Position numbers and translations under genes: made by a program
NCBI GenBank assembly: GCA_019931185.1
Contig: JAINDK010000025.1
Location: forward strand, 1 to 64,000
Direction: 5' to 3'
Source of the DNA: Bryobacter sp. CoA8 C33
GTDB lineage: Bacteria > Acidobacteriota > Terriglobia > Bryobacterales > Bryobacteraceae
Length of the DNA stretch: 64,000 nucleotides
The notes under the pieces: model-generated
Databases searched by the model: none
What the model was told of the DNA's origin: nothing
The model's input: the letters and a program-made list of their open reading frames with translations, nothing else
Part shown: positions 1-64,000 of the stretch, one piece after another
How the letters are laid out: every line of letters begins with the position of its first letter
How positions within the stretch are numbered: the first letter of the stretch is position 1

Positions 1-23
1 AGGCAGTTCCGGCAAGTCCAAAA

Positions 24-48
24 GCGGCTCACCCAATGGGTGAGCCGC
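24..48. terminator. Perfect hairpin, possible terminator
   Basis: An 11-bp perfect stem (24-34 pairing with 38-48) closes a 3-nt loop. On the - strand it is followed by a short T run, so it could end the murQ-murA-rhodanese transcript about 200 bp after the rhodanese stop. It could equally terminate a + strand gene lying left of the window. The remaining sequence from 49 to 244 shows no supported gene. Confidence 0.5.
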
Positions 49-244
49 CCATTCCTTCTCGCTCTTCGCCATGCGCCCCATTATCAGGGGTTTAGGAGCC
101 AATCTGCACATGCGGTCGACCGACAACCGCTTTTTCTAGGCTCACCAGTCTTGCCCATGCCCTTACCCGATCATGCCCTCCCTCCATGCCTGTTTGGCCC
201 ATCGGGCGTTGACCAGCTCCCCCATTGCCTTTTCTTTGTGACTT

Positions 245-610
245 CTACTCTAACTCCAGCCCACTCTCCTTCAGCGCTCGCCAGCCCCCATCGAGGCTGA
301 TTGGTTTCTCATAGCCCATCTTCTTCAGGTTGTCCGCCACCAGCGCGCTCCGGAATCCCCCGCCACAATAAAGAACCAATACTGATGACTTGTCCGGCGC
401 CGTTACTTCGATATCACGCTCGATGATCCCCTTGCCCAGATGCAGCGCCCCCTTCACATGTCCGCTGGCGTATTCACTCTCCTCCCGTACATCGATCAGC
501 AAGTGCGGCGTCCCCGCCTCCAGCATCGCCCGGTACCCCGCCAAGTCAATTTCCTCAATCCGCGTCTTGGCATTATTCACCAACGCGAGAAATCCTGGAT
601 TGTGTGCCAT
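245..610 (-). CDS. Rhodanese-like domain protein (sulfurtransferase)
   Basis: This is a single-domain rhodanese of 121 residues. Rhodaneses move a sulfane sulfur through a cysteine persulfide. The active-site loop is visible as YCGGGFRS with the cysteine at residue 82, and the CH2A-type motif LIDVREESEYASGHVKGA lies near residues 38-55. There is no signal peptide, so it should be cytoplasmic. It starts 14 bp downstream of the murA stop and probably shares the murQ-murA transcript. The substrate and partner protein cannot be told from sequence; the Fe-S carrier gene upstream in the same cluster makes a role in sulfur trafficking possible but unproven. Confidence 0.9.
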   Translation of the reverse strand: MAHNPGFLALVNNAKTRIEEIDLAGYRAMLEAGTPHLLIDVREESEYASGHVKGALHLGKGIIERDIEVTAPDKSSVLVLYCGGGFRSALVADNLKKMGYEKPISLDGGWRALKESGLELE

Positions 611-624
611 TCATCCTGCCCCTT

Positions 625-1881
625 CTAATCGATTCTTTCAATACGCGCCCCGGCTTGCCGAAGCTTGTCTTCGATCCGCTCGTAGCCGCGATCAACATGA
701 TACACGCGATCGAGGATGCTCTCCCCCCGCGCCACCAGCGCCGCCAGAACTAGCGACGCGCTCGCCCGCAAATCACTGCACATTACCTGCGCCCCCGTCA
801 GGCTCGACGGCCCCGCCACGATTGCCTGCCGCCCCTCGATGCGAATGTTCGCTCCCATCCGCGCCAGCTCCGGCACATGCATGAAGCGGTTCTCGAAAAT
901 GTTCTCGGTGATAAAGCTGATCCCCGTGGCCACCGTCATCAGCGCCAGAAACTGCGCCTGCAAATCCGTGGCGAAGCCCGGATGCTCCTCCGTCGTTACA
1001 TCCACGCTGCGCAATCGTGTCACCGGCGTCGTCCGCACCGCCGTCGCACTTTCCTCCACGCGCGCACCCGCCCGCCTCAACTTGCTGATCAGCGCCGCGA
1101 AATGCTCCGGTACACAGCCCGTCACCGTCACCTCGCTGTTCGTGATCACTCCCGCGATCACCAGCGTACCCGCCTCGATCCGGTCCGCGATGATCGTATG
1201 CTCGGCCCCCCGCAGCCGCTCCACTCCCTCGATCTCGATTCGTGAGCTCCCCGCGCCCTGAATGCGCGCCCCCATCTTCGTCAACAGTTCCGCCAGGTCT
1301 ACCACCTCCGGCTCTCGCGCCGCGTTCTCGAGCACTGTCTTGCCCCGCGCCAGCGCCGCCGCCATCATCAGGTCTTCCGTTCCCGTCACGGTAATCCGCT
1401 CGAAGTGGACGGTGTTGCCCAGCAATCCATCGGGCGCCGTCGCCTCGATGTAGCCATGCTCCTGCTGCACCGTCGCGCCCAGATGCTCCAACCCGTTTAT
1501 ATGCAAGTTGATCGGCCGCGCTCCAATCGAACACCCGCCCGGTACTGAAACCCGCGCCACCCCTGTTCGCGCCGCTAGTGGCCCCAACACCAGGGAACTG
1601 GCCCGCATCGTCTTCACGATTTCGTAGGGCGCCTCCGGGTTCACGATCTTCTTTGCCTCGATGCGCAGACTCCCATCTTCAAGCCATTCCACAATCGCCC
1701 CGTTGTGCTCGAGCAGCTTCAACATCGTCCCGATATCCTTGACGCGTGGCACCCGGTGCAGAATCACCGGCTCCTCCGTCAACAGGCAGGCCGCCAGCGC
1801 CGGCAGCGCCGAATTCTTCGATCCGCTCACCGGCAATTCGCCGCTCAACGTCTCGCGGCCTGTAATCCGAAATTTATCCAT
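625..1881 (-). CDS. murA: UDP-N-acetylglucosamine 1-carboxyvinyltransferase (MurA)
   Basis: MurA transfers enolpyruvate from PEP to UDP-GlcNAc, the first committed step of peptidoglycan synthesis, in the cytoplasm. The protein is 418 residues, the usual family length. It carries the N-terminal GSKNSALP substrate-binding motif (Lys22-Asn23) and the flexible loop [10 protein letters not shown] with the catalytic cysteine at residue 117; having Cys rather than Asp predicts fosfomycin sensitivity. The gene follows murQ by 15 bp, joining synthesis and recycling of muramic acid in one unit. The start is the MDKFRITG methionine at 1881. Confidence 0.97.
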
Positions 1882-1896
1882 ATTGCTTGTTTGCTC

Positions 1897-2787
1897 TTAG
1901 AGCAGTGCCGCGCTCACCCGGTTTCCCGCTGCTTTCAGCCTTTCCTCAGCCTCCCCGCGGTCCAGCTTCAATCGTCCCATCACGATAGCCGTTCGCACAA
2001 CCCGCCCCGATGCCGCGAATAACCCCTCTGCCTCCTCCCGCCCCACCCCCACCGCCTGCATCACAATTCGCACCGCCCGGTCCACCAGCTTCTCATTCGT
2101 CGGCTGCACATTCACCATGAGGTTCCCGTACACATAGCCCAGCCGAATCATCGCCCCCGTGCTCAGCATGTTCAACACCATCTTCGTCGCCGTCCCCGCC
2201 TTCATCCGCGTCGAGCCCCTCACCACCTCGGCCCCCGGCAACACCTCAATTGCCACTTCCACCGCCTTGCTCAGCTCTGACTCCGGCGAACAGCTCACTC
2301 CCACCGTCAGTGCCCCGATCTCCCGTGCCTTCGCCACCGCCCCCAATACATACGGCGTCCTTCCCGATGCCGCAATTCCGCACAGCACATCCCCCGGCCC
2401 GAATCCCCGTCCCAACATCTCCCTTGCCCCCAACTCCCGGCTATCCTCGGCCCCTTCCACTGCTTTCCGCAGCGCTCCATCTCCACCGGCAATAAACCCT
2501 TGCACCAACTCCGGAGGCACATTGTAAGTCGGCGGACATTCGCTCGCATCGAGCACACCCAACCGTCCGCTCGTCCCCGCGCCCGTATAAAACAGCCGCC
2601 CCCCCGCCTCCATCCGCTCCACGATCGCCTCGATTGCCCGCGCCACCGACGGCAGCGCCGCCTCTACCGCCAACGCTACCTTCTTGTCCTCCTCGTTGAT
2701 GATCCGCACCATCTCGAGCGTACTCACCTCGTCGATCCGCGCCGAAGCCGGGTTCGCCTGCTCCGTCAACAACTCTTCCAGCTTCAT
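1897..2787 (-). CDS. murQ: N-acetylmuramic acid 6-phosphate etherase (MurQ)
   Basis: MurQ cleaves the lactyl ether of MurNAc-6-phosphate to give GlcNAc-6-phosphate and D-lactate during peptidoglycan recycling. The 296-residue product has a SIS sugar-isomerase fold: the phosphosugar loop GAGTSGRLGVLDASECPP is near residue 70 and the family motif STRMKAGTATK lies in the C-terminal half. The reading frame extends upstream, but the ATG at 2787 is preferred because it overlaps the stop of the isomerase gene by 4 bp (ATGA), typical of translational coupling. Its natural substrate supplier, AnmK, is encoded about 12 kb away at 14431-15537. Confidence 0.95.
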   Translation of the reverse strand: MKLEELLTEQANPASARIDEVSTLEMVRIINEEDKKVALAVEAALPSVARAIEAIVERMEAGGRLFYTGAGTSGRLGVLDASECPPTYNVPPELVQGFIAGGDGALRKAVEGAEDSRELGAREMLGRGFGPGDVLCGIAASGRTPYVLGAVAKAREIGALTVGVSCSPESELSKAVEVAIEVLPGAEVVRGSTRMKAGTATKMVLNMLSTGAMIRLGYVYGNLMVNVQPTNEKLVDRAVRIVMQAVGVGREEAEGLFAASGRVVRTAIVMGRLKLDRGEAEERLKAAGNRVSAALL

Positions 2788-3617
2788 GCCGCCCCGTTCT
2801 GCTTCATCACCTTCATCGCTGCCTCCCGCGTAATCCGCGTCGCCTCCCCCAGCGGCATGTCCTTCAATCCCCGCCCAAACACCTCTGGACTCACGGCATC
2901 CCGATAACCGATCTGCTTCAATGCCTGAAAAAACTCCTTCCACTTCACCACGCCCTCTCCCGGCAATAACCGCTCATTGTCCAGGATCTTCTCCGGCTCA
3001 AGATCCGGCGCGTCCGCCAAATGCACGTGCACGATCGCCTCCTTGCCCGCCTTCACAATGTCCTCCCCGCTCGCCCCCGCGTGGTGCCAGTGCCAACTGT
3101 CGAGCAGCAGTCCGCAGTTCGGGCCGCACTCCCGAGCAAACTCGAGCATCTCCGGCATCTTCCAGATAAACTCATGCGCATACCTTTTCCGGATGTGCAG
3201 CGGCCCCAGGAACTCCAGCCCCAATCTCACGCCGTGTCTGGCCAGTATCCCGCACACCTTCCGCAGGCGCCCCAGCATCAATAGCCGCTGCTCCGTCTTC
3301 GGATTCTCCGCCGAGGACGGAATCCACGTCGCCATCCGCGGACAACCGATTGCCCGCGCCAACTCCGCCGCCTCCCCCAGTTGCGCCAGATCCCTCTCAA
3401 ACGTGGCGTCATCCTTGCGGATCTCCACCGGAAAACTGGTGACTCCCGGCTTCACCCCGTTGGCGCTCAATACCTCTCGCGTCTTCTTCGCCCCCTCTTT
3501 CAGCGCCGGTCCCACCGGAATCTCCACCCCCGAAAATCCCGCCTCATGCGCCAGTTTCGCCATCTCCGGCCATCCGGCTCGCCCGTTCAGGATCACTCCG
3601 TGCAGTGTCAACAGCAT
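2784..3617 (-). CDS. Sugar phosphate isomerase/epimerase family TIM-barrel protein
   Basis: The 277-residue protein belongs to the AP-endonuclease-2-like xylose isomerase superfamily. Family hallmarks are a Glu in the LGLEFLG strand, an Asp-His cluster in LLLDSWHWHHAG, a His in VHVHLADAP and a Glu in VSPEVFGRG near the C terminus, which together look like a divalent-metal site. There is no signal peptide. Its stop overlaps the murQ start. The true substrate is unknown; its position upstream of murQ-murA suggests a sugar derivative linked to wall turnover, but members of this family are widespread beside many catabolic genes. Confidence 0.85.
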   Translation of the reverse strand: MLLTLHGVILNGRAGWPEMAKLAHEAGFSGVEIPVGPALKEGAKKTREVLSANGVKPGVTSFPVEIRKDDATFERDLAQLGEAAELARAIGCPRMATWIPSSAENPKTEQRLLMLGRLRKVCGILARHGVRLGLEFLGPLHIRKRYAHEFIWKMPEMLEFARECGPNCGLLLDSWHWHHAGASGEDIVKAGKEAIVHVHLADAPDLEPEKILDNERLLPGEGVVKWKEFFQALKQIGYRDAVSPEVFGRGLKDMPLGEATRITREAAMKVMKQNGAA

Positions 3618-3641
3618 GCTTGCTTCCGAGTATAAACGTGA

Positions 3642-3674
3642 AATGGCCCGCTCGCGTCCGGCGAACGGGCCATT
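3642..3674 (-). terminator. Terminator after the A-type Fe-S carrier gene
   Basis: A 9-bp perfect stem (3642-3650 with 3666-3674) is extended inward by a TCGC/GCGA pairing. It lies 46 bp past the stop of the Fe-S carrier gene and is followed on the - strand by a T-rich stretch. The other face carries a TTTT, so it might work in both directions, though no + gene lies upstream. Confidence 0.6.
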
Positions 3675-3719
3675 TTCTGCTTTGCTTGTTGCCGCCCAAC
3701 GGCCTGATCGCCCTTCCCC

Positions 3720-4043
3720 TCAGGCCTGGAAGCTCGATCCGCAGCCGCACGTCGATTTCACGTTCGGATTGTTAAACTTGAAGCCCGACCCTTCCAGTGT
3801 TTCCACGTAATCCACTTCCACGCCGTCCAGATATAGCATGCTCGCCTGATCGACAAACACCTTCAATCCACTGAAGTCGTAGGTCTTATCGAGCATCCCC
3901 GGCGCATTTTCAAACGCCATCGAATACGTAAAGCCGGAGCATCCGCCCCCTACTACCGCAATCCGCAGCCCGTTCGGCTTCGGATCCTGCGCCGTCAATA
4001 TCTCCTGCACCTTCTCGGTTGCGCGTTCTGTGAGCTGAATCAT
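3720..4043 (-). CDS. A-type iron-sulfur cluster carrier (ErpA/IscA/HesB family)
   Basis: The product is 107 residues and carries the three invariant cysteines of A-type carriers: Cys35 in GGGCSGF and Cys99/Cys101 in the C-terminal CGCG. These proteins receive Fe-S clusters from scaffold systems and pass them to apo-enzymes. The open frame extends upstream, but the ATG at 4043 is chosen because it has a strong AAGGAG ribosome-binding site 6 nt upstream and begins with the family-typical MIQLTERA. No scaffold or desulfurase gene is adjacent, so ErpA, IscA and SufA cannot be told apart. It diverges from the ECF sigma gene. Confidence 0.93.
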   Translation of the reverse strand: MIQLTERATEKVQEILTAQDPKPNGLRIAVVGGGCSGFTYSMAFENAPGMLDKTYDFSGLKVFVDQASMLYLDGVEVDYVETLEGSGFKFNNPNVKSTCGCGSSFQA

Positions 4044-4070
4044 ATGCTTCTCCTTCTCAATATACCCAAT

Positions 4071-4087
4071 TGGATCATTTTGGTCCA
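4071..4087. promoter_or_regulatory. Imperfect palindrome between Fe-S carrier and sigma genes
   Basis: TGGATC and GGTCCA are separated by 5 nt and match as an inverted repeat at 5 of 6 positions. The element lies 28-44 bp upstream of the carrier start. Fe-S biogenesis genes are often controlled by Rrf2-family repressors that bind palindromes here, but this site does not clearly match a known consensus; the role is inference. Confidence 0.25.
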
Positions 4088-4178
4088 CTAAAAGATTCAT
4101 CCCATTCCTTTGCTATCGTCAAGGGGGGCGAAAAAAAATTGTCGAAACCCGCTTTTCCCGGCTTGCGTCCACTCAAAC

Positions 4179-4847
4179 ATGAGTGGCATAACAGCAGCAC
4201 TCCCCCTTACGAATGCGGATGCAAAACCCCGCCCCGCTAAAATCGTGGACCGTTCTCTTTCCGATGAAGCTCTCCTCGTCGCCCGCGTACAAAAGCGCGA
4301 CGAACTCGCATTCCGGGAACTTGTCGAACGCTACCAGAACAAAGTCTTCTCAATCATCTACGGCATCCTGCGCAACCGCAACGATGCCGAGGATATCTCC
4401 CAGCAGGTCTTCACCAAGGTATACTCCTCGATCGGCAACTTCGATTCCCGGTCCTCACTGTTGACCTGGATCTACAAGATCACTGTCAACGAGTGCTACG
4501 ACTACCTGCGCAAGAAGCGTGTTCGCAAGCTCGTCTACGAGAGCGATATCTCCGAGGATGACAACCGTCTCATGGAGAATTCCGAGGTCACCCGCGATCA
4601 GTCCGTTCCCTCTGACCTCCGCCTCGCCCAGCGCGATCTGCTTCTCAAGATACTTGAGAAGATCAGCGACGAAGACCGCACCCTCATCCTGCTGAAGGAA
4701 GTGGAAGGTCACTCCGTCGAGGAACTGGCCCGGCGTACAGGCATGAATGAGAATACGATCAAGGTCAAGTTGTTCCGCGCGCGCCAGAAGCTGCTTAAGG
4801 CGGCTCAGCGCTTGCTCCGTCGGCCGGGTTCCCCATCGGAGAGATAG
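4179..4847 (+). CDS. ECF-type RNA polymerase sigma factor
   Basis: The 222-residue sigma-70 family protein has only regions 2 and 4. Region 2 contains ELVERYQNKVFSII and RNRNDAEDISQQVF near residues 55-90; region 4 contains the helix-turn-helix segment EGHSVEELARRTGMNENTIKVKLFRAR near the C terminus. It directs RNA polymerase to a specific regulon, normally held inactive by an anti-sigma factor. The ATG at 4179 (MSGITAAL) is preferred over an upstream in-frame ATG at 4110 because the region before it is poor in family features. The next gene, 179 bp on, encodes the probable membrane anti-sigma factor. Confidence 0.93.
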   Translation: MSGITAALPLTNADAKPRPAKIVDRSLSDEALLVARVQKRDELAFRELVERYQNKVFSIIYGILRNRNDAEDISQQVFTKVYSSIGNFDSRSSLLTWIYKITVNECYDYLRKKRVRKLVYESDISEDDNRLMENSEVTRDQSVPSDLRLAQRDLLLKILEKISDEDRTLILLKEVEGHSVEELARRTGMNENTIKVKLFRARQKLLKAAQRLLRRPGSPSER

Positions 4848-5026
4848 TTCAGTTAAACTTTGAGTTTGATTTCCCGCCGGGTGAGGCCGGCGAAACCAAA
4901 ACAGTTGGATAAGTTTCAAGGCGAGTTGGATCTATCGCCGCCAAGGCGGAGAAACCCCGAGACAAGTTTCCTGACCACCGGACGGCGTCCTTCACGCTCA
5001 AGCATTTTTTAGGGAAGAGGAATTTT

Positions 5027-5548
5027 ATGAAGCCACTTGAAGATGGCTTGGAAGGCATGATCGAATCGGGCCGGTTGCCGGCGGAAAACAGTGCTGTCGG
5101 GGCTTACCTCAATGCCAATCCTGAGGCGCGCCAGCAAGTTCTCGACATGATCGATATCTCTCGTCTGATCCGCGAAAATTTTCAGCTCCCTCCCGGTGAG
5201 CAAACCGATATCGAGCCCGCCCCTGGCTTTTATGCCCGCGTCATGGCCCGCATCGAATCCCAGGCCCTCCCCCCAAGTATTTGGAACTTCTTCCTCGAGC
5301 CCCTCGGCATGCGTCTTGTCTACGCTTCCCTCGCTCTTGCTGTCCTTTTGTTCGCCGCCGCCTTTATCGAGCCCATCGAGCAACAGGACAACCTTATCGC
5401 CGCCGACGCCCCCATCGTCCTTACCGACGATGCTCCCTTCGAAGGCGCCATCCTCACCTCCGACGAGTCCCTTCTCCCGCTCGTCGAGTCCACTCCCGAT
5501 AACGACCGCGGTTCCGCTCTCGCTCACTTAACAGCCTTCGAGCAATAG
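5027..5548 (+). CDS. Probable membrane-bound anti-sigma factor
   Basis: This 173-residue protein has a cytoplasmic-type N-terminal half, one hydrophobic helix at about residues 94-113 (LGMRLVYASLALAVLLFAAA) and an acidic extracytoplasmic tail. That layout and its position directly after an ECF sigma gene and before a Spy-like gene are what a single-pass anti-sigma factor would look like. No HxxxCxxC zinc motif of the ZAS family is present, so family assignment rests on topology and context. The start has an AGGGAAGAGG ribosome-binding site. The 179-bp gap before it holds short hairpins and no other gene. Confidence 0.65.
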   Translation: MKPLEDGLEGMIESGRLPAENSAVGAYLNANPEARQQVLDMIDISRLIRENFQLPPGEQTDIEPAPGFYARVMARIESQALPPSIWNFFLEPLGMRLVYASLALAVLLFAAAFIEPIEQQDNLIAADAPIVLTDDAPFEGAILTSDESLLPLVESTPDNDRGSALAHLTAFEQ

Positions 5549-5563
5549 ATTTCACCTTCCTCC

Positions 5564-5941
5564 ATGACTGACCGCGCCAAATGGTGTCACCCCAAAGTCC
5601 TCTCGGCCCTGCTCGCCGTCTTTCTCGTCGGCGCAGCCTCCGGCGCCCTTGCCATGCGCCTCTACACTCGTGGCTCCCTTTCCCCTTCCTCTCGCGCCAT
5701 GCGCCAAATGGACCGCTCCGCCCTCCTCAAATACTTTAAGCAGGAGCTCGAACTTTCCGATAAACAACAGCAGGAAGTCGAAATCTTGCTCGATGATCAC
5801 TTCAAATACATCCAAAGCCTCGGCGCTCAGATGGAAGAAGTGCGCCTATTCGGCAGAGAAGGCATCTCCCGCCTCCTTACCCCCGAACAACGAAAAAAAT
5901 TTGATAAATTGATGCTCGATTGGCAACGTTCGCAACGTTAA
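5564..5941 (+). CDS. Spy/CpxP/ZraP-like periplasmic protein
   Basis: The 125-residue protein has an N-terminal hydrophobic segment (residues 11-31) followed by a helical domain with ELELSDKQQQEVEILLDDHF and LLTPEQRKKFDKLML, two copies of the LTxxQ-type element typical of Spy/CpxP/ZraP. Proteins of this type act in the periplasm as chaperones or as sensors feeding back on envelope-stress systems. It starts 15 bp after the anti-sigma gene and closes the operon. A 7-bp hairpin at 5971-5997 after the gene lacks a T tract. Metal binding is not evident. Confidence 0.75.
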   Translation: MTDRAKWCHPKVLSALLAVFLVGAASGALAMRLYTRGSLSPSSRAMRQMDRSALLKYFKQELELSDKQQQEVEILLDDHFKYIQSLGAQMEEVRLFGREGISRLLTPEQRKKFDKLMLDWQRSQR

Positions 5942-6095
5942 AGCATCTACATATTTGTAAGCTCTACCCTGCAGAGGTCTCCTCTATCAGCCTCTGCCAA
6001 CCGATCAAACTCTGTACGTGGATCATTTTAGGCCTGCCCTGTCTGCACGCCGGCTACTTGCAACCACGAAAAAAAATCGCTAAAGGCAGATTCCC

Positions 6096-6386
6096 ATGAG
6101 CATTGCTGTTCTTCATTCCATCGACTCCGGTGAACTCCTCGCCGCTGAAATCAACATCTCCTCCCGTCTCCTCGAAGACATCCTCGAAGCTCTCGCTTCC
6201 GCCCCCTTTCCCATCAACCCCGAACTCGATCATTCCTCGGGTTCGCAAACCCTCGTCCGCTTTCCCCTCTACGAATCCCAAATCCCTGCCCTGCGGGAGA
6301 CCCTTGCCGCCGCGGGCTTCTCGCCGGATCTGCTCCATTTCCAATCGATGGCCGCCACGGTTGCCGCTTACGAAACATCCCTTTGA
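6096..6386 (+). CDS. Hypothetical protein, 96 residues
   Basis: Unrecognised. The acidic 96-residue product has no signal peptide, cysteines or membrane segment and looks like a small cytoplasmic alpha/beta protein. Its codons end mostly in C like neighbouring + genes, which supports real coding. A purine-rich AAAGGCAG lies about 6 nt before the ATG. It stands alone between the sigma operon and the Gfo/Idh gene, 33 bp from the latter's start, and may be cotranscribed with it. Confidence 0.6.
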   Translation: MSIAVLHSIDSGELLAAEINISSRLLEDILEALASAPFPINPELDHSSGSQTLVRFPLYESQIPALRETLAAAGFSPDLLHFQSMAATVAAYETSL

Positions 6387-6419
6387 TCCCCCCGGTCGGG
6401 CGTGATACCTTACCCGTCA

Positions 6420-7547
6420 ATGACGCGCCGCGCTTGGATCGCTTCCTCCCTTGCTCTCGCCGCAGCTCCGCGCCTCCCTGTCGCCGTTATCGGCCACACC
6501 GGTCGCGGCAACTTCGGCCATGGCCTCGACACCGTTTGGCGCTCCTTTCCTCAACTGGAAGTTGTCGCCATCTCCGATCCTGACCCCGCCGGCCGAGCTG
6601 CTGCCCAGTCCCGCACCGGTGCCCTCCGCGCCTACTCCGACTTCCGCGAAATGCTCGCCCAGGAAAAACCCTTTCTCGTCGGCATCGGCCCTCGCCACGC
6701 CGACCAGCGCCTCCTCATGCTCTCCGCCGCCGTCGCCGCCGGCTGCCACATTTACATGGAAAAACCCTTCGCCGTTGCACTCGCCGATGCCGACCCCATG
6801 GTCCAGGCCGTCCAGCGCCACGGCGTCAAGCTCCAGATCGCCCACCAGATGCGCCGTTCCCCCTATGCCCTCGAAGCCCAGCGCCTCATCACCTCCGGCG
6901 ACATCGGTGAAGTCGAACAGATCCGTTGCCATGGCAAGGAAGACCGCCGCGCCGGTGGCGAAGATATGGCCGTGCTCGGCTCCCACCTCTTCGATATGAT
7001 GCGCTTCTTCCTCGGGGATCCCCTCTCCGTTTCCGCTCGCGTTACCCACAACGGCCGCAACATCACTCGCGCCGATGCCCGCTCCGCCTCCGAGCCCGTC
7101 GGCCCCATCGCCGGCAATCAAATTACCGCCACCTTCACTTTCCCCGGCGGCATCCCCGCCTTTTTCACCACCCGCGCCGTCGCCGATACTCACCCCTGGC
7201 GCTTCGGCACCTGGATCTATGGCAGCCGTGGTGTAATCTGCCTTCCGAATGGCATCTATCCCGACGGCGGCCTCCATATTCTGCGCTCCGCCTCCTGGAT
7301 CCCCTCTTCCTCTGCCCAGTGGCAGAGCTTCCCCCCTCCCGCTGAACATCAGGTCAAAGGCTCCGATCTCGCCAATTCCCTCATGGTCACCGACCTGCTT
7401 GCCGCCATCGAATCTAACTCCCGCCCCTGCTGCAACGAAATCGACGGCCGCTGGACCACTGAAATGATTCAGGGCGTCTACCTCTCCCATCTCACCGGCC
7501 GTCACGTCGACTTTCCCCTCACCTCCCGACAGCACCCTCTCCTTTAA
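6420..7547 (+). CDS. Gfo/Idh/MocA family oxidoreductase
   Basis: This 375-residue NAD(P)-dependent oxidoreductase begins with MTRRAWIASSLALAAAP, a short exported-type leader with a twin arginine, followed by the dinucleotide-binding loop VAVIGHTGRGNFG. The family signature EKPFAV (ICMEKP-type, with the catalytic Lys) is near residue 120 and the C-terminal domain has the long beta sheet of the family. Such enzymes oxidise or epimerise sugars and cyclitols. The ATG at 6420 is chosen over one 18 bp upstream because it starts the Tat-like leader. The substrate is unknown. Confidence 0.88.
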   Translation: MTRRAWIASSLALAAAPRLPVAVIGHTGRGNFGHGLDTVWRSFPQLEVVAISDPDPAGRAAAQSRTGALRAYSDFREMLAQEKPFLVGIGPRHADQRLLMLSAAVAAGCHIYMEKPFAVALADADPMVQAVQRHGVKLQIAHQMRRSPYALEAQRLITSGDIGEVEQIRCHGKEDRRAGGEDMAVLGSHLFDMMRFFLGDPLSVSARVTHNGRNITRADARSASEPVGPIAGNQITATFTFPGGIPAFFTTRAVADTHPWRFGTWIYGSRGVICLPNGIYPDGGLHILRSASWIPSSSAQWQSFPPPAEHQVKGSDLANSLMVTDLLAAIESNSRPCCNEIDGRWTTEMIQGVYLSHLTGRHVDFPLTSRQHPLL

Positions 7548-7556
7548 ACTGGTATC

Positions 7557-10040
7557 TTGCCGCTGGTCACCCATTCCGGTCCGCCTGCCTCGGGCAAATC
7601 CACGGCCCTACTTGCCCCCCTCCGCCAGGCCCTCCAGGCCCGCGATTGGAGCGTCCGGCTGCTGGTCCCCTCCGCTACCCTCGCCGGCCACCTCCGCAAC
7701 AACCTCGCCCGCGAAGGGCTCGTTCTCCGCCGCGATACCGTCTCCACCCTCACTCGCTTTCTCGATTCTCTTGCCCTCGCCGACCCCGCCCCCTCCCCGG
7801 CGCAACTGCAATCCCTCATCGCCTCCCTTCTCGAGGAGCGCTGCCCCGCGGAGTTCGATCCCCTTCGCGCCCGCCCCGGCTTCCACCGCCACCTCGCTCA
7901 AACCTGTGAGGCCCTCGCCCTCGCCGCCGTCCGTCCCTCTCAGGTCGATGGTCCTCTCTCCGGTCTCTACCAGCGTGTACTTGCCGGCCTTGCTTCTCAG
8001 CGGCTCGCCCTCCGCGGCCAGCGCCTCGAGCAGATCTCCGCCCGCCTTACCCCCGCCCATCTCGCCCCCCTCCGCCTCCTCCTGCTTGACGGCTTCTTCT
8101 CCTTCGCCAACACCGAACGCACCCTCATCGACCGTCTCGCCCTCTCGATAGACGTCCATCTCACCGAGGCCCACCCCGGCCCCTCCCAACCCCTCCGTCA
8201 CCCTAAAGTCCACTTCCACTCCGCCGCCAACGCCGAACAGGAAGCTCTCTTCATCGCCGGCCACATCCTTTCTCTCGCCCAACAGGGCGTTGAACTCCGC
8301 CGCATTGGCATCCTCCTCCGCAATCCCGATGCCGACTCCCCCCTCATCGAGACCACTCTCGCCCGCCTCGCCATCCCTTCCCGCTCTTATCTCGGCGCCC
8401 CCATCCTCCAACACCCCGTCATTCTTCTGCATCGCCACCTCATCGCCGCCGCTCAGAATAACTGGGATAACGAGTCCGTCCTCGCCGCCCTCCGCACCCG
8501 CCTCACCGGCCTCGGCGGCTCCCCTGCCGGCGACCAGCTCGAGTTCGATACCCTCACGGCTCTCCCCTCCAATTCCCTCGCCGCCTTTCCCTCTCTCGCC
8601 CCCTTCGCCCACTGGTCCCATCAGCTTTTCTCGCCCTCCGAGGCCGTCGCCGAGCTCCGTCGTGTTGCCTCACTGCTGGCTGCTCCCTTCGCTCTCGATC
8701 CCTCTCTCGCCCTCGCCGCCGAATGGCACGACCGCTCCACCGTCCTCGCCACCCTCCACCAGACTCTCGATCAGACTGCCGCCTCTCTCCCCGCCACTCC
8801 CCTCCCCCTTCCCGTCTTCTGGTCTCACGTCGACTCAAACCTCGCCGCCCTCACTCTCCATGAGCGCGACACCCGCCGCAACGTCGTCCACATCCTCGAC
8901 TTCTTCGAGGCCCGCCAGTGGGATCTCGACTACGTCTTCGCTCCCGGCCTCTTCGATTCCGCCTTCCCCCAGCGCTTCACCGCCGACCCGCTCCTTTCCG
9001 AAGCCGCTAAACGCTCCTTCGGCATGAAGACCCTCGAAGACCGCCACAACGAAGAACTCTTCCTCGCCCCAATCCTCCTCACTCGCGCCCACCGTGAGCT
9101 CCATCTCTCCTACCCCCTGATCAATGCCAAGGGCGATCCCCTCCTGCCCTCCCCCCTCCTCCCCTTTCCTCCCTCTCCGCTGCCGCCCCATATCGTTGCG
9201 ACACCAACGATCTCCCGCCCCGGCGCGCCCGCCCGCCTCTCTGGTCCCTGGCGCTCCCCCTCCCACCCCTGGTCCGCCAGTGAATTCGAAACCTTCCTCG
9301 CCTGCCCCTTCCGCCACTTCGCCTCCCGCGGCCTCAAACTCACCGGCCTCCCCGAATCCCCGGCCGAGCGCCTCAATCCCCTCCTTCTCGGCAACATCGC
9401 TCATGAGGCCATCCGCCAGTGGACCCTTGATCCCTCCCGCGATATCGAAGCCATCGCCGACCGCGTCCTCGACCGCGAAGCCAAACAAGCCCGTGTTCCC
9501 CGCGGCTACCACTTCGAGCGTGAACGCATCAATCTCCTCCGCAACCTCAAGCTCTACTCCACCCTCGCTCCCCCGGTTCCCCCCGGCTGGACTCCCCACC
9601 TCGAACAACCCTTCACCCTCGAGTTCCCCAACGGCGGCCCCACCGTGCGCGGCTTCATCGACCGCTACGACCGCGCCCCCGACGGCCGTATTGCTGCCTA
9701 CGACTACAAATACTCCCGCGCCGAAAAGCTCGACGAAAAATACCCCATCCAGGGCGCCCTCTACGCTCTCGCCCTCGGCGAGGGCGTAGAACAGTTCAGC
9801 TTCATCGGCCTCCGCGAACAATCCAAACCCGTCACCCTCTCCGGCCCGGATCTCACCGCTGCCACAACCGCTGCCCTCTCCAGCATCGAAAACATCCTCA
9901 CCCTCGTCTCCTCCGGCCACATCGCCGTCGAACCCCTCCACCCCCAAAACTGCTCCTGGTGCGAATTCCGCGACGCCTGCCGCATCCGTGAACGCAGCAT
10001 CCCCATCGAAGAGCCCGCCCTCGAGGCCGCCGCCGAATGA
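7557..10040 (+). CDS. AddB-like helicase/nuclease subunit with C-terminal PD-(D/E)xK domain
   Basis: The 827-residue protein starts at a TTG with a P-loop at residues 7-14 (SGPPASGKST). The middle is a degenerate helicase-like scaffold, as in AddB. The C-terminal nuclease domain begins with SEFETFLACPFRHF and contains AYDYKYSRAEKLDEKYPIQ, the D-(x)-K nuclease core. Cysteines near residue 582 and in NCSWCEFRDAC near 798-807 form the four-ligand set of an AddB/Cas4-type 4Fe-4S cluster. Together with the next gene it would resect double-strand breaks for recombination. The stop overlaps the partner start by 4 bp. Confidence 0.85.
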   Translation: MPLVTHSGPPASGKSTALLAPLRQALQARDWSVRLLVPSATLAGHLRNNLAREGLVLRRDTVSTLTRFLDSLALADPAPSPAQLQSLIASLLEERCPAEFDPLRARPGFHRHLAQTCEALALAAVRPSQVDGPLSGLYQRVLAGLASQRLALRGQRLEQISARLTPAHLAPLRLLLLDGFFSFANTERTLIDRLALSIDVHLTEAHPGPSQPLRHPKVHFHSAANAEQEALFIAGHILSLAQQGVELRRIGILLRNPDADSPLIETTLARLAIPSRSYLGAPILQHPVILLHRHLIAAAQNNWDNESVLAALRTRLTGLGGSPAGDQLEFDTLTALPSNSLAAFPSLAPFAHWSHQLFSPSEAVAELRRVASLLAAPFALDPSLALAAEWHDRSTVLATLHQTLDQTAASLPATPLPLPVFWSHVDSNLAALTLHERDTRRNVVHILDFFEARQWDLDYVFAPGLFDSAFPQRFTADPLLSEAAKRSFGMKTLEDRHNEELFLAPILLTRAHRELHLSYPLINAKGDPLLPSPLLPFPPSPLPPHIVATPTISRPGAPARLSGPWRSPSHPWSASEFETFLACPFRHFASRGLKLTGLPESPAERLNPLLLGNIAHEAIRQWTLDPSRDIEAIADRVLDREAKQARVPRGYHFERERINLLRNLKLYSTLAPPVPPGWTPHLEQPFTLEFPNGGPTVRGFIDRYDRAPDGRIAAYDYKYSRAEKLDEKYPIQGALYALALGEGVEQFSFIGLREQSKPVTLSGPDLTAATTAALSSIENILTLVSSGHIAVEPLHPQNCSWCEFRDACRIRERSIPIEEPALEAAAE

Positions 10041-12997
10041 AGCTCACTCCCCAACAACACGCCGCCATCCACCGCACCGGCCAGGACGTCTGCGTCATCG
10101 CTGGCCCCGGTTCCGGCAAAACCCGCGTCCTCGCCGAACGCTTCGCCTGGCTTGTCCTCAGCCAGAACATCTCGCCCCGCAACATCCTCGCCCTCACCTT
10201 CACCGAAAAGGCCGCCAACGAAATCCGCTCCCGTGTCGCCAAAACCAATCACCCCGACATTGATTTCGCTCCCATCTCCACCTTCCATGGCCTTTGCAAA
10301 CGCCTCCTCACCGAGTTCTCCATCGCCGCCGGGCTCGACCCCACCACCCAGCTCTGGGACGATCGCATCGCCGCCTCCGAACTGCACGCCTCCATCGAAC
10401 ACGTCCTCAACGATGCCGCCCACACCGGCACCGCCACCCTCCGCCGCCTCTTCACCACCTACAATTCCTCTTCCATCACCACCGACCTCCGCTCCCTTTA
10501 CAACCAGATCCGTTCTCTCTCTACCTCCTTCCCCCAACCCGACGCCCCTCCCTCGATTCCCAACATCCTCCCCCCCTTTCTCGCCCTCGGCGAAGACATC
10601 CTCAACACTCCTCCCACCACTCCCAAGTCCCGCGAATTCCACGAAGCCTTCCGCGAACACTTCGCCCGCCTCACTGCCCTCGGCCTCACCCCCTCCTGGC
10701 AACACATCGACCTCATCGAAGGCTTCCCCAAACGCGGCAACCTCCCTAAACCCCTCTCCGACATCGCCCGGCAGTTCTACGACTTGCACGCCACCATCAT
10801 CTCCACGATCGTCCTCAGCCTCGTTCATCCCGAACGCAATTACCTGATCGAACTCCTCAACCGCATCCACTCCCACTACTCCGAACGCAAACTCTCCGCC
10901 GCCCGCCTCGACTTCAACGACCTCGAGCACCACACCCTCCACCTCCTCGAGCGCAATTCCCGAGTCCGCGAAGAACTCCAGCGTCGCTTCGAGCACATCC
11001 TGATGGACGAAATGCAGGACACCAACCCCATCCAGTGGCAACTCCTGTCCCTGCTCCGCACCCCCGGCTCCTTCTTCGCCGTCGGCGACGTCAACCAGAG
11101 CATCTACGGCTTCCGCTTCGCCGCCCCTGAAGAATTCATCGCCTACCGTGACTCCCTCCTCGCCCAGGGCGCCGTCATCGACTACCTCGGCGATAACTTT
11201 CGCACCCGCCCGGAAATTCTCGACTTCACCAACACCCTCGCCTCTGCCCTCCCCGGCCTCCAGCCTCCCAATCTCTCCTCCGGCCGCCGCTTCACCACCG
11301 CCGATACCCCGCTCAGCATCCACGCCTTCTCCGAAGATGCCGAGGAATTCGCCTTCCTCGTCTCCGAAATCCAGCACCTTAGCGAAAACTTCGTCGTCGA
11401 GCCTAAGGACGGCTCCCCCCTCCGCCGCCTCTCTCTGTCCGACATCGCCATCCTCGTCCGCACCGCCGCCAAGGCCGAAGCCATCGCCGCCGCCCTTGCC
11501 TCCCACGACATTCCTTATCTACTCAGCGGCGGCCGTATGTTCTTCGATACCCAGGAGGTCGCCGACTGCCTCAACTGGCTCCACTACCTCGCCAATCCTC
11601 TCAACACCATCGCGCGCGCCACCGTCCTCCGCAGCCCCTTCGCTTCCCTGTCCGACGGCGACATCTTGTCCGGCCTCAGTTCTCCCGCTCTCGATGCCCT
11701 CCATGCCAGCCAGCGCGCCCGCCTCGATACCACCCCTCCCGGCCGCTTCCTCACCGAATTGCTCGACACCACCGGCTACCTCTCCCAGGCCAGCCCGGCC
11801 GTCGCCGCCAATGTCGATAAACTCCTCTCTCTCATTCGCTCTCTCTGGCGGGAGCAACCCTCCCACCTCCCCGCCTTCGTTGCCGAACTCGAGCGCATGC
11901 GCGCCGCCGCCCAGGAAAAATCCGCCCCTGTTCCCTCCTGTGGCGAAGCGGTTCAGATCCTCACCGTCCACGCCTCCAAAGGCCTCGAGTTCCCCGTCGT
12001 CTTCCTCCCCGGCTGTTACTTCCACTCTCCTCCCAATCGCTCCTCGCTCCTCTTCGGCCGCCCCGACCGCATCGGCGTCCGCTGGAACAATCCCCTCACC
12101 GGCGTCTCTCTTCCCGACCTCCTGGCCAGTAGGATCATCGCCGCGCGCAAACTCGAGGATAGCCACGAACTCGAGCGCCAGCTCTTTGTTGCTCTCACTC
12201 GCGCCGAACAGCGCCTCTACCTCTCCTGGGCCGGCGAACAAAAACGCGGCTGGGTCAAACACCTTGCTGGTTTTAGCGGCAAAAGCTGGCCCGCCGGCTT
12301 GCCGACGCCCCTGCCACCCCTCGCCGCCCCCATCGCCCCCGCTGCTCCCATCCTCCTGGCCCCGCTTCCCTCCCAACCCGTCCAGCTCTCCTCGGCCAAT
12401 CCCACTGACCTCGCGCTCTACGCCACTTGCCCCCGGCACTTCTTCCTCTCCCGGCTCGCCGCGATCACTTACCCTCAGGACGCCCCCCCGGACGGCGCCG
12501 CCAATCTCGGCTCCCTCGTCCACCAGCTTCTCGCTGGCCAGCTCCCTTCTGTCCCGCCCCCTCCCGAAGCTCTCCAATTAGTTGCAGTCGCAACGAATTC
12601 TTCCCTCGCCGCGGAACTCGCCTCTGCCCTCTGGGTCGAACGCGAATTCGATTTTGTCTTCTCCTTCGACGGCCTCGTCATCGAAGGCGCCATCGACCTC
12701 TGCTTTGAATCCCCCGCTGGGCAAATCACCATCATCGATTACAAAACCGGCCAGCCCCGTCCCCGCTCCTACGCCCTCCAGATGGCTCTTTACCGCGAGG
12801 CCATCTCCCGCCTGTATCCCGGCAAACCCATCCGCTCGGAACTCTTCTTCCTCTCCACCGGCGAACGCCTCTCCATCGATACCCCCCTCGACCGCTCCCT
12901 CCTCCATCGCTTCCAGTCCGCCACCGATTTCTCCACCCAGCCTGGTGCCCATTGCCAGCGCTGCCCCCACCTTTCCCGCGCCTGCCCTGTTAACTAA
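10037..12997 (+). CDS. UvrD/Rep-type helicase-nuclease, AddA/RecB-like
   Basis: This 986-residue superfamily 1 helicase shows all expected motifs: I AGPGSGKT, Ia LTFTEKAANEI, STFHGLCK, II DEMQD, III VGDVNQSIYGFR, V TVHASKGLEF and VI VALTRAEQRLYLSW. A C-terminal PD-(D/E)xK nuclease follows, with ITIIDYKTGQ near residue 899. Unusually, this subunit also has a cysteine set, ATCPRHFF near 797 and CQRCPHLSRAC near 973-983, arranged like the Fe-S ligands of AddB. It overlaps the AddB-like gene by ATGA and should form a heterodimer that unwinds and trims DNA ends. Confidence 0.9.
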   Translation: MKLTPQQHAAIHRTGQDVCVIAGPGSGKTRVLAERFAWLVLSQNISPRNILALTFTEKAANEIRSRVAKTNHPDIDFAPISTFHGLCKRLLTEFSIAAGLDPTTQLWDDRIAASELHASIEHVLNDAAHTGTATLRRLFTTYNSSSITTDLRSLYNQIRSLSTSFPQPDAPPSIPNILPPFLALGEDILNTPPTTPKSREFHEAFREHFARLTALGLTPSWQHIDLIEGFPKRGNLPKPLSDIARQFYDLHATIISTIVLSLVHPERNYLIELLNRIHSHYSERKLSAARLDFNDLEHHTLHLLERNSRVREELQRRFEHILMDEMQDTNPIQWQLLSLLRTPGSFFAVGDVNQSIYGFRFAAPEEFIAYRDSLLAQGAVIDYLGDNFRTRPEILDFTNTLASALPGLQPPNLSSGRRFTTADTPLSIHAFSEDAEEFAFLVSEIQHLSENFVVEPKDGSPLRRLSLSDIAILVRTAAKAEAIAAALASHDIPYLLSGGRMFFDTQEVADCLNWLHYLANPLNTIARATVLRSPFASLSDGDILSGLSSPALDALHASQRARLDTTPPGRFLTELLDTTGYLSQASPAVAANVDKLLSLIRSLWREQPSHLPAFVAELERMRAAAQEKSAPVPSCGEAVQILTVHASKGLEFPVVFLPGCYFHSPPNRSSLLFGRPDRIGVRWNNPLTGVSLPDLLASRIIAARKLEDSHELERQLFVALTRAEQRLYLSWAGEQKRGWVKHLAGFSGKSWPAGLPTPLPPLAAPIAPAAPILLAPLPSQPVQLSSANPTDLALYATCPRHFFLSRLAAITYPQDAPPDGAANLGSLVHQLLAGQLPSVPPPPEALQLVAVATNSSLAAELASALWVEREFDFVFSFDGLVIEGAIDLCFESPAGQITIIDYKTGQPRPRSYALQMALYREAISRLYPGKPIRSELFFLSTGERLSIDTPLDRSLLHRFQSATDFSTQPGAHCQRCPHLSRACPVN

Positions 12998-13050
12998 GCA
13001 AATTCTCCTGCCACTTCCGTTCCGTCTGATACGTATTCATCCATAGATCC

Positions 13051-13866
13051 ATGCTCGCTCTCTTTTCGATCCTCGCCCTCAGCGCCGCCCCGGATGCCCA
13101 AACCATCATGAACCAGGTCGCCGCCAACCTCGCCCGCGGCTCCGATCTCCGCGCACAGTACGTCTATTCGCAAAAGCTCCATACCCGCCTCCTCCGCACC
13201 AATTCCAAACTCGCCCGCGAAGAACGCCGCACTTACAATGTTTTTCCTTCCCCTCAAGGCGTCGAACATAAGCTCATCCACTTCGATGGCCAGTACGAAA
13301 AGCATGGCAAGATCCATCCCTACACCGATCCCAAATTCCGCCACAAAGACCTCGACATCGATGGCGAAATCATCGCCGACCTCGCTGAGGACCTCGTCGC
13401 CGACAAGAATTCCAAGGACGGCATCGACATGGATTTATTCCCCTTCCTTCCCAAGGACCTGCCTCACTATACTTTCAAACTCCTCAGCTCGGAAAACTAC
13501 CGCGGGCGTCCTGTTCATCGCATTTCCTTCGAGCCCGTCAAGGATGATGAAGACGCCAAGCCTTGGGCCGGCGAAATGCTCATCGACGCCGAAGACCTCC
13601 ACCCCCTCTCCATCCAAACCAAGCTCACGCTAAAAATACACTTTCTCGTCAAAACTATCCTCGGCAGCGATATCCGCCAGACAGGCTTCTCCCTCACTTA
13701 CACCCGCGTCGCCCCCGGCCTCTGGTTCCCCGCCACCTACGGCACCGAAATGCGCGTCGATGTCCTGTTCGGCTACAAACGCATCATCACTCTCAATATG
13801 GAATCTAGCGGTTTCCGTAAAGCCAGCGCCGATTCCTCCATCACCTTTGAGACGCCCCAGCCCTAA
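13051..13866 (+). CDS. Secreted hypothetical protein, LolA/outer-membrane-lipoprotein-sorting-like
   Basis: The 271-residue product opens with a signal peptide (MLALFSILALSAAPDAQ) and a region, TIMNQVAANLARGSDLRAQYVYSQKL, that resembles the start of lipoprotein-sorting (LolA-fold) proteins: a helix followed by strands describing an amphipathic half-barrel. The rest is rich in beta strands, with GEMLIDAEDLHPLSIQTKL resembling the conserved central part of such proteins. The assignment is by pattern only. Its stop codon overlaps the stop of the broken cyclase gene on the other strand. It follows AddA by 53 bp and is unlikely to share its function. Confidence 0.7.
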   Translation: MLALFSILALSAAPDAQTIMNQVAANLARGSDLRAQYVYSQKLHTRLLRTNSKLAREERRTYNVFPSPQGVEHKLIHFDGQYEKHGKIHPYTDPKFRHKDLDIDGEIIADLAEDLVADKNSKDGIDMDLFPFLPKDLPHYTFKLLSSENYRGRPVHRISFEPVKDDEDAKPWAGEMLIDAEDLHPLSIQTKLTLKIHFLVKTILGSDIRQTGFSLTYTRVAPGLWFPATYGTEMRVDVLFGYKRIITLNMESSGFRKASADSSITFETPQP

Positions 13867-14378
13867 GCAATCACGTACGCCCGCAACGGTAAGGTCGCCC
13901 CGCCCTCCCGTGGCACAGCCGCCCGCAACAAGGCCGTGTGCGGCGGCCGTCTCCAGTCACTCAATGAATTGATGTTCACTGAATCGATCCCCACCAACGC
14001 CACCCCCGCCTCCACCAACTCCTTGCACGCCTCCCGCGTCAAGTGCGGGTTCGCCCCAAAGTATTCCTCCCTTCACCAGTGCCGGCTTCATTCCATCCGC
14101 ACCAGCACGGCCTTCCCCTCCAGTTGCCTCCCCTGAAATCGCTCCGGCCCGAGCGCCCATTCTCCCACTGCCACCACCACCACCGCCCGCACATGCGCCA
14201 CACGCTCCAGCGGCAAGTCAGCCAGATCGGTCGCCCCCCGCCAGTGGTGGATCGGTTCATCCACAAAGCTTCCCCTGTTCCCGCAACAATCCAGTGACGC
14301 GATATAGAACTCGCTCAGGCCCCGATACTTCTCCGCGTCGTACTCCATTAGCACTTCCGCCCGCAGCCCCACCACCAT
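13863..14378 (-). pseudogene. Cyclase-family (kynurenine-formamidase-like) pseudogene with two in-frame TGA codons
   Basis: Reading the - strand from the ATG at 14378 gives a cyclase-like protein: GLSEFYIAS, then FVDEPIHHW, DLADLPLERVAHVRAVVV and GKAVLVRME. A TGA follows (14088-14090), then SRHW, a second TGA (14073-14075) and, still in the same frame, REEYFGANPHLTREACKELV, ALVGIDSVNIN and a short end at TAG 13863. Family members read roughly VLVRTGWSRHWG.EEY there, so the first TGA replaces a Trp codon and the second a Gly codon. The stretch between HTALLR and PLRAYVIA is about 25-30 residues shorter than in relatives, suggesting an in-frame deletion. The usual HxGTHxD metal motif is also not intact. 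Confidence 0.75.
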
Positions 14379-14384
14379 CAGGCG

Positions 14385-14420
14385 CCCCTCTTCCCGCCCC
14401 TCCTCCCGCCCCTCCTCCCG
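14385..14420 (-). repeat. Three tandem copies of a 12-nt G-rich unit
   Basis: On the - strand the unit CGGGAGGAGGGG occurs three times back to back, the last copy with one change. It fills the 52-bp gap between the anmK stop and the pseudogene start. Six runs of three or four G on one strand could support a G-quadruplex, and the purine tract also offers repeated Shine-Dalgarno-like GGAGG sequences. Confidence 0.85.
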
Positions 14421-14430
14421 GGAAAACGTT

Positions 14431-15537
14431 CTATCGACCCGGCCGAAGTCCCCCCGGATGGATCTCCCCGAGCAAAACTCCCTTGCGCGCCCCCGTTGCT
14501 CCCGGCAAGTTTCCTGCCTTCCCCAGCTTCGTTGCCGCTGCCAGATACGCAAACGCCATTGCCTCCTTGGCGTCCGGCGGAATCCCCACATCCGCCGTCG
14601 AATGCACATACGCCCCCGGCAGAAGCCCCTGTAACTCCGCCATCAGCAGCGGGTTCCATACTCCCCCTCCACTCACCAGACATTCATCCACGCGAAACTT
14701 CGGCGCGATAAACCGCTCAATGCCCTCCGCGATCGTCACCGCCGTCAAAGCCGTTGCGGTCGCGATCAAATCCTCAACCGGCAACGCCGTCGCCATCAGC
14801 TCTGCGACAAACTCCGCCCCATACTGCTCCCGCCCCGCCGACTTCGGCGGCTTCCGCCGGTAGTACCCATCCCGCCGCAACTTCTCGAGTAATTCCCGGT
14901 TCAGCTTTCCCTTCCGTCCCAGCTTCCCGTCCCGGTCATAGTTCTGCCGCCCACCGGTTGCAATCGCCGCCAACTGGTCGATCACCATATTGCCCGGGCC
15001 CGTGTCAAAAGCGAATACGTCCTTCCCCCGCCCCTTCTTCGGCAGCGCATGCACATTCGCAATTCCCCCTATGTTGATGCCCACCCGGTTCACCTGCTCA
15101 TGCGTCAGCACCATCCAGTCAAAAAACGGCACTAGCGGCGCGCCCTGTCCACCCGCCGCGATATCCCGTGCCCGGAAGTTCGTAATCGTCTCAATCCCCA
15201 GCCGCTCGGCGATCACCGCCCCTTCCCCGATCTGCAGCGTGCACCGCGGCCCCTCATGATAAATCGTCTGCCCGTGGCAGCCCACCAGTTCAATCCCCTT
15301 CACTCCCACCGCCGCCACGGCCGCCGCATACCGCTCCCCCAACTCATAGTGCAGCCGCGCAATATCCCGCGTATGGCACTCCGCATTCGACACCGCCAAA
15401 ATCCTCCGCCGCAACCCCGCCGGATAAGGTGTCGCGCGAAACCCAACCAGCTCCAGCTCCGGCCACTCTACATCCACCACAGCCACATCAATACCGTCGA
15501 GCGAGGTGCCCGACATCACGCCCGCTACACGCATCAC
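14431..15537 (-). CDS. anmK: Anhydro-N-acetylmuramic acid kinase (AnmK)
   Basis: AnmK hydrolyses and phosphorylates 1,6-anhydro-MurNAc to MurNAc-6-phosphate with ATP, feeding MurQ. The 368-residue protein has the N-terminal phosphate-binding motif GVMSGTSLDGIDVA, the NFRARDIAAGGQGAPL segment with the catalytic Asp, and GINIGGIANVH and DTGPGN motifs of the actin-like ATPase fold. The start ATG at 15537 overlaps the mutS stop by 4 bp (ATGA), so its translation is probably coupled to the mismatch-repair gene although the functions are unrelated. MurQ is encoded elsewhere in the window, which completes this branch of wall recycling. Confidence 0.96.
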   Translation of the reverse strand: MMRVAGVMSGTSLDGIDVAVVDVEWPELELVGFRATPYPAGLRRRILAVSNAECHTRDIARLHYELGERYAAAVAAVGVKGIELVGCHGQTIYHEGPRCTLQIGEGAVIAERLGIETITNFRARDIAAGGQGAPLVPFFDWMVLTHEQVNRVGINIGGIANVHALPKKGRGKDVFAFDTGPGNMVIDQLAAIATGGRQNYDRDGKLGRKGKLNRELLEKLRRDGYYRRKPPKSAGREQYGAEFVAELMATALPVEDLIATATALTAVTIAEGIERFIAPKFRVDECLVSGGGVWNPLLMAELQGLLPGAYVHSTADVGIPPDAKEAMAFAYLAAATKLGKAGNLPGATGARKGVLLGEIHPGGLRPGR

Positions 15538-18095
15538 TGCAACTCCTTCTGCAACTCAGCCAGAATCTGTAACGCCTCGATCGGCCGCAATTCATCGAGC
15601 TGCAACGCCCGGATCCGCGCCGCGATATCTCCGCCCACCGGCTCGAACAGCCGGATCTGCAGCGGCGCCGGTGCCCGGCTCGCCGCCGCCGGCGCCAGTT
15701 GCTGCTTCTCATGCAGCGCCAGAATTTGCCGCGCCCGATCAATCACCAACTCCGGCAACGCCGCTAGGCGCGCCACCTCGATGCCGAAGCTCTTGCCCGC
15801 CGCCCCCGGCTCCACCTTCCGCAAGAACACGATCTGATCTCCCGCCTCTTTCACCGCCACATTCAGATTCCGCACCCCTACGAGCGTGTCCTCGAGCACC
15901 GTCAGCTCGTGATAATGCGTTGCAAACAACGTCTTCGCGCCCACACGCTGATGCAAAAACTCCACCACGCTCCAGGCCAGCGCCATCCCGTCATAAGTCG
16001 AAGTCCCCCGCCCGATCTCGTCGAGCACCACCAGGCTCCGCGCCGTCGCCGTATTTAAAATCAGCGCCGTCTCCGTCATCTCCACCATGAATGTCGAACG
16101 CCCCCGCGCCACATGGTCCGCCGCGCCAATTCGGGTAAACACCCGGTCCACCAGCGGCAACACCGCTTCCTCCGCCGGTACGAAGCTTCCCATCTGCGCC
16201 AGAATCACCATCATCGCCGCCTGCCGCAGATACGTCGACTTGCCCCCCATGTTCGGCCCCGTAATCACTGCCACATACTTCTCACGGTCCAGATACAAAT
16301 CATTCGGGATAAACCGTCCCGCCTCGGCCTCCACCAGCAGCTCCACCACCGGATGCCTCCCGCCCGCCACCCGAAACTCACCCTCCGCCGAAAATTGCGG
16401 ACGCACATACCGCCGCCCCGCCGCCACCTCCGCCAGCCCAGCCAGCACATCCACTTCCGCCACCGCCCCAGCCGTCCGCCGGATCTCCCCCGCAAACCCC
16501 GCCACATGCGCCCGTAGCCCCTGAAACAATTCCTTCTCGATGGCCAGAATCCGCTCTTCCGCCTCCAGAATCTTCGTCTCCAACTCCTTCAACTCCGGTG
16601 TCGTAAACCGCTCCGCGTTCACCAGCGTCTGCTTCCGGTCATAGTCCTTCGGCGCCAGATGCAGGTTCGTCTTCGATATCTCGATGTAGTACCCGAATAC
16701 ATTGTTGAAGCGCACCTTCAGGCTTTGGATCCCCGTGCGCTCCCTCTCCCTCACCTCCACTTGCGCCACATACTGCTTCCCGTTCCGCTGTATGTCGCGC
16801 AACTCATCGAGCTCCGCGCTCACACCATCCCGAATCACACCGCCATCGGCCAACACCGCCGGCGGCTCCGCGCTCAGGCTCCCCAACACCCGCTCCCGCA
16901 TCTCGCTCAAATCCAACATTTCCCCATCAAGACGCCGTAACAACTCCCCGCTAAACCCCTTCAGCTTTTCCTGGATTCCCGGCACTTGATCGAGTGACTT
17001 CACCAGTGCCAGCAGCTCCCGCGGCCCCGCCGTATTCATCGTCACCTTCGCCAGCAGCCGCTCGATATCCGCAATCGCGCCCAGCCGCTCGCGAATCCCC
17101 CCCCGCGCGATCGTCGCCTTCACCAACTCTCCCACGGCATCGAGCCGCGCCTCGATTTCCTTTTCCTCCACCGACGGCCGCAGAATCCGTCTCCGCAATA
17201 ACCGCGCCCCCATTCCCGTCACCGTCTCATCAATCGCCGCGATCAGCGTGCTGTTCCGCCCCCCTCCCAAATCAGCCGAAAACAGCGGCTCCACCAACTC
17301 CAGGTTTCGCACCGTAACCGGGTCGAGCACCATCGCCTCGCCGCGCTCGTAATATCCAGGCCGGTCCAGATGGTCCAGTGCCGCCTTCTGCGTCTCCCGC
17401 AAATAATGCAGCAGCGCCCCCGCCGCCCGCACCGCCAGCGGATGCGGCCCCAGGCCACAACCATCGAGCGAATGCAGCTTGAAGTGATCCTTCAGCAGCC
17501 GCTCTCCATAATCAAGATCAAAGATCCACGGCTCTACCGTCGTTTGCAATCCAGGCAGATTCGCGTCCTTCACCGGCAGCAGCACTTCCTTGATACTCAG
17601 CGTCTCCACCACCGGCCCCACCTCGTGTGCCGCCAGTACCGTTACGCGAAACTCCCCCGTCGATACATCCACATACCCCAGCCCCACCCGCGCCGGATCC
17701 TTCGCATCCCGCGCCACCGCCCCCAGATAATTGTTCTCCCGCGCCCGCAATACATTGGCTTCCGTCGCCGTCCCCGGTGTTACGATCCGCGTAATCTCCC
17801 GGTTCACCAGCTTCTTGCCCGGCCCTGGCAGCTCCATCTGCTCACAGATCGCCACCCGGTAACCCTTCTGGATCAGCCGCGCAATGTAGCCCTCGCTCGA
17901 GTGGTACGGCACTCCGCACATCGGCGTCCCGTGCCGCGCCGTCAGCGTGATCTCGAGTTCCCGCGCCGCCGTCGTGGCGTCCTCATGAAACAACTCGTAA
18001 AAATCGCCCAGCCGGAACAGCAGCAGCGCATTCGGCGCCTGTTGCTTGATCGAATGATATTGCCGCATCAGCGGCGTCGCGGCGCTATCCGTCAT
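15534..18095 (-). CDS. mutS: DNA mismatch repair ATPase MutS
   Basis: MutS recognises mismatches and starts strand-specific repair. The 853-residue length is standard. The mismatch-binding Phe-x-Glu is in GDFYELF near residue 33; the connector, lever and clamp domains follow; the ATPase domain has Walker A GPNMGGKST at about 613-621, the DEIGRGTSTYDG Walker B region and the FATHYHEL motif. Its start shares one base with the stop of glutamate dehydrogenase (TGATG), and its stop overlaps the anmK start. No mutL is in the window. Confidence 0.98.
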   Translation of the reverse strand: MTDSAATPLMRQYHSIKQQAPNALLLFRLGDFYELFHEDATTAARELEITLTARHGTPMCGVPYHSSEGYIARLIQKGYRVAICEQMELPGPGKKLVNREITRIVTPGTATEANVLRARENNYLGAVARDAKDPARVGLGYVDVSTGEFRVTVLAAHEVGPVVETLSIKEVLLPVKDANLPGLQTTVEPWIFDLDYGERLLKDHFKLHSLDGCGLGPHPLAVRAAGALLHYLRETQKAALDHLDRPGYYERGEAMVLDPVTVRNLELVEPLFSADLGGGRNSTLIAAIDETVTGMGARLLRRRILRPSVEEKEIEARLDAVGELVKATIARGGIRERLGAIADIERLLAKVTMNTAGPRELLALVKSLDQVPGIQEKLKGFSGELLRRLDGEMLDLSEMRERVLGSLSAEPPAVLADGGVIRDGVSAELDELRDIQRNGKQYVAQVEVRERERTGIQSLKVRFNNVFGYYIEISKTNLHLAPKDYDRKQTLVNAERFTTPELKELETKILEAEERILAIEKELFQGLRAHVAGFAGEIRRTAGAVAEVDVLAGLAEVAAGRRYVRPQFSAEGEFRVAGGRHPVVELLVEAEAGRFIPNDLYLDREKYVAVITGPNMGGKSTYLRQAAMMVILAQMGSFVPAEEAVLPLVDRVFTRIGAADHVARGRSTFMVEMTETALILNTATARSLVVLDEIGRGTSTYDGMALAWSVVEFLHQRVGAKTLFATHYHELTVLEDTLVGVRNLNVAVKEAGDQIVFLRKVEPGAAGKSFGIEVARLAALPELVIDRARQILALHEKQQLAPAAASRAPAPLQIRLFEPVGGDIAARIRALQLDELRPIEALQILAELQKELQ

Positions 18096-19354
18096 CAGGC
18101 ATACAAACCGCGCAGTTTGATCGTAAACGCCACCCGGTCGATCGCCAGCATATAGGCCGCCGTGCGGTTATCGACCCCGTGCTTGCCCGCATAGCTCACC
18201 ACATCCCGGAAGCTCGCCACCATCATCTCCTCCAGCCGGTCGTTCACCAGTTGCTCGTTCCAGAAGTAGCCCTGCCGGTCCTGCACCCATTCAAAATAGG
18301 ACACCGTCACGCCTCCGGCATTCGCCAGAATATCCGGGATCACAAAAACCCCTTTTTCCTTCAGCACCGGGTCCGCCGGCGCCGTCGTCGGACCGTTCGC
18401 CCCCTCGGTCAGAATCCGCGCCCGGATCCGGTGCGCATTCCCCGACGTGATCACATTCTCCTTCGCTGCCGGCACCAGTACGTCGCATTCCAGATACAGC
18501 GCCTCTTCCTTGTCGATATTCTCCCCACCCGGAAAATCCACAATCGAACCCGTCTCCACCCGGTGCGCCATCAGCTTCTCAATATCAAGTCCCCCCGCGT
18601 TGTAAACCGCTCCATCCCACTCGATCACACTCACCACCTTCATGCCGGCCTGCGCCATCAGCCGCGCCGCCTGCCCCCCCACGTTGCCAAAGCCCTGCAC
18701 CACTACCCGCGCCTGCTCCCGCTCGATGCCAAACTTCTTCAGCGCCTCCAGCGTCACAAACAAGCACCCTCGCCCCGTCGCCTCCGTCCTCCCCCGCGAT
18801 CCCCCCAGATCGAGCGGCTTGCCCGTCACCACCGCTGTAACCGTATGCCGCTTGTGCATCGAGTACGTGTCCATGATCCATGCCATCGTCTGCTGGTTCG
18901 TCCCCATGTCCGGCGCCGGCACGTCCAGCTCCGGCCCGATCACATCCATCATCTCCGCCGTATACCGCCGCGTGATCCGCTCCAATTCCCGCTGCGACAG
19001 GATTGCCGGATCACAGATCACCCCGCCCTTGCCCCCGCCATACGGGATGTTCACCACCGCGCACTTCCACGTCATCCAACTCGCCAGCGCCCTCACTTCA
19101 TCGAGCGTCACGTCCGGCGCGTAGCGGATCCCGCCCTTGGCCGGACCCCGCGCGATCGAGTGCTGCACCCGGTACCCCGTAAATACCTCAATCCGCCCGT
19201 CGTCCAACTCTACCGGGATATAAACCGTCACCTCCCGCGACGGCGTTCGCAAGATCTTCGCGATTCCCGCATCCAGATCCAGGGCCTCCGCCGCCAGATC
19301 GAAACGTGCTTCCGCCGCTTGCAACGGGTTCAACTCGTCATCATGAGCGCTCAT
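18095..19354 (-). CDS. Glutamate dehydrogenase (Glu/Leu/Phe/Val family)
   Basis: The 419-residue enzyme catalyses reversible oxidative deamination, most likely of glutamate, with NAD(P). The substrate domain has GGIRYAPDV, the catalytic-lysine motif PYGGGKGGV and PAPDMGTN; the nucleotide domain has [12 protein letters not shown]. The length and the [14 protein letters not shown] segment fit hexameric glutamate dehydrogenases of the GudB/RocG type better than leucine or phenylalanine enzymes, which are shorter. Coenzyme preference cannot be read with confidence. Only 24 bp separate its start from the divergent M14-like gene. Confidence 0.92.
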
Positions 19355-19378
19355 TGTGCGATCCTTTTCACTTACAGT

Positions 19379-20092
19379 ATGGCAGCATCCTCTCTTGCCC
19401 TCAGCCGCCGTTCCCTCCTCTTGTCCGCCCTCTCCCGCCCCCTCTCAATCGGCGGCATCCGCTTCTTCGTCGAGAAAAACGGCCGCTCCCGCCGCCGCTA
19501 CCTCCACATCCACGGCAACGAGTCCACCGCCCGCGATCTCCTCCGCGATCACCTAAAATCCCACAAAGGCACTTTCTTCTTCGTCGATAGCCAAACCCGC
19601 CACGTCCCCGTCGGCGCCTGCCTCATCGATCCCAATCGCATGTTCACCGCCCTCGGCGCCGCCCGCAGCCTCAAGCGCATCAACCCCTCCGCCTCGCCCG
19701 CCCAAATCGACGCCGCCCTCGCCCTCCTCGCCCATGACCGCGAACGCTTCCTCCGCACCGTCATCCCCCCTCACGGCGGCCTCCTCATCGCTCTCCATAA
19801 CAACTCGGAGGGCTACAACGTTCAAGACGAAATTCCCACCAGCGATCAGGTCCATCTCCCCGATCCCGATCACCCCCGCGATTTTGTCCTCGCCACCAAT
19901 GAAGAGGATTTCCACCGCGCCTCCCGCGGCAGCTTCAATATCGTCCTCCAAAAAAGTGTCCGCTCCGATGACGGCAGCTTCTCCGTTCTCGCCGCCTCGC
20001 GTGGCATCCGCTATATCAATGTCGAAGCCGCTCTCGGTAACTATTCTAAACAAAAGGAAATTCTTGACTTTCTCGAGTCCGTACTAGCTTGA
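19379..20092 (+). CDS. Compact M14-like zinc carboxypeptidase/amidase-type protein
   Basis: This 237-residue protein carries what look like the M14 catalytic elements in order: HGNE (His45, Glu48) as the HxxE zinc motif, DPNRMF at 84-89 resembling the DLNRNF substrate motif, LHNNS with His140 as third zinc ligand, and NVE with Glu216 as candidate general base. It is much shorter than classical carboxypeptidases. The N terminus contains [10 protein letters not shown], a possible Tat leader, so it may act in the envelope, for instance on wall peptides. The ATG at 19379 is favoured by the Tat-like start; a longer frame to the left only shadows the dehydrogenase gene. Confidence 0.65.
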
Positions 20093-20819
20093 AAAGTGGG
20101 CGCTCCAGCATTTCGGGCAGCCGCCAGCCGAGCCTTTCCCTCTCCCACCCTGGAATGCAACACGTTGCTCTCCCGTTCGGATTCCGGATGAAACGCGGGA
20201 CAATGTCTTTGCCGCCCCGTCTACCCTCTGCCAGTCTGCCGGTTACAGCGAGGTACAACTCCAAAGCCCGGATTCCAGGAATTCGCCCTCCTCGGTGGCC
20301 CAATCGAGGCGAGCCGGCGCTGGCGCCGAGGGTAAATCGCCGAACACGGCAGCCACCTTCCAACGCCGGTTTGCCCGCGCCAAGATCCTCTCTTCCCGCC
20401 CCTTGGCTTCGAGAAGAACTCTCTTTTCCCCAAATAGAATTACTTCCTGGTCCCAACCGAAACCCGCTCGAAAACCACCCTGAACCCCGCCGCCTCCATG
20501 GAATGAACTCGGGTGTCGAAGCTTTCGCTGTGAATTCTTGATTCGCCTCAGCCGACTTCCCCCGCGACCACGCCGGGCTAGCGAACATAGACAGCGCCTC
20601 AACTATGTTCACTCGCTTGCCATCCAGCATCACCCACCCAGAGCGAAACCCCGAATGCCATCATCGATGGTTTCCAAACGCAACTAGCGTTTCTTGCCAG
20701 GGGCATAGTCCTGCCCAGGTTCAGCCGCCATTCACTTCAAGGATCAGAAATAGTACCGATCTGCCTATAGTTCTATAGGTTTTACCTTAGAGCAGTGTTT
20801 ACCCTTTTCCTGTACGGAT
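20093..20819. other. Long non-coding interval upstream of the first PEP-CTERM gene
   Basis: No gene is supported in these 727 bp. A 195-codon open frame on the - strand (20046-20633) lacks recognisable motifs, a good start context and the codon bias of neighbours. The right part holds several short inverted repeats: GAACATAG/CTATGTTC (20583-20610), CCATC/GATGG (20658-20670), AAACGC/GCGTTT (20676-20692) and CCTATAG/CTATAGG (20764-20779). The C-over-G bias typical of the window is weaker here. Confidence 0.6.
20764..20779. promoter_or_regulatory. Perfect palindrome 41 bp before the PEP-CTERM gene
   Basis: CCTATAG and CTATAGG flank a 2-nt centre. It sits where a promoter or operator would be expected for the gene at 20820. 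A different short inverted repeat, CTAAG/CTTAG (22007-22023), sits at a similar place before the second PEP-CTERM gene. Binding protein unknown. Confidence 0.35.
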
Positions 20820-21569
20820 ATGAAAGACCATCTTTTTCAACTTACTCTCAACGCAATCCTTTTGCTAACTGTCCACGGCTCGGCATCCGCAACATCTATC
20901 TGGTTGCGGGATACGCCCGTCCCCTCGGATCACTTTCACAACAACGGAACGGAAAGCCTCAAGCGCGAGGGCGTCGGTACGATTGATAACGGCAACTACT
21001 GGGCTGGTATGCTCGATTTTCAGGCGAACCTCGTCTCGGGAAATGCTTCTGACCCCAATTGGTTTAATCTACTCACATATTGCATCGACCCCTTCAAAAG
21101 TCTCAACGTTGGCCCCGCGAACGGTGCCGGTGGTCTCTTCACCGAAATGACCCTCACTCAATATTTTACGACCTACACCCCGGCTGTCTTCAATGTGGCT
21201 ACCACGGTTAATCGCATACAAAAGCTGTGGGCCCTTGCCTTCAACCTCTCCGATGATTCCGCGAACAACGCCGCTGCCTTCCAGTTCCTGATCTGGGAAT
21301 ACATCGCCGACGGAGCCGCCATCGATTTCACCAATGGAAGAGTCAAAATATCGGACGCCACAATTCGAAACATCGCCATCAACTGGAACGATCAGGGTAA
21401 TACGGCCACCACTTCCACGACACTCTTCGCAATTCAGGGCAACGATAAGCAGAGCTTTCTCCGCGTCGACCCCAGTATCCCCACCAATGAAAATGTTCCA
21501 GAACCTGGAAGCTACGCTCTTATCGGTTGTGGCTTGTTGGGCCTTGCTCTGTCCCGCCGCCGGAAATAA
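20820..21569 (+). CDS. PEP-CTERM sorting domain protein, paralog 1
   Basis: The 249-residue protein has an N-terminal signal peptide ending near SASA and a C-terminal PEP-CTERM tripartite signal: VPEPGSYALIGCGLLGLALSRRRK has the Pro-Glu-Pro, a hydrophobic helix and a basic tail (226-249). Such tails are cut and transferred by an exosortase, fitting surface or biofilm-matrix proteins. The body shares blocks with the next gene: LLTYCIDP, RIQKLWALAF and FQFLIWEYIADG. The shared TYCIDP cysteine block and WEYIAD are seen in several short PEP-CTERM proteins. No exosortase is in the window. A strong terminator follows. Confidence 0.9.
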   Translation: MKDHLFQLTLNAILLLTVHGSASATSIWLRDTPVPSDHFHNNGTESLKREGVGTIDNGNYWAGMLDFQANLVSGNASDPNWFNLLTYCIDPFKSLNVGPANGAGGLFTEMTLTQYFTTYTPAVFNVATTVNRIQKLWALAFNLSDDSANNAAAFQFLIWEYIADGAAIDFTNGRVKISDATIRNIAINWNDQGNTATTSTTLFAIQGNDKQSFLRVDPSIPTNENVPEPGSYALIGCGLLGLALSRRRK

Positions 21570-21595
21570 GCTGCTTCCTCTCTCCAATCCACTCT

Positions 21596-21630
21596 GCCGG
21601 ACCCGCGAGGGTCCGGCCCTTTTCTTTTCT
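21596..21630 (+). terminator. Rho-independent terminator
   Basis: A 9-bp perfect GC-rich stem (21596-21604 with 21609-21617) with a GCGA tetraloop is followed by CCTTTTCTTTT. It ends the first PEP-CTERM gene's transcript, so the second paralog must have its own promoter. The rest of the interval 21631-22071 contains only the short inverted repeat CTAAG/CTTAG at 22007-22023 and no supported gene. Confidence 0.9.
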
Positions 21631-22071
21631 AACTTTGAAGCGCCATCCCCGGACGGCGCTTTTCCCTCAAAAACTCCTGGAAGCTCTGTTCCGGCCCGCC
21701 CGTCCCAGCCACCTTCCACCTCTTCCCATCCCGCCTCATCCTATTGCCTGCGCCAGCCCGCCAGCCCAACCTGGCCCTTCCAGAGCGACGATCATTCCCG
21801 GTGGCCCGTTCCCTCCAACGTCGCCAAAGCTACAAATGGAACACAACCCCCAGTCAAGCTCACTGCCGTCTCTTACAAGATCTCTGAAGTCCGTCAGCGA
21901 ATCCGGCAACGATGGCGTCTCTCCCTGCAAATCTTCCATCAAAATCGCTCCTGAATCGCGAAGCTGCCCTTTCAGCAAGCTCGGCCGGGCCAAGTAGTTC
22001 CAGGTACTAAGTAAACTCCTTAGCCATAGTCCCAGTGTGTTCGAGGGGCTAGTCTCAATTCATAGAGAAGT

Positions 22072-22773
22072 ATGAAGACTAAACATCATTCCTTTTCGCT
22101 GTTGCTGGGCACCCTGCTGGCAGCCATTTCCCCTTGCGCCGCTTCTACAATTGTCTACCTGCGGGACGCTCCACCAGCCGGAGACTTTTACCACAACGGG
22201 CTCTACCTCTCCGGCGCAGGTTCGCTCGGCGCCAACTCCGTCCGCGCTGGCCTATTTGAATTACAAGCCAGCTTCAATGACCTGCCCGGCTCCTACTTCA
22301 ACCTCCTAACGTACTGCATCGATCCCTACATTCCCCTCAGTGTCGCTCCCGCGGGTGATTCGGGCTACGCCTTCCAATGGATATCCCCCAACGAATATGG
22401 CTTCTCTCAAGCTCTCACCCGGAAACTCCAAAAGCTCTGGGGCAATGCCTTCGCCGACGCTCAGGCCTCACCGACGGCCGCCGCCGCTTTTCAATTCCTG
22501 GTTTGGGAATACATCGCCGACCCCATCTTCGACTTCTCCGCCGGTCACGTTCAGCTCAACAACCCCGATGTCCTTGCGCAAGCGCTCACCTGGCACAGCC
22601 AACTCCCTTCATGGACCAGTAACGTTCTCCTCCATGTCTTCGATGGCCGCTCCGCCAGCCGGCAGAGTTTCCTTCTCTACGAAAACACGATGCCCATGGC
22701 CGAAAACCCCGAACCTTCCACTTGGCTTATGCTCGGCGCCGGTCTACTGGCGCTGCACCGGTCTCGGCGATAG
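22072..22773 (+). CDS. PEP-CTERM sorting domain protein, paralog 2
   Basis: The 233-residue product parallels its neighbour: a signal peptide, YLRDAPPAGDFYHNG matching WLRDTPVPSDHFHNNG of paralog 1, LLTYCIDP, KLQKLWGNAF, FQFLVWEYIADP, and a C-terminal NPEPSTWLMLGAGLLALHRSRR sorting signal (212-233). The two clearly arose by tandem duplication and have diverged. It should be exported and processed by an exosortase encoded elsewhere. The start has GAGAAGT just upstream. Its last 47 bp overlap the 3' end of the convergent oligopeptidase gene, so the sorting signal lies inside the overlap. Confidence 0.9.
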   Translation: MKTKHHSFSLLLGTLLAAISPCAASTIVYLRDAPPAGDFYHNGLYLSGAGSLGANSVRAGLFELQASFNDLPGSYFNLLTYCIDPYIPLSVAPAGDSGYAFQWISPNEYGFSQALTRKLQKLWGNAFADAQASPTAAAAFQFLVWEYIADPIFDFSAGHVQLNNPDVLAQALTWHSQLPSWTSNVLLHVFDGRSASRQSFLLYENTMPMAENPEPSTWLMLGAGLLALHRSRR

Positions 22774-24778
22774 CAAAGGCATAGCACCGCGCCAATTCCC
22801 TCAGACGGTCATAGCGCCCCGAAGCCCCCCCATGTCCCGCCTCCAGGTTCACCTGCAGCAGGATCTTTCGCGCCCCCCGCTGGTGCTTGCGCAGCTTCGC
22901 TGCCCACTTCACCGGCTCCCAATAGCCTACCTGCGAGTCGTTCAGGCTCGTATAGATGTATAGCGCCGGATACTCCCTCTCGCCCACGTTGTCGTATGGC
23001 GAGTACGTCTTCATATAGTGGTAAAACTCTTCCCGCTCGGGATCTCCAAACTCATCGATGTCCGTTGTCGATAGCGGGATCGACTTGTCCTCGAGTGTTG
23101 AGATCACATCCACAAACGGCACTCCCGCGATCACCGCTCCAAACAATTCCGGCCGCTCGTTCATCACCGCCCCCACCAGCAGTCCCCCCGCGCTCGCCCC
23201 TTCAATCACCAGCCGCTCCGGCGCCGCATACCCCTCCTTCACCAGTTTCTCCGCGCAGGCGATAAAGTCGGAAAACGTGTTTTTCTTCCGCAGCAGCTTC
23301 CCGTCTTCATACCAGCTGTAGCCTAGATCCGTACCTCCCCGGATATGCGCGATCGCATACGCAAATCCCCGGTCGAGCAACGCCAGCCGGCTCGCGGAAA
23401 ATCCCGGATCGATCGCGATCGCATAACTTCCGTAGCCGTACAGCAGCGCCCGCCCGCTTCCGTCCCGAGCCAATCCCTTCCGGTAGGCAATCGTCATCGG
23501 CACCCTGACCCCGTCCACGCTCTCCGCCGCCGTGCGCTCCACTGCATACGCCCCGGCGTCATAGCCCCCTAACACCTTCTGTTGCTTCAACAGCACCCGC
23601 TCCCGGCTCACCAGGTTGTAGTCGAATGTCGACTGCGGCGTCACCATCGACGAATACTGAAAGCGAATCAGATCCGTGTGAAACTCCGCATTGCTGCCGA
23701 ACCCCAGCGAGTAAGCCGCCTCCTCGAATGCAATCTCATGCCACGCCCCCGTCCCCATTTCCACCACCCGCAAGCTCGGTAATCCCTCCAGCCGCATCAG
23801 ATACACCGCATGCCGCTCCAGATGCACCATCCCCTGCACATATTGCCCCGCCGCCGGCGCAATCACTTCCTCTAGCTCTCCCCCCTCCACCTGCATCCGC
23901 GCCACCCGAAAGTCCCGCGCCGTATCGTTGATCCGCAGGTAGAAATGCCAGCCATGATGCGTCAGCCCATAGCTGATCCCTTCCCGCCGCGGCAGCACCA
24001 ACCGAAACTCGCCCTCCGGTCGCCGCGCATCGAGCACCCGCGCCTCGCTCGTCTTCCCCGAAGACGCTGTCAACACCAGATACCCCTTCGATAACGTCTT
24101 GCCGATCCCCACCCGAAAGCGCTCATCGCTTTCCTCGTAAACCAGCACATCCTCTTCCACGGGCCGCCCTACCCGGTGCCGCCAAACCTGATAACTCCTC
24201 TTGGTCCGCTCTTGCTCCCGCGAATAAAACAACGTCTCCCCGTCCTCGGCCCACACCACGCTCGCCACCTTCTCGATCACATCCGCCAGATTCCCGCCCG
24301 TCCGCAGATCCCGGATCTCCAGCTTGTACTCCCGGTACCCCGTCGTATCCGTTGCATAGGCCAATTGCATCTGATCCGGGCTCATTGCCGTCAGCCCCAG
24401 CGAAAAAAACTTCCTCCCTCGCGCCAGTTCATTGCTGTCGAGCAGCACCTCCTCTTCCCCGTCGATCGTGCCCTTCTTCCGCGCCAGAATCGAGTACTGC
24501 TTGCCCTCCTCCGTCCGCGTGTAATAAAAATACCCTTCAAATCGGCTCGGTACCGACATGTCGGTTTGCTCGATCCGCCCCAGCATGTCCTGATAGATCT
24601 CCTCCTCGAGCCCTCCCCATTGCCCCATTTCCGCCGCCGCATACGCGTTCTCCGCCTGGATGTAGGCCATCACTGCCGGATCCTCGCGGTCCCGAAAATA
24701 GAAGTAGGGATCCTCGCGCCGGTCCCCGAATGACTCGAGCGTTTGCGGCCGCTCAACGGCCCGTGGCGGGTTCTGCAT
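22727..24778 (-). CDS. S9 family peptidase (oligopeptidase B/prolyl oligopeptidase type)
   Basis: The 683-residue serine peptidase has an N-terminal beta-propeller and a C-terminal alpha/beta-hydrolase domain. The catalytic triad is visible: Ser in EGASAGGLL, Asp in SLNDSQVGYWEP and His in EAGHGGASGRYD. Oligopeptidase-B features include YGSYAIAIDPGF, HIRGGTDLGYSWYEDG and the acidic PERLVIEGASAG context. There is no signal peptide, so it probably trims peptides in the cytoplasm. The ATG at 24778 has GAGGAAA upstream and overlaps the lgt 3' end by 26 bp. Confidence 0.92.
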   Translation of the reverse strand: MQNPPRAVERPQTLESFGDRREDPYFYFRDREDPAVMAYIQAENAYAAAEMGQWGGLEEEIYQDMLGRIEQTDMSVPSRFEGYFYYTRTEEGKQYSILARKKGTIDGEEEVLLDSNELARGRKFFSLGLTAMSPDQMQLAYATDTTGYREYKLEIRDLRTGGNLADVIEKVASVVWAEDGETLFYSREQERTKRSYQVWRHRVGRPVEEDVLVYEESDERFRVGIGKTLSKGYLVLTASSGKTSEARVLDARRPEGEFRLVLPRREGISYGLTHHGWHFYLRINDTARDFRVARMQVEGGELEEVIAPAAGQYVQGMVHLERHAVYLMRLEGLPSLRVVEMGTGAWHEIAFEEAAYSLGFGSNAEFHTDLIRFQYSSMVTPQSTFDYNLVSRERVLLKQQKVLGGYDAGAYAVERTAAESVDGVRVPMTIAYRKGLARDGSGRALLYGYGSYAIAIDPGFSASRLALLDRGFAYAIAHIRGGTDLGYSWYEDGKLLRKKNTFSDFIACAEKLVKEGYAAPERLVIEGASAGGLLVGAVMNERPELFGAVIAGVPFVDVISTLEDKSIPLSTTDIDEFGDPEREEFYHYMKTYSPYDNVGEREYPALYIYTSLNDSQVGYWEPVKWAAKLRKHQRGARKILLQVNLEAGHGGASGRYDRLRELARCYAFAIAETGAAPVDRRRA

Positions 24779-25547
24779 TCGGTTTCCTCATCAAGAGCCA
24801 GCCTCCCAGCGCCAGCGTTAACAAACTGATCCATTGCGTATGCACCAGCGGCAGTGCTTCCCACAGCGGCGCCTGATCATGGTGCCGGAAAAATTCCACC
24901 CCAAAGCGCAACAGCGAATACAAAATCAGATACAGACTGAAGATCCCCCCCGCCCGCGCCTTCGGATCAAACAAGCGGTTCAACACAACGAAAATCAGCA
25001 GATCCCCCGCTGTCTCGTATAACTGCGTCGGATGCAGCGGCACGTTGAACGGTACATTCGAAAAATCCCTCACATCCGGGTTGTTAAACCTTACCGCCCA
25101 CGGCCGGTTGCACAACATCCCATAACAACACCCCGCCGCGAAACACCCGATCCGTCCAATCGCATGCCCCAACGCGATCCCCGGCGCGAAGCAGTCCATT
25201 GTTCGCAATACCGGCAGCCCGTTCCGCCTCATATAGTAAATCGCAAAGCCCAGCGCTAGCAGAAATCCGCCCTGATACACCCCCGCGGCCCGTAGCGTCG
25301 CCAGCGTGAACATTTCCCCCGGATGCTTCGCGTAATACTGCCAGTCGAAGACGAACATCATCAGCTTGGCCCCCGCCAGCCCCGTGATCGCACAATAAAT
25401 CACCAGATCCTGTATCCGCTCCACCGGCAGCCCCGCCCGCCGCGCCAGCCGGTTCGTCGACCACAAACCCGCCAGAAACGCCAGCGCCACCATCACTCCA
25501 TAAGTCGGGAGAAAAAATCCTCCTATCTCAACCAGCTTCGGTAGCAC
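24753..25547 (-). CDS. lgt: Prolipoprotein diacylglyceryl transferase (Lgt)
   Basis: Lgt attaches diacylglycerol from phosphatidylglycerol to the lipobox cysteine of prolipoproteins in the inner membrane. The 264-residue integral membrane protein has several hydrophobic helices and the HAIGRIGCFAAGCCYG signature, a variant of the canonical HxxGRxGNFxN box with Cys pairs, plus HPTQLYE and the RFGVEFFRHHD motif. The GTG at 25547 is preferred over a TTG 21 bp upstream because GGGGGGAA stands before it. The start overlaps the lspA end by 20 bp, placing both lipoprotein-maturation enzymes in one transcript. Confidence 0.93.
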   Translation of the reverse strand: MLPKLVEIGGFFLPTYGVMVALAFLAGLWSTNRLARRAGLPVERIQDLVIYCAITGLAGAKLMMFVFDWQYYAKHPGEMFTLATLRAAGVYQGGFLLALGFAIYYMRRNGLPVLRTMDCFAPGIALGHAIGRIGCFAAGCCYGMLCNRPWAVRFNNPDVRDFSNVPFNVPLHPTQLYETAGDLLIFVVLNRLFDPKARAGGIFSLYLILYSLLRFGVEFFRHHDQAPLWEALPLVHTQWISLLTLALGGWLLMRKPNAEPATGR

Positions 25548-26043
25548 GTTCCCCCCGCTTGGCCACAATCAGATCGAGCGCCATCAGCACCGCTCCCACG
25601 CTGATCCCCGAGTCCGCCACATTGAAGCTCGGCCACTCATAGCTTCCCAGAAACACCTGCAAAAAGTCCGTCACGCTCCCCTTCAGGATCCGGTCCCAAA
25701 GGTTCCCCACCGCCCCTCCCATCACCAGCGCCAGCGCCAGCCGGTTCATCCACTCCCCACTGCTCTTCTTCTCCTCCGTCGCCTGCCACAGCATCCAAGC
25801 AATCAATCCCAGAATCCCCACCGCCAGCCCCACCAACACCGTTAGCCTCACGCTCTCCGGCGCCGTCGACAACATCCCGAACGCCGCCCCGCGGTTCCGC
25901 GTGTGCACGATGTTGAACACATCCGGAATCACCACAATCGTGTCATACACGCTCACTCGCGCCTCAATCCACATCTTCGTGCCCCGGTCCAGCACAAACA
26001 CCGCCAGCGCGATCGCCAATGCCTCCCAGCGCGCCCGGTTCAT
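25528..26043 (-). CDS. lspA: Lipoprotein signal peptidase (LspA)
   Basis: LspA is the membrane aspartyl protease that removes signal peptides from lipid-modified prolipoproteins, the step after Lgt. The 171-residue protein has four hydrophobic helices and both catalytic aspartates in conserved context: GGAVGNLWDRI and SFNVADSGISVG; NRGAAFGML is also typical. The frame continues further upstream, but the ATG at 26043 starts right at the ileS stop (1-nt overlap) and begins the first membrane helix after a short basic leader. The ileS-lspA order is common in bacteria. Confidence 0.95.
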   Translation of the reverse strand: MNRARWEALAIALAVFVLDRGTKMWIEARVSVYDTIVVIPDVFNIVHTRNRGAAFGMLSTAPESVRLTVLVGLAVGILGLIAWMLWQATEEKKSSGEWMNRLALALVMGGAVGNLWDRILKGSVTDFLQVFLGSYEWPSFNVADSGISVGAVLMALDLIVAKRGERATEAG

Positions 26044-28835
26044 TACGCCTCGCCCAGCATTTCGCTCACCGCCGCGGCGCAGAATCCACACGCCGTCGCG
26101 TACCGCGCATCCACGCCAACATCCCGCGTGTACTTCCAGCATCGCTCGCACTTCACACCCTCGGCCGGCAGAACCTCGACCTTCGCCTCAGGTCCTTGCC
26201 GCACTTCCACCTGCGAGACGATGAAAATCGCCGGCAGCATCGCCTCATACTGCCTCAATAGCCCGTAGTCTTCTCCCGACGCCGTCACAACCAGCCGCGC
26301 TCCCAGCGACGCCCCGATCTTCGAGGCCTCCAGCGCCGGCCGCGTCAACTCCCGGAACCGCAACAGCCGATTCCAATTCTCCTCGCTCGCCGTCACGTTT
26401 TGCCGCAATTCCCCGGGCTTCGGAAAATGCGCCAGATGCACACTCTCCGGGTCCCCCTGGCTCCGCGCGAATACCTGCCACGCCTCATCGCAAGTAAATG
26501 CCAGAATCGGCGCCGTCAGCCGCAACAGCGCATGCGTCACCCGGTACAGCGCCGTCTGCGCCGACCGCCTCGTCCGGCTCTTCGTTGCATGCGTGTACAA
26601 CCGGTCTTTCAACACATCGAAATAAACCGCGCTCAATTCCACCGTCGCGAAGTTGTATACCGCCTGGTATACCTTGTAGAACCCATAAGCCTGATAATGG
26701 CCTAGGCATCGCTCCACCAGATCCGCCGTTTTCAGCAGAATCCACTGGTCGATCTCCTCCATCTCCGCCGTGTCCACCGCATCCACGCCCGGGTCAAATC
26801 CGTCCAGGTTCCCCAGTGCATACCGGAACGTGTTCCGCAGCTTCACATACGCTTCTCCCAGCCGCTGCAGAATCACCGGCGACATCCGAACGTCCTCGTT
26901 GTAGGCCACGCTCGACACCCACAAGCGCAAAACCTCCGCCCCGTATTGCTTGATTACCTCCGCCGGCTCGATCCCGTTGCCGAGCGACTTCGACATCGCC
27001 CGCCCTTCCCCGTCAAGAATCCACCCTCCCGTCACACACTCCCGGTATGGCGCATGTCCCCTTAGCCCCACACCGATCAGCAGCGAGCTGTGGAACCATC
27101 CCCGGTACTGGTCCGCCCCCTCCAGATACATATCCGCCGGCCACGGCAGACCATTCTCCTCCGTCAGCACCGCAAAGCTAGAAGACCCGGAATCAAACCA
27201 CACATCGAGGATGTCCTTTTCCTTGCGGAAGTGGTTCCCCCCGCACTTGGGACACACAAATCCCGCCGGCAGCAGATTCTCTGCCTCCTCCGCGTACCAG
27301 ACATCCGCCGTCTCCCGCGCAAACCGCTCGAGGATCGGCTCCATGATTTCCCGCTCCGCCACGATGTGGTCACAACTCGTGCAGTAAAAAGCCGTGATCG
27401 GCACACCCCACGTCCGCTGCCGCGAGATCACCCAGTCCGGCCGCGTCGCGATCATGTTCGAGATCCGCTCTTCCCCCCACGCCGGCAGCCACTTCACGTT
27501 CCGGATCGCATCGAGCGCATTCTGCCTCAGGTTGTTCTTCTCCATCCCGATAAACCACTGCTCGGTCCCGCGGAAAATCGTCGCCTTATGACACCGCCAA
27601 CAATGCGGATAGCTGTGTTGGTAGTCCGTCTTCTTCAGTAGCGCCCCATGCTCTTCAAGAATCCGAATCACGATCGGATTCGCTTCCCATACCGTCTTGC
27701 CGATCAACTCCTCCGGCAATTCTCCTTCTGCCCCCTCGGCCTGGTAGAACCGCCCCGCCGCATCCACCGGACAGTAGGTCGGGATGCCGTATAGCTGGCT
27801 CACCAGAAAATCTTCCATACCGTGCCCCGGCGCCGTGTGCACCGCCCCCGTGCCCGCCTCGAGCGTCACATGGTCCCCCACCATCCCCAGCGATTCCCGC
27901 TCGAGAAACGGATGCCGGAACACCGCCTTGTCGAGCGTCGCTCCGTCAAAGGTCCCGATCACCCGCGCCTCTCCCCATCCCAACTCCTTGCTCACCGTCT
28001 CGAGCAAGCCCTGCGCCACGATGTACACCACTCCATCCACTTCATTCGCTACATACTCATAGCGCGGATGGAAGCTGATCCCGAGATTCGCCGGTATCGT
28101 CCAAGGCGTCGTCGTCCAGATCAGCCCGTACACTTCCTTGCCCGCGAGCGACGGATGAATCGACTCCGGCACGCTCTCCATCCGGAACCGTACATAGATC
28201 GACGGCGATACATGATCCCCATACTCCACTTCCGCCTCGGCCAGCGTCGTCCGGCAACTCAGACACCAGTTCACCGGCTTCAAACCCTTGTAAACGTACC
28301 CCTGGTTGTAGAACTCCACAAAACAACGCGCGATCGCCGCCTGATACGGCCCGTCCATCGTCTTATACACGTTGTCCCAACGCCCGAAAATCCCCAGCCG
28401 CTCAAAGTCCTCCGTCTGCAGCCCCACATACTTGTCAGCATACTTGCGGCACGCCTGCCGGATCTGCACCGTTGTCATCGCCGCCTTCTTCGGCCCCAAC
28501 TGGCTGTCCACCTTGATTTCAATCGGCAGCCCGTGACAATCGTAGCCCGGCACATACGGCGCCTTATAGCCCGCCATTGTCTTCGACTTCACCACGAAGT
28601 CCTTCAACAGCTTGTTGAACGCATGCCCCAGGTGGATGTTCCCATTCGCATACGGTGGCCCATCGTGCAGCACATACTCCGCTGCCCCCTCCCGCGAGGC
28701 CAGGATGCGCTCATACAGTCCCATCTCCTCCCAACGCGCCAGCATCTTCGGCTCGTTTTGCGGCAGGTTCGCCTTCATGGCGAATGCAGTCTTCGGCAAG
28801 TGAACGGTTTTCTTCAGATCCACGTATCTCTCCAT
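26043..28835 (-). CDS. ileS: Isoleucyl-tRNA synthetase
   Basis: This 930-residue class I synthetase charges tRNA-Ile. The HIGH-type motif appears as YANGNIHLGHAF near residue 60, the CP1 editing domain has WTTTPWTIPANLG, and the KMSKS loop reads GRAMSKSLGN. A C-terminal zinc-binding element is visible in CERCWKYT and CGFC, the arrangement of eubacterial type-1 IleRS. The start MERYVDLKKTVHLPKTAFAM is the usual N terminus. It follows the ABC transporter gene by 9 bp and precedes lspA and lgt. Confidence 0.97.
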   Translation of the reverse strand: MERYVDLKKTVHLPKTAFAMKANLPQNEPKMLARWEEMGLYERILASREGAAEYVLHDGPPYANGNIHLGHAFNKLLKDFVVKSKTMAGYKAPYVPGYDCHGLPIEIKVDSQLGPKKAAMTTVQIRQACRKYADKYVGLQTEDFERLGIFGRWDNVYKTMDGPYQAAIARCFVEFYNQGYVYKGLKPVNWCLSCRTTLAEAEVEYGDHVSPSIYVRFRMESVPESIHPSLAGKEVYGLIWTTTPWTIPANLGISFHPRYEYVANEVDGVVYIVAQGLLETVSKELGWGEARVIGTFDGATLDKAVFRHPFLERESLGMVGDHVTLEAGTGAVHTAPGHGMEDFLVSQLYGIPTYCPVDAAGRFYQAEGAEGELPEELIGKTVWEANPIVIRILEEHGALLKKTDYQHSYPHCWRCHKATIFRGTEQWFIGMEKNNLRQNALDAIRNVKWLPAWGEERISNMIATRPDWVISRQRTWGVPITAFYCTSCDHIVAEREIMEPILERFARETADVWYAEEAENLLPAGFVCPKCGGNHFRKEKDILDVWFDSGSSSFAVLTEENGLPWPADMYLEGADQYRGWFHSSLLIGVGLRGHAPYRECVTGGWILDGEGRAMSKSLGNGIEPAEVIKQYGAEVLRLWVSSVAYNEDVRMSPVILQRLGEAYVKLRNTFRYALGNLDGFDPGVDAVDTAEMEEIDQWILLKTADLVERCLGHYQAYGFYKVYQAVYNFATVELSAVYFDVLKDRLYTHATKSRTRRSAQTALYRVTHALLRLTAPILAFTCDEAWQVFARSQGDPESVHLAHFPKPGELRQNVTASEENWNRLLRFRELTRPALEASKIGASLGARLVVTASGEDYGLLRQYEAMLPAIFIVSQVEVRQGPEAKVEVLPAEGVKCERCWKYTRDVGVDARYATACGFCAAAVSEMLGEA

Positions 28836-28844
28836 TGTAGTGGG

Positions 28845-30671
28845 CTAACGGTAGCCCGCCGCCTGCAACTCAAAAAGCTCCGCGTAACGCTGCCCCTTCC
28901 TCACCAATTGCTCGTGTGTCCCCTGCTCCAGTATCCGCCCCCCCTCGAGCACCAGAATCTCGTCCGCCATCCGCACTGTCGAAAATCGATGCGAGATCAA
29001 CACCGCGCTTTTGCCCGCCGTCAGATGCGCGAACCGCTCAAATACCTCATACTCCGCCCGCGCATCGAGCGACGCCGTCGGCTCATCCAAAATCAACAAC
29101 TGCGCCTCCCGCATATACGCCCGCGCCAGCGCAATCTTCTGCCATTGCCCCTGGCTCAACTCCCGCCCCCCCTCAAACCGCCTCCCCAGCATCGTCCCGT
29201 ATCCCTCCGGCAATTCCCGCACCACCGTGTCCGCATAGCTCATCCCCGCCGCCGCGTCCATCCCCGCCACATCCCCCATCCGCTCGATCGCCCCGTAGGC
29301 GATGTTCTCCCCCGCCGTCGCATCGTACTTCAAAAAATCCTGAAAAATCACCCCGATTTCCCGCCTCAGGCTCACCGGGTCGTACTCCCGCAGATCCACC
29401 CCATCCAGCAAAATCCGCCCCCCCGTCGGATCATAAAGCCGGCACAACAGCTTCACCAGCGTCGTCTTGCCCGCTCCGTTTTCTCCCAGCAGCGCTATCT
29501 TTCGCCCCGGCTCCAGCACAAAGCTGATCCCGTCGAGCACCTTCCGCCCCGCCCCCGGATAGCCAAACTCCACCCCCTCGAAGCGAAATCCGCTCCGCAT
29601 CGGCCGCGGCGCCGGCAGTGCTTCCGCCGCCACCACCAGCGCCGGCGCCGTCTCGAAGAAGTCAAACAGATCCCGCACATACAACGCCTGCTCGGCCACC
29701 CGCGACAGGTTCTGGAAAATCTGCCCCAGCAAGCCCCGCGCGTTCGCAAACGCCCGCGTCAAAAAAATCAGGTCCCCCACCGTGATCGCCCGCGCCATCG
29801 CCTGCTCCAGAATGTAGACGAAGGTGCCGTAATAGGCCGCATTCGGCAGCAGACCCCAAAGAAAATTTACTCCCGCCCGCTTCACCGCCAGCTTCCGGTT
29901 CTCCCCATAAAAACGCTGAAACAGCTCGTTCACCCGCGCGATCAAAAACTCCGACAGCCCAAACAGCTTCACTTCCTTCACCGTCGTGTGGCTCGCCCCC
30001 AGCAGCCGCAAATAGTCGATCTGCCGCCGCTCCGGCGTCCACCGGTACAGCAGCGAATACGCCATCGCCGCAAACCGCGATTCCGACCAGAACACCGGCG
30101 CCAGACTCACCACCAGACACCCGAACAATACCGGGCTGAACGCAACAACGCTGGCCGACATCGCCACCAGTGACAAGCTCTGCTGCAACAGCCCCGCCAC
30201 CAAAAACAGCATCGATAACCGGTCGGTCGTCTGCCGCCGCGCCCGCTCCAGCTTGTCCTGAAACTTCGGGTCCTCGAACGTCACCAGATCGAGCGCCGCC
30301 GCGTGCCGCATCAGCTTTAGCGTCATCCGGTTCGTGAATAAATCCGCCAGCAAAGAGTCACAAAGCCCCATCACCCGCCCCAACAGGTCCGTCGCCAACA
30401 CAAGCCCCACCTCAATCCCCAACAGTTGCCACACCACCCCGGCTTCCCCACCCACCCCCGTCGCAATCTTTACGACTTCGTCTACAAGCAACTTCGATAC
30501 CCACAACATCGCCACCGGTAAGCCCGACAGCGCCACCCGGCACCCCAGCCCCGCCCCCGCGTACCAAGGTTGTGTTCGCCACACTTCCCCCAACAAGGGA
30601 GGCAGATGCCGCAACGCTTCAGCCCGCTCCCTCCACGTCTTCAGCCCCTCGGCCGGCTTTACCCCACGCAT
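28845..30671 (-). CDS. ABC exporter, fused permease and ATPase
   Basis: The 608-residue half-transporter has an N-terminal region with several membrane helices and a C-terminal ATPase with Walker A GENGAGKTTLVKLL, the signature LSQGQWQKIALARA, Walker B LLILDEPTASLD and an H-loop in VLISHRFS. Homodimers of this architecture export lipids, peptides or drugs. The signature LSQGQ instead of LSGGQ is a common variant. It begins a - strand unit leading into ileS, lspA, lgt and the oligopeptidase, just after a strong terminator that closes the secA unit. The substrate is unknown. Confidence 0.9.
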   Translation of the reverse strand: MRGVKPAEGLKTWRERAEALRHLPPLLGEVWRTQPWYAGAGLGCRVALSGLPVAMLWVSKLLVDEVVKIATGVGGEAGVVWQLLGIEVGLVLATDLLGRVMGLCDSLLADLFTNRMTLKLMRHAAALDLVTFEDPKFQDKLERARRQTTDRLSMLFLVAGLLQQSLSLVAMSASVVAFSPVLFGCLVVSLAPVFWSESRFAAMAYSLLYRWTPERRQIDYLRLLGASHTTVKEVKLFGLSEFLIARVNELFQRFYGENRKLAVKRAGVNFLWGLLPNAAYYGTFVYILEQAMARAITVGDLIFLTRAFANARGLLGQIFQNLSRVAEQALYVRDLFDFFETAPALVVAAEALPAPRPMRSGFRFEGVEFGYPGAGRKVLDGISFVLEPGRKIALLGENGAGKTTLVKLLCRLYDPTGGRILLDGVDLREYDPVSLRREIGVIFQDFLKYDATAGENIAYGAIERMGDVAGMDAAAGMSYADTVVRELPEGYGTMLGRRFEGGRELSQGQWQKIALARAYMREAQLLILDEPTASLDARAEYEVFERFAHLTAGKSAVLISHRFSTVRMADEILVLEGGRILEQGTHEQLVRKGQRYAELFELQAAGYR

Positions 30672-30697
30672 ACTCCCAGTCTATCCGCTTGACTATA

Positions 30698-30727
30698 AAC
30701 AAAAAAGCTCGCCTTTCGGCGAGCCTT
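30698..30727 (-). terminator. Rho-independent terminator downstream of the secA unit
   Basis: On the - strand a GC-rich 7-bp stem with a GAAA-type loop (30708-30725) is followed by TTTTTTG. It separates the secA/membrane-protein transcript from the ABC exporter operon. The 226 bp between it and the upstream gene's stop (30954) contain no supported gene. Confidence 0.9.
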
Positions 30728-30953
30728 CCTGTTTATGTTCGTTGGGAAAATGACTTCGAATGGAACGGATCCTTCAAAATCGTAATGCTTGGAGTTTATG
30801 GCTTTGCTTCCTCGAAGTCAACAGCTTTTGACGGTCTCGTTAAGTCCAATTTTTTCAATATCTTGTCTACTATTTGCCACGCTTATGATTCCCCGTAAGC
30901 CCTATCAAATCGCCCCTCGATCAGCTCTAACCTAAACTGCTGGAAAGGTTTAT

Positions 30954-31853
30954 CTAGATCTTCAGACTTGTTACCTCGTCTTCGGGCTTCTTACCTGAAA
31001 CACTGCCAAAAATTTGCCGCCCGAACGCAAATATTAGTCCCAGTACAAGGCATAGCCCCAGCAGAATGGCACATAGCGTAAACACCCCAATCAGAAAATC
31101 TCCCGGGTTCGGTTCCGGCTTTGGCGGCGCCTTATCGAGAATCACTTCTCCTTTAAACTCGATCTGACCCAGTAGCCCCCGCGCCGCCCTCTCATCCAGC
31201 GTTCCTTCCGCCTCAAGCGGCAGCACCACGCCCACCAGCGGACCGCTCCGATTGACTACTCCCCCCGGTATTTTCTCGAGTAATCCCATCTGCTGCCGCG
31301 CAATTGCATGATTCGGATACCGGATCACCGCCAGCACCTGGCTTCCATACCGCGCCGTCTGGATCTCGGCGGCAAAGTCAAATCCCGCCGCCGCTACCGG
31401 AATCCGAGGCTCAAATGCCCGCAGCGACTCCCGTCCCAGGATCAGCCTCTCCGACCCCACCACGCGGCCTTTACGTGGCAAATAATACAACAGGTTCGGC
31501 AACGCCGAGCGGTCCACCTTCAGGGCAGGGAAGAGAAACGCGTCCAGCACCCCCCGCGGCGCCGTCCCCTCCAGCGTTTCAAATACATAATTTTGGTGCC
31601 GGAATACCTTCCGCTCCGCCCCCTGCAACGATTGCTCGAGGGCTACTGCCCCCGTGTTCTCTCGCATTCGGTGCACCGCGACGCGAAACCTCTTTGTCCC
31701 GTTTTCATACGTCGCCCCCTCCGACTCCAGATGCCCATACTCCCTCGCCACCTCCATGATGGGTGGCGCCGCCGCCCGCGTGCCCGTCCGTTTCCAGTCG
31801 TCAATTGCCGGCGGCAAAATCGCCGCCAACATCAGCAACGCCGGACTTAACAT
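30954..31853 (-). CDS. Hypothetical exported membrane-anchored protein
   Basis: Unrecognised 299-residue protein with an N-terminal signal peptide (MLSPALLMLAAILPPA) and one C-terminal membrane helix at about 253-277, followed by a short basic and acidic tail. The soluble part between them would face the periplasm and looks alpha/beta; it lacks cysteines, which are otherwise confined to the helix. It resembles, in layout, uncharacterised proteins found in Acidobacteriota beside housekeeping genes. It starts 16 bp after secA and is probably cotranscribed with it, ending at a strong terminator. A role near the translocon is possible but speculative. Confidence 0.75.
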   Translation of the reverse strand: MLSPALLMLAAILPPAIDDWKRTGTRAAAPPIMEVAREYGHLESEGATYENGTKRFRVAVHRMRENTGAVALEQSLQGAERKVFRHQNYVFETLEGTAPRGVLDAFLFPALKVDRSALPNLLYYLPRKGRVVGSERLILGRESLRAFEPRIPVAAAGFDFAAEIQTARYGSQVLAVIRYPNHAIARQQMGLLEKIPGGVVNRSGPLVGVVLPLEAEGTLDERAARGLLGQIEFKGEVILDKAPPKPEPNPGDFLIGVFTLCAILLGLCLVLGLIFAFGRQIFGSVSGKKPEDEVTSLKI

Positions 31854-31869
31854 CGCTCAGGCTCCCTCC

Positions 31870-34665
31870 TTACGCCCCATGGCACTTCTTATATTTTTTG
31901 CCGCTCCCACACGGGCACGGCTCATTGCGCCCCACCTTTTGGCCCTTCACCACCGTCTGCGGCTTCGTGCTGCTCGTGCTATCCCCGCCCGCATACTGCA
32001 GCGCTTCCAACTCCTTTTCCTTCTTCCGCTGGATGTTTCTCGTGAAGTCTGTCAGCGAAGCCGGCGCCGGCGCCGCCATGGGTTCCGCTTCGCCTTCCTC
32101 CTGCTCGTCTTCACCCTCGACAAAAACCGGCGCGGCGATCAAATTCCCATGTTCGTCGTACGGTTGCAGGAAGTACAAGAACCGGATCGCCTCGTCTTCA
32201 ATTCGCGCCATCATGTCCTGGAACAGCGTGAAGCTCTCCTTCTTGTACTCGATCAGCGGATCCTTCTGCCCATAACCCCGCAGATAGATCCCTTCCTTCA
32301 GGTGATCCATCGACAGCAAATGGTCCTTCCACTGGTTGTCGATCACGTTCAGCAGAATCATCCGCTCCGTTTCCCGCATCACCTCCTCGCTGACGATTGA
32401 TTCCTTCTCGTCATATCGCGCGTAGAGCTGCTCGAGCACTTCCCGCTCAACGAGCTCCCGTCTCGCATCCTCCATCGCCGCCCGGTCCACCTTCACGCCG
32501 AACTGCGTCAGCACATCCGACTCGAGCCCGTCCAGATCCCATTGATCGGCCCGCACCCCTTCCGGCAACCGCGCGTCGATCAATCCCCCCACGATCGAGG
32601 CGATCATTTCCTTCACCCGCTCCTTCTGGTTTGTCCCCGACAGCATTGCCCGCCGCAGTTCATACACCGCTGTGCGCTGCTTGTTCATCACATCGTCGTA
32701 CTCAAGCAGATGCTTGCGCGCGGCGAAGTGCGTCCCTTCCACGTTCTTCTGCGCCGCCTCGATCCTCCGCGTGATCAGCCCCGATTCAATCGGTACGTCC
32801 TCCTCCATCCCCAGCCGCAGCATCAAGCCTTGTATCTTGTCCCCGCCGAAGATTCGCAGCAGATCGTCCTGCAGCGACAGGTAAAACCGCGACCCTCCCG
32901 GGTCACCTTGCCGCCCCGCCCGCCCGCGTAACTGATTGTCGATCCGGCGCGATTCATGCCGTTCCGTGCCTAGCACGAACAGCCCCCCAATCGCCGCTAC
33001 CTCATCATGCTCGGCGTCTGTCTGTTTCTTGATCTCGCTGTATAACTGTTGGTATTCCCCCGCGTGTACCCCATCCGGGTCCTTACCCGCCCGCCGCATC
33101 TGGTCCTTGGCCAGAAACTCCGCGTTCCCTCCCAGCAAAATGTCCGTGCCACGTCCCGCCATGTTTGTCGATACCGTCACCGCTCCCTTACGCCCCGCCT
33201 GGGCGATGATAAACGCTTCCCGCTCGTGATTCTTCGCGTTCAATACCTCATGCCGCACTCCAATGCGCCTCAGGTGCGCCGATAGCTTCTCCGATTTCTC
33301 CACCGAAATCGTGCCCACCAGCACCGGCTGCCCCTTCTCATGCAGCGCCTTGATCTCCTTCGATGCGTTGCGGAACTTCTCTTCTTCCGTCCGGTACACG
33401 ATGTCGTTCAGATCCTTGCGCACCATCGAACGGTTCGTCGGGATCTGCACCACGTCCAGCTTGTACGTCTTGCCAAATTCCGCTGCTTCCGTGTCCGCCG
33501 TTCCCGTCATCCCCGCCAGCTTCTTGTACATGCGGAAGTAGTTCTGGAAAGTCACCGTCGCCAGCGTCTGGTTCTCCCGCTCGATCTTCACCCCTTCCTT
33601 GGCCTCCACCGCCTGATGCAACCCGTCCGACCAGCGCCGCCCCGGCATCAGCCGCCCCGTGAATTCATCGACGATCACTACTTCCCCGTTTTGCACCACA
33701 TACTCGCGGTCCCGCTGATACAGCACATGCGCCCGCAGCCCCTGCTGCACATGGTGATTCAGCTCCATGTTTTCGATGTCATAGAGATTGCCGCAGTTCA
33801 GCAGCCTCTCCACCTTGTGCACCCCTTCTTCCGTCAGCGCCACGCTGCGCTGTTTCTCGTCTACCGTATAGTCGCCCGTGAAATACTTCTCGCCCGGCTC
33901 CTTGCCCTGTATCACCTCACCCCGCACCAGTTTTGGAATGATCATGTTGATCCGGTAATACTTATCCGTGGATTCTTCACTCGGTCCCGAGATGATCAGC
34001 GGCGTTCGCGCCTCATCGATCAGAATCGAGTCCACTTCGTCCACAATCGCGAAGTTGTGCTCCCGCTGCACGCAAGACTCCAGCCGGAACTTCATGTTGT
34101 CCCGCAGATAATCAAACCCGAATTCGTTATTCGTGCCGTAAGTGATGTCCGAGTGATAGGCATCGCGCCGCTCTGCGTCGCTCAGGTTATGCACAATGCA
34201 GCCCACCGACAGCCCCAAGAACTTGTGCAGCCGCCCCATCCACTCCGAGTCGCGCTTAGCCAGATAGTCGTTCACCGTGATGACATGCACGCCCTTGCCC
34301 GCCAGTGCATTCAGATAGCACGGCAGCGTCGCCACCAGTGTCTTGCCTTCCCCTGTCCTCATTTCCGCGATCTTGCCCTCATGCAGCACCGCTCCCCCGA
34401 TTAGCTGCACGTCGAAATGCCGCATATTCAACACCCGCCGCGATGCCTCCCGGCACACCGCGAACGCCTCGATCAATAAGTCGTCGAGTTCAGCCCCATT
34501 GGCCACCCGTTGCTGGAATTCAGCCGTCTTGGCCGTTAGTTCGGCATCGCTCAGCTGCTGCATCGCCGCTTCGAGTTGATTGATTGCCTCGACCTTCGGC
34601 CGGATGCGCTTCACCTCGCGCTCATGCTTGGTTCCAAAGATCTTGGCGAGTAAGGCGTCCACCAT
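31870..34665 (-). CDS. secA: Preprotein translocase ATPase SecA
   Basis: SecA drives preproteins through SecYEG. The 931-residue protein has Walker A MRTGEGKT at about 102-109, [15 protein letters not shown], the helicase-like motifs DRGTD-type [10 protein letters not shown] and [13 protein letters not shown], and a C-terminal SecB/zinc tail [13 protein letters not shown] near 917-930. The ATG at 34665 gives the family-typical start [16 protein letters not shown]; the upstream in-frame extension has no homologous features. GGAGGAG stands about 13 nt before it. Confidence 0.97.
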
Positions 34666-35185
34666 ATTGTGTTGTTTTCTCCTCCAGTTTAGCAGTGGGC
34701 CGCTATCTTCCTGCTTGTCTTGCCCCGGATCCAAGGAAAACCGCCATCTCCGCCTCATGCTTGGTCTTCCCGATGCAGCGCACAATTGTACGCTCCCCGC
34801 CCAACCCAACCACTGCCACCCTTCTATTTCTCTGACTCAACCTTCGACTCTGCTTCGCCCCGTTATGCCGCGTTCCCGCCTCTTCTCCGCTACTACCGCT
34901 GCTCTAATTTCTCAATCGCCGCTATCAGGGATTTCATGCGGCTTCTTTGTGCCCCCGCCAGAAGCTCAGACAGTACACCCCTTGTCATTCATGACTCGTT
35001 CCGCGTTTACCCGTTGTACCCCACCCGCCCAAGTCTTCATTTCCAAGCCTTTTCTCCTGCCTTCTTTCTAGATTTTTTCTTCCTGTACCCCGCTCTTCCG
35101 CCGCCGCGCCCATCTCGATTACTTCCCCACTCAAAATTTCAGATTCTTTTCTCCGCGAAATCAGTTATAAAATTAAAGCGCATTT
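34666..35185. other. Divergent interval between secA and a histidine kinase
   Basis: This 520-bp stretch should hold the promoters of both flanking genes. It is T- and C-rich on the + strand. An A/T-rich TATAAAAT at 35166-35173, about 13 bp before the kinase ATG, could be a -10 element, but no convincing -35 accompanies it. No gene, tRNA or strong hairpin is seen. Confidence 0.5.
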
Positions 35186-36529
35186 ATGGTTTCAGCCGGA
35201 ATGTCGCAAGAACTTTGGATTCGCCTGATTCGTCTGCTGGGTGTGCGGGTTCGGCTGGTTGGTTTTGTTTATCCTCTTCTGATGGTCGCCGTCGCCTTGA
35301 AAAGCTCTGTCCCCCGCGATCATCCCCTGATTTTTACCTCCGGAGCCGTGCTTACCCTCGCCGGCGCTCTCTGGCTTACTCTCACTGCACGGAAAGCTCG
35401 CTCCGCCAGTCCCGGAAATTGGATCAATATTCGGGAAGAACTCCGCGTTGTCACGCTTATCCTTACCACCCTCTGGGCTCTCCTTTCCGGCTTCGGTCTT
35501 TACGCCTACCCCAACGGCGATTTTCCAATCTTCCTCTTATTCGCCATCCTCGGCTTGTTGAGCTTTGGGGCCATCGTCTTTTCCCCCGATCTCAATCTGG
35601 CCCTTATCTTCATTCACCTCCACATTCTGCCGGCGATCATCTGGTCTTATCAGGTGCGCGATCGTTTCGGCCTCGCCCTCATTTTCCTGTTTGCCATCAT
35701 TTGGGCTGCCTTGTACCTTGTCAGCGAATGGTCGAGTGCTCATCTCCGCCATTTGCTCCTCTCCCAGATCCAACTTGAATCACAGGCCGAGGATCTTCGC
35801 CAATCCCGCGAACACGCCAAGTCATCCTCCAGTTCCCGCACCCGCTTTTTCGCCATGATCAGCCACCAGATTCGTACCCCCTTGAATGGTATTCTGGGCG
35901 TTAACGATCTGCTGCTTAACTCTCAACTCGACTCCCGACAGGCTGAACTCGCCTCCCTCATCAACCAAAGCTCCCAGCGCCTCCTTCACCTCGTCAACAA
36001 CCTTCTCGATCTCTTTGAAATTGACATCGGCAAACTCCAACTGAACTCTGTCGAATTCGACTTACGTCACCTCATCGAAGAAATCAGCAGCCCCATAAGC
36101 ATTGCCGCCGCTGCGAAAGGCCTCGATTGGACTGTCCGGATCCGTCGCGAAGTGCCCTCTTCCTGTTGTGGTGACCCTCTCCGTGTCAAACAGGTCATCA
36201 ACAACCTCTTGCGAAATGCACTTAAGTTCACGGATCGTGGCGTCATCTCCCTCGAAGTCGGCATGGCCGACGGCGGCCATGTCCGCTGCGTTGTTGAAGA
36301 TACCGGTACCGGTATCCCTCACCAAAAAATCGCTACTCTCTTCGACGATCTCAAACTCGACTACTACGATACCTCCTCTCTCGACGGCGCCGGTCTCAGC
36401 TTGGCTATATCTCGCAAGCTCATTGATTTGATGGGGGGCCGCATCGGCGTTCAAAGTGCTCCCGGCCAAGGCTCCCGCTTCTGGTTCGAGATCCCCGTCA
36501 TCGCTTCTACTTCAGAAATCCGCTCGTAA
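35186..36529 (+). CDS. Membrane sensor histidine kinase
   Basis: The 447-residue kinase has five or six membrane helices in residues 20-180, a coiled linker, the H-box FAMISHQIRTPLNG with phospho-accepting His227, the N-box NNLLRNALKFT, and G boxes EDTGTGIP and SLDGAGLSLAIS. There is no receiver domain and no response regulator beside it, so it is an orphan kinase. The multi-helix sensor with little periplasmic sequence suggests sensing within the membrane. A second in-frame ATG lies 15 bp downstream. Its 3' end overlaps the convergent dioxygenase-like gene by 23 bp. Confidence 0.9.
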   Translation: MVSAGMSQELWIRLIRLLGVRVRLVGFVYPLLMVAVALKSSVPRDHPLIFTSGAVLTLAGALWLTLTARKARSASPGNWINIREELRVVTLILTTLWALLSGFGLYAYPNGDFPIFLLFAILGLLSFGAIVFSPDLNLALIFIHLHILPAIIWSYQVRDRFGLALIFLFAIIWAALYLVSEWSSAHLRHLLLSQIQLESQAEDLRQSREHAKSSSSSRTRFFAMISHQIRTPLNGILGVNDLLLNSQLDSRQAELASLINQSSQRLLHLVNNLLDLFEIDIGKLQLNSVEFDLRHLIEEISSPISIAAAAKGLDWTVRIRREVPSSCCGDPLRVKQVINNLLRNALKFTDRGVISLEVGMADGGHVRCVVEDTGTGIPHQKIATLFDDLKLDYYDTSSLDGAGLSLAISRKLIDLMGGRIGVQSAPGQGSRFWFEIPVIASTSEIRS

Positions 36530-37280
36530 CCGCCACCTCGCGCGATAACTCGTCATTCCGCTCATCATCAAGAGCCAGAATCCGCCGCAGCTCCGGTCCC
36601 AGCCGCGCCTGCGTCTCCGCCCGCAGCAGCCGCTTCTGATACTGCTGCTGCGGCTTGTCCCGCCGGCAGAAAAATCCATGCATCGCCCTTCTCTGTTTGC
36701 CCGTCCGGTTCGCCGTGCCCCCATGCCACACATGCGCGTTGCAGATTACCACCGTCCCCGCCTTACCCGTTACCAATATCTGCTCCGGATGCTCCGCGAA
36801 CGGGTCTCCCATCGCTTCCTGCGGCCTTTTACCCCACTTGTGCGAACCCGGCACCACCCGCGTCGCCCCATTCTCCCCCGTAAAGTCATCGAGCATGTAG
36901 ATCGTATTCGCCACCCAGTAACCCCGCTCATCCGGCAATGCGTTCATGTCCACATGCAGCGGCTGGTCCGCCTCCGTCCTCGGATTCGTCGATCGTACGT
37001 TCAGGCTCGACAGTTTGTAATCCCCCAGAATGTGCGCCTTGCCCGCCAGAATTTCCGGGATCTGGATCGCTTCCTCAAACACCTCTCCCTTATCCACGCA
37101 GTTCGCCAGCCGCCTCGCTCCCGGCTCTTGCTTGAACTCCCCTCCCGCTCTCTCTCCCTCCTCTTCAAACAATTCCTCTACCCTCTTCCGCAACGCCTCG
37201 AGCATCCCCTCGCTCAGCAGTCCCGGCAATACCAAAAAACCGTCGCGGTCCAGTGCCGCCAATTGTTCGCTGCTCAACAT
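36507..37280 (-). CDS. Phytanoyl-CoA dioxygenase (PhyH) family protein
   Basis: This 257-residue protein belongs to the Fe(II)/2-oxoglutarate dioxygenase PhyH family. Iron ligands are visible as HVD in PLHVDMNAL and the distal His in NAHVWHGGTANRTG, followed by the Arg that would hold 2-oxoglutarate. The N terminus MLSSEQLAALDRDGFLVLPGLL is typical of the family. The ATG at 37280 is used; a longer frame would run into the glycosyltransferase gene on the other strand. The substrate is unknown; members act on small metabolites, lipids or natural products. Confidence 0.88.
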   Translation of the reverse strand: MLSSEQLAALDRDGFLVLPGLLSEGMLEALRKRVEELFEEEGERAGGEFKQEPGARRLANCVDKGEVFEEAIQIPEILAGKAHILGDYKLSSLNVRSTNPRTEADQPLHVDMNALPDERGYWVANTIYMLDDFTGENGATRVVPGSHKWGKRPQEAMGDPFAEHPEQILVTGKAGTVVICNAHVWHGGTANRTGKQRRAMHGFFCRRDKPQQQYQKRLLRAETQARLGPELRRILALDDERNDELSREVAVTSGFLK

Positions 37281-37295
37281 GCTGAGATGGATTAT

Positions 37296-38258
37296 ATGAA
37301 GATTCTCGTCCGCGCCACCAACTGGCTCGGCGACGCCATCATGTCCGTCCCCGCGCTCGCCGCTCTCCGGCGTGCCCACCCCCACGCTCACATCACCATC
37401 CTCGGCCCCGCCTGGCTCGCCGGTCTCTATGGCGCCGAGTCCTTCTGTGACGAGACCATCGTCTACCCCCGATCCCTCACTGACAAACTCCGCCTCGTCC
37501 GCTCACTCCGTCACCGTTTCGATCTCGCCATCCTCCTGCAAAACGCCTTCGAGGCCGCCGCCTTCGCCTTCCTCTCCCGCATTCCCCGCCGCATCGGCTT
37601 TTCCACCGATCGCCGTGGCTTCCTCCTCACCCAGTCCTTCCCCCCCGTCCCCCTCACCCGCCACGAGCGCTTCTACTACCTCGACCTCCTTCTCGCCGCC
37701 GGCCTCATCCCCGCCTATCCTCCCGAAGCCCCCATCTCCCTCCAAGGCTTCGATACACCCCGCCTTCCCCGGCTCGGCATCAGCCCCGGCGCCGCCTTCG
37801 GCAGCGCCAAACGCTGGTATCCCGACCGCTTCGCCGCCGCCGCCATCGCCATCGCCCGCGAAAAAAGTTTCTCCGTCGCCCTCTTCGGCAGCCCCGAGGA
37901 GGCCCCCATCGTCGCCGAAGTCGAGCGTCTCATCCACGCCGCCTCGATCCCGGTCGAAAACTTCGCCGGCCGCACTTCCCTCCGTGACTTCATCCAACTC
38001 GTCGCCTCCTGCTCCCTCATGCTCACCAACGACAGCGGCGCCATGCATGTCTCTTATGCCGTCGGCACGCCCAGCCTCACTATCTTCGGTCCCACCGACC
38101 ACATCGCCACCGGCCCCGTCGGCCCCCATGCCCGCATCCTCCGCCAACCCGTCGATTGCTCCCCCTGCAAACTCCGCGAATGCCCCATCGACCATCGCTG
38201 CATGACTGCTATCTCGCCCAGTCAGGTGGCGCAAGAGGCCCTGATCCTGCTGAAATAG
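37296..38258 (+). CDS. waaF: Glycosyltransferase family 9, heptosyltransferase II-like
   Basis: The 320-residue GT9 enzyme would add heptose to the lipopolysaccharide inner core. Seen are the N-terminal ILVRATNWLGDAIMSVPAL (the WaaF-type NWLGDxVM motif), the mid-chain GISPGAAFGSAKRWYP, and the C-terminal TNDSGAMHVSYAVGTPSLTIFGPTD that binds ADP-heptose. A C-terminal cysteine set follows, CSPCKLRECPIDHRC, seen in heptosyltransferases of several phyla. An ATG at 37287 is also in frame; 37296 is favoured by GAGATGG spacing. It heads an operon with a second GT9 enzyme. The start lies only 6-15 bp from the divergent PhyH gene's start. Confidence 0.88.
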   Translation: MKILVRATNWLGDAIMSVPALAALRRAHPHAHITILGPAWLAGLYGAESFCDETIVYPRSLTDKLRLVRSLRHRFDLAILLQNAFEAAAFAFLSRIPRRIGFSTDRRGFLLTQSFPPVPLTRHERFYYLDLLLAAGLIPAYPPEAPISLQGFDTPRLPRLGISPGAAFGSAKRWYPDRFAAAAIAIAREKSFSVALFGSPEEAPIVAEVERLIHAASIPVENFAGRTSLRDFIQLVASCSLMLTNDSGAMHVSYAVGTPSLTIFGPTDHIATGPVGPHARILRQPVDCSPCKLRECPIDHRCMTAISPSQVAQEALILLK

Positions 38259-38262
38259 AAGC

Positions 38263-38598
38263 TTGGACACCCGAGCAAAGATCCTCCCCCTGGCCGAAGC
38301 CCTCGTCCGCGCCGCCTCCGATTCCCTGCCCATCGTTCAACTCGACGCCGACCCCCTTCTGATCGACGTGCTCGATCAACTCCCCCCTGCCTGCCTCCTC
38401 CTCGTCGCCCCCCGCGACAACAGCTACCTCCCCATCCAGGCCCGCCTCGAGTTGGCCGCCAGCCTCAAGGCCGCCCGCTACGTCGCCCTCGGCCATCTCC
38501 CTGGCGCCCGCGACCTCCGCCCCGCCGAAGACGCCGCCCGCCTCGCTCTCGAACGCCTCGTCCTCAATAAATCCACGGGGCCCCTTCCCGTTGCCTAA
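38263..38598 (+). CDS. Small protein between two heptosyltransferases
   Basis: This 111-residue product starts at a TTG, 4 bp after the upstream stop, and overlaps the next gene by 8 bp, strongly suggesting coupled translation. Its segment LPIQARLELAASLKAARYVAL resembles the region after the nucleotide-binding loop of heptose-phosphate adenylyltransferases (HldE/RfaE C-terminal domain), but the catalytic HxGH motif is absent. It may be a remnant or a regulatory relative of that enzyme. Context points to heptose-nucleotide or LPS core synthesis. Function otherwise unknown. Confidence 0.65.
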   Translation: MDTRAKILPLAEALVRAASDSLPIVQLDADPLLIDVLDQLPPACLLLVAPRDNSYLPIQARLELAASLKAARYVALGHLPGARDLRPAEDAARLALERLVLNKSTGPLPVA

Positions 38599-39526
38599 GC
38601 TGCTCGTGGTGCGCCTCGGCGCCATGGGAGATATCCTCCACACCATTCCCGCCGTCGCCGCACTCCGCCATAGCTTTCCTCGCGCGGAACTTGCCTGGAT
38701 CCTCCATCCCCGCTGGATGCCCCTCGTCTCCGGTCTCGGCCTCGCCGATCATCTCCTCCCCTTCGACCGCCGCTCCCCCCTCAGCGCCTTCCTCGCCCTC
38801 CGCTGGCTCAACCGCTTCCGCCCCGATACCGCCATCGACTTCCAGGGCCTCCTCAAAAGCGGTGCCCTCGCCTGGTTCAGTTCTCCCGAACGCCTCTGGG
38901 GCCTCGCCCCCAACTTCCTCCGCGAATCCCACTCCGCTCTTTTCTACACCGATACCTGCTCCCCCCTCTCGGCCCACATCGTCGACCGCCACCTCGAACT
39001 CGCCGCTGCCCTCGGCGCCTCTCCCGCCCCCCATCTGCCCCAACCCCGCGGCTTGCCCGAAGGCTCCCTCCCCACAGAACCCTTCGTTCTCGCCGCCCCC
39101 TTCGCCGGCTGGGCCTCCAAACAATGGCCCATTCAGCGCTACATGGAAATCGGCCGCCGTCTCTGGCTCGAAAAACGCCTCCGCCTCGTCCTCAACGTCA
39201 TGCCCGGGGCCCCCCTGCCCTCGAGCGAATTCCTCCTCCGCCACGAAAGCGGCCTCGAAGGCCTGATCGACGCCACCCACCGCGCCACCGCCGTGCTCGG
39301 CCTCGATAGCGGCCCCCTCCACCTCGCCGCTTTCCTCGGCAAGCCCGGCCTCGCTCTCTTCGGCCCCACCGATCCCGCTCGCAACGGCCCCCACGGCAAC
39401 TCCATCCGTACCCTGCGCCAACCCGGCGCCCCCACTTCCTACCGCCGCCACTTCCAAATTGCTCCCAGTATGCTCGCCCTGGATGTCGATTCCGTCTGGC
39501 ATTCCCTCGCCGAGGTCCTCCCATGA
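38591..39526 (+). CDS. waaC: Glycosyltransferase family 9, heptosyltransferase I-like
   Basis: The 311-residue GT9 protein starts at a TTG with KLLVVRLGAMGDILHTIPAV, the WaaC-type GDxxxxLPA motif, and has GWASKQWPIQRYMEI and the C-terminal GLDSGPLHLAAFLGKPGLALFGPTDP site for the nucleotide sugar. The pairing with a WaaF-like gene one small gene upstream indicates a dedicated inner-core heptose module. Its stop overlaps the next start by 4 bp (ATGA). Assignment as WaaC rather than another GT9 transferase rests on the motif and order, so the symbol is likely rather than certain. Confidence 0.82.
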   Translation: MPKLLVVRLGAMGDILHTIPAVAALRHSFPRAELAWILHPRWMPLVSGLGLADHLLPFDRRSPLSAFLALRWLNRFRPDTAIDFQGLLKSGALAWFSSPERLWGLAPNFLRESHSALFYTDTCSPLSAHIVDRHLELAAALGASPAPHLPQPRGLPEGSLPTEPFVLAAPFAGWASKQWPIQRYMEIGRRLWLEKRLRLVLNVMPGAPLPSSEFLLRHESGLEGLIDATHRATAVLGLDSGPLHLAAFLGKPGLALFGPTDPARNGPHGNSIRTLRQPGAPTSYRRHFQIAPSMLALDVDSVWHSLAEVLP

Positions 39527-40068
39527 GAAAACACTGGTTCCCGAAACCCTACGCCGACCTCGTCATGCGTCTCCGCGTCCCCAGCGGGTTCCTCCTCGCC
39601 CTTACCTTCGCCCTGCTCAGCTACCCCACTCCCGCCAGCCTCCTCCCCGGCCTCGCCCTTTCCCTCCTCGGCCTCTTCCTCCGCGGCTGGGCCGCCGGCC
39701 ACCTCCGCAAAAATCAGGACCTCATCGACGGCGGCCCCTACGCCCTCACCCGCAACCCCCTCTACCTCGGCACCCTCACCGTCGCCCTTGGCCTCGCCCT
39801 CTCCGCTCGCAGTTGGCCCGTCCTCCTCATCTCCCTCGCTGTCTTCTTTCTCGTCTATCTCCCCGTCATGGAGCAGGAAGAGCAACACCTCGTCAAGCTC
39901 TTCCCCGCCTACGCCGCCTATGCCGCCCGCGTCCCCTTGCTCGTCCCGCGCTGGCCTTCCCAGCCCGGACATAGCCGCTTTTCCCCCGCTCTTTACTGGA
40001 AAAATGAGGAGTGGAAGGCCACCCTCGCCTACTCCCTCGGCTTTGCCTACCTCTTATGGAAAATCTGA
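39523..40068 (+). CDS. Isoprenylcysteine carboxyl methyltransferase-like membrane protein
   Basis: The 181-residue protein has several membrane helices and the ICMT/PEMT signature GPYALTRNPLYLGT followed by EEQHLVKLFPAYAAYAARVP, which together bind S-adenosylmethionine. Bacterial relatives methylate lipids or unknown small targets rather than prenylated proteins. The start overlaps the heptosyltransferase stop by 4 bp and the end overlaps the RNA methylase start by 13 bp. Sitting after two heptosyltransferases, a lipid or lipopolysaccharide substrate is a reasonable guess. Confidence 0.8.
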   Translation: MRKHWFPKPYADLVMRLRVPSGFLLALTFALLSYPTPASLLPGLALSLLGLFLRGWAAGHLRKNQDLIDGGPYALTRNPLYLGTLTVALGLALSARSWPVLLISLAVFFLVYLPVMEQEEQHLVKLFPAYAAYAARVPLLVPRWPSQPGHSRFSPALYWKNEEWKATLAYSLGFAYLLWKI

Positions 40069-40757
40069 GCGTCGTCCTCGTCGAGGCCCGCAATCCCCTC
40101 AATATTGGCGCCGTCGCCCGCGCCATGGCCAACTTCGGCTTCCCCGATCTCCGCTTGGTCCAGGCCTACCGCGTCGCCGCCGACGAAGCCCGCTCCGGCC
40201 CTCACGCCGGCGACGTCCTGCTCGCCTCCCGTGACTTTGACTCCCTCCCCGCCGCCATCGCTGGATCCACCCTCATCGTCGGCACCTCCAGCGCCACCAA
40301 ACGCGATGTCCGCCTCCCCATCCATCGCCTCGAGGACGCCGCCACTCTCATCCGCTCCCATGCCGGCCCCGTCTCCCTCCTGTTCGGCAGCGAAAAATTC
40401 GGCCTCTCCAACGACGATATGACCCACTGCCATTTCCTCGTCCGCATCCCCACCGTCCCAGGCGCCGCCAGCATGAATCTCGGCCAGGCCGTCGCCGTCA
40501 CCCTCTTCGAACTCGTTCGCCTCAACCCTCTCCCCCCTCCTCCCCCCAGCCCCGAAAACCTCGCCCCCGCCGCCATGCTCGACGAGCTCACCAACAGGTT
40601 TTACGAAGCTTTACAACTCTCCGGCTATGTTCACCACGACAATGTCATTGAGAAGCTCCGCCTGCTCTTCCGCCGGATGCGCTTGCGCGAGCACGACGCC
40701 GTCATGTGGCTCGGTATGGCTAGACAACTGCTCTGGCGCCTCAAGAGAGAAGATTAA
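40056..40757 (+). CDS. tRNA/rRNA 2'-O-methyltransferase, TrmJ-like SPOUT family
   Basis: The 233-residue protein begins VVLVEARNPLNIGAVARAMANFG, the first SPOUT motif, and has the trefoil-knot motifs LLFGSEKFGLSNDD and the SAM-binding IPTVPGAASMNLGQAVAVTLFEL. A helical C-terminal extension with RLLFRRMRLREHDAVMWLGMARQL matches TrmJ, which 2'-O-methylates tRNA position 32. The ATG at 40056 is used because it begins the conserved domain; it overlaps the previous gene by 13 bp. Whether its target is tRNA-32 needs family-level comparison. Confidence 0.88.
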   Translation: MENLSVVLVEARNPLNIGAVARAMANFGFPDLRLVQAYRVAADEARSGPHAGDVLLASRDFDSLPAAIAGSTLIVGTSSATKRDVRLPIHRLEDAATLIRSHAGPVSLLFGSEKFGLSNDDMTHCHFLVRIPTVPGAASMNLGQAVAVTLFELVRLNPLPPPPPSPENLAPAAMLDELTNRFYEALQLSGYVHHDNVIEKLRLLFRRMRLREHDAVMWLGMARQLLWRLKRED

Positions 40758-40762
40758 ATCAT

Positions 40763-40981
40763 ATGACTCGCGTGGAATTGCAATACGAATTGACAAAGCC
40801 CCTCGGCGATGAGGAATACGAAAGACTTTCCCGGCTTCTCAGCGTCTATGGGGTCATGGGCTTCCAGCTCAAGCAGGACCTCTCCGGCATGACCGTCGAA
40901 TACGATGCCACCCGGCTCGACCCCGACGGCGTCGACCGTGTCCTGCACCGCAGCGGGCTTCCCGCCAAACGAATTCCCTAA
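40763..40981 (+). CDS. Small acidic hypothetical protein, 72 residues
   Basis: Unrecognised. The product has no cysteines, so a metal-binding HMA protein is unlikely, although VELQYELTKPLGDEEYERLSRLLSV followed by GMTVEYDATRL suggests a small beta-alpha-beta fold of the ferredoxin-like type. It starts 5 bp after the RNA methylase stop and precedes the secreted sandwich protein by 15 bp, so it belongs to the same + transcript. Codon usage matches neighbours. Confidence 0.7.
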   Translation: MTRVELQYELTKPLGDEEYERLSRLLSVYGVMGFQLKQDLSGMTVEYDATRLDPDGVDRVLHRSGLPAKRIP

Positions 40982-40996
40982 CGGAGGTCTCCTCTC

Positions 40997-42727
40997 ATGC
41001 GTGTCGGCCTGATTCTTTTCCTCGGCTTCCTGCTCGAAGCCCAGCAATCCCCTCAGGCCCCGGCCGAGAAACCAGGCCGCGTTTCCGGTAAAGTTCTCAA
41101 CGCCCTCACCGGCGAACCCATCCGCAAGGCCACCGTCGCCCTCCAACCGGCCGGCGCCCAGCAAGGTGTCCCCGGAGGAGGCGGCCAGGGCCCCTTCGGC
41201 CCCGGCGGCATGCTCGGCGGAATGCGAGCCGGCATGGCTGCCTCCACCGATGCCTCCGGCGCCTTCCTCATTGAGGGCGTACCCCCCGGCAACTACCGCG
41301 TCGCCGTCGAAAAAACCGGTTTCCTCCGTGCCGTCTTTGGTGGCCGTACCAACTCTCTCGGTTCCCAGGTCAGCGTCACCCCCGGCGCCGACAAGGCTGA
41401 TATCAACGTCCGCCTCGTCCCCCAGGGCGTCGTCACCGGCCGCATTGTCGATGAGGACGGCGACCCCCTTGAAGGCGTCGGTGTCTCCCTGCTCCGCCCC
41501 CAGGCCACAAGCCCTACCCGCGGCGGCTTTGCCCGCCGCATGCTCGGCATGAGCATCAATCAAACCAACGACCGCGGTGAGTTCCGCATCACCAACGTCT
41601 CCCCCGGCCGCTATTACGTCCAGGTCCAGCGCTTTAGCGTCGGCGCCAATGCCGTCCAGATCGGCGGCCTCGAATACGGCTACCCCCGCCTCTTCTTTCC
41701 CGGCGTGGAATCCCTCGATCAGGCCCAGCGCATCGAAGTTACCCCCGGCCAGGAATTCAGCGGCGTCCAGATGACACTGCGCAAAACCCGTGTCTTCCGC
41801 ATCCGCGGCTCTTTCTCCGGCGCCGCCCAGCCCGAGTCATCCGATGCCCGCCAACAAGGCCGCCGCGGCGGCCGCGAACTCGCCATCCAACTCCGCCAGG
41901 AAGGCAGCGTCGCCGACACCGGCGGCCCTCCCATGTCCGGCTTGAACGCCACTCTCCTCCGCCGCGATGGCACTTTTGAAATCGCCAATGTCACCCCCGG
42001 CGCCTACCGCCTCCTCGCCACCTCCTTCACCAATAACGGCCCCCGCATCGTCGCCAACCTCAAGCTCAACGTCGGCAACAACAATGTCGATGGCATCGTT
42101 CTCGCTCCTCTCCCCCTGCCCTCCCTTCCCGGCAAAGTCACCATCGAAGGCGAAAGCACCGCCATCAATCTCAAAACCATTCGCCTCCAGGCCCTCGCCG
42201 GCTCCGGCTTCCCCTCTCAGGCCGAAGTCACCGAAGACGGCAAGTTCCTCTTCAGTGAGCTCTCCCTCGACCTCTACCAGTTCTCCGTCCCTTCCATCCC
42301 CAACGCTTATGTCAAAGCCATCCGCCTCGGCGGTCAGGATATCGCCGACTCACTCGTCGATTTCTCCGGCGGCGGTGGCGGCGAACTGGAAGTCGTCCTC
42401 TCCACCAAAGTCGCCCGCCTCTCCGGCAGCGTCGAGAAACAGAAGCCCGAGGATGCCCCCGGCGTTGTCGTTGTTACCACCCCCGAGCTTAAGGTCATCA
42501 ATAGCTCCCTCCGCGTCGAGTCCAACGGCAATTTCTCCCTCGCCAACCTCGCCCCCGGTGAATACCGCGTCTTTGCCTTCGAGGAACTCGAACCGGGCGC
42601 CACCTCCGACCCCGACTTCCTTCGCAAATTCCTCGACCGCGCCTCGACCGTCCGCCTCGCCGAACAGGATGCCAAAACCACCAACGTCAAACAGGTCCGC
42701 TACGCCGAAATCAGCTCCACGCCCTGA
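40997..42727 (+). CDS. Secreted carboxypeptidase-regulatory-like (beta-sandwich) protein
   Basis: The 576-residue protein has a signal peptide (MRVGLILFLGFLLEAQQ) and repeated prealbumin-like units: GKVLNALTGEPIRKATVAL with ASGAFLIEGVPPGNYRVAVEK, GRIVDEDGDPLEGVGVSLL with RGEFRITNVSPGRYYVQVQ, GTFEIANVTPGAYRLLA, and NFSLANLAPGEYRVFAF. This is the carboxypeptidase regulatory-like fold, common in envelope proteins of Acidobacteriota. A Gly-rich linker (residues 55-80) separates the first two halves of unit one. No TonB plug, barrel or anchor is seen, so it is probably periplasmic or secreted. GGAGG precedes the ATG by 9 nt. Confidence 0.85.
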   Translation: MRVGLILFLGFLLEAQQSPQAPAEKPGRVSGKVLNALTGEPIRKATVALQPAGAQQGVPGGGGQGPFGPGGMLGGMRAGMAASTDASGAFLIEGVPPGNYRVAVEKTGFLRAVFGGRTNSLGSQVSVTPGADKADINVRLVPQGVVTGRIVDEDGDPLEGVGVSLLRPQATSPTRGGFARRMLGMSINQTNDRGEFRITNVSPGRYYVQVQRFSVGANAVQIGGLEYGYPRLFFPGVESLDQAQRIEVTPGQEFSGVQMTLRKTRVFRIRGSFSGAAQPESSDARQQGRRGGRELAIQLRQEGSVADTGGPPMSGLNATLLRRDGTFEIANVTPGAYRLLATSFTNNGPRIVANLKLNVGNNNVDGIVLAPLPLPSLPGKVTIEGESTAINLKTIRLQALAGSGFPSQAEVTEDGKFLFSELSLDLYQFSVPSIPNAYVKAIRLGGQDIADSLVDFSGGGGGELEVVLSTKVARLSGSVEKQKPEDAPGVVVVTTPELKVINSSLRVESNGNFSLANLAPGEYRVFAFEELEPGATSDPDFLRKFLDRASTVRLAEQDAKTTNVKQVRYAEISSTP

Positions 42728-43440
42728 TACTGCCGCGCCAGCGCCTCCCGCTCCCCCGGCTTCAGGATCCACATCGCTGTCGCCAGCGCATCCGCTGTCA
42801 TCGAATCCGGCGCAATCACCGTCACTGTCTCCTGCTTCATCACCCGCTCCCCGCTCCGCGGGTCCACGATGTGCCCCGGCTGATACGTATTCCCCGATGT
42901 CGATACCGCCCGCCGCCGCAATACCCGCTCCGTGTTCTGAAATCCCACCCGCCACCCCGCCGCCCCTGGCGGCTCATCCCACACCAGTACATCTCCCGAT
43001 GCCGCCAGCAGGTGCCGCCCCAGCCCCCGCCGCCGTAAATAGTTTGAGGCGCAATCATTGGCGAATCCCTTCGCGATCCCCCCTAGATCCAGTTGCACTC
43101 CCTCGGCCGCCAACGTCACCGTACCCCGCCCCAGCATCACATGCTGAAAACCCACCGTCCTGCCCCGTACCGTCACATCAAACACTCCCCCCGAGCGCAG
43201 CCACAGCCGCCGCGCGAACTCAAGTACTGTAAACAACTCCCGCGATACCCTCGTCTCCCGCCCCGCCTCCAGCCGGTTGATCTCGCTATCGGCCTTGTAA
43301 TGGCTCAGCCGCGCATCCAGGCTCTCATACACCCTCCGCGCCCCCAACACTTCCTCCGTCGCATCCCGTTGCGCCCACACCGTGATTCGCATCACGGTGC
43401 CCATGCACGCAAACGAGCTACTGGTCTTCTGCCACGCCAT
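42700..43440 (-). CDS. apbE: FAD:protein FMN transferase (ApbE family)
   Basis: The 246-residue protein matches ApbE, which covalently attaches FMN from FAD to Thr/Ser of exported flavoproteins such as RnfG/NqrC. The N-terminal MGTVMRITVWA, YESLDARLSHYKADSEINRLEA, the flavin site VQLDLGGIAKGFANDC, GDVLVWDEPP and the C-terminal SGERVMKQETVTVIAPDSMTADALATA are family hallmarks. No signal peptide is obvious, so it may act in the cytoplasm or use an undetected leader. The start overlaps the SUMF1 gene's end by 23 bp; the end overlaps the convergent sandwich gene by 28 bp. Confidence 0.92.
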   Translation of the reverse strand: MAWQKTSSSFACMGTVMRITVWAQRDATEEVLGARRVYESLDARLSHYKADSEINRLEAGRETRVSRELFTVLEFARRLWLRSGGVFDVTVRGRTVGFQHVMLGRGTVTLAAEGVQLDLGGIAKGFANDCASNYLRRRGLGRHLLAASGDVLVWDEPPGAAGWRVGFQNTERVLRRRAVSTSGNTYQPGHIVDPRSGERVMKQETVTVIAPDSMTADALATAMWILKPGEREALARQYQGVELISA

Positions 43441-44560
43441 TATTCCAGAACCGGTGCATCTCCTCGGGCGCCGGCGTCTTCACCGGCCTCACCAGCCGGA
43501 ATCCCAGCCCCAGCGCATCCGTGTGATACCAGATCGACTTCGGCAGGTTCGGGTCCTGCTGCTTCCACGACGGATCCGATGCAAACCGCGCCGTGCACGT
43601 CACTCGCCCCGCCTTGTCCTGCCAGGACCCTCCCCGCGCCGTATGCGGATAGGGCGTCTTCGACGGATACCACGCCTGCGGATTCCGGTAGGCCTCCTTC
43701 TGATACTGATCCGTCGTCCACTCCATTACGTTGCCCAGCATGTCGTACAACCCAAATCCGTTCGCCGCCTTCTTCCCCACCAACTCATACTGCTGCTTGC
43801 CGTATATCGCCACCTCATCCAATTTCTCTGGCGGCCCTGCGTTCGCCTTGCACGCATACTCCCACTCCGCCTCCGTCGGCAAACGGTAAAAGTGCCCCGT
43901 CTTCGCGCTCAACCACTGCGCATATTTGTTTGCCGCGTGATGCGTCATCGAGATCGCCGGATATCCCTCTATCCCCATGCCGAATGACATCTCCACATAA
44001 GGCTTCGTCGGTCGCGATACCGCGTCCACCGCGATATTGGCCCCCGCTTCTTCCCCGGAGATCTGCGCGAACATAAACAGCCGGTACTCGTTCCAGGTCA
44101 CCTCCCGCGCTGCCATCCAAAACGGCTCCACTTCACGCTCATGCTCCGGTCCCTCATCGGCCACCGCGTTGTTGCCCATCTTGAATGTGCCGCCCGGCAC
44201 CGCTACCATCTCGTAGTTCACGTCCGAGCCCGGTATCCTCTGCTTGTAGTTCCGGAACGCATCCTTCGCCGAGGCCTTCACGATCTGCCCGTGCAGATTC
44301 CGCGTCAAACTCAAGTCATCCTCGAGCCCCTTCTTTACTTCTGGATACTCCAGCCCCTCCGCCACCCATTTTCCGATCGTGGCTTTGTCCCGGGCGTTCA
44401 ACCCGGGGCCGCCCGGCGGCATGATCGCCAGGCTCCCCACGATCTTGTCTTTCTTCCGCAGGTAAAACGCGCGGTCATGACACGCGTTGCACTGCTTGTC
44501 CAAAATGGGCTTTACTTCCGTCTGGAAGTCCACCGCGAACAAAGCCAGCAGCAGGATCAT
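43418..44560 (-). CDS. Exported haem-motif plus SUMF1 (formylglycine-generating-enzyme-type) protein
   Basis: The 380-residue product has a short signal peptide, then a cytochrome-c-like segment with CNACH (residues 25-29), FQTEVKPILDKQC preceding it and MPPGG downstream as a possible Met ligand. From about residue 118 on a SUMF1/FGE domain follows: YEMVAVPGGTFKMGN, RLPTEAEWEYA, GNVMEWTTDQY, RGGSW and LGFRLVR. Planctomycetes and Acidobacteriota are known to join this planctomycete-type cytochrome motif to other domains. The FGE active-site cysteine pair is not obvious. Its start overlaps the stop of the Gfo/Idh gene by 4 bp. Confidence 0.82.
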   Translation of the reverse strand: MILLLALFAVDFQTEVKPILDKQCNACHDRAFYLRKKDKIVGSLAIMPPGGPGLNARDKATIGKWVAEGLEYPEVKKGLEDDLSLTRNLHGQIVKASAKDAFRNYKQRIPGSDVNYEMVAVPGGTFKMGNNAVADEGPEHEREVEPFWMAAREVTWNEYRLFMFAQISGEEAGANIAVDAVSRPTKPYVEMSFGMGIEGYPAISMTHHAANKYAQWLSAKTGHFYRLPTEAEWEYACKANAGPPEKLDEVAIYGKQQYELVGKKAANGFGLYDMLGNVMEWTTDQYQKEAYRNPQAWYPSKTPYPHTARGGSWQDKAGRVTCTARFASDPSWKQQDPNLPKSIWYHTDALGLGFRLVRPVKTPAPEEMHRFWNNGVAEDQ

Positions 44561-45828
44561 ACGAACTTCGTGATGCCCGGCTTGGCCGTCGGCACTTCCG
44601 GCAGGCTCCCCTTCGGATCAAATGGATCCGGGAACGTCGACAGACTCGAATTCTGGATCTGCTCCCACGTCAGTTGAGCTCCCGTGTACGCCGCCTGCCT
44701 CCCGTGGATGGCCAGCAGCGTCGACGACACCATCCGGTCGCCCTTGTTCACCACTTCGCCCTTGCGGATCGCCGAGAACAGAATGTCGTGCTCATACTGA
44801 TACCCGTCGTTCTTCGTCCCTTCAAACTGCCACAGGATCTTGCCCTTGTGGTCTTCGACGATCGGCAGCGGCCCGCGCCCAATCGTTACCCGTCCCTGCG
44901 TACCCAGAATGTAATCCGCGTTCTCGTTGTAGATGCCAGGAATCTGCCGGTGCGCAATAAACGCCCGCGCCCCGTTCGGATAAAGATAGTTCACTTCGAT
45001 GTGATCGAAAATGTTCCCCCCTTCCTGCGGAATCTGCCTTCCGCCGTGCGCCACGCACGACACCGGTGGCTGATCTTTAAAGCACCACGCCACCTTATCC
45101 ACCGAGTGCACTGCCTGCTCCACATAGCCGTCTCCGCACGTCCACACGAAGTTGTACCAGTTCTTCGTCTGCCATTCCACGTCGCTCATCCCCGCCGGCC
45201 GCGTTGATGCCGCCGGCATCGGCTTCACCGGCCCCGTGTAGTAGGTCGCGTAATAGGAAAGCACATCTCCGATAATCCCGTTGTGGATCTGCTCAAAGGT
45301 CTGCACGATATGGTTCGCATACCGCCACATAAACCCGTCCACGATGCACTTGTTCTTCTCCCGCGCCATCTTCACGCTCTCGATCACGCTCCGGATCCCC
45401 GCCGGGCAAACCGCCATCGGCTTCTCCGTGAACACGTGCTTGCCCTTCTCAACCGCATAGCGCAGTTGTACGGGGCGGAACCCCGGCGGCGTCGCCAGCA
45501 GCACCACATCGATATCGGAATCAATCACCTGACGGTACGCTTCGAAACCCAGATACTTGTTCCCGTCCGCCACCTTCACCTTGCCCCCGTTGATCCGCGC
45601 CAGCCGCCCCAGCGAACTGTTGATCTGGTCCAGGCTCACATCGGCCACCGCCGTCAATTCGGAATAATCATCCGCCTTCAGCGCTTGCGAGGCCGCTCCC
45701 GTTCCCCGTCCCCCCGCTCCCACCAGCCCCACTTTAATGGCATTCGTCACCGTCTGGGCCCGGATAATGGCTGGCGCCGCAATCACGCTGGCTGCCTTCA
45801 AAAAATCGCGTCGTGGTGTCTCTGACAT
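44557..45828 (-). CDS. Tat-exported Gfo/Idh/MocA oxidoreductase
   Basis: The 423-residue enzyme has a textbook twin-arginine leader PRRDFLKAASVIAAPAIIRA followed by the dinucleotide loop VGLVGAGGRGTGAA. EKPMAV near residue 140 is the catalytic-lysine EKP motif of the family, and the C-terminal sheet domain has DHIEVNYLYPNGARAFI. Tat export with bound cofactor suits a periplasmic sugar or cyclitol oxidoreductase. It begins a three-gene - strand unit with the haem-SUMF1 and ApbE genes. The GAGGT ribosome-binding site lies just upstream. The 35-bp gap to the divergent AlgX-like gene must hold both promoters. Confidence 0.9.
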   Translation of the reverse strand: MSETPRRDFLKAASVIAAPAIIRAQTVTNAIKVGLVGAGGRGTGAASQALKADDYSELTAVADVSLDQINSSLGRLARINGGKVKVADGNKYLGFEAYRQVIDSDIDVVLLATPPGFRPVQLRYAVEKGKHVFTEKPMAVCPAGIRSVIESVKMAREKNKCIVDGFMWRYANHIVQTFEQIHNGIIGDVLSYYATYYTGPVKPMPAASTRPAGMSDVEWQTKNWYNFVWTCGDGYVEQAVHSVDKVAWCFKDQPPVSCVAHGGRQIPQEGGNIFDHIEVNYLYPNGARAFIAHRQIPGIYNENADYILGTQGRVTIGRGPLPIVEDHKGKILWQFEGTKNDGYQYEHDILFSAIRKGEVVNKGDRMVSSTLLAIHGRQAAYTGAQLTWEQIQNSSLSTFPDPFDPKGSLPEVPTAKPGITKFV

Positions 45829-45863
45829 AAACCTCGATCTTACCTCACTACAATGAAAAGACC

Positions 45864-46931
45864 GTGCACTCTCTGGCCAAGGTTACCCTCGGATTCGCCC
45901 TCTTTTTCGCCGCCGACGCCGCCTTGTTCCGCTCCGGTCTCTACAACCCATGGCTCGAACCCAATTCAAGCGCCGGCATGCTCCAACTCACCCTCGCCCG
46001 CGCCCTCAAACACCAGGCCGAATGGCCCGAACCCCTCGTACTCACCCTCGGCGATTCCCGCATGAATTACTCCGCCAAGCTCACCAACGCGTACGCTGCC
46101 TCCCGTGGCTACCCCTTCCGCTTCTCCCATGGCGGTGTCGCCGGCACCAACCCCCGCGTCTGGCACTATATCCTCCGCGAACTCGACCCCTCCGCCCGCC
46201 GCTACAAAGCCATCGTCTTCCCCCTCGATAGCTTCGACGACGAAGACACCTTTATCGATTACAGCGACTACCCCCTCGACGTCAACTACCTCGCCCTCCT
46301 GCTCCGCTGGTCCGATCTCCCCTCCTATCCCCTCACCTACACCACCCCCAAATACGCCCGTGAAGCCTGGAAGGCTTGCCTCCTCAAAGGCGCCTCCCTC
46401 CAGCAGGACATCCTCGCCTTCCTCACCAATCCCGCTCTCCGCATCGAACAGGCCCGCGTCACTCGCGATTGGTGGCCCTCCGGCTCCTACGACTACCTCG
46501 AGGAAGAAAAATCCGTCGCCGGCCTCTCCGTCGATTGGAACACTGGCCAGGTCACCGTACCCCCGGGCATGGACCGCCAGGTCCTCGAAACTGTCATCCT
46601 TCGTCCCAACGCCCCCCAAACCGGCCGCTACGGGCAATACCGCCGCCGCTGGTTCGGTGAAATTCTCGCCCGCTACAAAAATTCCCCCACCCGTATCGTC
46701 TTCGTCATGCTCCCCCGCGGGCCCATCCTCCGCCCCCCCATCACGACTCTCAGTTCCTCCATCCGCGAATTCGCCCGCCACCCCAACGTCACCCTCGGCG
46801 ACGAACGCCGCTACCAATCCCTCGAAAAGCCCGAATTCTTCCGCGATGCCCTCCACATGAACCGTGCCGGCTCCACCCGCTACGGCCATCTCTTCACCGA
46901 CGAAATCGCACAGGTGCTCGGTGCTCTTTAA
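45864..46931 (+). CDS. AlgX/AlgJ-like SGNH-fold membrane protein
   Basis: The 355-residue protein has an N-terminal membrane anchor and an SGNH-hydrolase-like domain: LTLGDSRMN near residue 60 supplies the Ser and ALHMNRAGSTRYG near the C terminus the Asp-x-x-His region. Such proteins transfer acetyl groups to exopolysaccharide after an MBOAT partner moves them across the membrane. The partner is the next gene, which overlaps it by 11 bp. A GTG start at 45864 is used; TACAAT at 45849-45854 could be a -10 box, which would leave a very short leader. The polysaccharide target is unknown. Confidence 0.75.
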   Translation: MHSLAKVTLGFALFFAADAALFRSGLYNPWLEPNSSAGMLQLTLARALKHQAEWPEPLVLTLGDSRMNYSAKLTNAYAASRGYPFRFSHGGVAGTNPRVWHYILRELDPSARRYKAIVFPLDSFDDEDTFIDYSDYPLDVNYLALLLRWSDLPSYPLTYTTPKYAREAWKACLLKGASLQQDILAFLTNPALRIEQARVTRDWWPSGSYDYLEEEKSVAGLSVDWNTGQVTVPPGMDRQVLETVILRPNAPQTGRYGQYRRRWFGEILARYKNSPTRIVFVMLPRGPILRPPITTLSSSIREFARHPNVTLGDERRYQSLEKPEFFRDALHMNRAGSTRYGHLFTDEIAQVLGAL

Positions 46932-48270
46932 CACTCTCCATTTCCTCGGCTTCCTCCTCACCGTCCTCGCCGTCTTCTACGCTCTCCCTCTTTCCCTCCG
47001 CCGCTTCTGGCTCCTCGCCGCCAGCTACTACTTCTACGCCTCCTGGAACCTCAAATTCCTCGCCCTGCTCATATCCGTCACCCTCGTCGACTTCGCCGCC
47101 GGCCTCCTCATCGCCCGCGCCTCCGCTCCCTCCCGCCGTCTCTGGCTCATCGCCAGCATCGCCGTCAATCTCAGCGTTCTCGTTTTCTTCAAGTACTTCC
47201 ACTTCCTCACCGAATCCCTCCTCGGCCGCCGCTTCCCACTTGAAATCATCCTCCCCATCGGCATCAGCTTCCATATCTTTCAAAGCCTCTCCTACGTCAT
47301 CGACGTTTACCGCCGCCAGCAAGCTCCCATCCGCAATCCCCTCGATTACGCCCTCTTTCTCGCCTTCTTCCCCCAACTCGTCGCCGGCCCCATCGTCCGC
47401 GCTCACAACTTCTTCGCCGACCTCAACCCCTGGCGCAAACCCACCCCCGAAGACCTCTCCCGCGGCGTCTTCCTCCTCGCCCTCGGCCTCACCAAAAAAA
47501 TGGCCTTCGCCGATAATTTCGCCCGCCTCAGCGACTCCTACTTCGGCGCCCTCTCCGCCCACCCCGGCGTCCTCGACGCCTGGTCCGGCGCCCTTGCCTT
47601 CTCCCTCCAAATCTTCTTCGACTTCTCCGGCTACACCGACATGGCCATCGGCATGGCCAAACTCCTCGGCTTCCACTTCCCCATCAACTTCCGCCGCCCC
47701 TACCTCGCCGGCTCCCTCACCGAATTCTGGCGCCGCTGGCATATCTCTCTTTCCTCCTGGCTCCGTGACTACCTCTACATTCCCCTCGGCGGCAATCGCC
47801 ACGGCCGCGCCCGCACCTACCTCAATCTCATGCTCACCATGCTCCTCGGCGGCCTCTGGCACGGCGCCAGCTTCAACTTCATCCTCTGGGGCGGCTGGCA
47901 TGGCCTCCTGCTCGCCTTCGAACGCGCTACCTCCCTCGACGCCCCTCGCTGGTACCGCATCCCCCTTACTTTCCTCCTCGTACTCCATGGCTGGGTCCTC
48001 TTCCGCGCCCCCTCCCTCCCGGACGCTTTCTTCGTTCTCGAACACCTTTGGCGCGGGCCCCTCGGCGCTTGGCTCTTCACTCCCTGGCAAACTGGCCTCG
48101 CCCTCCTCGCTGCCCTCCTAGCCTGGGCCGAAGAGCGCTTCGGCCTCGAAGACCGCCTCGTCGCCGCCCCTGCCCTCCCTTACGCCCTCAGCCTCGCTAT
48201 CATGCTACTGATTTGCGAGATCTTTGCCGTCACCGACGTTGAGATCCCTTTCGTCTACTTCCAGTTCTGA
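46921..48270 (+). CDS. MBOAT family O-acyltransferase, AlgI-like
   Basis: The 449-residue membrane protein has about ten hydrophobic helices and the AlgI-type motifs: PIGISFHIFQSLSYVIDVYR, FFPQLVAGPIVRA, FFDFSGYTDMAIG, FWRRWHISLSSWLRDYLYIPLGGNR and the catalytic His in LGGLWHGASFNFILWGGWHG. AlgI proteins pass acetyl groups from the cytoplasm to periplasmic acetyltransferases. It starts with GTG inside the end of the AlgX-like gene, implying coupled translation. No alginate synthesis genes are here, so the acceptor is probably another polysaccharide. Confidence 0.92.
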   Translation: MLFNTLHFLGFLLTVLAVFYALPLSLRRFWLLAASYYFYASWNLKFLALLISVTLVDFAAGLLIARASAPSRRLWLIASIAVNLSVLVFFKYFHFLTESLLGRRFPLEIILPIGISFHIFQSLSYVIDVYRRQQAPIRNPLDYALFLAFFPQLVAGPIVRAHNFFADLNPWRKPTPEDLSRGVFLLALGLTKKMAFADNFARLSDSYFGALSAHPGVLDAWSGALAFSLQIFFDFSGYTDMAIGMAKLLGFHFPINFRRPYLAGSLTEFWRRWHISLSSWLRDYLYIPLGGNRHGRARTYLNLMLTMLLGGLWHGASFNFILWGGWHGLLLAFERATSLDAPRWYRIPLTFLLVLHGWVLFRAPSLPDAFFVLEHLWRGPLGAWLFTPWQTGLALLAALLAWAEERFGLEDRLVAAPALPYALSLAIMLLICEIFAVTDVEIPFVYFQF

Positions 48271-48286
48271 ACAGGAGCCCCCCACC

Positions 48287-49162
48287 ATGACCACTCGCCG
48301 CAATACCCTGGCTGCTCTCGCCGCCCTTCCTCTCGCCGCCAAACCCTTCACCCGCCCCATCGGCCTCAATCTCTACACCGTCCGCACTCCCCTCGCCTCT
48401 CAACCCGCCGCCACCTACAAAGGCATCAAGGCCGCCGGTGTCGAATTGCTCGAAGTCCGCTCCGTTCAACTCCTCCAGCACGCCGCCATGATCGCCGACG
48501 CCGGCCTCAAGCCCGTCCACCTCTTTATCGATTCCGCTATCATCACCGGCGCCTGGGACGAATGGGACGCCTTCATGCGCGCCCGCGGCGGCCCCGCTTC
48601 TTCGGGTCGCCCCTCCCTCGAATCCATGATCGAGCTCGCCCAAAAGCACCGCATCCAGCGCATCGGCACCAGCATGCTCCTCCCCAAGGAGCGCGAGGCC
48701 CCCTTCGAGGCCTACAATCGCGCCGCCGAACTCTGCGCCAAGGGCGGCGTCGAACTCTACTACCACAACCACGCCTTCGAATTCGCCGGCGCCAAAGGCG
48801 CCCGCTTCATCGACAAGCTCCACTCCCAGCTCGATAAGCGCATCCGCCTCGAACTCGATGTCTTCTGGGCCGCCATCACCGGCACTTCCCCCGTCGACAT
48901 CCTCTCCCAGTGGAAAGGCCGCGTCAAAAGCCTCCACCTCAAGGATCTGGCTCCGAATACACCCCCTCCCACCTCCGAGGCTGCCGTCAAACCCGATATG
49001 TTCCGCGAAATCGGCGCCGGCACTCTCGACTTCAAAGCCATCCTCAACGCCGCCGCCAAGGCCGGCGTCGAACATTACCTCATCGAGCTCGATTACTCCC
49101 CCGGCGACCCCCTTGTCTCCGTCGCCAACTGCGTCAAGGCTCTCAGAGCTCTTTCTCTCTAG
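48287..49162 (+). CDS. Exported sugar phosphate isomerase/epimerase family protein
   Basis: The 291-residue TIM barrel has a short twin-arginine leader (MTTRRNTLAALAALPLAAKP). Metal and substrate residues appear as YHNHAFEF, LELDVFW, SLHLKDL and LIELDYS, the typical xylose-isomerase-like set. AGGAG precedes the ATG at 48287. It lies 16 bp after the MBOAT gene and may be on its transcript, but the family is also common next to Gfo/Idh oxidoreductases like the one on the other side of the acetylation pair. It overlaps the convergent small membrane gene by 20 bp. Substrate unknown. Confidence 0.85.
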   Translation: MTTRRNTLAALAALPLAAKPFTRPIGLNLYTVRTPLASQPAATYKGIKAAGVELLEVRSVQLLQHAAMIADAGLKPVHLFIDSAIITGAWDEWDAFMRARGGPASSGRPSLESMIELAQKHRIQRIGTSMLLPKEREAPFEAYNRAAELCAKGGVELYYHNHAFEFAGAKGARFIDKLHSQLDKRIRLELDVFWAAITGTSPVDILSQWKGRVKSLHLKDLAPNTPPPTSEAAVKPDMFREIGAGTLDFKAILNAAAKAGVEHYLIELDYSPGDPLVSVANCVKALRALSL

Positions 49163-49307
49163 CCACCCGCAGGATCCATACCGACAGGATCATCATGATC
49201 TGTGCCAACACTAGGCTTGGCTTTACCAGCCCCGCCTTTACAAAGTACAAATCACTCACCAGGATCCCTCCCAGCACCACGATCTTGACGATGGCTCCGC
49301 TTGACAT
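49143..49307 (-). CDS. Small two-helix membrane protein, 54 residues
   Basis: Translating the - strand from the ATG at 49307 to TGA at 49143 gives 54 residues with two hydrophobic segments, AIVKIVVLGGILVSDLYFV and PSLVLAQIMMILSVWILRVA, joined by a short loop with basic residues, and a charged tail. AGGA lies 7-10 nt upstream of the start. It is convergent with, and overlaps by 20 bp, the isomerase gene. It follows the thioredoxin-like gene by 146 bp, which contain the 21-bp hairpin 49321-49341 and little else. The unbroken frame and two well-spaced helices favour a real gene, but only expression data could prove it. Confidence 0.55.
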   Translation of the reverse strand: MSSGAIVKIVVLGGILVSDLYFVKAGLVKPSLVLAQIMMILSVWILRVAREKEL

Positions 49308-49453
49308 GTCCCGATCCTAATCGCCCGGCCCGCTCGGGCGAAAGATCGACAGGTACTATTCCGGTTGAGTAACTCGTTTTCTGTCACTACCCATCGGCTG
49401 CCCCAATTCTTTTCTCGTACTGGTCCTCCCGCCGGGAGTCAATTGCGGCTTCT

Positions 49454-49819
49454 TCAGCCCGGCTTGAACCGCGGCACGATCTCTTCCGCGCCAAACTCCA
49501 ACCCCAAGTCCTCAAACGCTTCCCTGTCAAACCCATCCACCCGCATCTTCACCTTCCCCTCTCCATCCAATACAAACAGCGTCGGCACATTTGTGATCCT
49601 GTACTCGTTGCTCAACGGATAGCCGTCCTCCGCTCCCTCCCTCACCCACTCCACCTTCACCCCGTAATCCCGCGCGAATTTCTCCGTGTCCTCCTCGCTA
49701 TCCTGCGAAACACCCAACACCTTCACCCCCAACCGGTGCAGATACGGCAGCGTCAGCTTACACGTCGGACAGGTTACCCGAAAAAACACAATCGCTGTGT
49801 CCGGCTCCAGCCGTCGCAC
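49454..49819 (-). CDS. Thioredoxin-like TlpA/ResA-type protein without leader
   Basis: This 121-residue protein starts at GTG with the thioredoxin fold: CPTC active site (Cys17, Cys20), the LGVSQDSEEDTEKFARDYGV segment typical of AhpC/TSA-TlpA relatives, and cis-Pro NVPTLFVLDGEG. No signal peptide or membrane helix is present, so it is cytoplasmic or part of a larger complex. The first base of the GTG overlaps the TAG stop of the STAS gene. A thiol-redox protein coupled to a regulatory operon suggests redox input, but this is inference. Confidence 0.85.
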   Translation of the reverse strand: MRRLEPDTAIVFFRVTCPTCKLTLPYLHRLGVKVLGVSQDSEEDTEKFARDYGVKVEWVREGAEDGYPLSNEYRITNVPTLFVLDGEGKVKMRVDGFDREAFEDLGLEFGAEEIVPRFKPG

Positions 49820-50226
49820 TAACCCTGCTCCTTCGCCTTTCTCTGCGCCTGTACAAAACTCAGAATGTCGAATTTGTTGATCTCCCGCCCCGGAAAGAAA
49901 CTGTTCACTGCATCCTGCTCATCCTTGAACACTTGAAACACTGTCGCCAGCTTCGTCAAGACCATCAATTCCATGTCCCGCTCCGACGGGCTCAATATAC
50001 GCAATCCACCCCCCGCCCGCTCGAGCGTCGAAAAACAGTTCACCAGCATCCCCAGCCCGCTCGAATCAATGTAGTCCACCCCTTCCAGGTTCACCACCAC
50101 CCGCGGATGCAACTCCAGATTTACGGTCGCGTGCGCCTTCAATAGCTGGCACGGCTCGCCCGCCGTCAGCGACCCCTTGAGGTCAAGGATTCGTATGCCT
50201 TCCCGCTGTCTCTCTTTGATTTCCAT
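49819..50226 (-). CDS. STAS-domain protein, anti-sigma factor antagonist-like
   Basis: The 135-residue product is a single STAS domain: ILDLKGSLTAGE, VVVNLEGVDYIDSSGLGMLV with the phosphorylatable DSSG at 54-57, and GGGLRILSPSERDMELM. Such proteins are switched by phosphorylation and bind anti-sigma kinases of the RsbW/SpoIIAB type. A C-terminal extension after residue 110, FFPGREINKFDILSFVQAQRK, is not part of the minimal domain. It overlaps the histidine kinase gene by 44 bp. No RsbW-type kinase or matching sigma gene is nearby. Confidence 0.9.
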   Translation of the reverse strand: MEIKERQREGIRILDLKGSLTAGEPCQLLKAHATVNLELHPRVVVNLEGVDYIDSSGLGMLVNCFSTLERAGGGLRILSPSERDMELMVLTKLATVFQVFKDEQDAVNSFFPGREINKFDILSFVQAQRKAKEQG

Positions 50227-51676
50227 ACTCTCTCGGCGTTGTTGCCTCCGTCGAGGGTAGCGGAAACACCACCTCGAATGCCGTGCCCCGTCCCACCTCG
50301 CTCTTTACTTGTATCTCACCCTGGTGCGCCTTCACGATCCAGGCCACAAAACTCAATCCCAGCCCCAGCCCTCGCTGCGCCGCGGCCGGCTTACCCGGGA
50401 CCCGGTAGAATCGGTCGAACAGATGCGGCAGATGCTCGGCCGGGATTCCTTCTCCATTGTCGCGAATTTCCAGCAGAATTTTCGCCGGTTCGATTTGCTG
50501 CGCCACCAGCACTTCCACATACCCCCCTTCGCGCGTGTACTTTATGCCGTTGTCAATCAGGTTGTACAGCAACCGCTCAATCTGGATGCGGTCGCCCTCA
50601 ATGATCGAAGTCCGCGGCAAAGTCATCCGCAACTCCACTCCCCGGTCTACCGCCGCAATCTCCAACTCCCCCACTACCTCGCGCACCAGCGCCGCCAGAT
50701 CCAGCGGCTGCACCTGCAACTCCAGTTGCCCCCCCTCCGCCTTCGCCAGATTCAACAACGCCCTCACGAGTTGCGACAACCGGTCTATATCCACCAGCGC
50801 CGCCTCGATCGCTTCCCGTAGCTCCCCCTCCCCCTTTGCCGTCATCATCGCTACTTCCAGTTGTCCCCGCACCACCGTGATCGGTGTCCGCAATTCGTGC
50901 GAAACATCCGTTGAAAACTGCCGGATCTGCTGAAAGCTCTTCTCCAGCCTTTCCACCATCCGGTTGTAGCTCTCGATCATGTGGTCCAACTCGTCCCGCG
51001 AGCCTCGTGGCGGAACCCGCAGCGACAGATTCGATCCAGTCACCTGCGCCATCTGCCCCGCCACTTCCTTCAGCGGTTCAATCGCCCGCCGCGCCAGCAT
51101 CCATCCCAGAAATGCCGCCGTCAGCGTCACCAGCGGCAATGCTCCGAAATACGCGTTGCTGAACTCATTGATCACCTGCAGACTCGGCGTGAAGTTCCGC
51201 CCTAGCGCCACGAAAAATCGCCCCCCCGGCTCACTCAACGTCCCCTGCCTCACCAGGAATACCTGATCCCGCCCGTTCTTCTGAAATGCGTAACTCGGTT
51301 TGCTTTCCCCTAGCACCCGCGCGATTACCGCCGGTGATTGAAACCCCATCTCGCGATACACCTCCGAGCTTTCCACCACTTCGCCCTTTTCATCCGCGAT
51401 CATGTATATCAACCTTAACCGCTCGACAATCGCCGCTTCTTCCTTGTCGTTCGGATCATAAACCCATTGCGGTTTACCGTTCCCGTCCAGCCGCAAGAAA
51501 CCCTTACAAGCCGCCCACTCCTCATCGAGCAGACCCTGCACCGTCGTCTCGATCACTCCCCGCAACATCCCCCGCAGCACAAACCCGAAACCCGCCAGCA
51601 GGATCGCGAAAAACAACGTGTAGCTCAGCGCCAACCGGAACCGCAGTCCCTTGAAGATATGGCCGCTGAACTTCAT
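50183..51676 (-). CDS. Two-component sensor histidine kinase with HAMP domain
   Basis: The 497-residue kinase has two membrane helices (about 13-35 and 177-195) around a 140-residue periplasmic sensor, a HAMP domain (RRAIEPLKEVAGQMAQVTGSNLSLRV), the H-box FSTDVSHELRTPITVVRG with His260, the N-box LLYNLIDNGIKYT and G boxes RDNGEGIP and GLGLGLSF. The layout is that of CusS/heavy-metal-type sensors. It pairs with the response regulator gene 6 bp upstream. The end overlaps the STAS gene, tying that protein to the system. Confidence 0.95.
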   Translation of the reverse strand: MKFSGHIFKGLRFRLALSYTLFFAILLAGFGFVLRGMLRGVIETTVQGLLDEEWAACKGFLRLDGNGKPQWVYDPNDKEEAAIVERLRLIYMIADEKGEVVESSEVYREMGFQSPAVIARVLGESKPSYAFQKNGRDQVFLVRQGTLSEPGGRFFVALGRNFTPSLQVINEFSNAYFGALPLVTLTAAFLGWMLARRAIEPLKEVAGQMAQVTGSNLSLRVPPRGSRDELDHMIESYNRMVERLEKSFQQIRQFSTDVSHELRTPITVVRGQLEVAMMTAKGEGELREAIEAALVDIDRLSQLVRALLNLAKAEGGQLELQVQPLDLAALVREVVGELEIAAVDRGVELRMTLPRTSIIEGDRIQIERLLYNLIDNGIKYTREGGYVEVLVAQQIEPAKILLEIRDNGEGIPAEHLPHLFDRFYRVPGKPAAAQRGLGLGLSFVAWIVKAHQGEIQVKSEVGRGTAFEVVFPLPSTEATTPREYGNQRETAGRHTNP

Positions 51677-51682
51677 GCGTCT

Positions 51683-52378
51683 TTACGGATTCGGCTTGTC
51701 GTTGCGCATCTCTGGCAGCTCCAGCATATAACCCACTCCCCTCACCGTGTGGATCATTTTCGCCGGATACTGGTCGTCCACCTTCGAACGCAGATGCCGT
51801 ATGTACACGTCCACGATGTTCGTCAACCCGTCATAATCCATGTCCCAAACATGCTCGACGATCATTGTTCGCGATAGCGGACGCCCCTTGTTCCGCATCA
51901 GATATTCCAAGATCGAAAATTCCTTCGGCGCCAGGTCGATATTGTCTCCCGCCCGTACCACCTTGCGCCGGATGCAGTCCAAGGACAAATCTCCCACCGT
52001 CAGCTTTTCCGGTGTCGGCTGTCCCCGCCGCAACAATACCCTCACCCGCGCCAGCAGCTCCACAAACGCGAACGGCTTTGTTAAATAGTCGTCCGCCCCT
52101 AACTCCAGCCCCTTCACCCGGTCCTCCACCGCCCCTCGTGCACTCAAAATCAGTACCGGCGGGTTCGTCTTCCGGTTCCGGATCTTCTCAAGTACCTTCA
52201 GCCCGTCCATGTCCGGCAGCATCATGTCAAGCGTGATCAGGTCATAATCCGCGGCATGCACCATGTCCAGCGCCGATTGCCCGTCCGGTGCGATGTCGAC
52301 GCTGTACCCGGCGCTCTCAAGGCCCCGGCCGAGAAAATCAGCGATTCTTTTTTCGTCTTCGACAACTAGAATGCGCAT
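51683..52378 (-). CDS. OmpR/PhoB-family response regulator
   Basis: The 231-residue regulator has a receiver domain with VVEDEKR and phospho-acceptor Asp51 in LITLDMMLPDMDG, Lys in YLTKPF, and a C-terminal winged helix with FSILEYLMRNKGRPLSR, VDVYIRHLRSKV and TVRGVGYML. It is transcribed first in the operon, followed by its kinase, the STAS protein, the thioredoxin-like protein and probably the small membrane protein. A consensus TTGACA lies on the - strand at 52404-52409 in the 43-bp gap before it, but no matching -10 box is clear. Confidence 0.96.
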   Translation of the reverse strand: MRILVVEDEKRIADFLGRGLESAGYSVDIAPDGQSALDMVHAADYDLITLDMMLPDMDGLKVLEKIRNRKTNPPVLILSARGAVEDRVKGLELGADDYLTKPFAFVELLARVRVLLRRGQPTPEKLTVGDLSLDCIRRKVVRAGDNIDLAPKEFSILEYLMRNKGRPLSRTMIVEHVWDMDYDGLTNIVDVYIRHLRSKVDDQYPAKMIHTVRGVGYMLELPEMRNDKPNP

Positions 52379-52421
52379 GCGAAACTTGTTTCTAAATTAG
52401 CACTGTCAATACTTTAAGCAC

Positions 52422-53285
52422 CTAAAGTTTTTGTAATGCTGCTCGCTCGAGCAACACTCCATACACGGCCAGACTAACAACATACGCTCCGCCCGCCAAT
52501 CCCAAATACACCCACTCCCCCCGGCTCGCCGCGATCCCACAAGAAAACAGGCCGATTACCTGAAAAAAACCGTGCGGAAAAAAATGCCCCCCCATGAATC
52601 GCCAGCCTACTCCGTCCTTCGGCCCCAACACGCTTATGTGATGCCCCACCGCCAGTGCCGCCAGCATCCCCGCCAGCCCCGCTACCGGCTCGACCCCCAC
52701 CGTCAGTACCACCCCCATTCCCAATAGCGTCAGGCTTTTCCTGGCCAGAATCCAAACCCCTCCCCGCGAGCTTAGTCGCCATCGCGCTCTCCCCGCGTAT
52801 CCATCCAGCGCAAACAAACTTTGCCCTAGCGTGCTCAGTGCCAACACCACCAATAGCGCCAGTACGGGTAGGGCATCCGCTTGTGGTTCGGGGTATAGGT
52901 ATCGGTACCCCAGCCCGCTCAACGCCATCAACCCAGCCAGTACAAAGTCGAGCGTTCTCACGTATTGCCGCAATTCGAGCGTCGGCAGCAGGTTCCACAA
53001 CCACGGCGCCGCCTGCATCTCCGGCCGCGAAAACATGCGCAGCCCCCGCTCGCTCCGGCGCGAGAGAGGCCAAAGCCGCAGCCGCTGCGCCGGGATCCGC
53101 GCAAACGGCGCCGCCAGCACCGGCGCCAGCACAATCCCCCCCAGCACCATCCAGATAAATCCCACTGCCTCCGGCTGCATCGACAGCAGCAGCACCAGAT
53201 AGAAAAAGTTGTTTCCTTCAATCGAGTTCAGCGTCCGGATCTCGCGCCATGTGCTCACGCCCAGCGCCCGCAATAACGCCAGCAC
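52422..53285 (-). CDS. Integral membrane protein, probable ABC permease partner
   Basis: The 287-residue protein has about seven hydrophobic segments and no recognised soluble domain. It starts with GTG immediately after the ABC ATPase stop (TAAGTG), which makes it the likely membrane component of that transporter. Its sequence does not show motifs of common permease families; two basic loops (residues 60-85 and 165-175) may face the cytoplasm. A 6-bp palindrome overlapping the stop codon (52411-52428) has a T run only on the + strand. Transport substrate unknown. Confidence 0.7.
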   Translation of the reverse strand: MLALLRALGVSTWREIRTLNSIEGNNFFYLVLLLSMQPEAVGFIWMVLGGIVLAPVLAAPFARIPAQRLRLWPLSRRSERGLRMFSRPEMQAAPWLWNLLPTLELRQYVRTLDFVLAGLMALSGLGYRYLYPEPQADALPVLALLVVLALSTLGQSLFALDGYAGRARWRLSSRGGVWILARKSLTLLGMGVVLTVGVEPVAGLAGMLAALAVGHHISVLGPKDGVGWRFMGGHFFPHGFFQVIGLFSCGIAASRGEWVYLGLAGGAYVVSLAVYGVLLERAALQKL

Positions 53286-54008
53286 TTAGAACCACTCCAG
53301 GTCCGGCAATGCCTGTGCCTTCACCACGTCCAGATAATGATCCCGCAACTCCCCGGCCTTTACTTCCCGCTTCCGCCACACCACCCTGCCGTGGTCGAGC
53401 AGCACCACCTCATCGGCCAGCCGCTCCACATGCAGCAACATGTGCGAGGAAACAATCATCCCCACCCCCCGCTGCTTCAACATCCGCAGCAGCGCCAGCA
53501 CCGTCTCGCACGACGCCGGGTCCAACCCCTCGAAGGGCTCGTCCAGGATCAGCACCTTCGGCCCATGCAATAACGCCAGCGCCAGCGCCGTCTTCTTTCT
53601 CATCCCATACGAACACGCTGCCGCATACCGCCCCCGCCCCGCCTCAAGCCCCAGCAAACCCAACAGTTCCTTTACCCGCTTCCCTCCTCCTCCCACTTCA
53701 TAAAGATCCGCCGACAGCCGCAGGTGCTCCTCCACCGTCAGCGCGTCAAATAACCCCAAATGCTCCGGCAAAACCCCGATCCGTCTCCGCCACTCCCGCT
53801 TGGCTGTCCCCGGGTGTTCTCCCATCACTAACACCTCCCCCGCCGCTTCCGTCTCAAACCCGCTCAGCACCTTCAGCAGTGAACTCTTGCCCGCCCCGTT
53901 TGGTCCCACCAGTACCGCCGCTTCTCCCTCTCTCACCTCGAGATCCAATTCCGCGAGCGCGCGAAAATCCCCGTACTGTATCCCAACCGATTTGCAACTG
54001 ATCAGCAT
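53286..54008 (-). CDS. ABC transporter ATP-binding protein
   Basis: The 240-residue ATPase has Walker A VGPNGAGKSS near residue 35, the signature region CSYGMRKKTALALAL, a variant of LSGGQ, and Walker B VLILDEPFEGLDP with the H-loop in IVSSHMLLH. The YGMRKK signature is typical of ATPases in ABC-2 type exporters. The ATG at 54008 is chosen because AGGA lies just upstream and the conserved domain starts there; the longer frame is not supported. It should energise the membrane protein encoded directly downstream. The 84-bp gap to the divergent bactofilin gene holds both promoters. Confidence 0.9.
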   Translation of the reverse strand: MLISCKSVGIQYGDFRALAELDLEVREGEAAVLVGPNGAGKSSLLKVLSGFETEAAGEVLVMGEHPGTAKREWRRRIGVLPEHLGLFDALTVEEHLRLSADLYEVGGGGKRVKELLGLLGLEAGRGRYAAACSYGMRKKTALALALLHGPKVLILDEPFEGLDPASCETVLALLRMLKQRGVGMIVSSHMLLHVERLADEVVLLDHGRVVWRKREVKAGELRDHYLDVVKAQALPDLEWF

Positions 54009-54092
54009 AGTCCTATTTTCATTTGCTTTGGAGGCGCGCGATTCGCTAGCCTTTTTACTGAAACGTAATCCTCTCACAGGAGTCCCCCCGTC

Positions 54093-54623
54093 ATGTGGAA
54101 TCGCCGTAAAGAAGAAGAAACAGCCACCCGTCCCTCCCCCTCATCCCCCATGAATGAAGGTGTGCCCATGCAAACCATGCCCTCCCGTCCCGATTATGAC
54201 GCCCCCGTTGCCGCCCGCACCGCCACCATCGGAAAAGGCGTCTCCATCACCGGTCAGATCCACTCCAAGGAAGACCTCATCATCGACGGCGAGATCGATG
54301 GCTCCATCGAGGCCCATGAACATAAGCTCACCATCGGCCCCAACGCCAAGGTCAAGGCCGGCATCAAAGCTAAGGACATCGTTGTCTATGGCGCCGTCCA
54401 GGGTAACGTCGAAGCTACCGATAAAACCGAAATCCGCAAGGAAGCCCGCCTGGTCGGCGACATCAAGACTGCCCGCATCCAGATCGAAGATGGCGCTCTC
54501 TTCAAAGGCTCCATCGATATCGTCCGCCTCGAACCCAAACCCGCTCCCAAGGCCCAACCCGCTCCCCAGGCCGTGCCTTCCCAAACCCTGGCGGCCTCCG
54601 CCGGCGGAGGCGACAAGAAGTAA
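54093..54623 (+). CDS. Bactofilin
   Basis: Bactofilins are polymer-forming cytoskeletal proteins that organise envelope enzymes. The 176-residue protein has a disordered N terminus, a central right-handed beta-helix with hexapeptide-like repeats starting ATIGKGVSITGQIHSKEDLI, then DGEIDGSIEAHEHKLTIGPNAKVKAGIKAKDIVVYG and GNVEATDKTEIRKEARLVGDI, and a Pro/Ala-rich tail. AGGAG is 10 nt before the start. It opens a + strand run with a methyltransferase-like protein and a LolC/E-type permease. Confidence 0.93.
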   Translation: MWNRRKEEETATRPSPSSPMNEGVPMQTMPSRPDYDAPVAARTATIGKGVSITGQIHSKEDLIIDGEIDGSIEAHEHKLTIGPNAKVKAGIKAKDIVVYGAVQGNVEATDKTEIRKEARLVGDIKTARIQIEDGALFKGSIDIVRLEPKPAPKAQPAPQAVPSQTLAASAGGGDKK

Positions 54624-54640
54624 GCTGGTATCTGTACTCG

Positions 54641-55375
54641 ATGGCGAATCCCTTTAAGGCATTTTTTCGGGCCGTTCGCGGAACTGAGGATACGGAATCC
54701 AGCCTCCGCCCCCCGCGCCCTCCTATGGTTCCCATCCCTGGCCCCGAGCCCCCTGCTCCTATCGCCCCGCCCGCTTCCCTCGCCAAGCCGGCGCCCATCT
54801 CCCGCCACAGCCCCGCGTTGCGGCAGTTCGTCAGCTCCCTCGATCCCTCGCGCGACCTCCGCCTGCTCGACCTCGGCGGCGCCAACTCCGCCAATATCGC
54901 CTTCATGACCCATCTCGGCACTCGCCTCTATTCCGAGGACTTCTTCGCCACCCTCGAGGATTGTTTCGGCGATGGCGATTTCTACGAAAATCAGCGCGAT
55001 CCCGCCCGCGTCGACAGCTTCCTCATCCAAACCTTCTCCGACCAGCGCGGCCCCTTCGATGGCGCCCTCGTCTGGGATTGCCTCCAGTTCCTTCGCCCCA
55101 GTCTCCTCGAGCGTACCATCGACCATCTCCACCGTGTCCTCGAACCCGGCGCCCACATCCTCGCCTACTTCTACGCCAAGGATCGCGCCTCCCTCGTGCC
55201 CCAGTTCCAATTCAAGATCCAGGATCAACACTCCCTCCTGCTCGAACAACGCGGCGAGATGCCCCCCGGTCAAAACTTCACCAACCGCAATATCGAACGG
55301 CTCTTTGACGATTTCGCCGCCGTCAAGTTCTTCCTCACTCGCGACAATATCCGCGAAGTCCTGGTCCGCCGCTAA
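54641..55375 (+). CDS. Methyltransferase-like protein with Pro-rich N terminus
   Basis: The 244-residue protein has a Pro-rich, probably disordered stretch (residues 20-55) before a domain with LRLLDLGGANSANIAFM, resembling motif I of Rossmann SAM methyltransferases, and FDGALVWDCLQFLRPSLLERTIDHLHRVLEPGAHIL, matching the motif IV and post-motif helices. A glycine-rich GxGxG loop is not complete, so methyl transfer is uncertain. It is encoded 17 bp after the bactofilin and 2 bp before the permease, and may be recruited to the bactofilin scaffold. Confidence 0.65.
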   Translation: MANPFKAFFRAVRGTEDTESSLRPPRPPMVPIPGPEPPAPIAPPASLAKPAPISRHSPALRQFVSSLDPSRDLRLLDLGGANSANIAFMTHLGTRLYSEDFFATLEDCFGDGDFYENQRDPARVDSFLIQTFSDQRGPFDGALVWDCLQFLRPSLLERTIDHLHRVLEPGAHILAYFYAKDRASLVPQFQFKIQDQHSLLLEQRGEMPPGQNFTNRNIERLFDDFAAVKFFLTRDNIREVLVRR

Positions 55376-55377
55376 CT

Positions 55378-56610
55378 GTGTCCTTCGAGCTCTTCGTCGC
55401 CCGCCGTTACCTCCAGGCCAAGCGCCGCCAGTCCGCCGTCTCCCTCATTTCCGCCCTTTCCGTAGCCGGTGTCGCCGCCGGCGTCATGGCCCTCGTCATC
55501 GCCATCGGCATCAACAACGGCTTCCGCGTCACCCTCCAGAAAAATCTCCTCGGCGCTACTGCCCATGTCACCATCACTGAACGCGCTCCCGGCGAAGGTA
55601 TCGCCGCCTGGCGCGGACTCTCGCAACGCCTCTCCGCCCTGCCCGGCGCCCTCGACGCCTCTCCCGCCCTCTACGAAAAAGTCTTCCTCAGTGCCGGCGG
55701 CTCCAGCACCGGCGCCATTCTGAAGGGCGTCGACTTGTCCAACCCCCGCGTTGCCTCCAGTCTCGCCCCCTTCGTCCGCACCGGCAGCCTCGACAAACTT
55801 TCAGAATCTCCCCAGGATCCCCCCTGGATTCTCCTCGGCAACAAAATGGCCCAAACCCTCGGCCTCCGCCCCGGCAATTACATCCAGGTCATCAACCCCC
55901 TCGGGGAACTCACCCCCTTCGGCCCGCGCCCCAGCTACCACCGCCTCCGCATCGCTGGCACGATCGAAACCGGCTTCTACGACGTCGATTCCAACTTCGC
56001 CTTCCTCGCCCTCCCCCAGCTCCAGCGCATCATGTCCACCGGCGATGTCGTCAATGCCATCGAAATCCGCATCGCCGACCTAAACGCCGCCGAACCTTTC
56101 GCCGACTCGGCCCAGCGCCTGCTCGGCAACCAATTCCTCGCCACCCACTGGATGGACCAGAACCGCCAACTCCTCGGCGCCCTCCGCATGGAACGTATTG
56201 TCAGCCTCATCACCATCGGCCTCATCCAACTCGTCGCCGCCCTAAACATCTTCATCACCCTCGTCATGATGGTCATGGAAAAACAACGTGACATCGCCAT
56301 CCTCCTCGCCATGGGCGCCCGCACCAGCCAGATCCGCCTCATCTTCATGCTCCAGGGCCTCCTCATCGGCGCCGTTGGTTCCGCCGCCGGCCTCGTCCTC
56401 GGCTTCGGCCTCAGCTACCTCGCCGATCACTACCGCTGGATCCAACTCTCCGAAGAGATCTACTCCATCCCCTACGTCCCCTTTCTGCCCAATCCCCTCG
56501 ATTCTCTTTGGATTGTAGGCTTCGCCCTCCTCGTCTCCTTCCTCGCCACCCTCTATCCCGCCCGCTCCGCCTCCCGTGTTGCGCCCGCCGAGGCGCTGCG
56601 TTATGAATAA
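55378..56610 (+). CDS. LolC/LolE-type ABC permease
   Basis: The 410-residue protein has an N-terminal helix (about 22-46), a large periplasmic MacB-like domain, and three C-terminal helices containing VMMVMEKQRDIAILLAMGARTSQI, the coupling-helix motif of LolCDE permeases. LolCDE extracts mature lipoproteins from the inner membrane for delivery by LolA. The start is GTG. No LolD ATPase gene is beside it; the ATPase at 53286-54008 faces the other way and has another partner. It overlaps nothing and is followed after 3 bp by a small secreted protein gene. Confidence 0.88.
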   Translation: MSFELFVARRYLQAKRRQSAVSLISALSVAGVAAGVMALVIAIGINNGFRVTLQKNLLGATAHVTITERAPGEGIAAWRGLSQRLSALPGALDASPALYEKVFLSAGGSSTGAILKGVDLSNPRVASSLAPFVRTGSLDKLSESPQDPPWILLGNKMAQTLGLRPGNYIQVINPLGELTPFGPRPSYHRLRIAGTIETGFYDVDSNFAFLALPQLQRIMSTGDVVNAIEIRIADLNAAEPFADSAQRLLGNQFLATHWMDQNRQLLGALRMERIVSLITIGLIQLVAALNIFITLVMMVMEKQRDIAILLAMGARTSQIRLIFMLQGLLIGAVGSAAGLVLGFGLSYLADHYRWIQLSEEIYSIPYVPFLPNPLDSLWIVGFALLVSFLATLYPARSASRVAPAEALRYE

Positions 56611-56613
56611 CCA

Positions 56614-57045
56614 ATGCTCTCCCTCTCCCTGCTTCTGCTCCTGAGCCTCGATGACCGCGCCCTCGGCGCTTGGCGCTTCCTCCCCGCCGAATCCCGCTAC
56701 GAGAGCGCTCCCGCCCCCCGCCAATCCCAGCGCCAATGGGTCGCCGACGGCGATTGGGTTCGCTTCCTCCACGATGGCGTCAGTGCCGACGGCAAGCCCT
56801 TTCACACCGAGTTCCGCGCCCGCTACGACGGCAAGCCCTACCCCTTCACCGGCGGCACCCTCTATGATCACGTCGCCCTCTTCTGGCGCAATGCCTCCCG
56901 CCTCGATCAGGTCTTCACTAAACAAGGCGCCGTTACCGTCCGCGCCCGCCGCACCATCTCCCGCGACGGGCGCCGCATGACCATCGACGCCCGCGGCAAA
57001 GGCTTCCGCAACAAGCTCGTCTACGAGCGCTTACCCCTCCCCTGA
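56614..57045 (+). CDS. Small secreted hypothetical protein, 143 residues
   Basis: Unrecognised protein with a short signal peptide (MLSLSLLLLLSLDDRALG). The mature part, about 125 residues, is basic and predicted beta-rich, with GAWRFLPAESRYESAP at its start, a pattern seen in short periplasmic proteins of Acidobacteriota, and a C-terminal VTVRARRTISRDGRRMTIDARGK strand pair. It follows the LolC-like gene by 3 bp and probably shares its transcript. The end overlaps the convergent rmuC gene by 15 bp. Confidence 0.75.
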   Translation: MLSLSLLLLLSLDDRALGAWRFLPAESRYESAPAPRQSQRQWVADGDWVRFLHDGVSADGKPFHTEFRARYDGKPYPFTGGTLYDHVALFWRNASRLDQVFTKQGAVTVRARRTISRDGRRMTIDARGKGFRNKLVYERLPLP

Positions 57046-58029
57046 TTCCCCCGCCACCATCGGCTTCTCTTCCACATTCCGCAGCCGCCTCTCGATCACC
57101 CTCGTCCGCGTCTCAGCTTCCTCGATCGTCTTCGCCGCCCCCTCCAGCTTCTCTTTCACCTTTCCCAGCACCGTGTGGTACTTCAGAAATTCCGCCTTCA
57201 CTACCCCCAACAACTCCCACACCTCGCTCGAACGCTTCTGTATCGCCAGCGTCCGAAAACCCATTTGCAGGCTGTTCAACAATGCCAATAAAGTCGACGG
57301 CCCCGCCAGTAATACCTTCTGTTCCCGCTGCACTTGGTCGACAAATTGCGTCCGCCGCATCAACTCCGCGTACAATCCCTCCGTCGGTAAAAACACAATC
57401 GCGAAATCCGTCGTCCGCGGCGGCGCTACATACTTCTCCCGCACGCTCCGGGCAAACTGATACACCCTCGCCTCCAGATCCCGCAACGCCTTCTCCACCC
57501 CCGCCCCATCCGCCGCTTCCGAAGCCTCCACCAGCCGCTGATAATCCTCGAGCGGAAACTTCGCGTCCACCGGCAGCCATACCGGTTCATCCGTCCCCGG
57601 CAGCCGAATCGCATACTCCACTCGCTCCCGCGTCCCCGTCACCCCCACATTCGCTTCATACTGTTCTGGCGTCAATACCTGCTCGAGCAGCGCCCCCAGT
57701 TGCACCTCCCCCCACACTCCCCTCGTCTTCACATTCCCCAGGATCTTCTTCAGATCCATTACCCCCGTCGAAAGCGTCTGCACTTCCCCCAGGCTGCGGT
57801 GCAACTGCTCCAGCCTCTGGCTCACAGCCTGAAAACTCTCCGCCAGCCTCCGGTCGAGCGTCGCCTGCAGCTTCTCGTCCACCGTCGCCCGGATCTCCTC
57901 CAACTGCTTGCCGTTCTCCGCCCGCAGCCTCCAGAATTCCTCGAGCAACACCCGCGTCCCATCCGGCCGCAACAACACAATCAGTTGCAGCAGAATCACC
58001 ACACCCACCAGTCCATACACATACTCCAT
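57031..58029 (-). CDS. rmuC: DNA recombination protein RmuC
   Basis: RmuC limits inversions and other rearrangements in E. coli; its domain is a restriction-endonuclease-like fold. The 332-residue protein has an N-terminal membrane helix (residues 3-21), a coiled-coil stretch (30-100) and the RmuC core with GNVKTRGVWGEVQLGALLEQVL, LPVDAKFPLEDY (candidate catalytic Asp and Lys), and VFLPTEGLYAEL. Helical C-terminal residues 270-320 are also coiled coil. Its 3' end overlaps the secreted protein gene; it lies 3 bp after the upstream hypothetical gene. Confidence 0.93.
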   Translation of the reverse strand: MEYVYGLVGVVILLQLIVLLRPDGTRVLLEEFWRLRAENGKQLEEIRATVDEKLQATLDRRLAESFQAVSQRLEQLHRSLGEVQTLSTGVMDLKKILGNVKTRGVWGEVQLGALLEQVLTPEQYEANVGVTGTRERVEYAIRLPGTDEPVWLPVDAKFPLEDYQRLVEASEAADGAGVEKALRDLEARVYQFARSVREKYVAPPRTTDFAIVFLPTEGLYAELMRRTQFVDQVQREQKVLLAGPSTLLALLNSLQMGFRTLAIQKRSSEVWELLGVVKAEFLKYHTVLGKVKEKLEGAAKTIEEAETRTRVIERRLRNVEEKPMVAGESGEG

Positions 58030-58032
58030 GCC

Positions 58033-58635
58033 TTAGTACATCTCCAGCACCGTGCTCGCCCCTTCTCGCAGGCTCGGAATCGTCAGCTTCGTCCCCGTGC
58101 GGCGGTAAGGCCCCTCCGCCTTCTTCCCGTCCGGAAAGCGGATCGTCATCCGGCCGTCGCTAATGCTAAACTTCCCCTGCATCGATTCCACCGCCATAAT
58201 GAACAAACAGCGCCCGTCTGGATAAAAGAAATACAAAGTCGGACACTTCTTTCCTTTGAAATCTTGCATTGCGTTCCATTGCCCCACCAGCCTCCCCCCG
58301 CCCTTCTGCATTCCCCCTGCCCGCGCCAACTCAACAAGCGTTCTGCCCCCTTGCTTCAGTCTTAACCAGCCCGGCGTCGAAAAGTCCATCTGCATCCGGT
58401 TCGGGGGCCCACCTTCGGTGAGCGGCGGCAGCAACACATCCTGCCCCTCCTCCCGATAGCGGCCCGGCGCCAGCGGCCCCATGGAAACTCCCACCACTCC
58501 CCCGCTTCCAAAGGAATATATGGCCCCTATTCCTTCCTTCGATACCTGCGCCGTCCGCCACCGTCCATCCAACTCCTTCGGTACCGCCTGCGCCGCGGCG
58601 ATCGCAACAAACCCAAATAGTGCTATCAGCTTCAT
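58033..58635 (-). CDS. Secreted hypothetical protein, 200 residues
   Basis: Unrecognised. A signal peptide (MKLIALFGFVAIAAAQA) precedes a beta-rich domain that begins LDGRWRTAQVSKEGIGAIYSFG, a lipocalin- or DUF-like opening for small periplasmic proteins, and ends with RRTGTKLTIPSL. An AAAGAG stands just before the ATG at 58635, which is preferred over an upstream ATG 18 bp earlier. Three cysteines are not obvious; one pair occurs in KKCPTLYFFYPDGRC. It is transcribed just ahead of rmuC. A 41-bp gap separates it from the divergent asparagine synthase gene. Confidence 0.75.
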   Translation of the reverse strand: MKLIALFGFVAIAAAQAVPKELDGRWRTAQVSKEGIGAIYSFGSGGVVGVSMGPLAPGRYREEGQDVLLPPLTEGGPPNRMQMDFSTPGWLRLKQGGRTLVELARAGGMQKGGGRLVGQWNAMQDFKGKKCPTLYFFYPDGRCLFIMAVESMQGKFSISDGRMTIRFPDGKKAEGPYRRTGTKLTIPSLREGASTVLEMY

Positions 58636-58676
58636 CTCTTTTATCCTATCCACCCCGCTCCTGCGACACTGTAGAA

Positions 58677-60560
58677 ATGTGCGGAATCGCCGGCTACACC
58701 CACTTCGGCCAACACGCTGAAACCAGCCGCATCCAATCGATGACCCGCTCCATCACCCACCGCGGCCCCGACCAACAAGGCTCCTGGTCCGATGCCACCC
58801 TCTCCCTCGGCGCCGTCCGCCTCAAAATCATCGACCTTTCCGGCGGCAACCAGCCCATCCTCGCCGAAGACGGCCAATCCGTCATCGTCTTCAACGGCGA
58901 GGTCTATAACTTCGCCTCCCTCCGTGACGAACTCTCCGCCCTCGGCCACCGCTTCCGCTCCCACTGCGACACCGAAGTCGTCCTCGAGGCCTACCGCCAA
59001 TGGGGCCCCGCCAGCTTCAAAAAACTCCGCGGCATGTTCGCCTTCGCCATCTGGGACCTCCGCCTCCAGGAACTCTTCCTCGTCCGCGACCGCATCGGCA
59101 TCAAACCTCTTTACTACTACCAGCACCAGCAACAACTCATCTTCGGCTCCGAACTCAAGGTCCTCTTCGACCACCCCGCCGTCCTCCGCCACCTCGACCC
59201 CGAAGCCCTTACCTACTACCTCTCGCTCAACTACGTCCCCCAACCCCATACCCTCATCGCCGGCATCAGAAAGCTCCGCCCCGGCTGCTTCCTCCACTGG
59301 CGCCAGGGCCGCCTCACACAAGAGCCCTATTGGAATCTCGAACTCCAGCCCGACAACACCATCTCTCTCGACGACGCCAAGTCCCAACTCCACACCCTCC
59401 TCTTCTCGAGCGTCTCCGAACAACTCGTCTCCGATGTCCCCCTCGGCATCTGGGCCTCGGGTGGGCTCGATTCCACCACCATCCTCCACTACGCCGCCCA
59501 AGCCTCCTCCCAGCGCCTCAAAACCTTCTCCGTCTCCTTCACCGGCCGCAGCTTCGACGAATCCCCCTGGTTCCGCGAAGTCGCCCGCGTCTACTCCACC
59601 GATCACCACGAGTTCGACGTCAACCCCGCCTCCGGCCTCATCGAGGCCATCCACGATCTCTCCTACTATTCCGACGAACCCAGCGCCGACGCCGGCGCCC
59701 TCCCCGTCTGGTTCCTCTCCCGCATGACCCGCCGCCACGTCACCGTCGCCCTCAGCGGCGAGGGCGCCGACGAACTCTTCGCCGGCTACCAGACCTATCT
59801 CGCCGATTCCTACGCCACTCGCGCCCGCGCCATCCCCCCCTTGCTCCGCCGCGCCGCCCTCTCCCTGCTCCACCTCTGGCCCGCCTCCAACGACAAGATC
59901 AGCCTCGAATACAAAGCCAAACGCTTCCTCGCCGGCTCCCTCGAGTCCCCCGAAAACGCCCACCTCTTCTGGAACGGCACAAACTCCCTCGCCGAAAAAC
60001 AGGCCCTCGCCCCCCACATCCCCCACCGTCCCCCCGCCGACCTCTACCGCCGCCTCCCCACGGAAAGCTCTACCGTCGGCGCCCTCAACCGCCACCTCTG
60101 GCTCGACCAGACCTTCTATCTCCCCGACGACATCCTCTACAAGTGCGACCGCATGTCCATGGCCCACTCCCTCGAGGTCCGTCCCCCCTTCCTCGACCAC
60201 CGCATCATCGAGTTCGCCGCCCGCCTCCCCGAACACCTCAAGCTCCACAACGGCACTCTCAAATATGTCCTCCGCCAACTCGTCCGCGACAAGGTTCCCC
60301 CCAGCGTCCTCTCCCGCTCCAAGCAGGGCTTCGACATCCCCACCCACCACTGGTTCCGCACCATTCTCCGCCCCCTGCTCGAGGACACCCTCAGCGAATC
60401 CAACCTCCGCCTCTCCGGCCTCTTCGACCCCGCCGCCGTCCGCGCTTTAATCGCCCGCCACCAATCCCGCCGCACCAACGCCGGCTACACCCTCTGGGGT
60501 CTTCTCACTCTCTTCCTGTGGATGAAACGATGGAATATCCAACCCGCCACTACACTCTAA
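58677..60560 (+). CDS. asnB: Asparagine synthase (glutamine-hydrolysing)
   Basis: The 627-residue enzyme makes asparagine or amidates another carboxylate, using glutamine and ATP. Its N-terminal Ntn glutaminase begins at Cys2 (MCGIAGY) and has THRGPDQQG and FNGEVYN; the C-terminal synthetase has the PP-loop SGGLDSTTIL, VALSGEGADELFAGY and the conserved CDRMSMAHSLEVRPPFLDH. It starts at the ATG directly before the Cys. Members beside glycosyltransferases often act in polysaccharide or peptide modification rather than asparagine supply; here the next gene is a GT39 transferase overlapping it by 31 bp. Confidence 0.93.
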   Translation: MCGIAGYTHFGQHAETSRIQSMTRSITHRGPDQQGSWSDATLSLGAVRLKIIDLSGGNQPILAEDGQSVIVFNGEVYNFASLRDELSALGHRFRSHCDTEVVLEAYRQWGPASFKKLRGMFAFAIWDLRLQELFLVRDRIGIKPLYYYQHQQQLIFGSELKVLFDHPAVLRHLDPEALTYYLSLNYVPQPHTLIAGIRKLRPGCFLHWRQGRLTQEPYWNLELQPDNTISLDDAKSQLHTLLFSSVSEQLVSDVPLGIWASGGLDSTTILHYAAQASSQRLKTFSVSFTGRSFDESPWFREVARVYSTDHHEFDVNPASGLIEAIHDLSYYSDEPSADAGALPVWFLSRMTRRHVTVALSGEGADELFAGYQTYLADSYATRARAIPPLLRRAALSLLHLWPASNDKISLEYKAKRFLAGSLESPENAHLFWNGTNSLAEKQALAPHIPHRPPADLYRRLPTESSTVGALNRHLWLDQTFYLPDDILYKCDRMSMAHSLEVRPPFLDHRIIEFAARLPEHLKLHNGTLKYVLRQLVRDKVPPSVLSRSKQGFDIPTHHWFRTILRPLLEDTLSESNLRLSGLFDPAAVRALIARHQSRRTNAGYTLWGLLTLFLWMKRWNIQPATTL

Positions 60561-62290
60561 TCGTCGCCCTCTTCGCCTCCCTCATCTACGGCCCCAGCCT
60601 CCTCAGTCCTCCCTCCCTCCTGGACGACGTCGACGCCGTCCAGGCCCAGATCGCCGTCAACATGCTCCAGTCCGGCGATTGGGTCACTGCCCGCCTCAAC
60701 GGCATCCCCTACCTCGAAAAATCCCCCCTCGTCTACTGGCTCATCGCCGCCAGCTTCCGCCTCTTCGGTATCCACGATTGGGCCGCCCGCATCCCCATCT
60801 CCCTCTTCTCCATCGCCCTCGCCCTCCTCACCGCCCGCATCGGCGCCTGGGCCGCCGGCCCCGCCCTCGGCCTCCTCAGCGGACTCATCCTCGCCACCAG
60901 CCTCGGCCTCTGGCTCTTCACCCGCATCCTCATCCCCGACGTCATCCTCACCTTCACCATCGCTCTCGCCCTCTGGTCCTTCCTCCGCGCCCTCGACCCC
61001 GATGAGCCCCGCCCCCGCCTCTGGTCCAACCTCTTTTCCATCTCCATCGCCCTCGGTCTCCTTCTCAAAGGCCTCATCGCCCTCCTCTTCCCCGGCGCCG
61101 CCGCCCTCCTCTATCTCCTCATCACCAGCCAACTCCTCTCCCCCCACACCTGGCGCCGCCTCCGCGTCCTCGAAGGTCTCGCCCTGCTCCTGCTCATCGC
61201 CGCCCCCTGGCACATCGCCGCCACCCTCGCCAACCCCCCTCTCTTCGACCTCACCCCACGCAGTCTCCCCGGCGAGTACCACGGCTTCTTCTGGTTCTAC
61301 TTCCTCAACGAACACGTCTTCCGCTTCCTCAACATCCGCCACCCCCGCGACTACAACACCGTCCCCCGCCTCGCCTTCTGGGCCTTCCATCTCCTCTGGC
61401 TCTTCCCCTGGGCTTTCCACTTCTTCACGCCCCGCACCGCCACCACCTCCCGCCACCGCGCCCTCCTCACTCTCTGCTCGTGCTGGGCCGGTTTCCTCAT
61501 GGTCTTCTTCACCTTCTCGACAACGCAGGAATACTATTCCATGCCCGCTTACCCCGCCTTCGCCCTCCTGCTCGCCACCGCCCTCCTCCACCCCCGCCCC
61601 TGGGCCTTCCGCCTCGTCGGCATCCTCTCCCTGCTCGCCCTCTCCGCCATCCTCTTTCTGCTTTCCCAGGTCTGGTCCCTCCCCACTCCCGGTGACATCT
61701 CCCGCGCCCTCCAGAGCCAAAGCCCCGACGCCTACACCCTTTCCCTCGGTCACATGGGCGATCTCACCATCCCCAGCTTCGCCTACCTCCGCGGCCCCCT
61801 CCTGCTCGCCGGCCTCGCCTTCCTCATCGCCTCCCTCGGCGCCTGGCTCCGTCCCCGCCTCGCCGTCTTCTCCCTCGCCGCCATGAGCGTCATCTTTCTC
61901 AATGCCGCCCGCTGGGCCATGATCACCTTCGACCCCTTCCTCTCCTCCCGCCCCCTCGCCCAAGCCCTCGCCGCCGCGCCCCCGGGCCAATGGATCGCCG
62001 ACAACCAGTACTACACCTTCTCGAGCATCTTCTTCTACACCGGCCGCACCGCTCTCCTCCTCAATGGCCGCGTCAACAATCTCGAATACGGCAGCTACGC
62101 CCCCGGCGCCCCCGCCGTCTTCCTCAACGACGCCCAGTTCCGCGACCTCTGGCTCAGCCCCGCCCGCTACTACCTCACCATCGAAGGCCCCTCCGTCGAT
62201 CGCCTCCTCCCCCTCATCGGCCCCCAGCGCCTCATCGAGGTCAAATCCGCCGGCGGCAAATTCCTCTTTACCAACCTCCCCCTTCCATAA
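60530..62290 (+). CDS. GT39/ArnT-like membrane glycosyltransferase
   Basis: The 586-residue protein has about ten membrane helices and a C-terminal periplasmic domain from about residue 470. Near the N terminus LLDDVDAVQAQIAVNM carries the acidic pair of the GT-C fold, followed by GDWVTARLNGIPYLEKSPLVYWL, an ArnT/PMT-type loop, and FRFLNIRHPRDYNTVPRLAFW in a later loop. ArnT enzymes add aminoarabinose from undecaprenyl-phosphate to lipid A. The acceptor here is unknown. The ATG at 60530 lies inside the asparagine synthase gene; the far longer upstream frame is a shadow of that gene. Confidence 0.88.
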   Translation: MEYPTRHYTLIVALFASLIYGPSLLSPPSLLDDVDAVQAQIAVNMLQSGDWVTARLNGIPYLEKSPLVYWLIAASFRLFGIHDWAARIPISLFSIALALLTARIGAWAAGPALGLLSGLILATSLGLWLFTRILIPDVILTFTIALALWSFLRALDPDEPRPRLWSNLFSISIALGLLLKGLIALLFPGAAALLYLLITSQLLSPHTWRRLRVLEGLALLLLIAAPWHIAATLANPPLFDLTPRSLPGEYHGFFWFYFLNEHVFRFLNIRHPRDYNTVPRLAFWAFHLLWLFPWAFHFFTPRTATTSRHRALLTLCSCWAGFLMVFFTFSTTQEYYSMPAYPAFALLLATALLHPRPWAFRLVGILSLLALSAILFLLSQVWSLPTPGDISRALQSQSPDAYTLSLGHMGDLTIPSFAYLRGPLLLAGLAFLIASLGAWLRPRLAVFSLAAMSVIFLNAARWAMITFDPFLSSRPLAQALAAAPPGQWIADNQYYTFSSIFFYTGRTALLLNGRVNNLEYGSYAPGAPAVFLNDAQFRDLWLSPARYYLTIEGPSVDRLLPLIGPQRLIEVKSAGGKFLFTNLPLP

Positions 62291-62306
62291 GCGATATGCT
62301 GAAATC

Positions 62307-63521
62307 GTGATCGCGCCGCTGCTGTTCTGCCTCGCATTACAAACTCCCGCTGAGGACGGCATCAAGGCCCTCGACTCCGGCAAACCCGCCGAAGCCGAAG
62401 CCCTCTTCCTCAAGGCCCTCGCCGCCGATCCCAACGACTTCTCCCTCCACTTCAATCTCGCCTTCGCTCAGTCCCAGCTCAACAAGGACAACGAAGCCAT
62501 CGCCTCTTACCGCAAAGTCCTCACCCTCAAGCCCGGCCTCTACGAAGCCCAGCTCAACCTCGGCATCCTCCTCCTCCGCCAAAAACTCTACGCCGACGCC
62601 GCCCCCGTTCTTTCCGCCGCCGCCGCCACCAAGCCCAACGAATACCGCCCCAACTACTACCTCGGCGACGCCCTGCTCAATTTGAACCGCGGCGCCGAAT
62701 CCGAAAAAGCCTTCCGCAAAGCCCTCGAGATCAATCCCAAATCCGCCGAAGCCGCCCAGGGCGTCGGCATGGCCCTCCTCAATCAGGGCAAAACCGCCGC
62801 CGGCGCCCCCTTCATCGAACAGGCCGTCCAACTCGACCCCTCCTTCGAACAGGCCCTCCTCCACCTCGCCACCGTTCACGAAGCGGACAAAAACTTCGAC
62901 GCCGCCATCGCCCTCTACCGCCGCTTCCCCAACGACCCCGCCGCCCGCGAGCGCCTCGGCGACCTCCTGCTCAAGTCCGGCAAAGCCGCAAGCGCCATCC
63001 CCGAGCTCGAAGCCGCAGCGAAGTCCTCCCCCACGGTCGCCAACTACACCGCCCTCGCCACGGCCTATCTCCAGGCCGGCCAGCCCGGCAAATGCCAGGC
63101 CCCCATCGACGCCGCCTTGCGCCTTGAGCCCAATAACGGCGAACTCCGCCTCCTCTACGGCCGCCTCCTCCGCGAAATGCGCAAGTTCGACCTCGCCGCC
63201 AACCAGTTCGCCCTCGCCGTCAAGCTCTCCCCCAATTCCCCCGAAGCCTGGTCCGACCTCGCCACCGCCACCGTCCTCATGGAGCGCTACGACGTCGCCC
63301 TCACCGCCCTCGAACGCCTCCGCCAGCTCAACGCCGAAAAGCCCGGCCACCTCTACCTCCGCGCCATCACTCTCGACAAGGTCAAGCAGAACCGCCAGGG
63401 CGCCCGCGCCGCCCTCACCGCCTACCAGGACTTCCTCAACGTCGCCGGCGGCAAGTTCCCCGACGAAGAGTTCAAGGCCCGCCAGCGCCTCAAAATTCTC
63501 GAACGCGAGGTCAACCGTTGA
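62307..63521 (+). CDS. Exported tetratricopeptide-repeat protein
   Basis: The 404-residue protein begins with a short leader, VIAPLLFCLALQT, from a GTG, followed by at least nine TPR units: for example AEALFLKALAADPNDFSLHFNLAFAQ, EAIASYRKVLTLKPGLYEAQLNLGI, ESEKAFRKALEINPKSAEAAQGVG and LAANQFALAVKLSPNSPEAWSDLA. TPR stacks are protein-protein scaffolds. It follows the GT39 gene by 16 bp and overlaps the next small gene by 4 bp, so it belongs to a chain of envelope genes of unknown role running out of the window. Confidence 0.85.
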   Translation: MIAPLLFCLALQTPAEDGIKALDSGKPAEAEALFLKALAADPNDFSLHFNLAFAQSQLNKDNEAIASYRKVLTLKPGLYEAQLNLGILLLRQKLYADAAPVLSAAAATKPNEYRPNYYLGDALLNLNRGAESEKAFRKALEINPKSAEAAQGVGMALLNQGKTAAGAPFIEQAVQLDPSFEQALLHLATVHEADKNFDAAIALYRRFPNDPAARERLGDLLLKSGKAASAIPELEAAAKSSPTVANYTALATAYLQAGQPGKCQAPIDAALRLEPNNGELRLLYGRLLREMRKFDLAANQFALAVKLSPNSPEAWSDLATATVLMERYDVALTALERLRQLNAEKPGHLYLRAITLDKVKQNRQGARAALTAYQDFLNVAGGKFPDEEFKARQRLKILEREVNR

Positions 63522-63859
63522 TCCCCTTCCTTGCCCTCCTGCTCTTCCTCCAGACCCCCGCCAAAGACTACCTCGCCTCCCTCGACGCCGCCGCGCAATC
63601 CCTCGCCTCCTCCCAAATCGAGGCCGCCGCCACCCACGCTGAAAAAGCCCTCGCCACCCTCCAGTCCCTCGGTAAACCTTATAAGAATACGGGCCACTAC
63701 AAACGCGTCGAGCTCCGCCTTCGCGCTCTGCTCCGCCGCGCCGACTCCCTCGTCAAGGACACCCCCATCGACACCCGCCCCGCCGCCCAGGCCGCCTACG
63801 ACCGCATCAACGCCGTCCACGAAAAAGTTCTCGCTGGTGTCATGAGTAAAAAAGAATGA
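63518..63859 (+). CDS. Small exported helical protein, 113 residues
   Basis: Unrecognised. The start TTG at 63518 overlaps the TPR gene's stop. A signal peptide ([15 protein letters not shown]) precedes a helical, charged domain with two amphipathic helices, [20 protein letters not shown] and [20 protein letters not shown], perhaps forming a helical hairpin like a TPR neighbour. Its ATGA overlap with the next gene implies coupled translation. Confidence 0.65.
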
Positions 63860-64000
63860 TCCGCCGCGCTCTCCTCCTGCTCCCCCTCGCCGCCTTCGCC
63901 CAAAAAGACTTCCTCACCGAAGACGAAGTCGAACGCGTCCGCCTCGTTCAGGAACCCAACGAACGCCTCAAGCTCTACCTCCTGTTCGCCCGCCAGCGCA
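63856..64000 (+). CDS. Exported protein, cut by the window end
   Basis: The start ATG overlaps the previous stop by 4 bp. The visible 48 residues are a signal peptide ([16 protein letters not shown]) and the start of a charged mature region, [20 protein letters not shown], which suggests a helical repeat protein. It is the third member of the exported chain starting with the TPR gene. Function cannot be judged from the fragment. Confidence 0.65.

Follow-up and report, generated by a model that had tools for sequence, protein, structure and literature searches.

Thioester domain (TED) adhesins (PF08341: SfbI, Cpa, CpTIE, BaTIE, and SaTIE) bind their partners covalently, and the excerpted text of a 2015 survey reports TEDs only in Gram-positives (PMC4450167). 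Excerpts of that survey and of a further paper give three sequence motifs for the domain: [YFL]C-hydrophobic-hydrophilic, TQxx-hydrophobic-W, and a weak hydrophobic-Q-hydrophilic-hydrophobic-hydrophobic motif that holds the bonding Gln (PMC4450167, PMC6194298). In the proteobacterial PEP-CTERM regulon (PrsK/PrsR/PrsT, sigma-54; Haft 2006), a cis-motif lies upstream of many PEP-CTERM genes, most of which form transcription units of their own; according to the excerpted Haft 2006, further PEP-CTERM regulators and motifs outside the sigma-54 class are still to be discovered (PMC1569441).

We analyzed two tandem genes in a 64,000-nucleotide stretch of DNA from Bryobacter sp. CoA8 C33 (contig JAINDK010000025.1; hereafter the window). 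Their products resemble TED adhesins in predicted fold and, judged by excerpts of the TED literature, in having a YC-x-D motif in a strand, a QxxxW motif in a helix, and a C-terminal Gln beside the last strand; they share with class I TEDs, as those excerpts describe them, a short link from the third helix to the last two strands. They differ from these adhesins in belonging to Gram-negative Acidobacteriota, in having a PEP-CTERM anchor instead of LPXTG, in being a single short domain with no isopeptide stalk by Pfam, and in their low similarity (~10% sequence identity in structural alignment, and scores below the Pfam cut-off). Like the proteobacterial regulon, the locus has a cis-motif common to many PEP-CTERM genes, and such genes are mostly separate transcription units; here, however, the motif is TAGTACTA, with no PrsR above cut-off and no −24/−12 site. 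MetJ is a ribbon-helix-helix protein with small tandem palindromic operators. The boxes described below share with ribbon-helix-helix operators an 8-bp two-fold symmetric form and occasional pairing, and the CopA_SO probe contains TAGTACTA (PMC8706911, whose excerpted text does not concern PEP-CTERM genes); unlike those operators, they have no such protein linked to them, and their spacing preferences (suggestive, near 8–9 and 16–18 bp) are weak.

It is quite possible, if short of probable, that Bryobacteraceae display covalently reactive TED adhesins via exosortase and that one TAGTACTA-binding regulator switches these along with pilin-like, polysaccharide, and further PEP-CTERM genes. Exosortase-displayed TEDs, if real, would be a Gram-negative counterpart of LPXTG-anchored TED adhesins, would bring covalent binding chemistry into a soil lineage of Gram-negatives, and would supply PEP-CTERM proteins, which mostly lack a function, with one that can be tested; the box offers a single family a concrete candidate motif, with which its regulator might be captured. 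In the open-access journal literature searched, we found no paper with both 'thioester domain' and 'PEP-CTERM' and none with both 'Bryobacter' and 'PEP-CTERM', and the sole match for 'thioester domain' with 'Acidobacteri' concerns, in its matching part, isopeptide bonds.

The two genes and their counterparts in the genus

Gene 1 (20820..21569, + strand) encodes a signal peptide, a thioester-like domain at about aa 25–220, and a PEP-CTERM segment at aa 226–249; gene 2 (22072..22773, + strand) encodes a signal peptide, a thioester-like domain at about aa 26–208, and a PEP-CTERM segment at aa 213–233, the domain being ~190 residues long in each. The initial annotation, made from the window alone, described them as diverged PEP-CTERM paralogs separated by a strong terminator, and this holds. 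The proteins are 37% identical (92/248, E 1e-37), both exceed the Pfam PEP-CTERM cut-off of 20.7 bits (gene 1: 27.0; gene 2: 22.8), and both contain LLTYCIDP, the KLW block, and WEYIAD. The intrinsic terminator after gene 1 (21596..21617, + strand; a stem plus a T-rich tail) has a predicted energy of −21.1 kcal/mol (z = −4.56; 0 of 200 shuffles equally stable), so each gene probably has its own transcription unit. An exosortase (PF09721, E 1.9e-70) is present in the window's own genome, a 5.05-Mb draft (G000), and PF09721 occurs in all 14 genomes with PEP-CTERM matches among the 21 relatives that include G000.

Among the eight genomes of the genus (G000–G007) we found two copies in G000, none in G005, and one in each of the six others, the second copy (gene 2) being confined to G000. 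Where flanks are visible, the single-copy orthologs have on one side a gene of ~215–251 aa, downstream of glutamate dehydrogenase, and on the other usually a prolyl-oligopeptidase-like gene (lgt follows in G002). The window pair stands at the same syntenic place, which points to a lineage-specific tandem duplication or to loss elsewhere. GTDB-220 contigs contained a single relative, in a Bryobacteraceae MAG (L288), whose protein is identical to the G007 ortholog, and the phage records searched contained none. Sequence comparison establishes the predicted secretion signal, the PEP-CTERM tail, a single syntenic ortholog in each of six further genomes of the genus, and conservation of the TED residues treated below. 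We consider it probable, with some room for doubt, that the two genes arose when a PEP-CTERM-sorted TED protein was duplicated in tandem in this lineage, and that they are separate units with TAGTACTA-type sites of their own.

Predicted thioester domains

The gene 1 and gene 2 proteins are predicted to be TEDs, an identity that is the stronger result for this locus than the shared control which the initial annotation had suspected. Pfam TED (PF08341) gave 14.7 and 14.5 bits for gene 1 and gene 2, below its cut-off of 22, a database rather than a biochemical criterion; 7/8 homologs matched at E 1 or better, and one of the eight (ortholog L295, 22.5 bits) passed the cut-off. A family sequence profile searched against the PDB found no TED chain (best E 0.32). 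AlphaFold models, built from an alignment of eight sequences, had mean pLDDT of 73.7 (gene 1) and 70.5 (gene 2), with the domain core mostly at 70–94 and low tails, and both predicted models have the beta-barrel plus three-helix fold of TEDs. With VIA-align, the 13 best PDB entries were TED adhesins for gene 1 (Z 9.1–10.9, next row 3.6; 138–173 residues aligned, rmsd 2.9–4.2) and likewise for gene 2 (Z 8.9–11.6, next row 2.2); entry titles or papers identify 12 of these entries as TEDs, and the thirteenth, FNE (5dcq), we take to be one. Foldseek placed TED chains at all of ranks 1–19 for gene 2 (E 1.7e-5; rank 20 with probability 0.01). Its agreement for gene 1 was weak: FNE occupied ranks 1–2 (probability 1.00 and 0.98, E 1.3e-3), and the rest of the best 50 matches listed had probabilities of at most 0.08.

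The three TED motifs have counterparts in gene 1 as TYCIDP, AFQFLIWEY, and KQSFL. Cys88, Gln155, Trp159, and Gln211 (gene 1 numbering) are invariant in 8/8 homologs. The putative thioester cysteine, Cys88, is encoded at 21081..21083 (+ strand; motif as excerpted from PMC4450167), and the putative thioester glutamine, Gln211, at 21450..21452 (+ strand). The QxxxW helix motif, usual but not universal in TEDs, is present as Q155-F-L-I-W159 (21282..21296, + strand). From the homolog alignment, the putative counterparts in gene 2 are Cys82 (22315..22317, + strand) and Gln198 in RQSFL (22663..22665, + strand). The motifs depart from the TED pattern in Phe for Thr before Gln155 and in Lys/Arg for a hydrophobic residue before Gln211. 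Of 140 PEP-CTERM proteins sampled, 9 matched a regular expression combining the three motifs (mean 0.025 and maximum 2 after shuffling), as did 2 of 1417 predicted proteins outside that set, one of these two being the G006 ortholog itself. Four of the nine belong to the gene 1/gene 2 family; the others (L077, L102, L111, L117, and L130) are leads, since only L117 has a Pfam TED match and that match is below the cut-off.

After export and exosortase processing, the two proteins would be seated in the outer layer, where a Cys–Gln thioester would react with amines on a partner, so that they would serve as adhesins that bind covalently or as cross-linkers of the matrix. A rival reading, which we think rather unlikely, keeps the TED-like fold without formation of the thioester and makes these proteins ordinary non-covalent surface proteins. 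It draws on the low Pfam TED scores and on two homologs in which the residue after Cys is Gly (TYCGDP) where the TED motif asks for a hydrophobic one; against it, neither the Cys nor either Gln varies among the homologs, whose identity to gene 1 goes as low as 32%.

Enrichment of a TAGTACTA-like box before Bryobacteraceae PEP-CTERM genes

We compared the number of PEP-CTERM upstream regions holding each 6-mer with order-1 resamples. The regions were the best-scoring ones (G000: 21/26 listed, two below cut-off included; G006: 30/37; G003: 29/45, 30 being taken and L099 dropped; G011: 25/26, L124 dropped), with start codons chosen heuristically. GTACTA ranked first in G000 (8/21 regions, 0.7 expected), G006 (12/30, 1.78 expected), and G011 (10/25, 1.68 expected), and AGTACT in G003 (14/29, 1.32 expected; GTACTA there 14, 1.9 expected). 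The search for a motif common to PEP-CTERM upstream regions, which the initial annotation had proposed as a check, thus returned GTACTA/AGTACT as the top 6-mer in four Bryobacteraceae genomes. GTACTA was also first when five further genomes of the genus were sampled (6/9 regions, 0.72 expected), and AGTACT was present in 4/8 sampled regions of four other Bryobacteraceae genera (G008–G010 and G012; 0.25 expected). The box was not enriched in G020, which has PEP-CTERM genes and belongs to another family of the order (GTACTA in 1/16 regions, 0.35 expected). After homologs were collapsed, GTACTA was found in 38/80 regions against 4.3 ± 1.9 (maximum 8 in 60 shuffles). Real upstream regions as background gave the same picture for TAGTAC (G000: 8/21 PEP-CTERM vs. 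4/140 others, Fisher P = 8e-6; G006: 12/30 vs. 7/151, Fisher P = 1e-6); G003 regions were compared with the G006 upstream background.

Expectation maximization seeded with TAGTAC returned the palindromic consensus TAGTACTA. The site matrix was hand-rounded from that run, and matrix scoring of PEP-CTERM regions is therefore partly circular, which the 6-mer tests are not; 39 of 120 regions had no site even at the loosest matrix threshold. When G006 and G000 were sampled in 80 stretches totaling 1.6 Mb, at least two boxes preceded 3/7 PEP-CTERM genes and 3/626 others. One of these three others is a pilin-like gene (Pfam pilin match below cut-off) with a receiver-HTH_3 regulator after it; another encodes a receiver domain, and its G006 ortholog is also near an exact TAGTACTA; the third is a beta-helix gene transcribed divergently from a polysaccharide gene of the Wzz/kinase type.

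Both genes of the window have the box upstream. Gene 1 has two operator-like sites (all sites given without strand), TAGTACCG at 20751..20758 (score 9.2 of a maximum 13.6), in the spacer of a possible promoter, and TAGTTCTA at 20768..20775 (score 9.1), 17 bp after the first. Gene 2 has AGGTACTA at 22002..22009 (score 9.3) and the weak TAGTTCCA at 21995..22002 (score 6.7), which overlap in a layout unlike that of gene 1. The window's own sites are thus imperfect, 9.3 being the best. Among gene 1 orthologs the two sites are 17 bp apart in G001, G003, G004, and G007 (4 of the 6 in the genus), 16 in G006, and 52 in G002. At another PEP-CTERM gene (L004 plus orthologs, five genomes) TTTTGTACTA and CTTTAGTACT are kept, and the TTTTGTACTA block overlaps a TAATAT. 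A 22-base block, GCGATTGCCCGAAGAAGGACTA, upstream of one PEP-CTERM gene (L004:512–533), is identical in the orthologs L031, L053, L054, and L082 and was not found elsewhere among the sampled loci.

The initial annotation rightly suspected shared control and named the wrong motif. A palindrome before each gene and the words CCTTAG and CAGTGT had been its evidence. The first palindrome (20764..20779), CCTATAG-TT-CTATAGG, 40 bases before the gene 1 ATG, does have perfect 7-bp arms, with two unpaired bases (TT) between them; a repeat with arms of at least 7 and a loop of at most 4 within 100 bp arose in 1.8% of shuffles. It is partly borne out: at its center stands TAGTTCTA, the later member of the site pair with the recurring 17-bp spacing, and the palindrome is then the surroundings of that box. 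The second (22007–22023) is at chance level, with 5-bp arms and a 7-base loop that recur in 36% of shuffled regions. Both words do occur in both upstream regions, but neither is enriched upstream of PEP-CTERM genes (CCTTAG: 16/80 regions vs. 9.4 ± 2.9 expected; CAGTGT: 6/80 vs. 7.6 ± 2.7), and no homology was detectable between the stretches that precede the two genes (110 and 130 bp; alignment score 21, shuffle mean 20.3). The shared motif thus exists as a TAGTACTA-like box instead, and its presence at both genes and at other PEP-CTERM genes partly supports the suggestion that one factor may control each copy separately.

Possible modes of control

A possible sigma-70-like promoter of gene 1 lies at 20743..20771 (+ strand; ATCAGA, 17 bp, TATAGT; matrix scan score 7.4), with the −10 at 20766–20771 and a weak −35; it is tentative because a stricter scan of the gene 1 upstream region saw no + strand promoter. 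Box placement was recorded for 76 boxes, in the 41 regions that combined at least one box with a promoter scoring at least 6, all promoter calls being computational. Relative to the −10 center, 14/76 boxes lay at −12 to +6 (6.2 expected), a count biased by −10 calls that partly overlap the box, 5/76 at −24 to −12 (4.3 expected), 15/76 at −60 to −36 (7.9 expected), and 15/76 at −150 to −60 (28.8 expected). Each of the four best promoters (scores 13.6–14.2) has a box in the spacer, 9–11 bp before the −10 center. Because several of the promoters with the highest scores have the box on the −10 itself or in the spacer that separates it from the −35, we infer mainly repression: one dimeric DNA-binding protein, a putative repressor, would bind the TAGTACTA-type boxes and hold the surface-protein genes off until a signal releases them.

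The serious rival is that the box is bound by an activator, or by a factor acting from the spacer to remodel the promoter. This is the less likely reading in our judgment, yet the excess of sites 36–60 bp upstream of the −10 center (15 vs. 7.9) and the many regions with multiple upstream sites speak for activation, whereas the spacer sites of the four best promoters, computational as these calls are, suit occlusion.

For the trans factor of the proposed repression, we considered the orphan receiver-HTH_3 regulator at G006:C3:3309044 (G000:C104:11458), which combines a receiver with a Cro/CI-type HTH. In G006 it follows the pilin-like gene with three boxes and is ~2 kb from a PEP-CTERM gene, and it occurs in 9/14 relatives with PEP-CTERM genes and in 0/7 without. 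Its distribution across genomes does not fit, however, and we regard it as an improbable candidate and have set it aside: it was not found (E 1e-15) in G007–G010 and G012, although AGTACT occurs in 4/8 sampled regions of G008–G010 and G012, and G020, which shows no enrichment of the box, does have the regulator. The boxes, moreover, precede the pilin gene in G006 and G002, and in G000, G001, G003, G004, and G005 the regulator has no box of score 8.5 before it. The regulator gene spans L164:8846–9667 (G006:C3:3308846–3309664) and G000:C104:11458–12078, with identity of 90–93% in the genus (7/8 genomes), 74% in G011, and 65% in G020.

That the box is no operator at all, being a remnant of insertion-sequence ends or an effect of composition, we consider very improbable. 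Exact copies of the TAGTACTA 8-mer are rare genome-wide, at 13 (G000) and 10 places in two genomes (reversed-pattern control: 92 and 114), with only 2 in each genome preceding PEP-CTERM genes, and 5 of the 13 in G000 lie within a repeated end sequence, ...ACACAGTAGTACTAG. The composite AGTACT-N2/3-AGTACT, tried as a family-wide regulon finder and rejected, is likewise not enriched over 61 genomes (19 places in 15 genomes vs. 46 for the reversed control). The enrichment nevertheless holds against both dinucleotide-like resamples and real upstream regions, the sites are conserved between orthologs, and the flanks of the PEP-CTERM sites are without the repeat. The ...ACACAGTAGTACTAG repeat, probably an insertion-sequence end, is found in G000 at C14:156, C19:156, C28:865, C88:10893, and C113:33259. 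The neighbors of the composite pair (a gas-vesicle gene, an exosortase gene, NarL-type and XRE regulators, and several positions inside coding sequence) are anecdotes, given that the reversed control outnumbers the composite.

Control through sigma-54 and PrsK/PrsR, for which RpoN/PrsR sites were to be checked, is the known system for PEP-CTERM genes of Proteobacteria (PMC1569441 and PMC9850573, in excerpt) and has below-cut-off NtrC-like matches to the PrsR model in 21/21 genomes in its favor, but it is hardly credible here, with PrsR (TIGR02915) above its curated cut-off in 0/21 genomes, the strict −24/−12 pattern in 0/118 regions and the relaxed one in 1/118 (0 in G000 regions), and the motif restricted to Proteobacteria in the excerpted Haft 2006 (PMC1569441).

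Boxes were also seen at two further kinds of gene. A PilZ-like gene (below Pfam cut-off; L234:4226–4468, G000:C108) has CAGTACCA and TAGTACTC upstream, and its counterpart in G006 (L236/L275) has TAGTACTA upstream. An exosortase gene (L262:5418–6338, G039:C20) has AGTACTCACAGTACT ~55 bases before its start.
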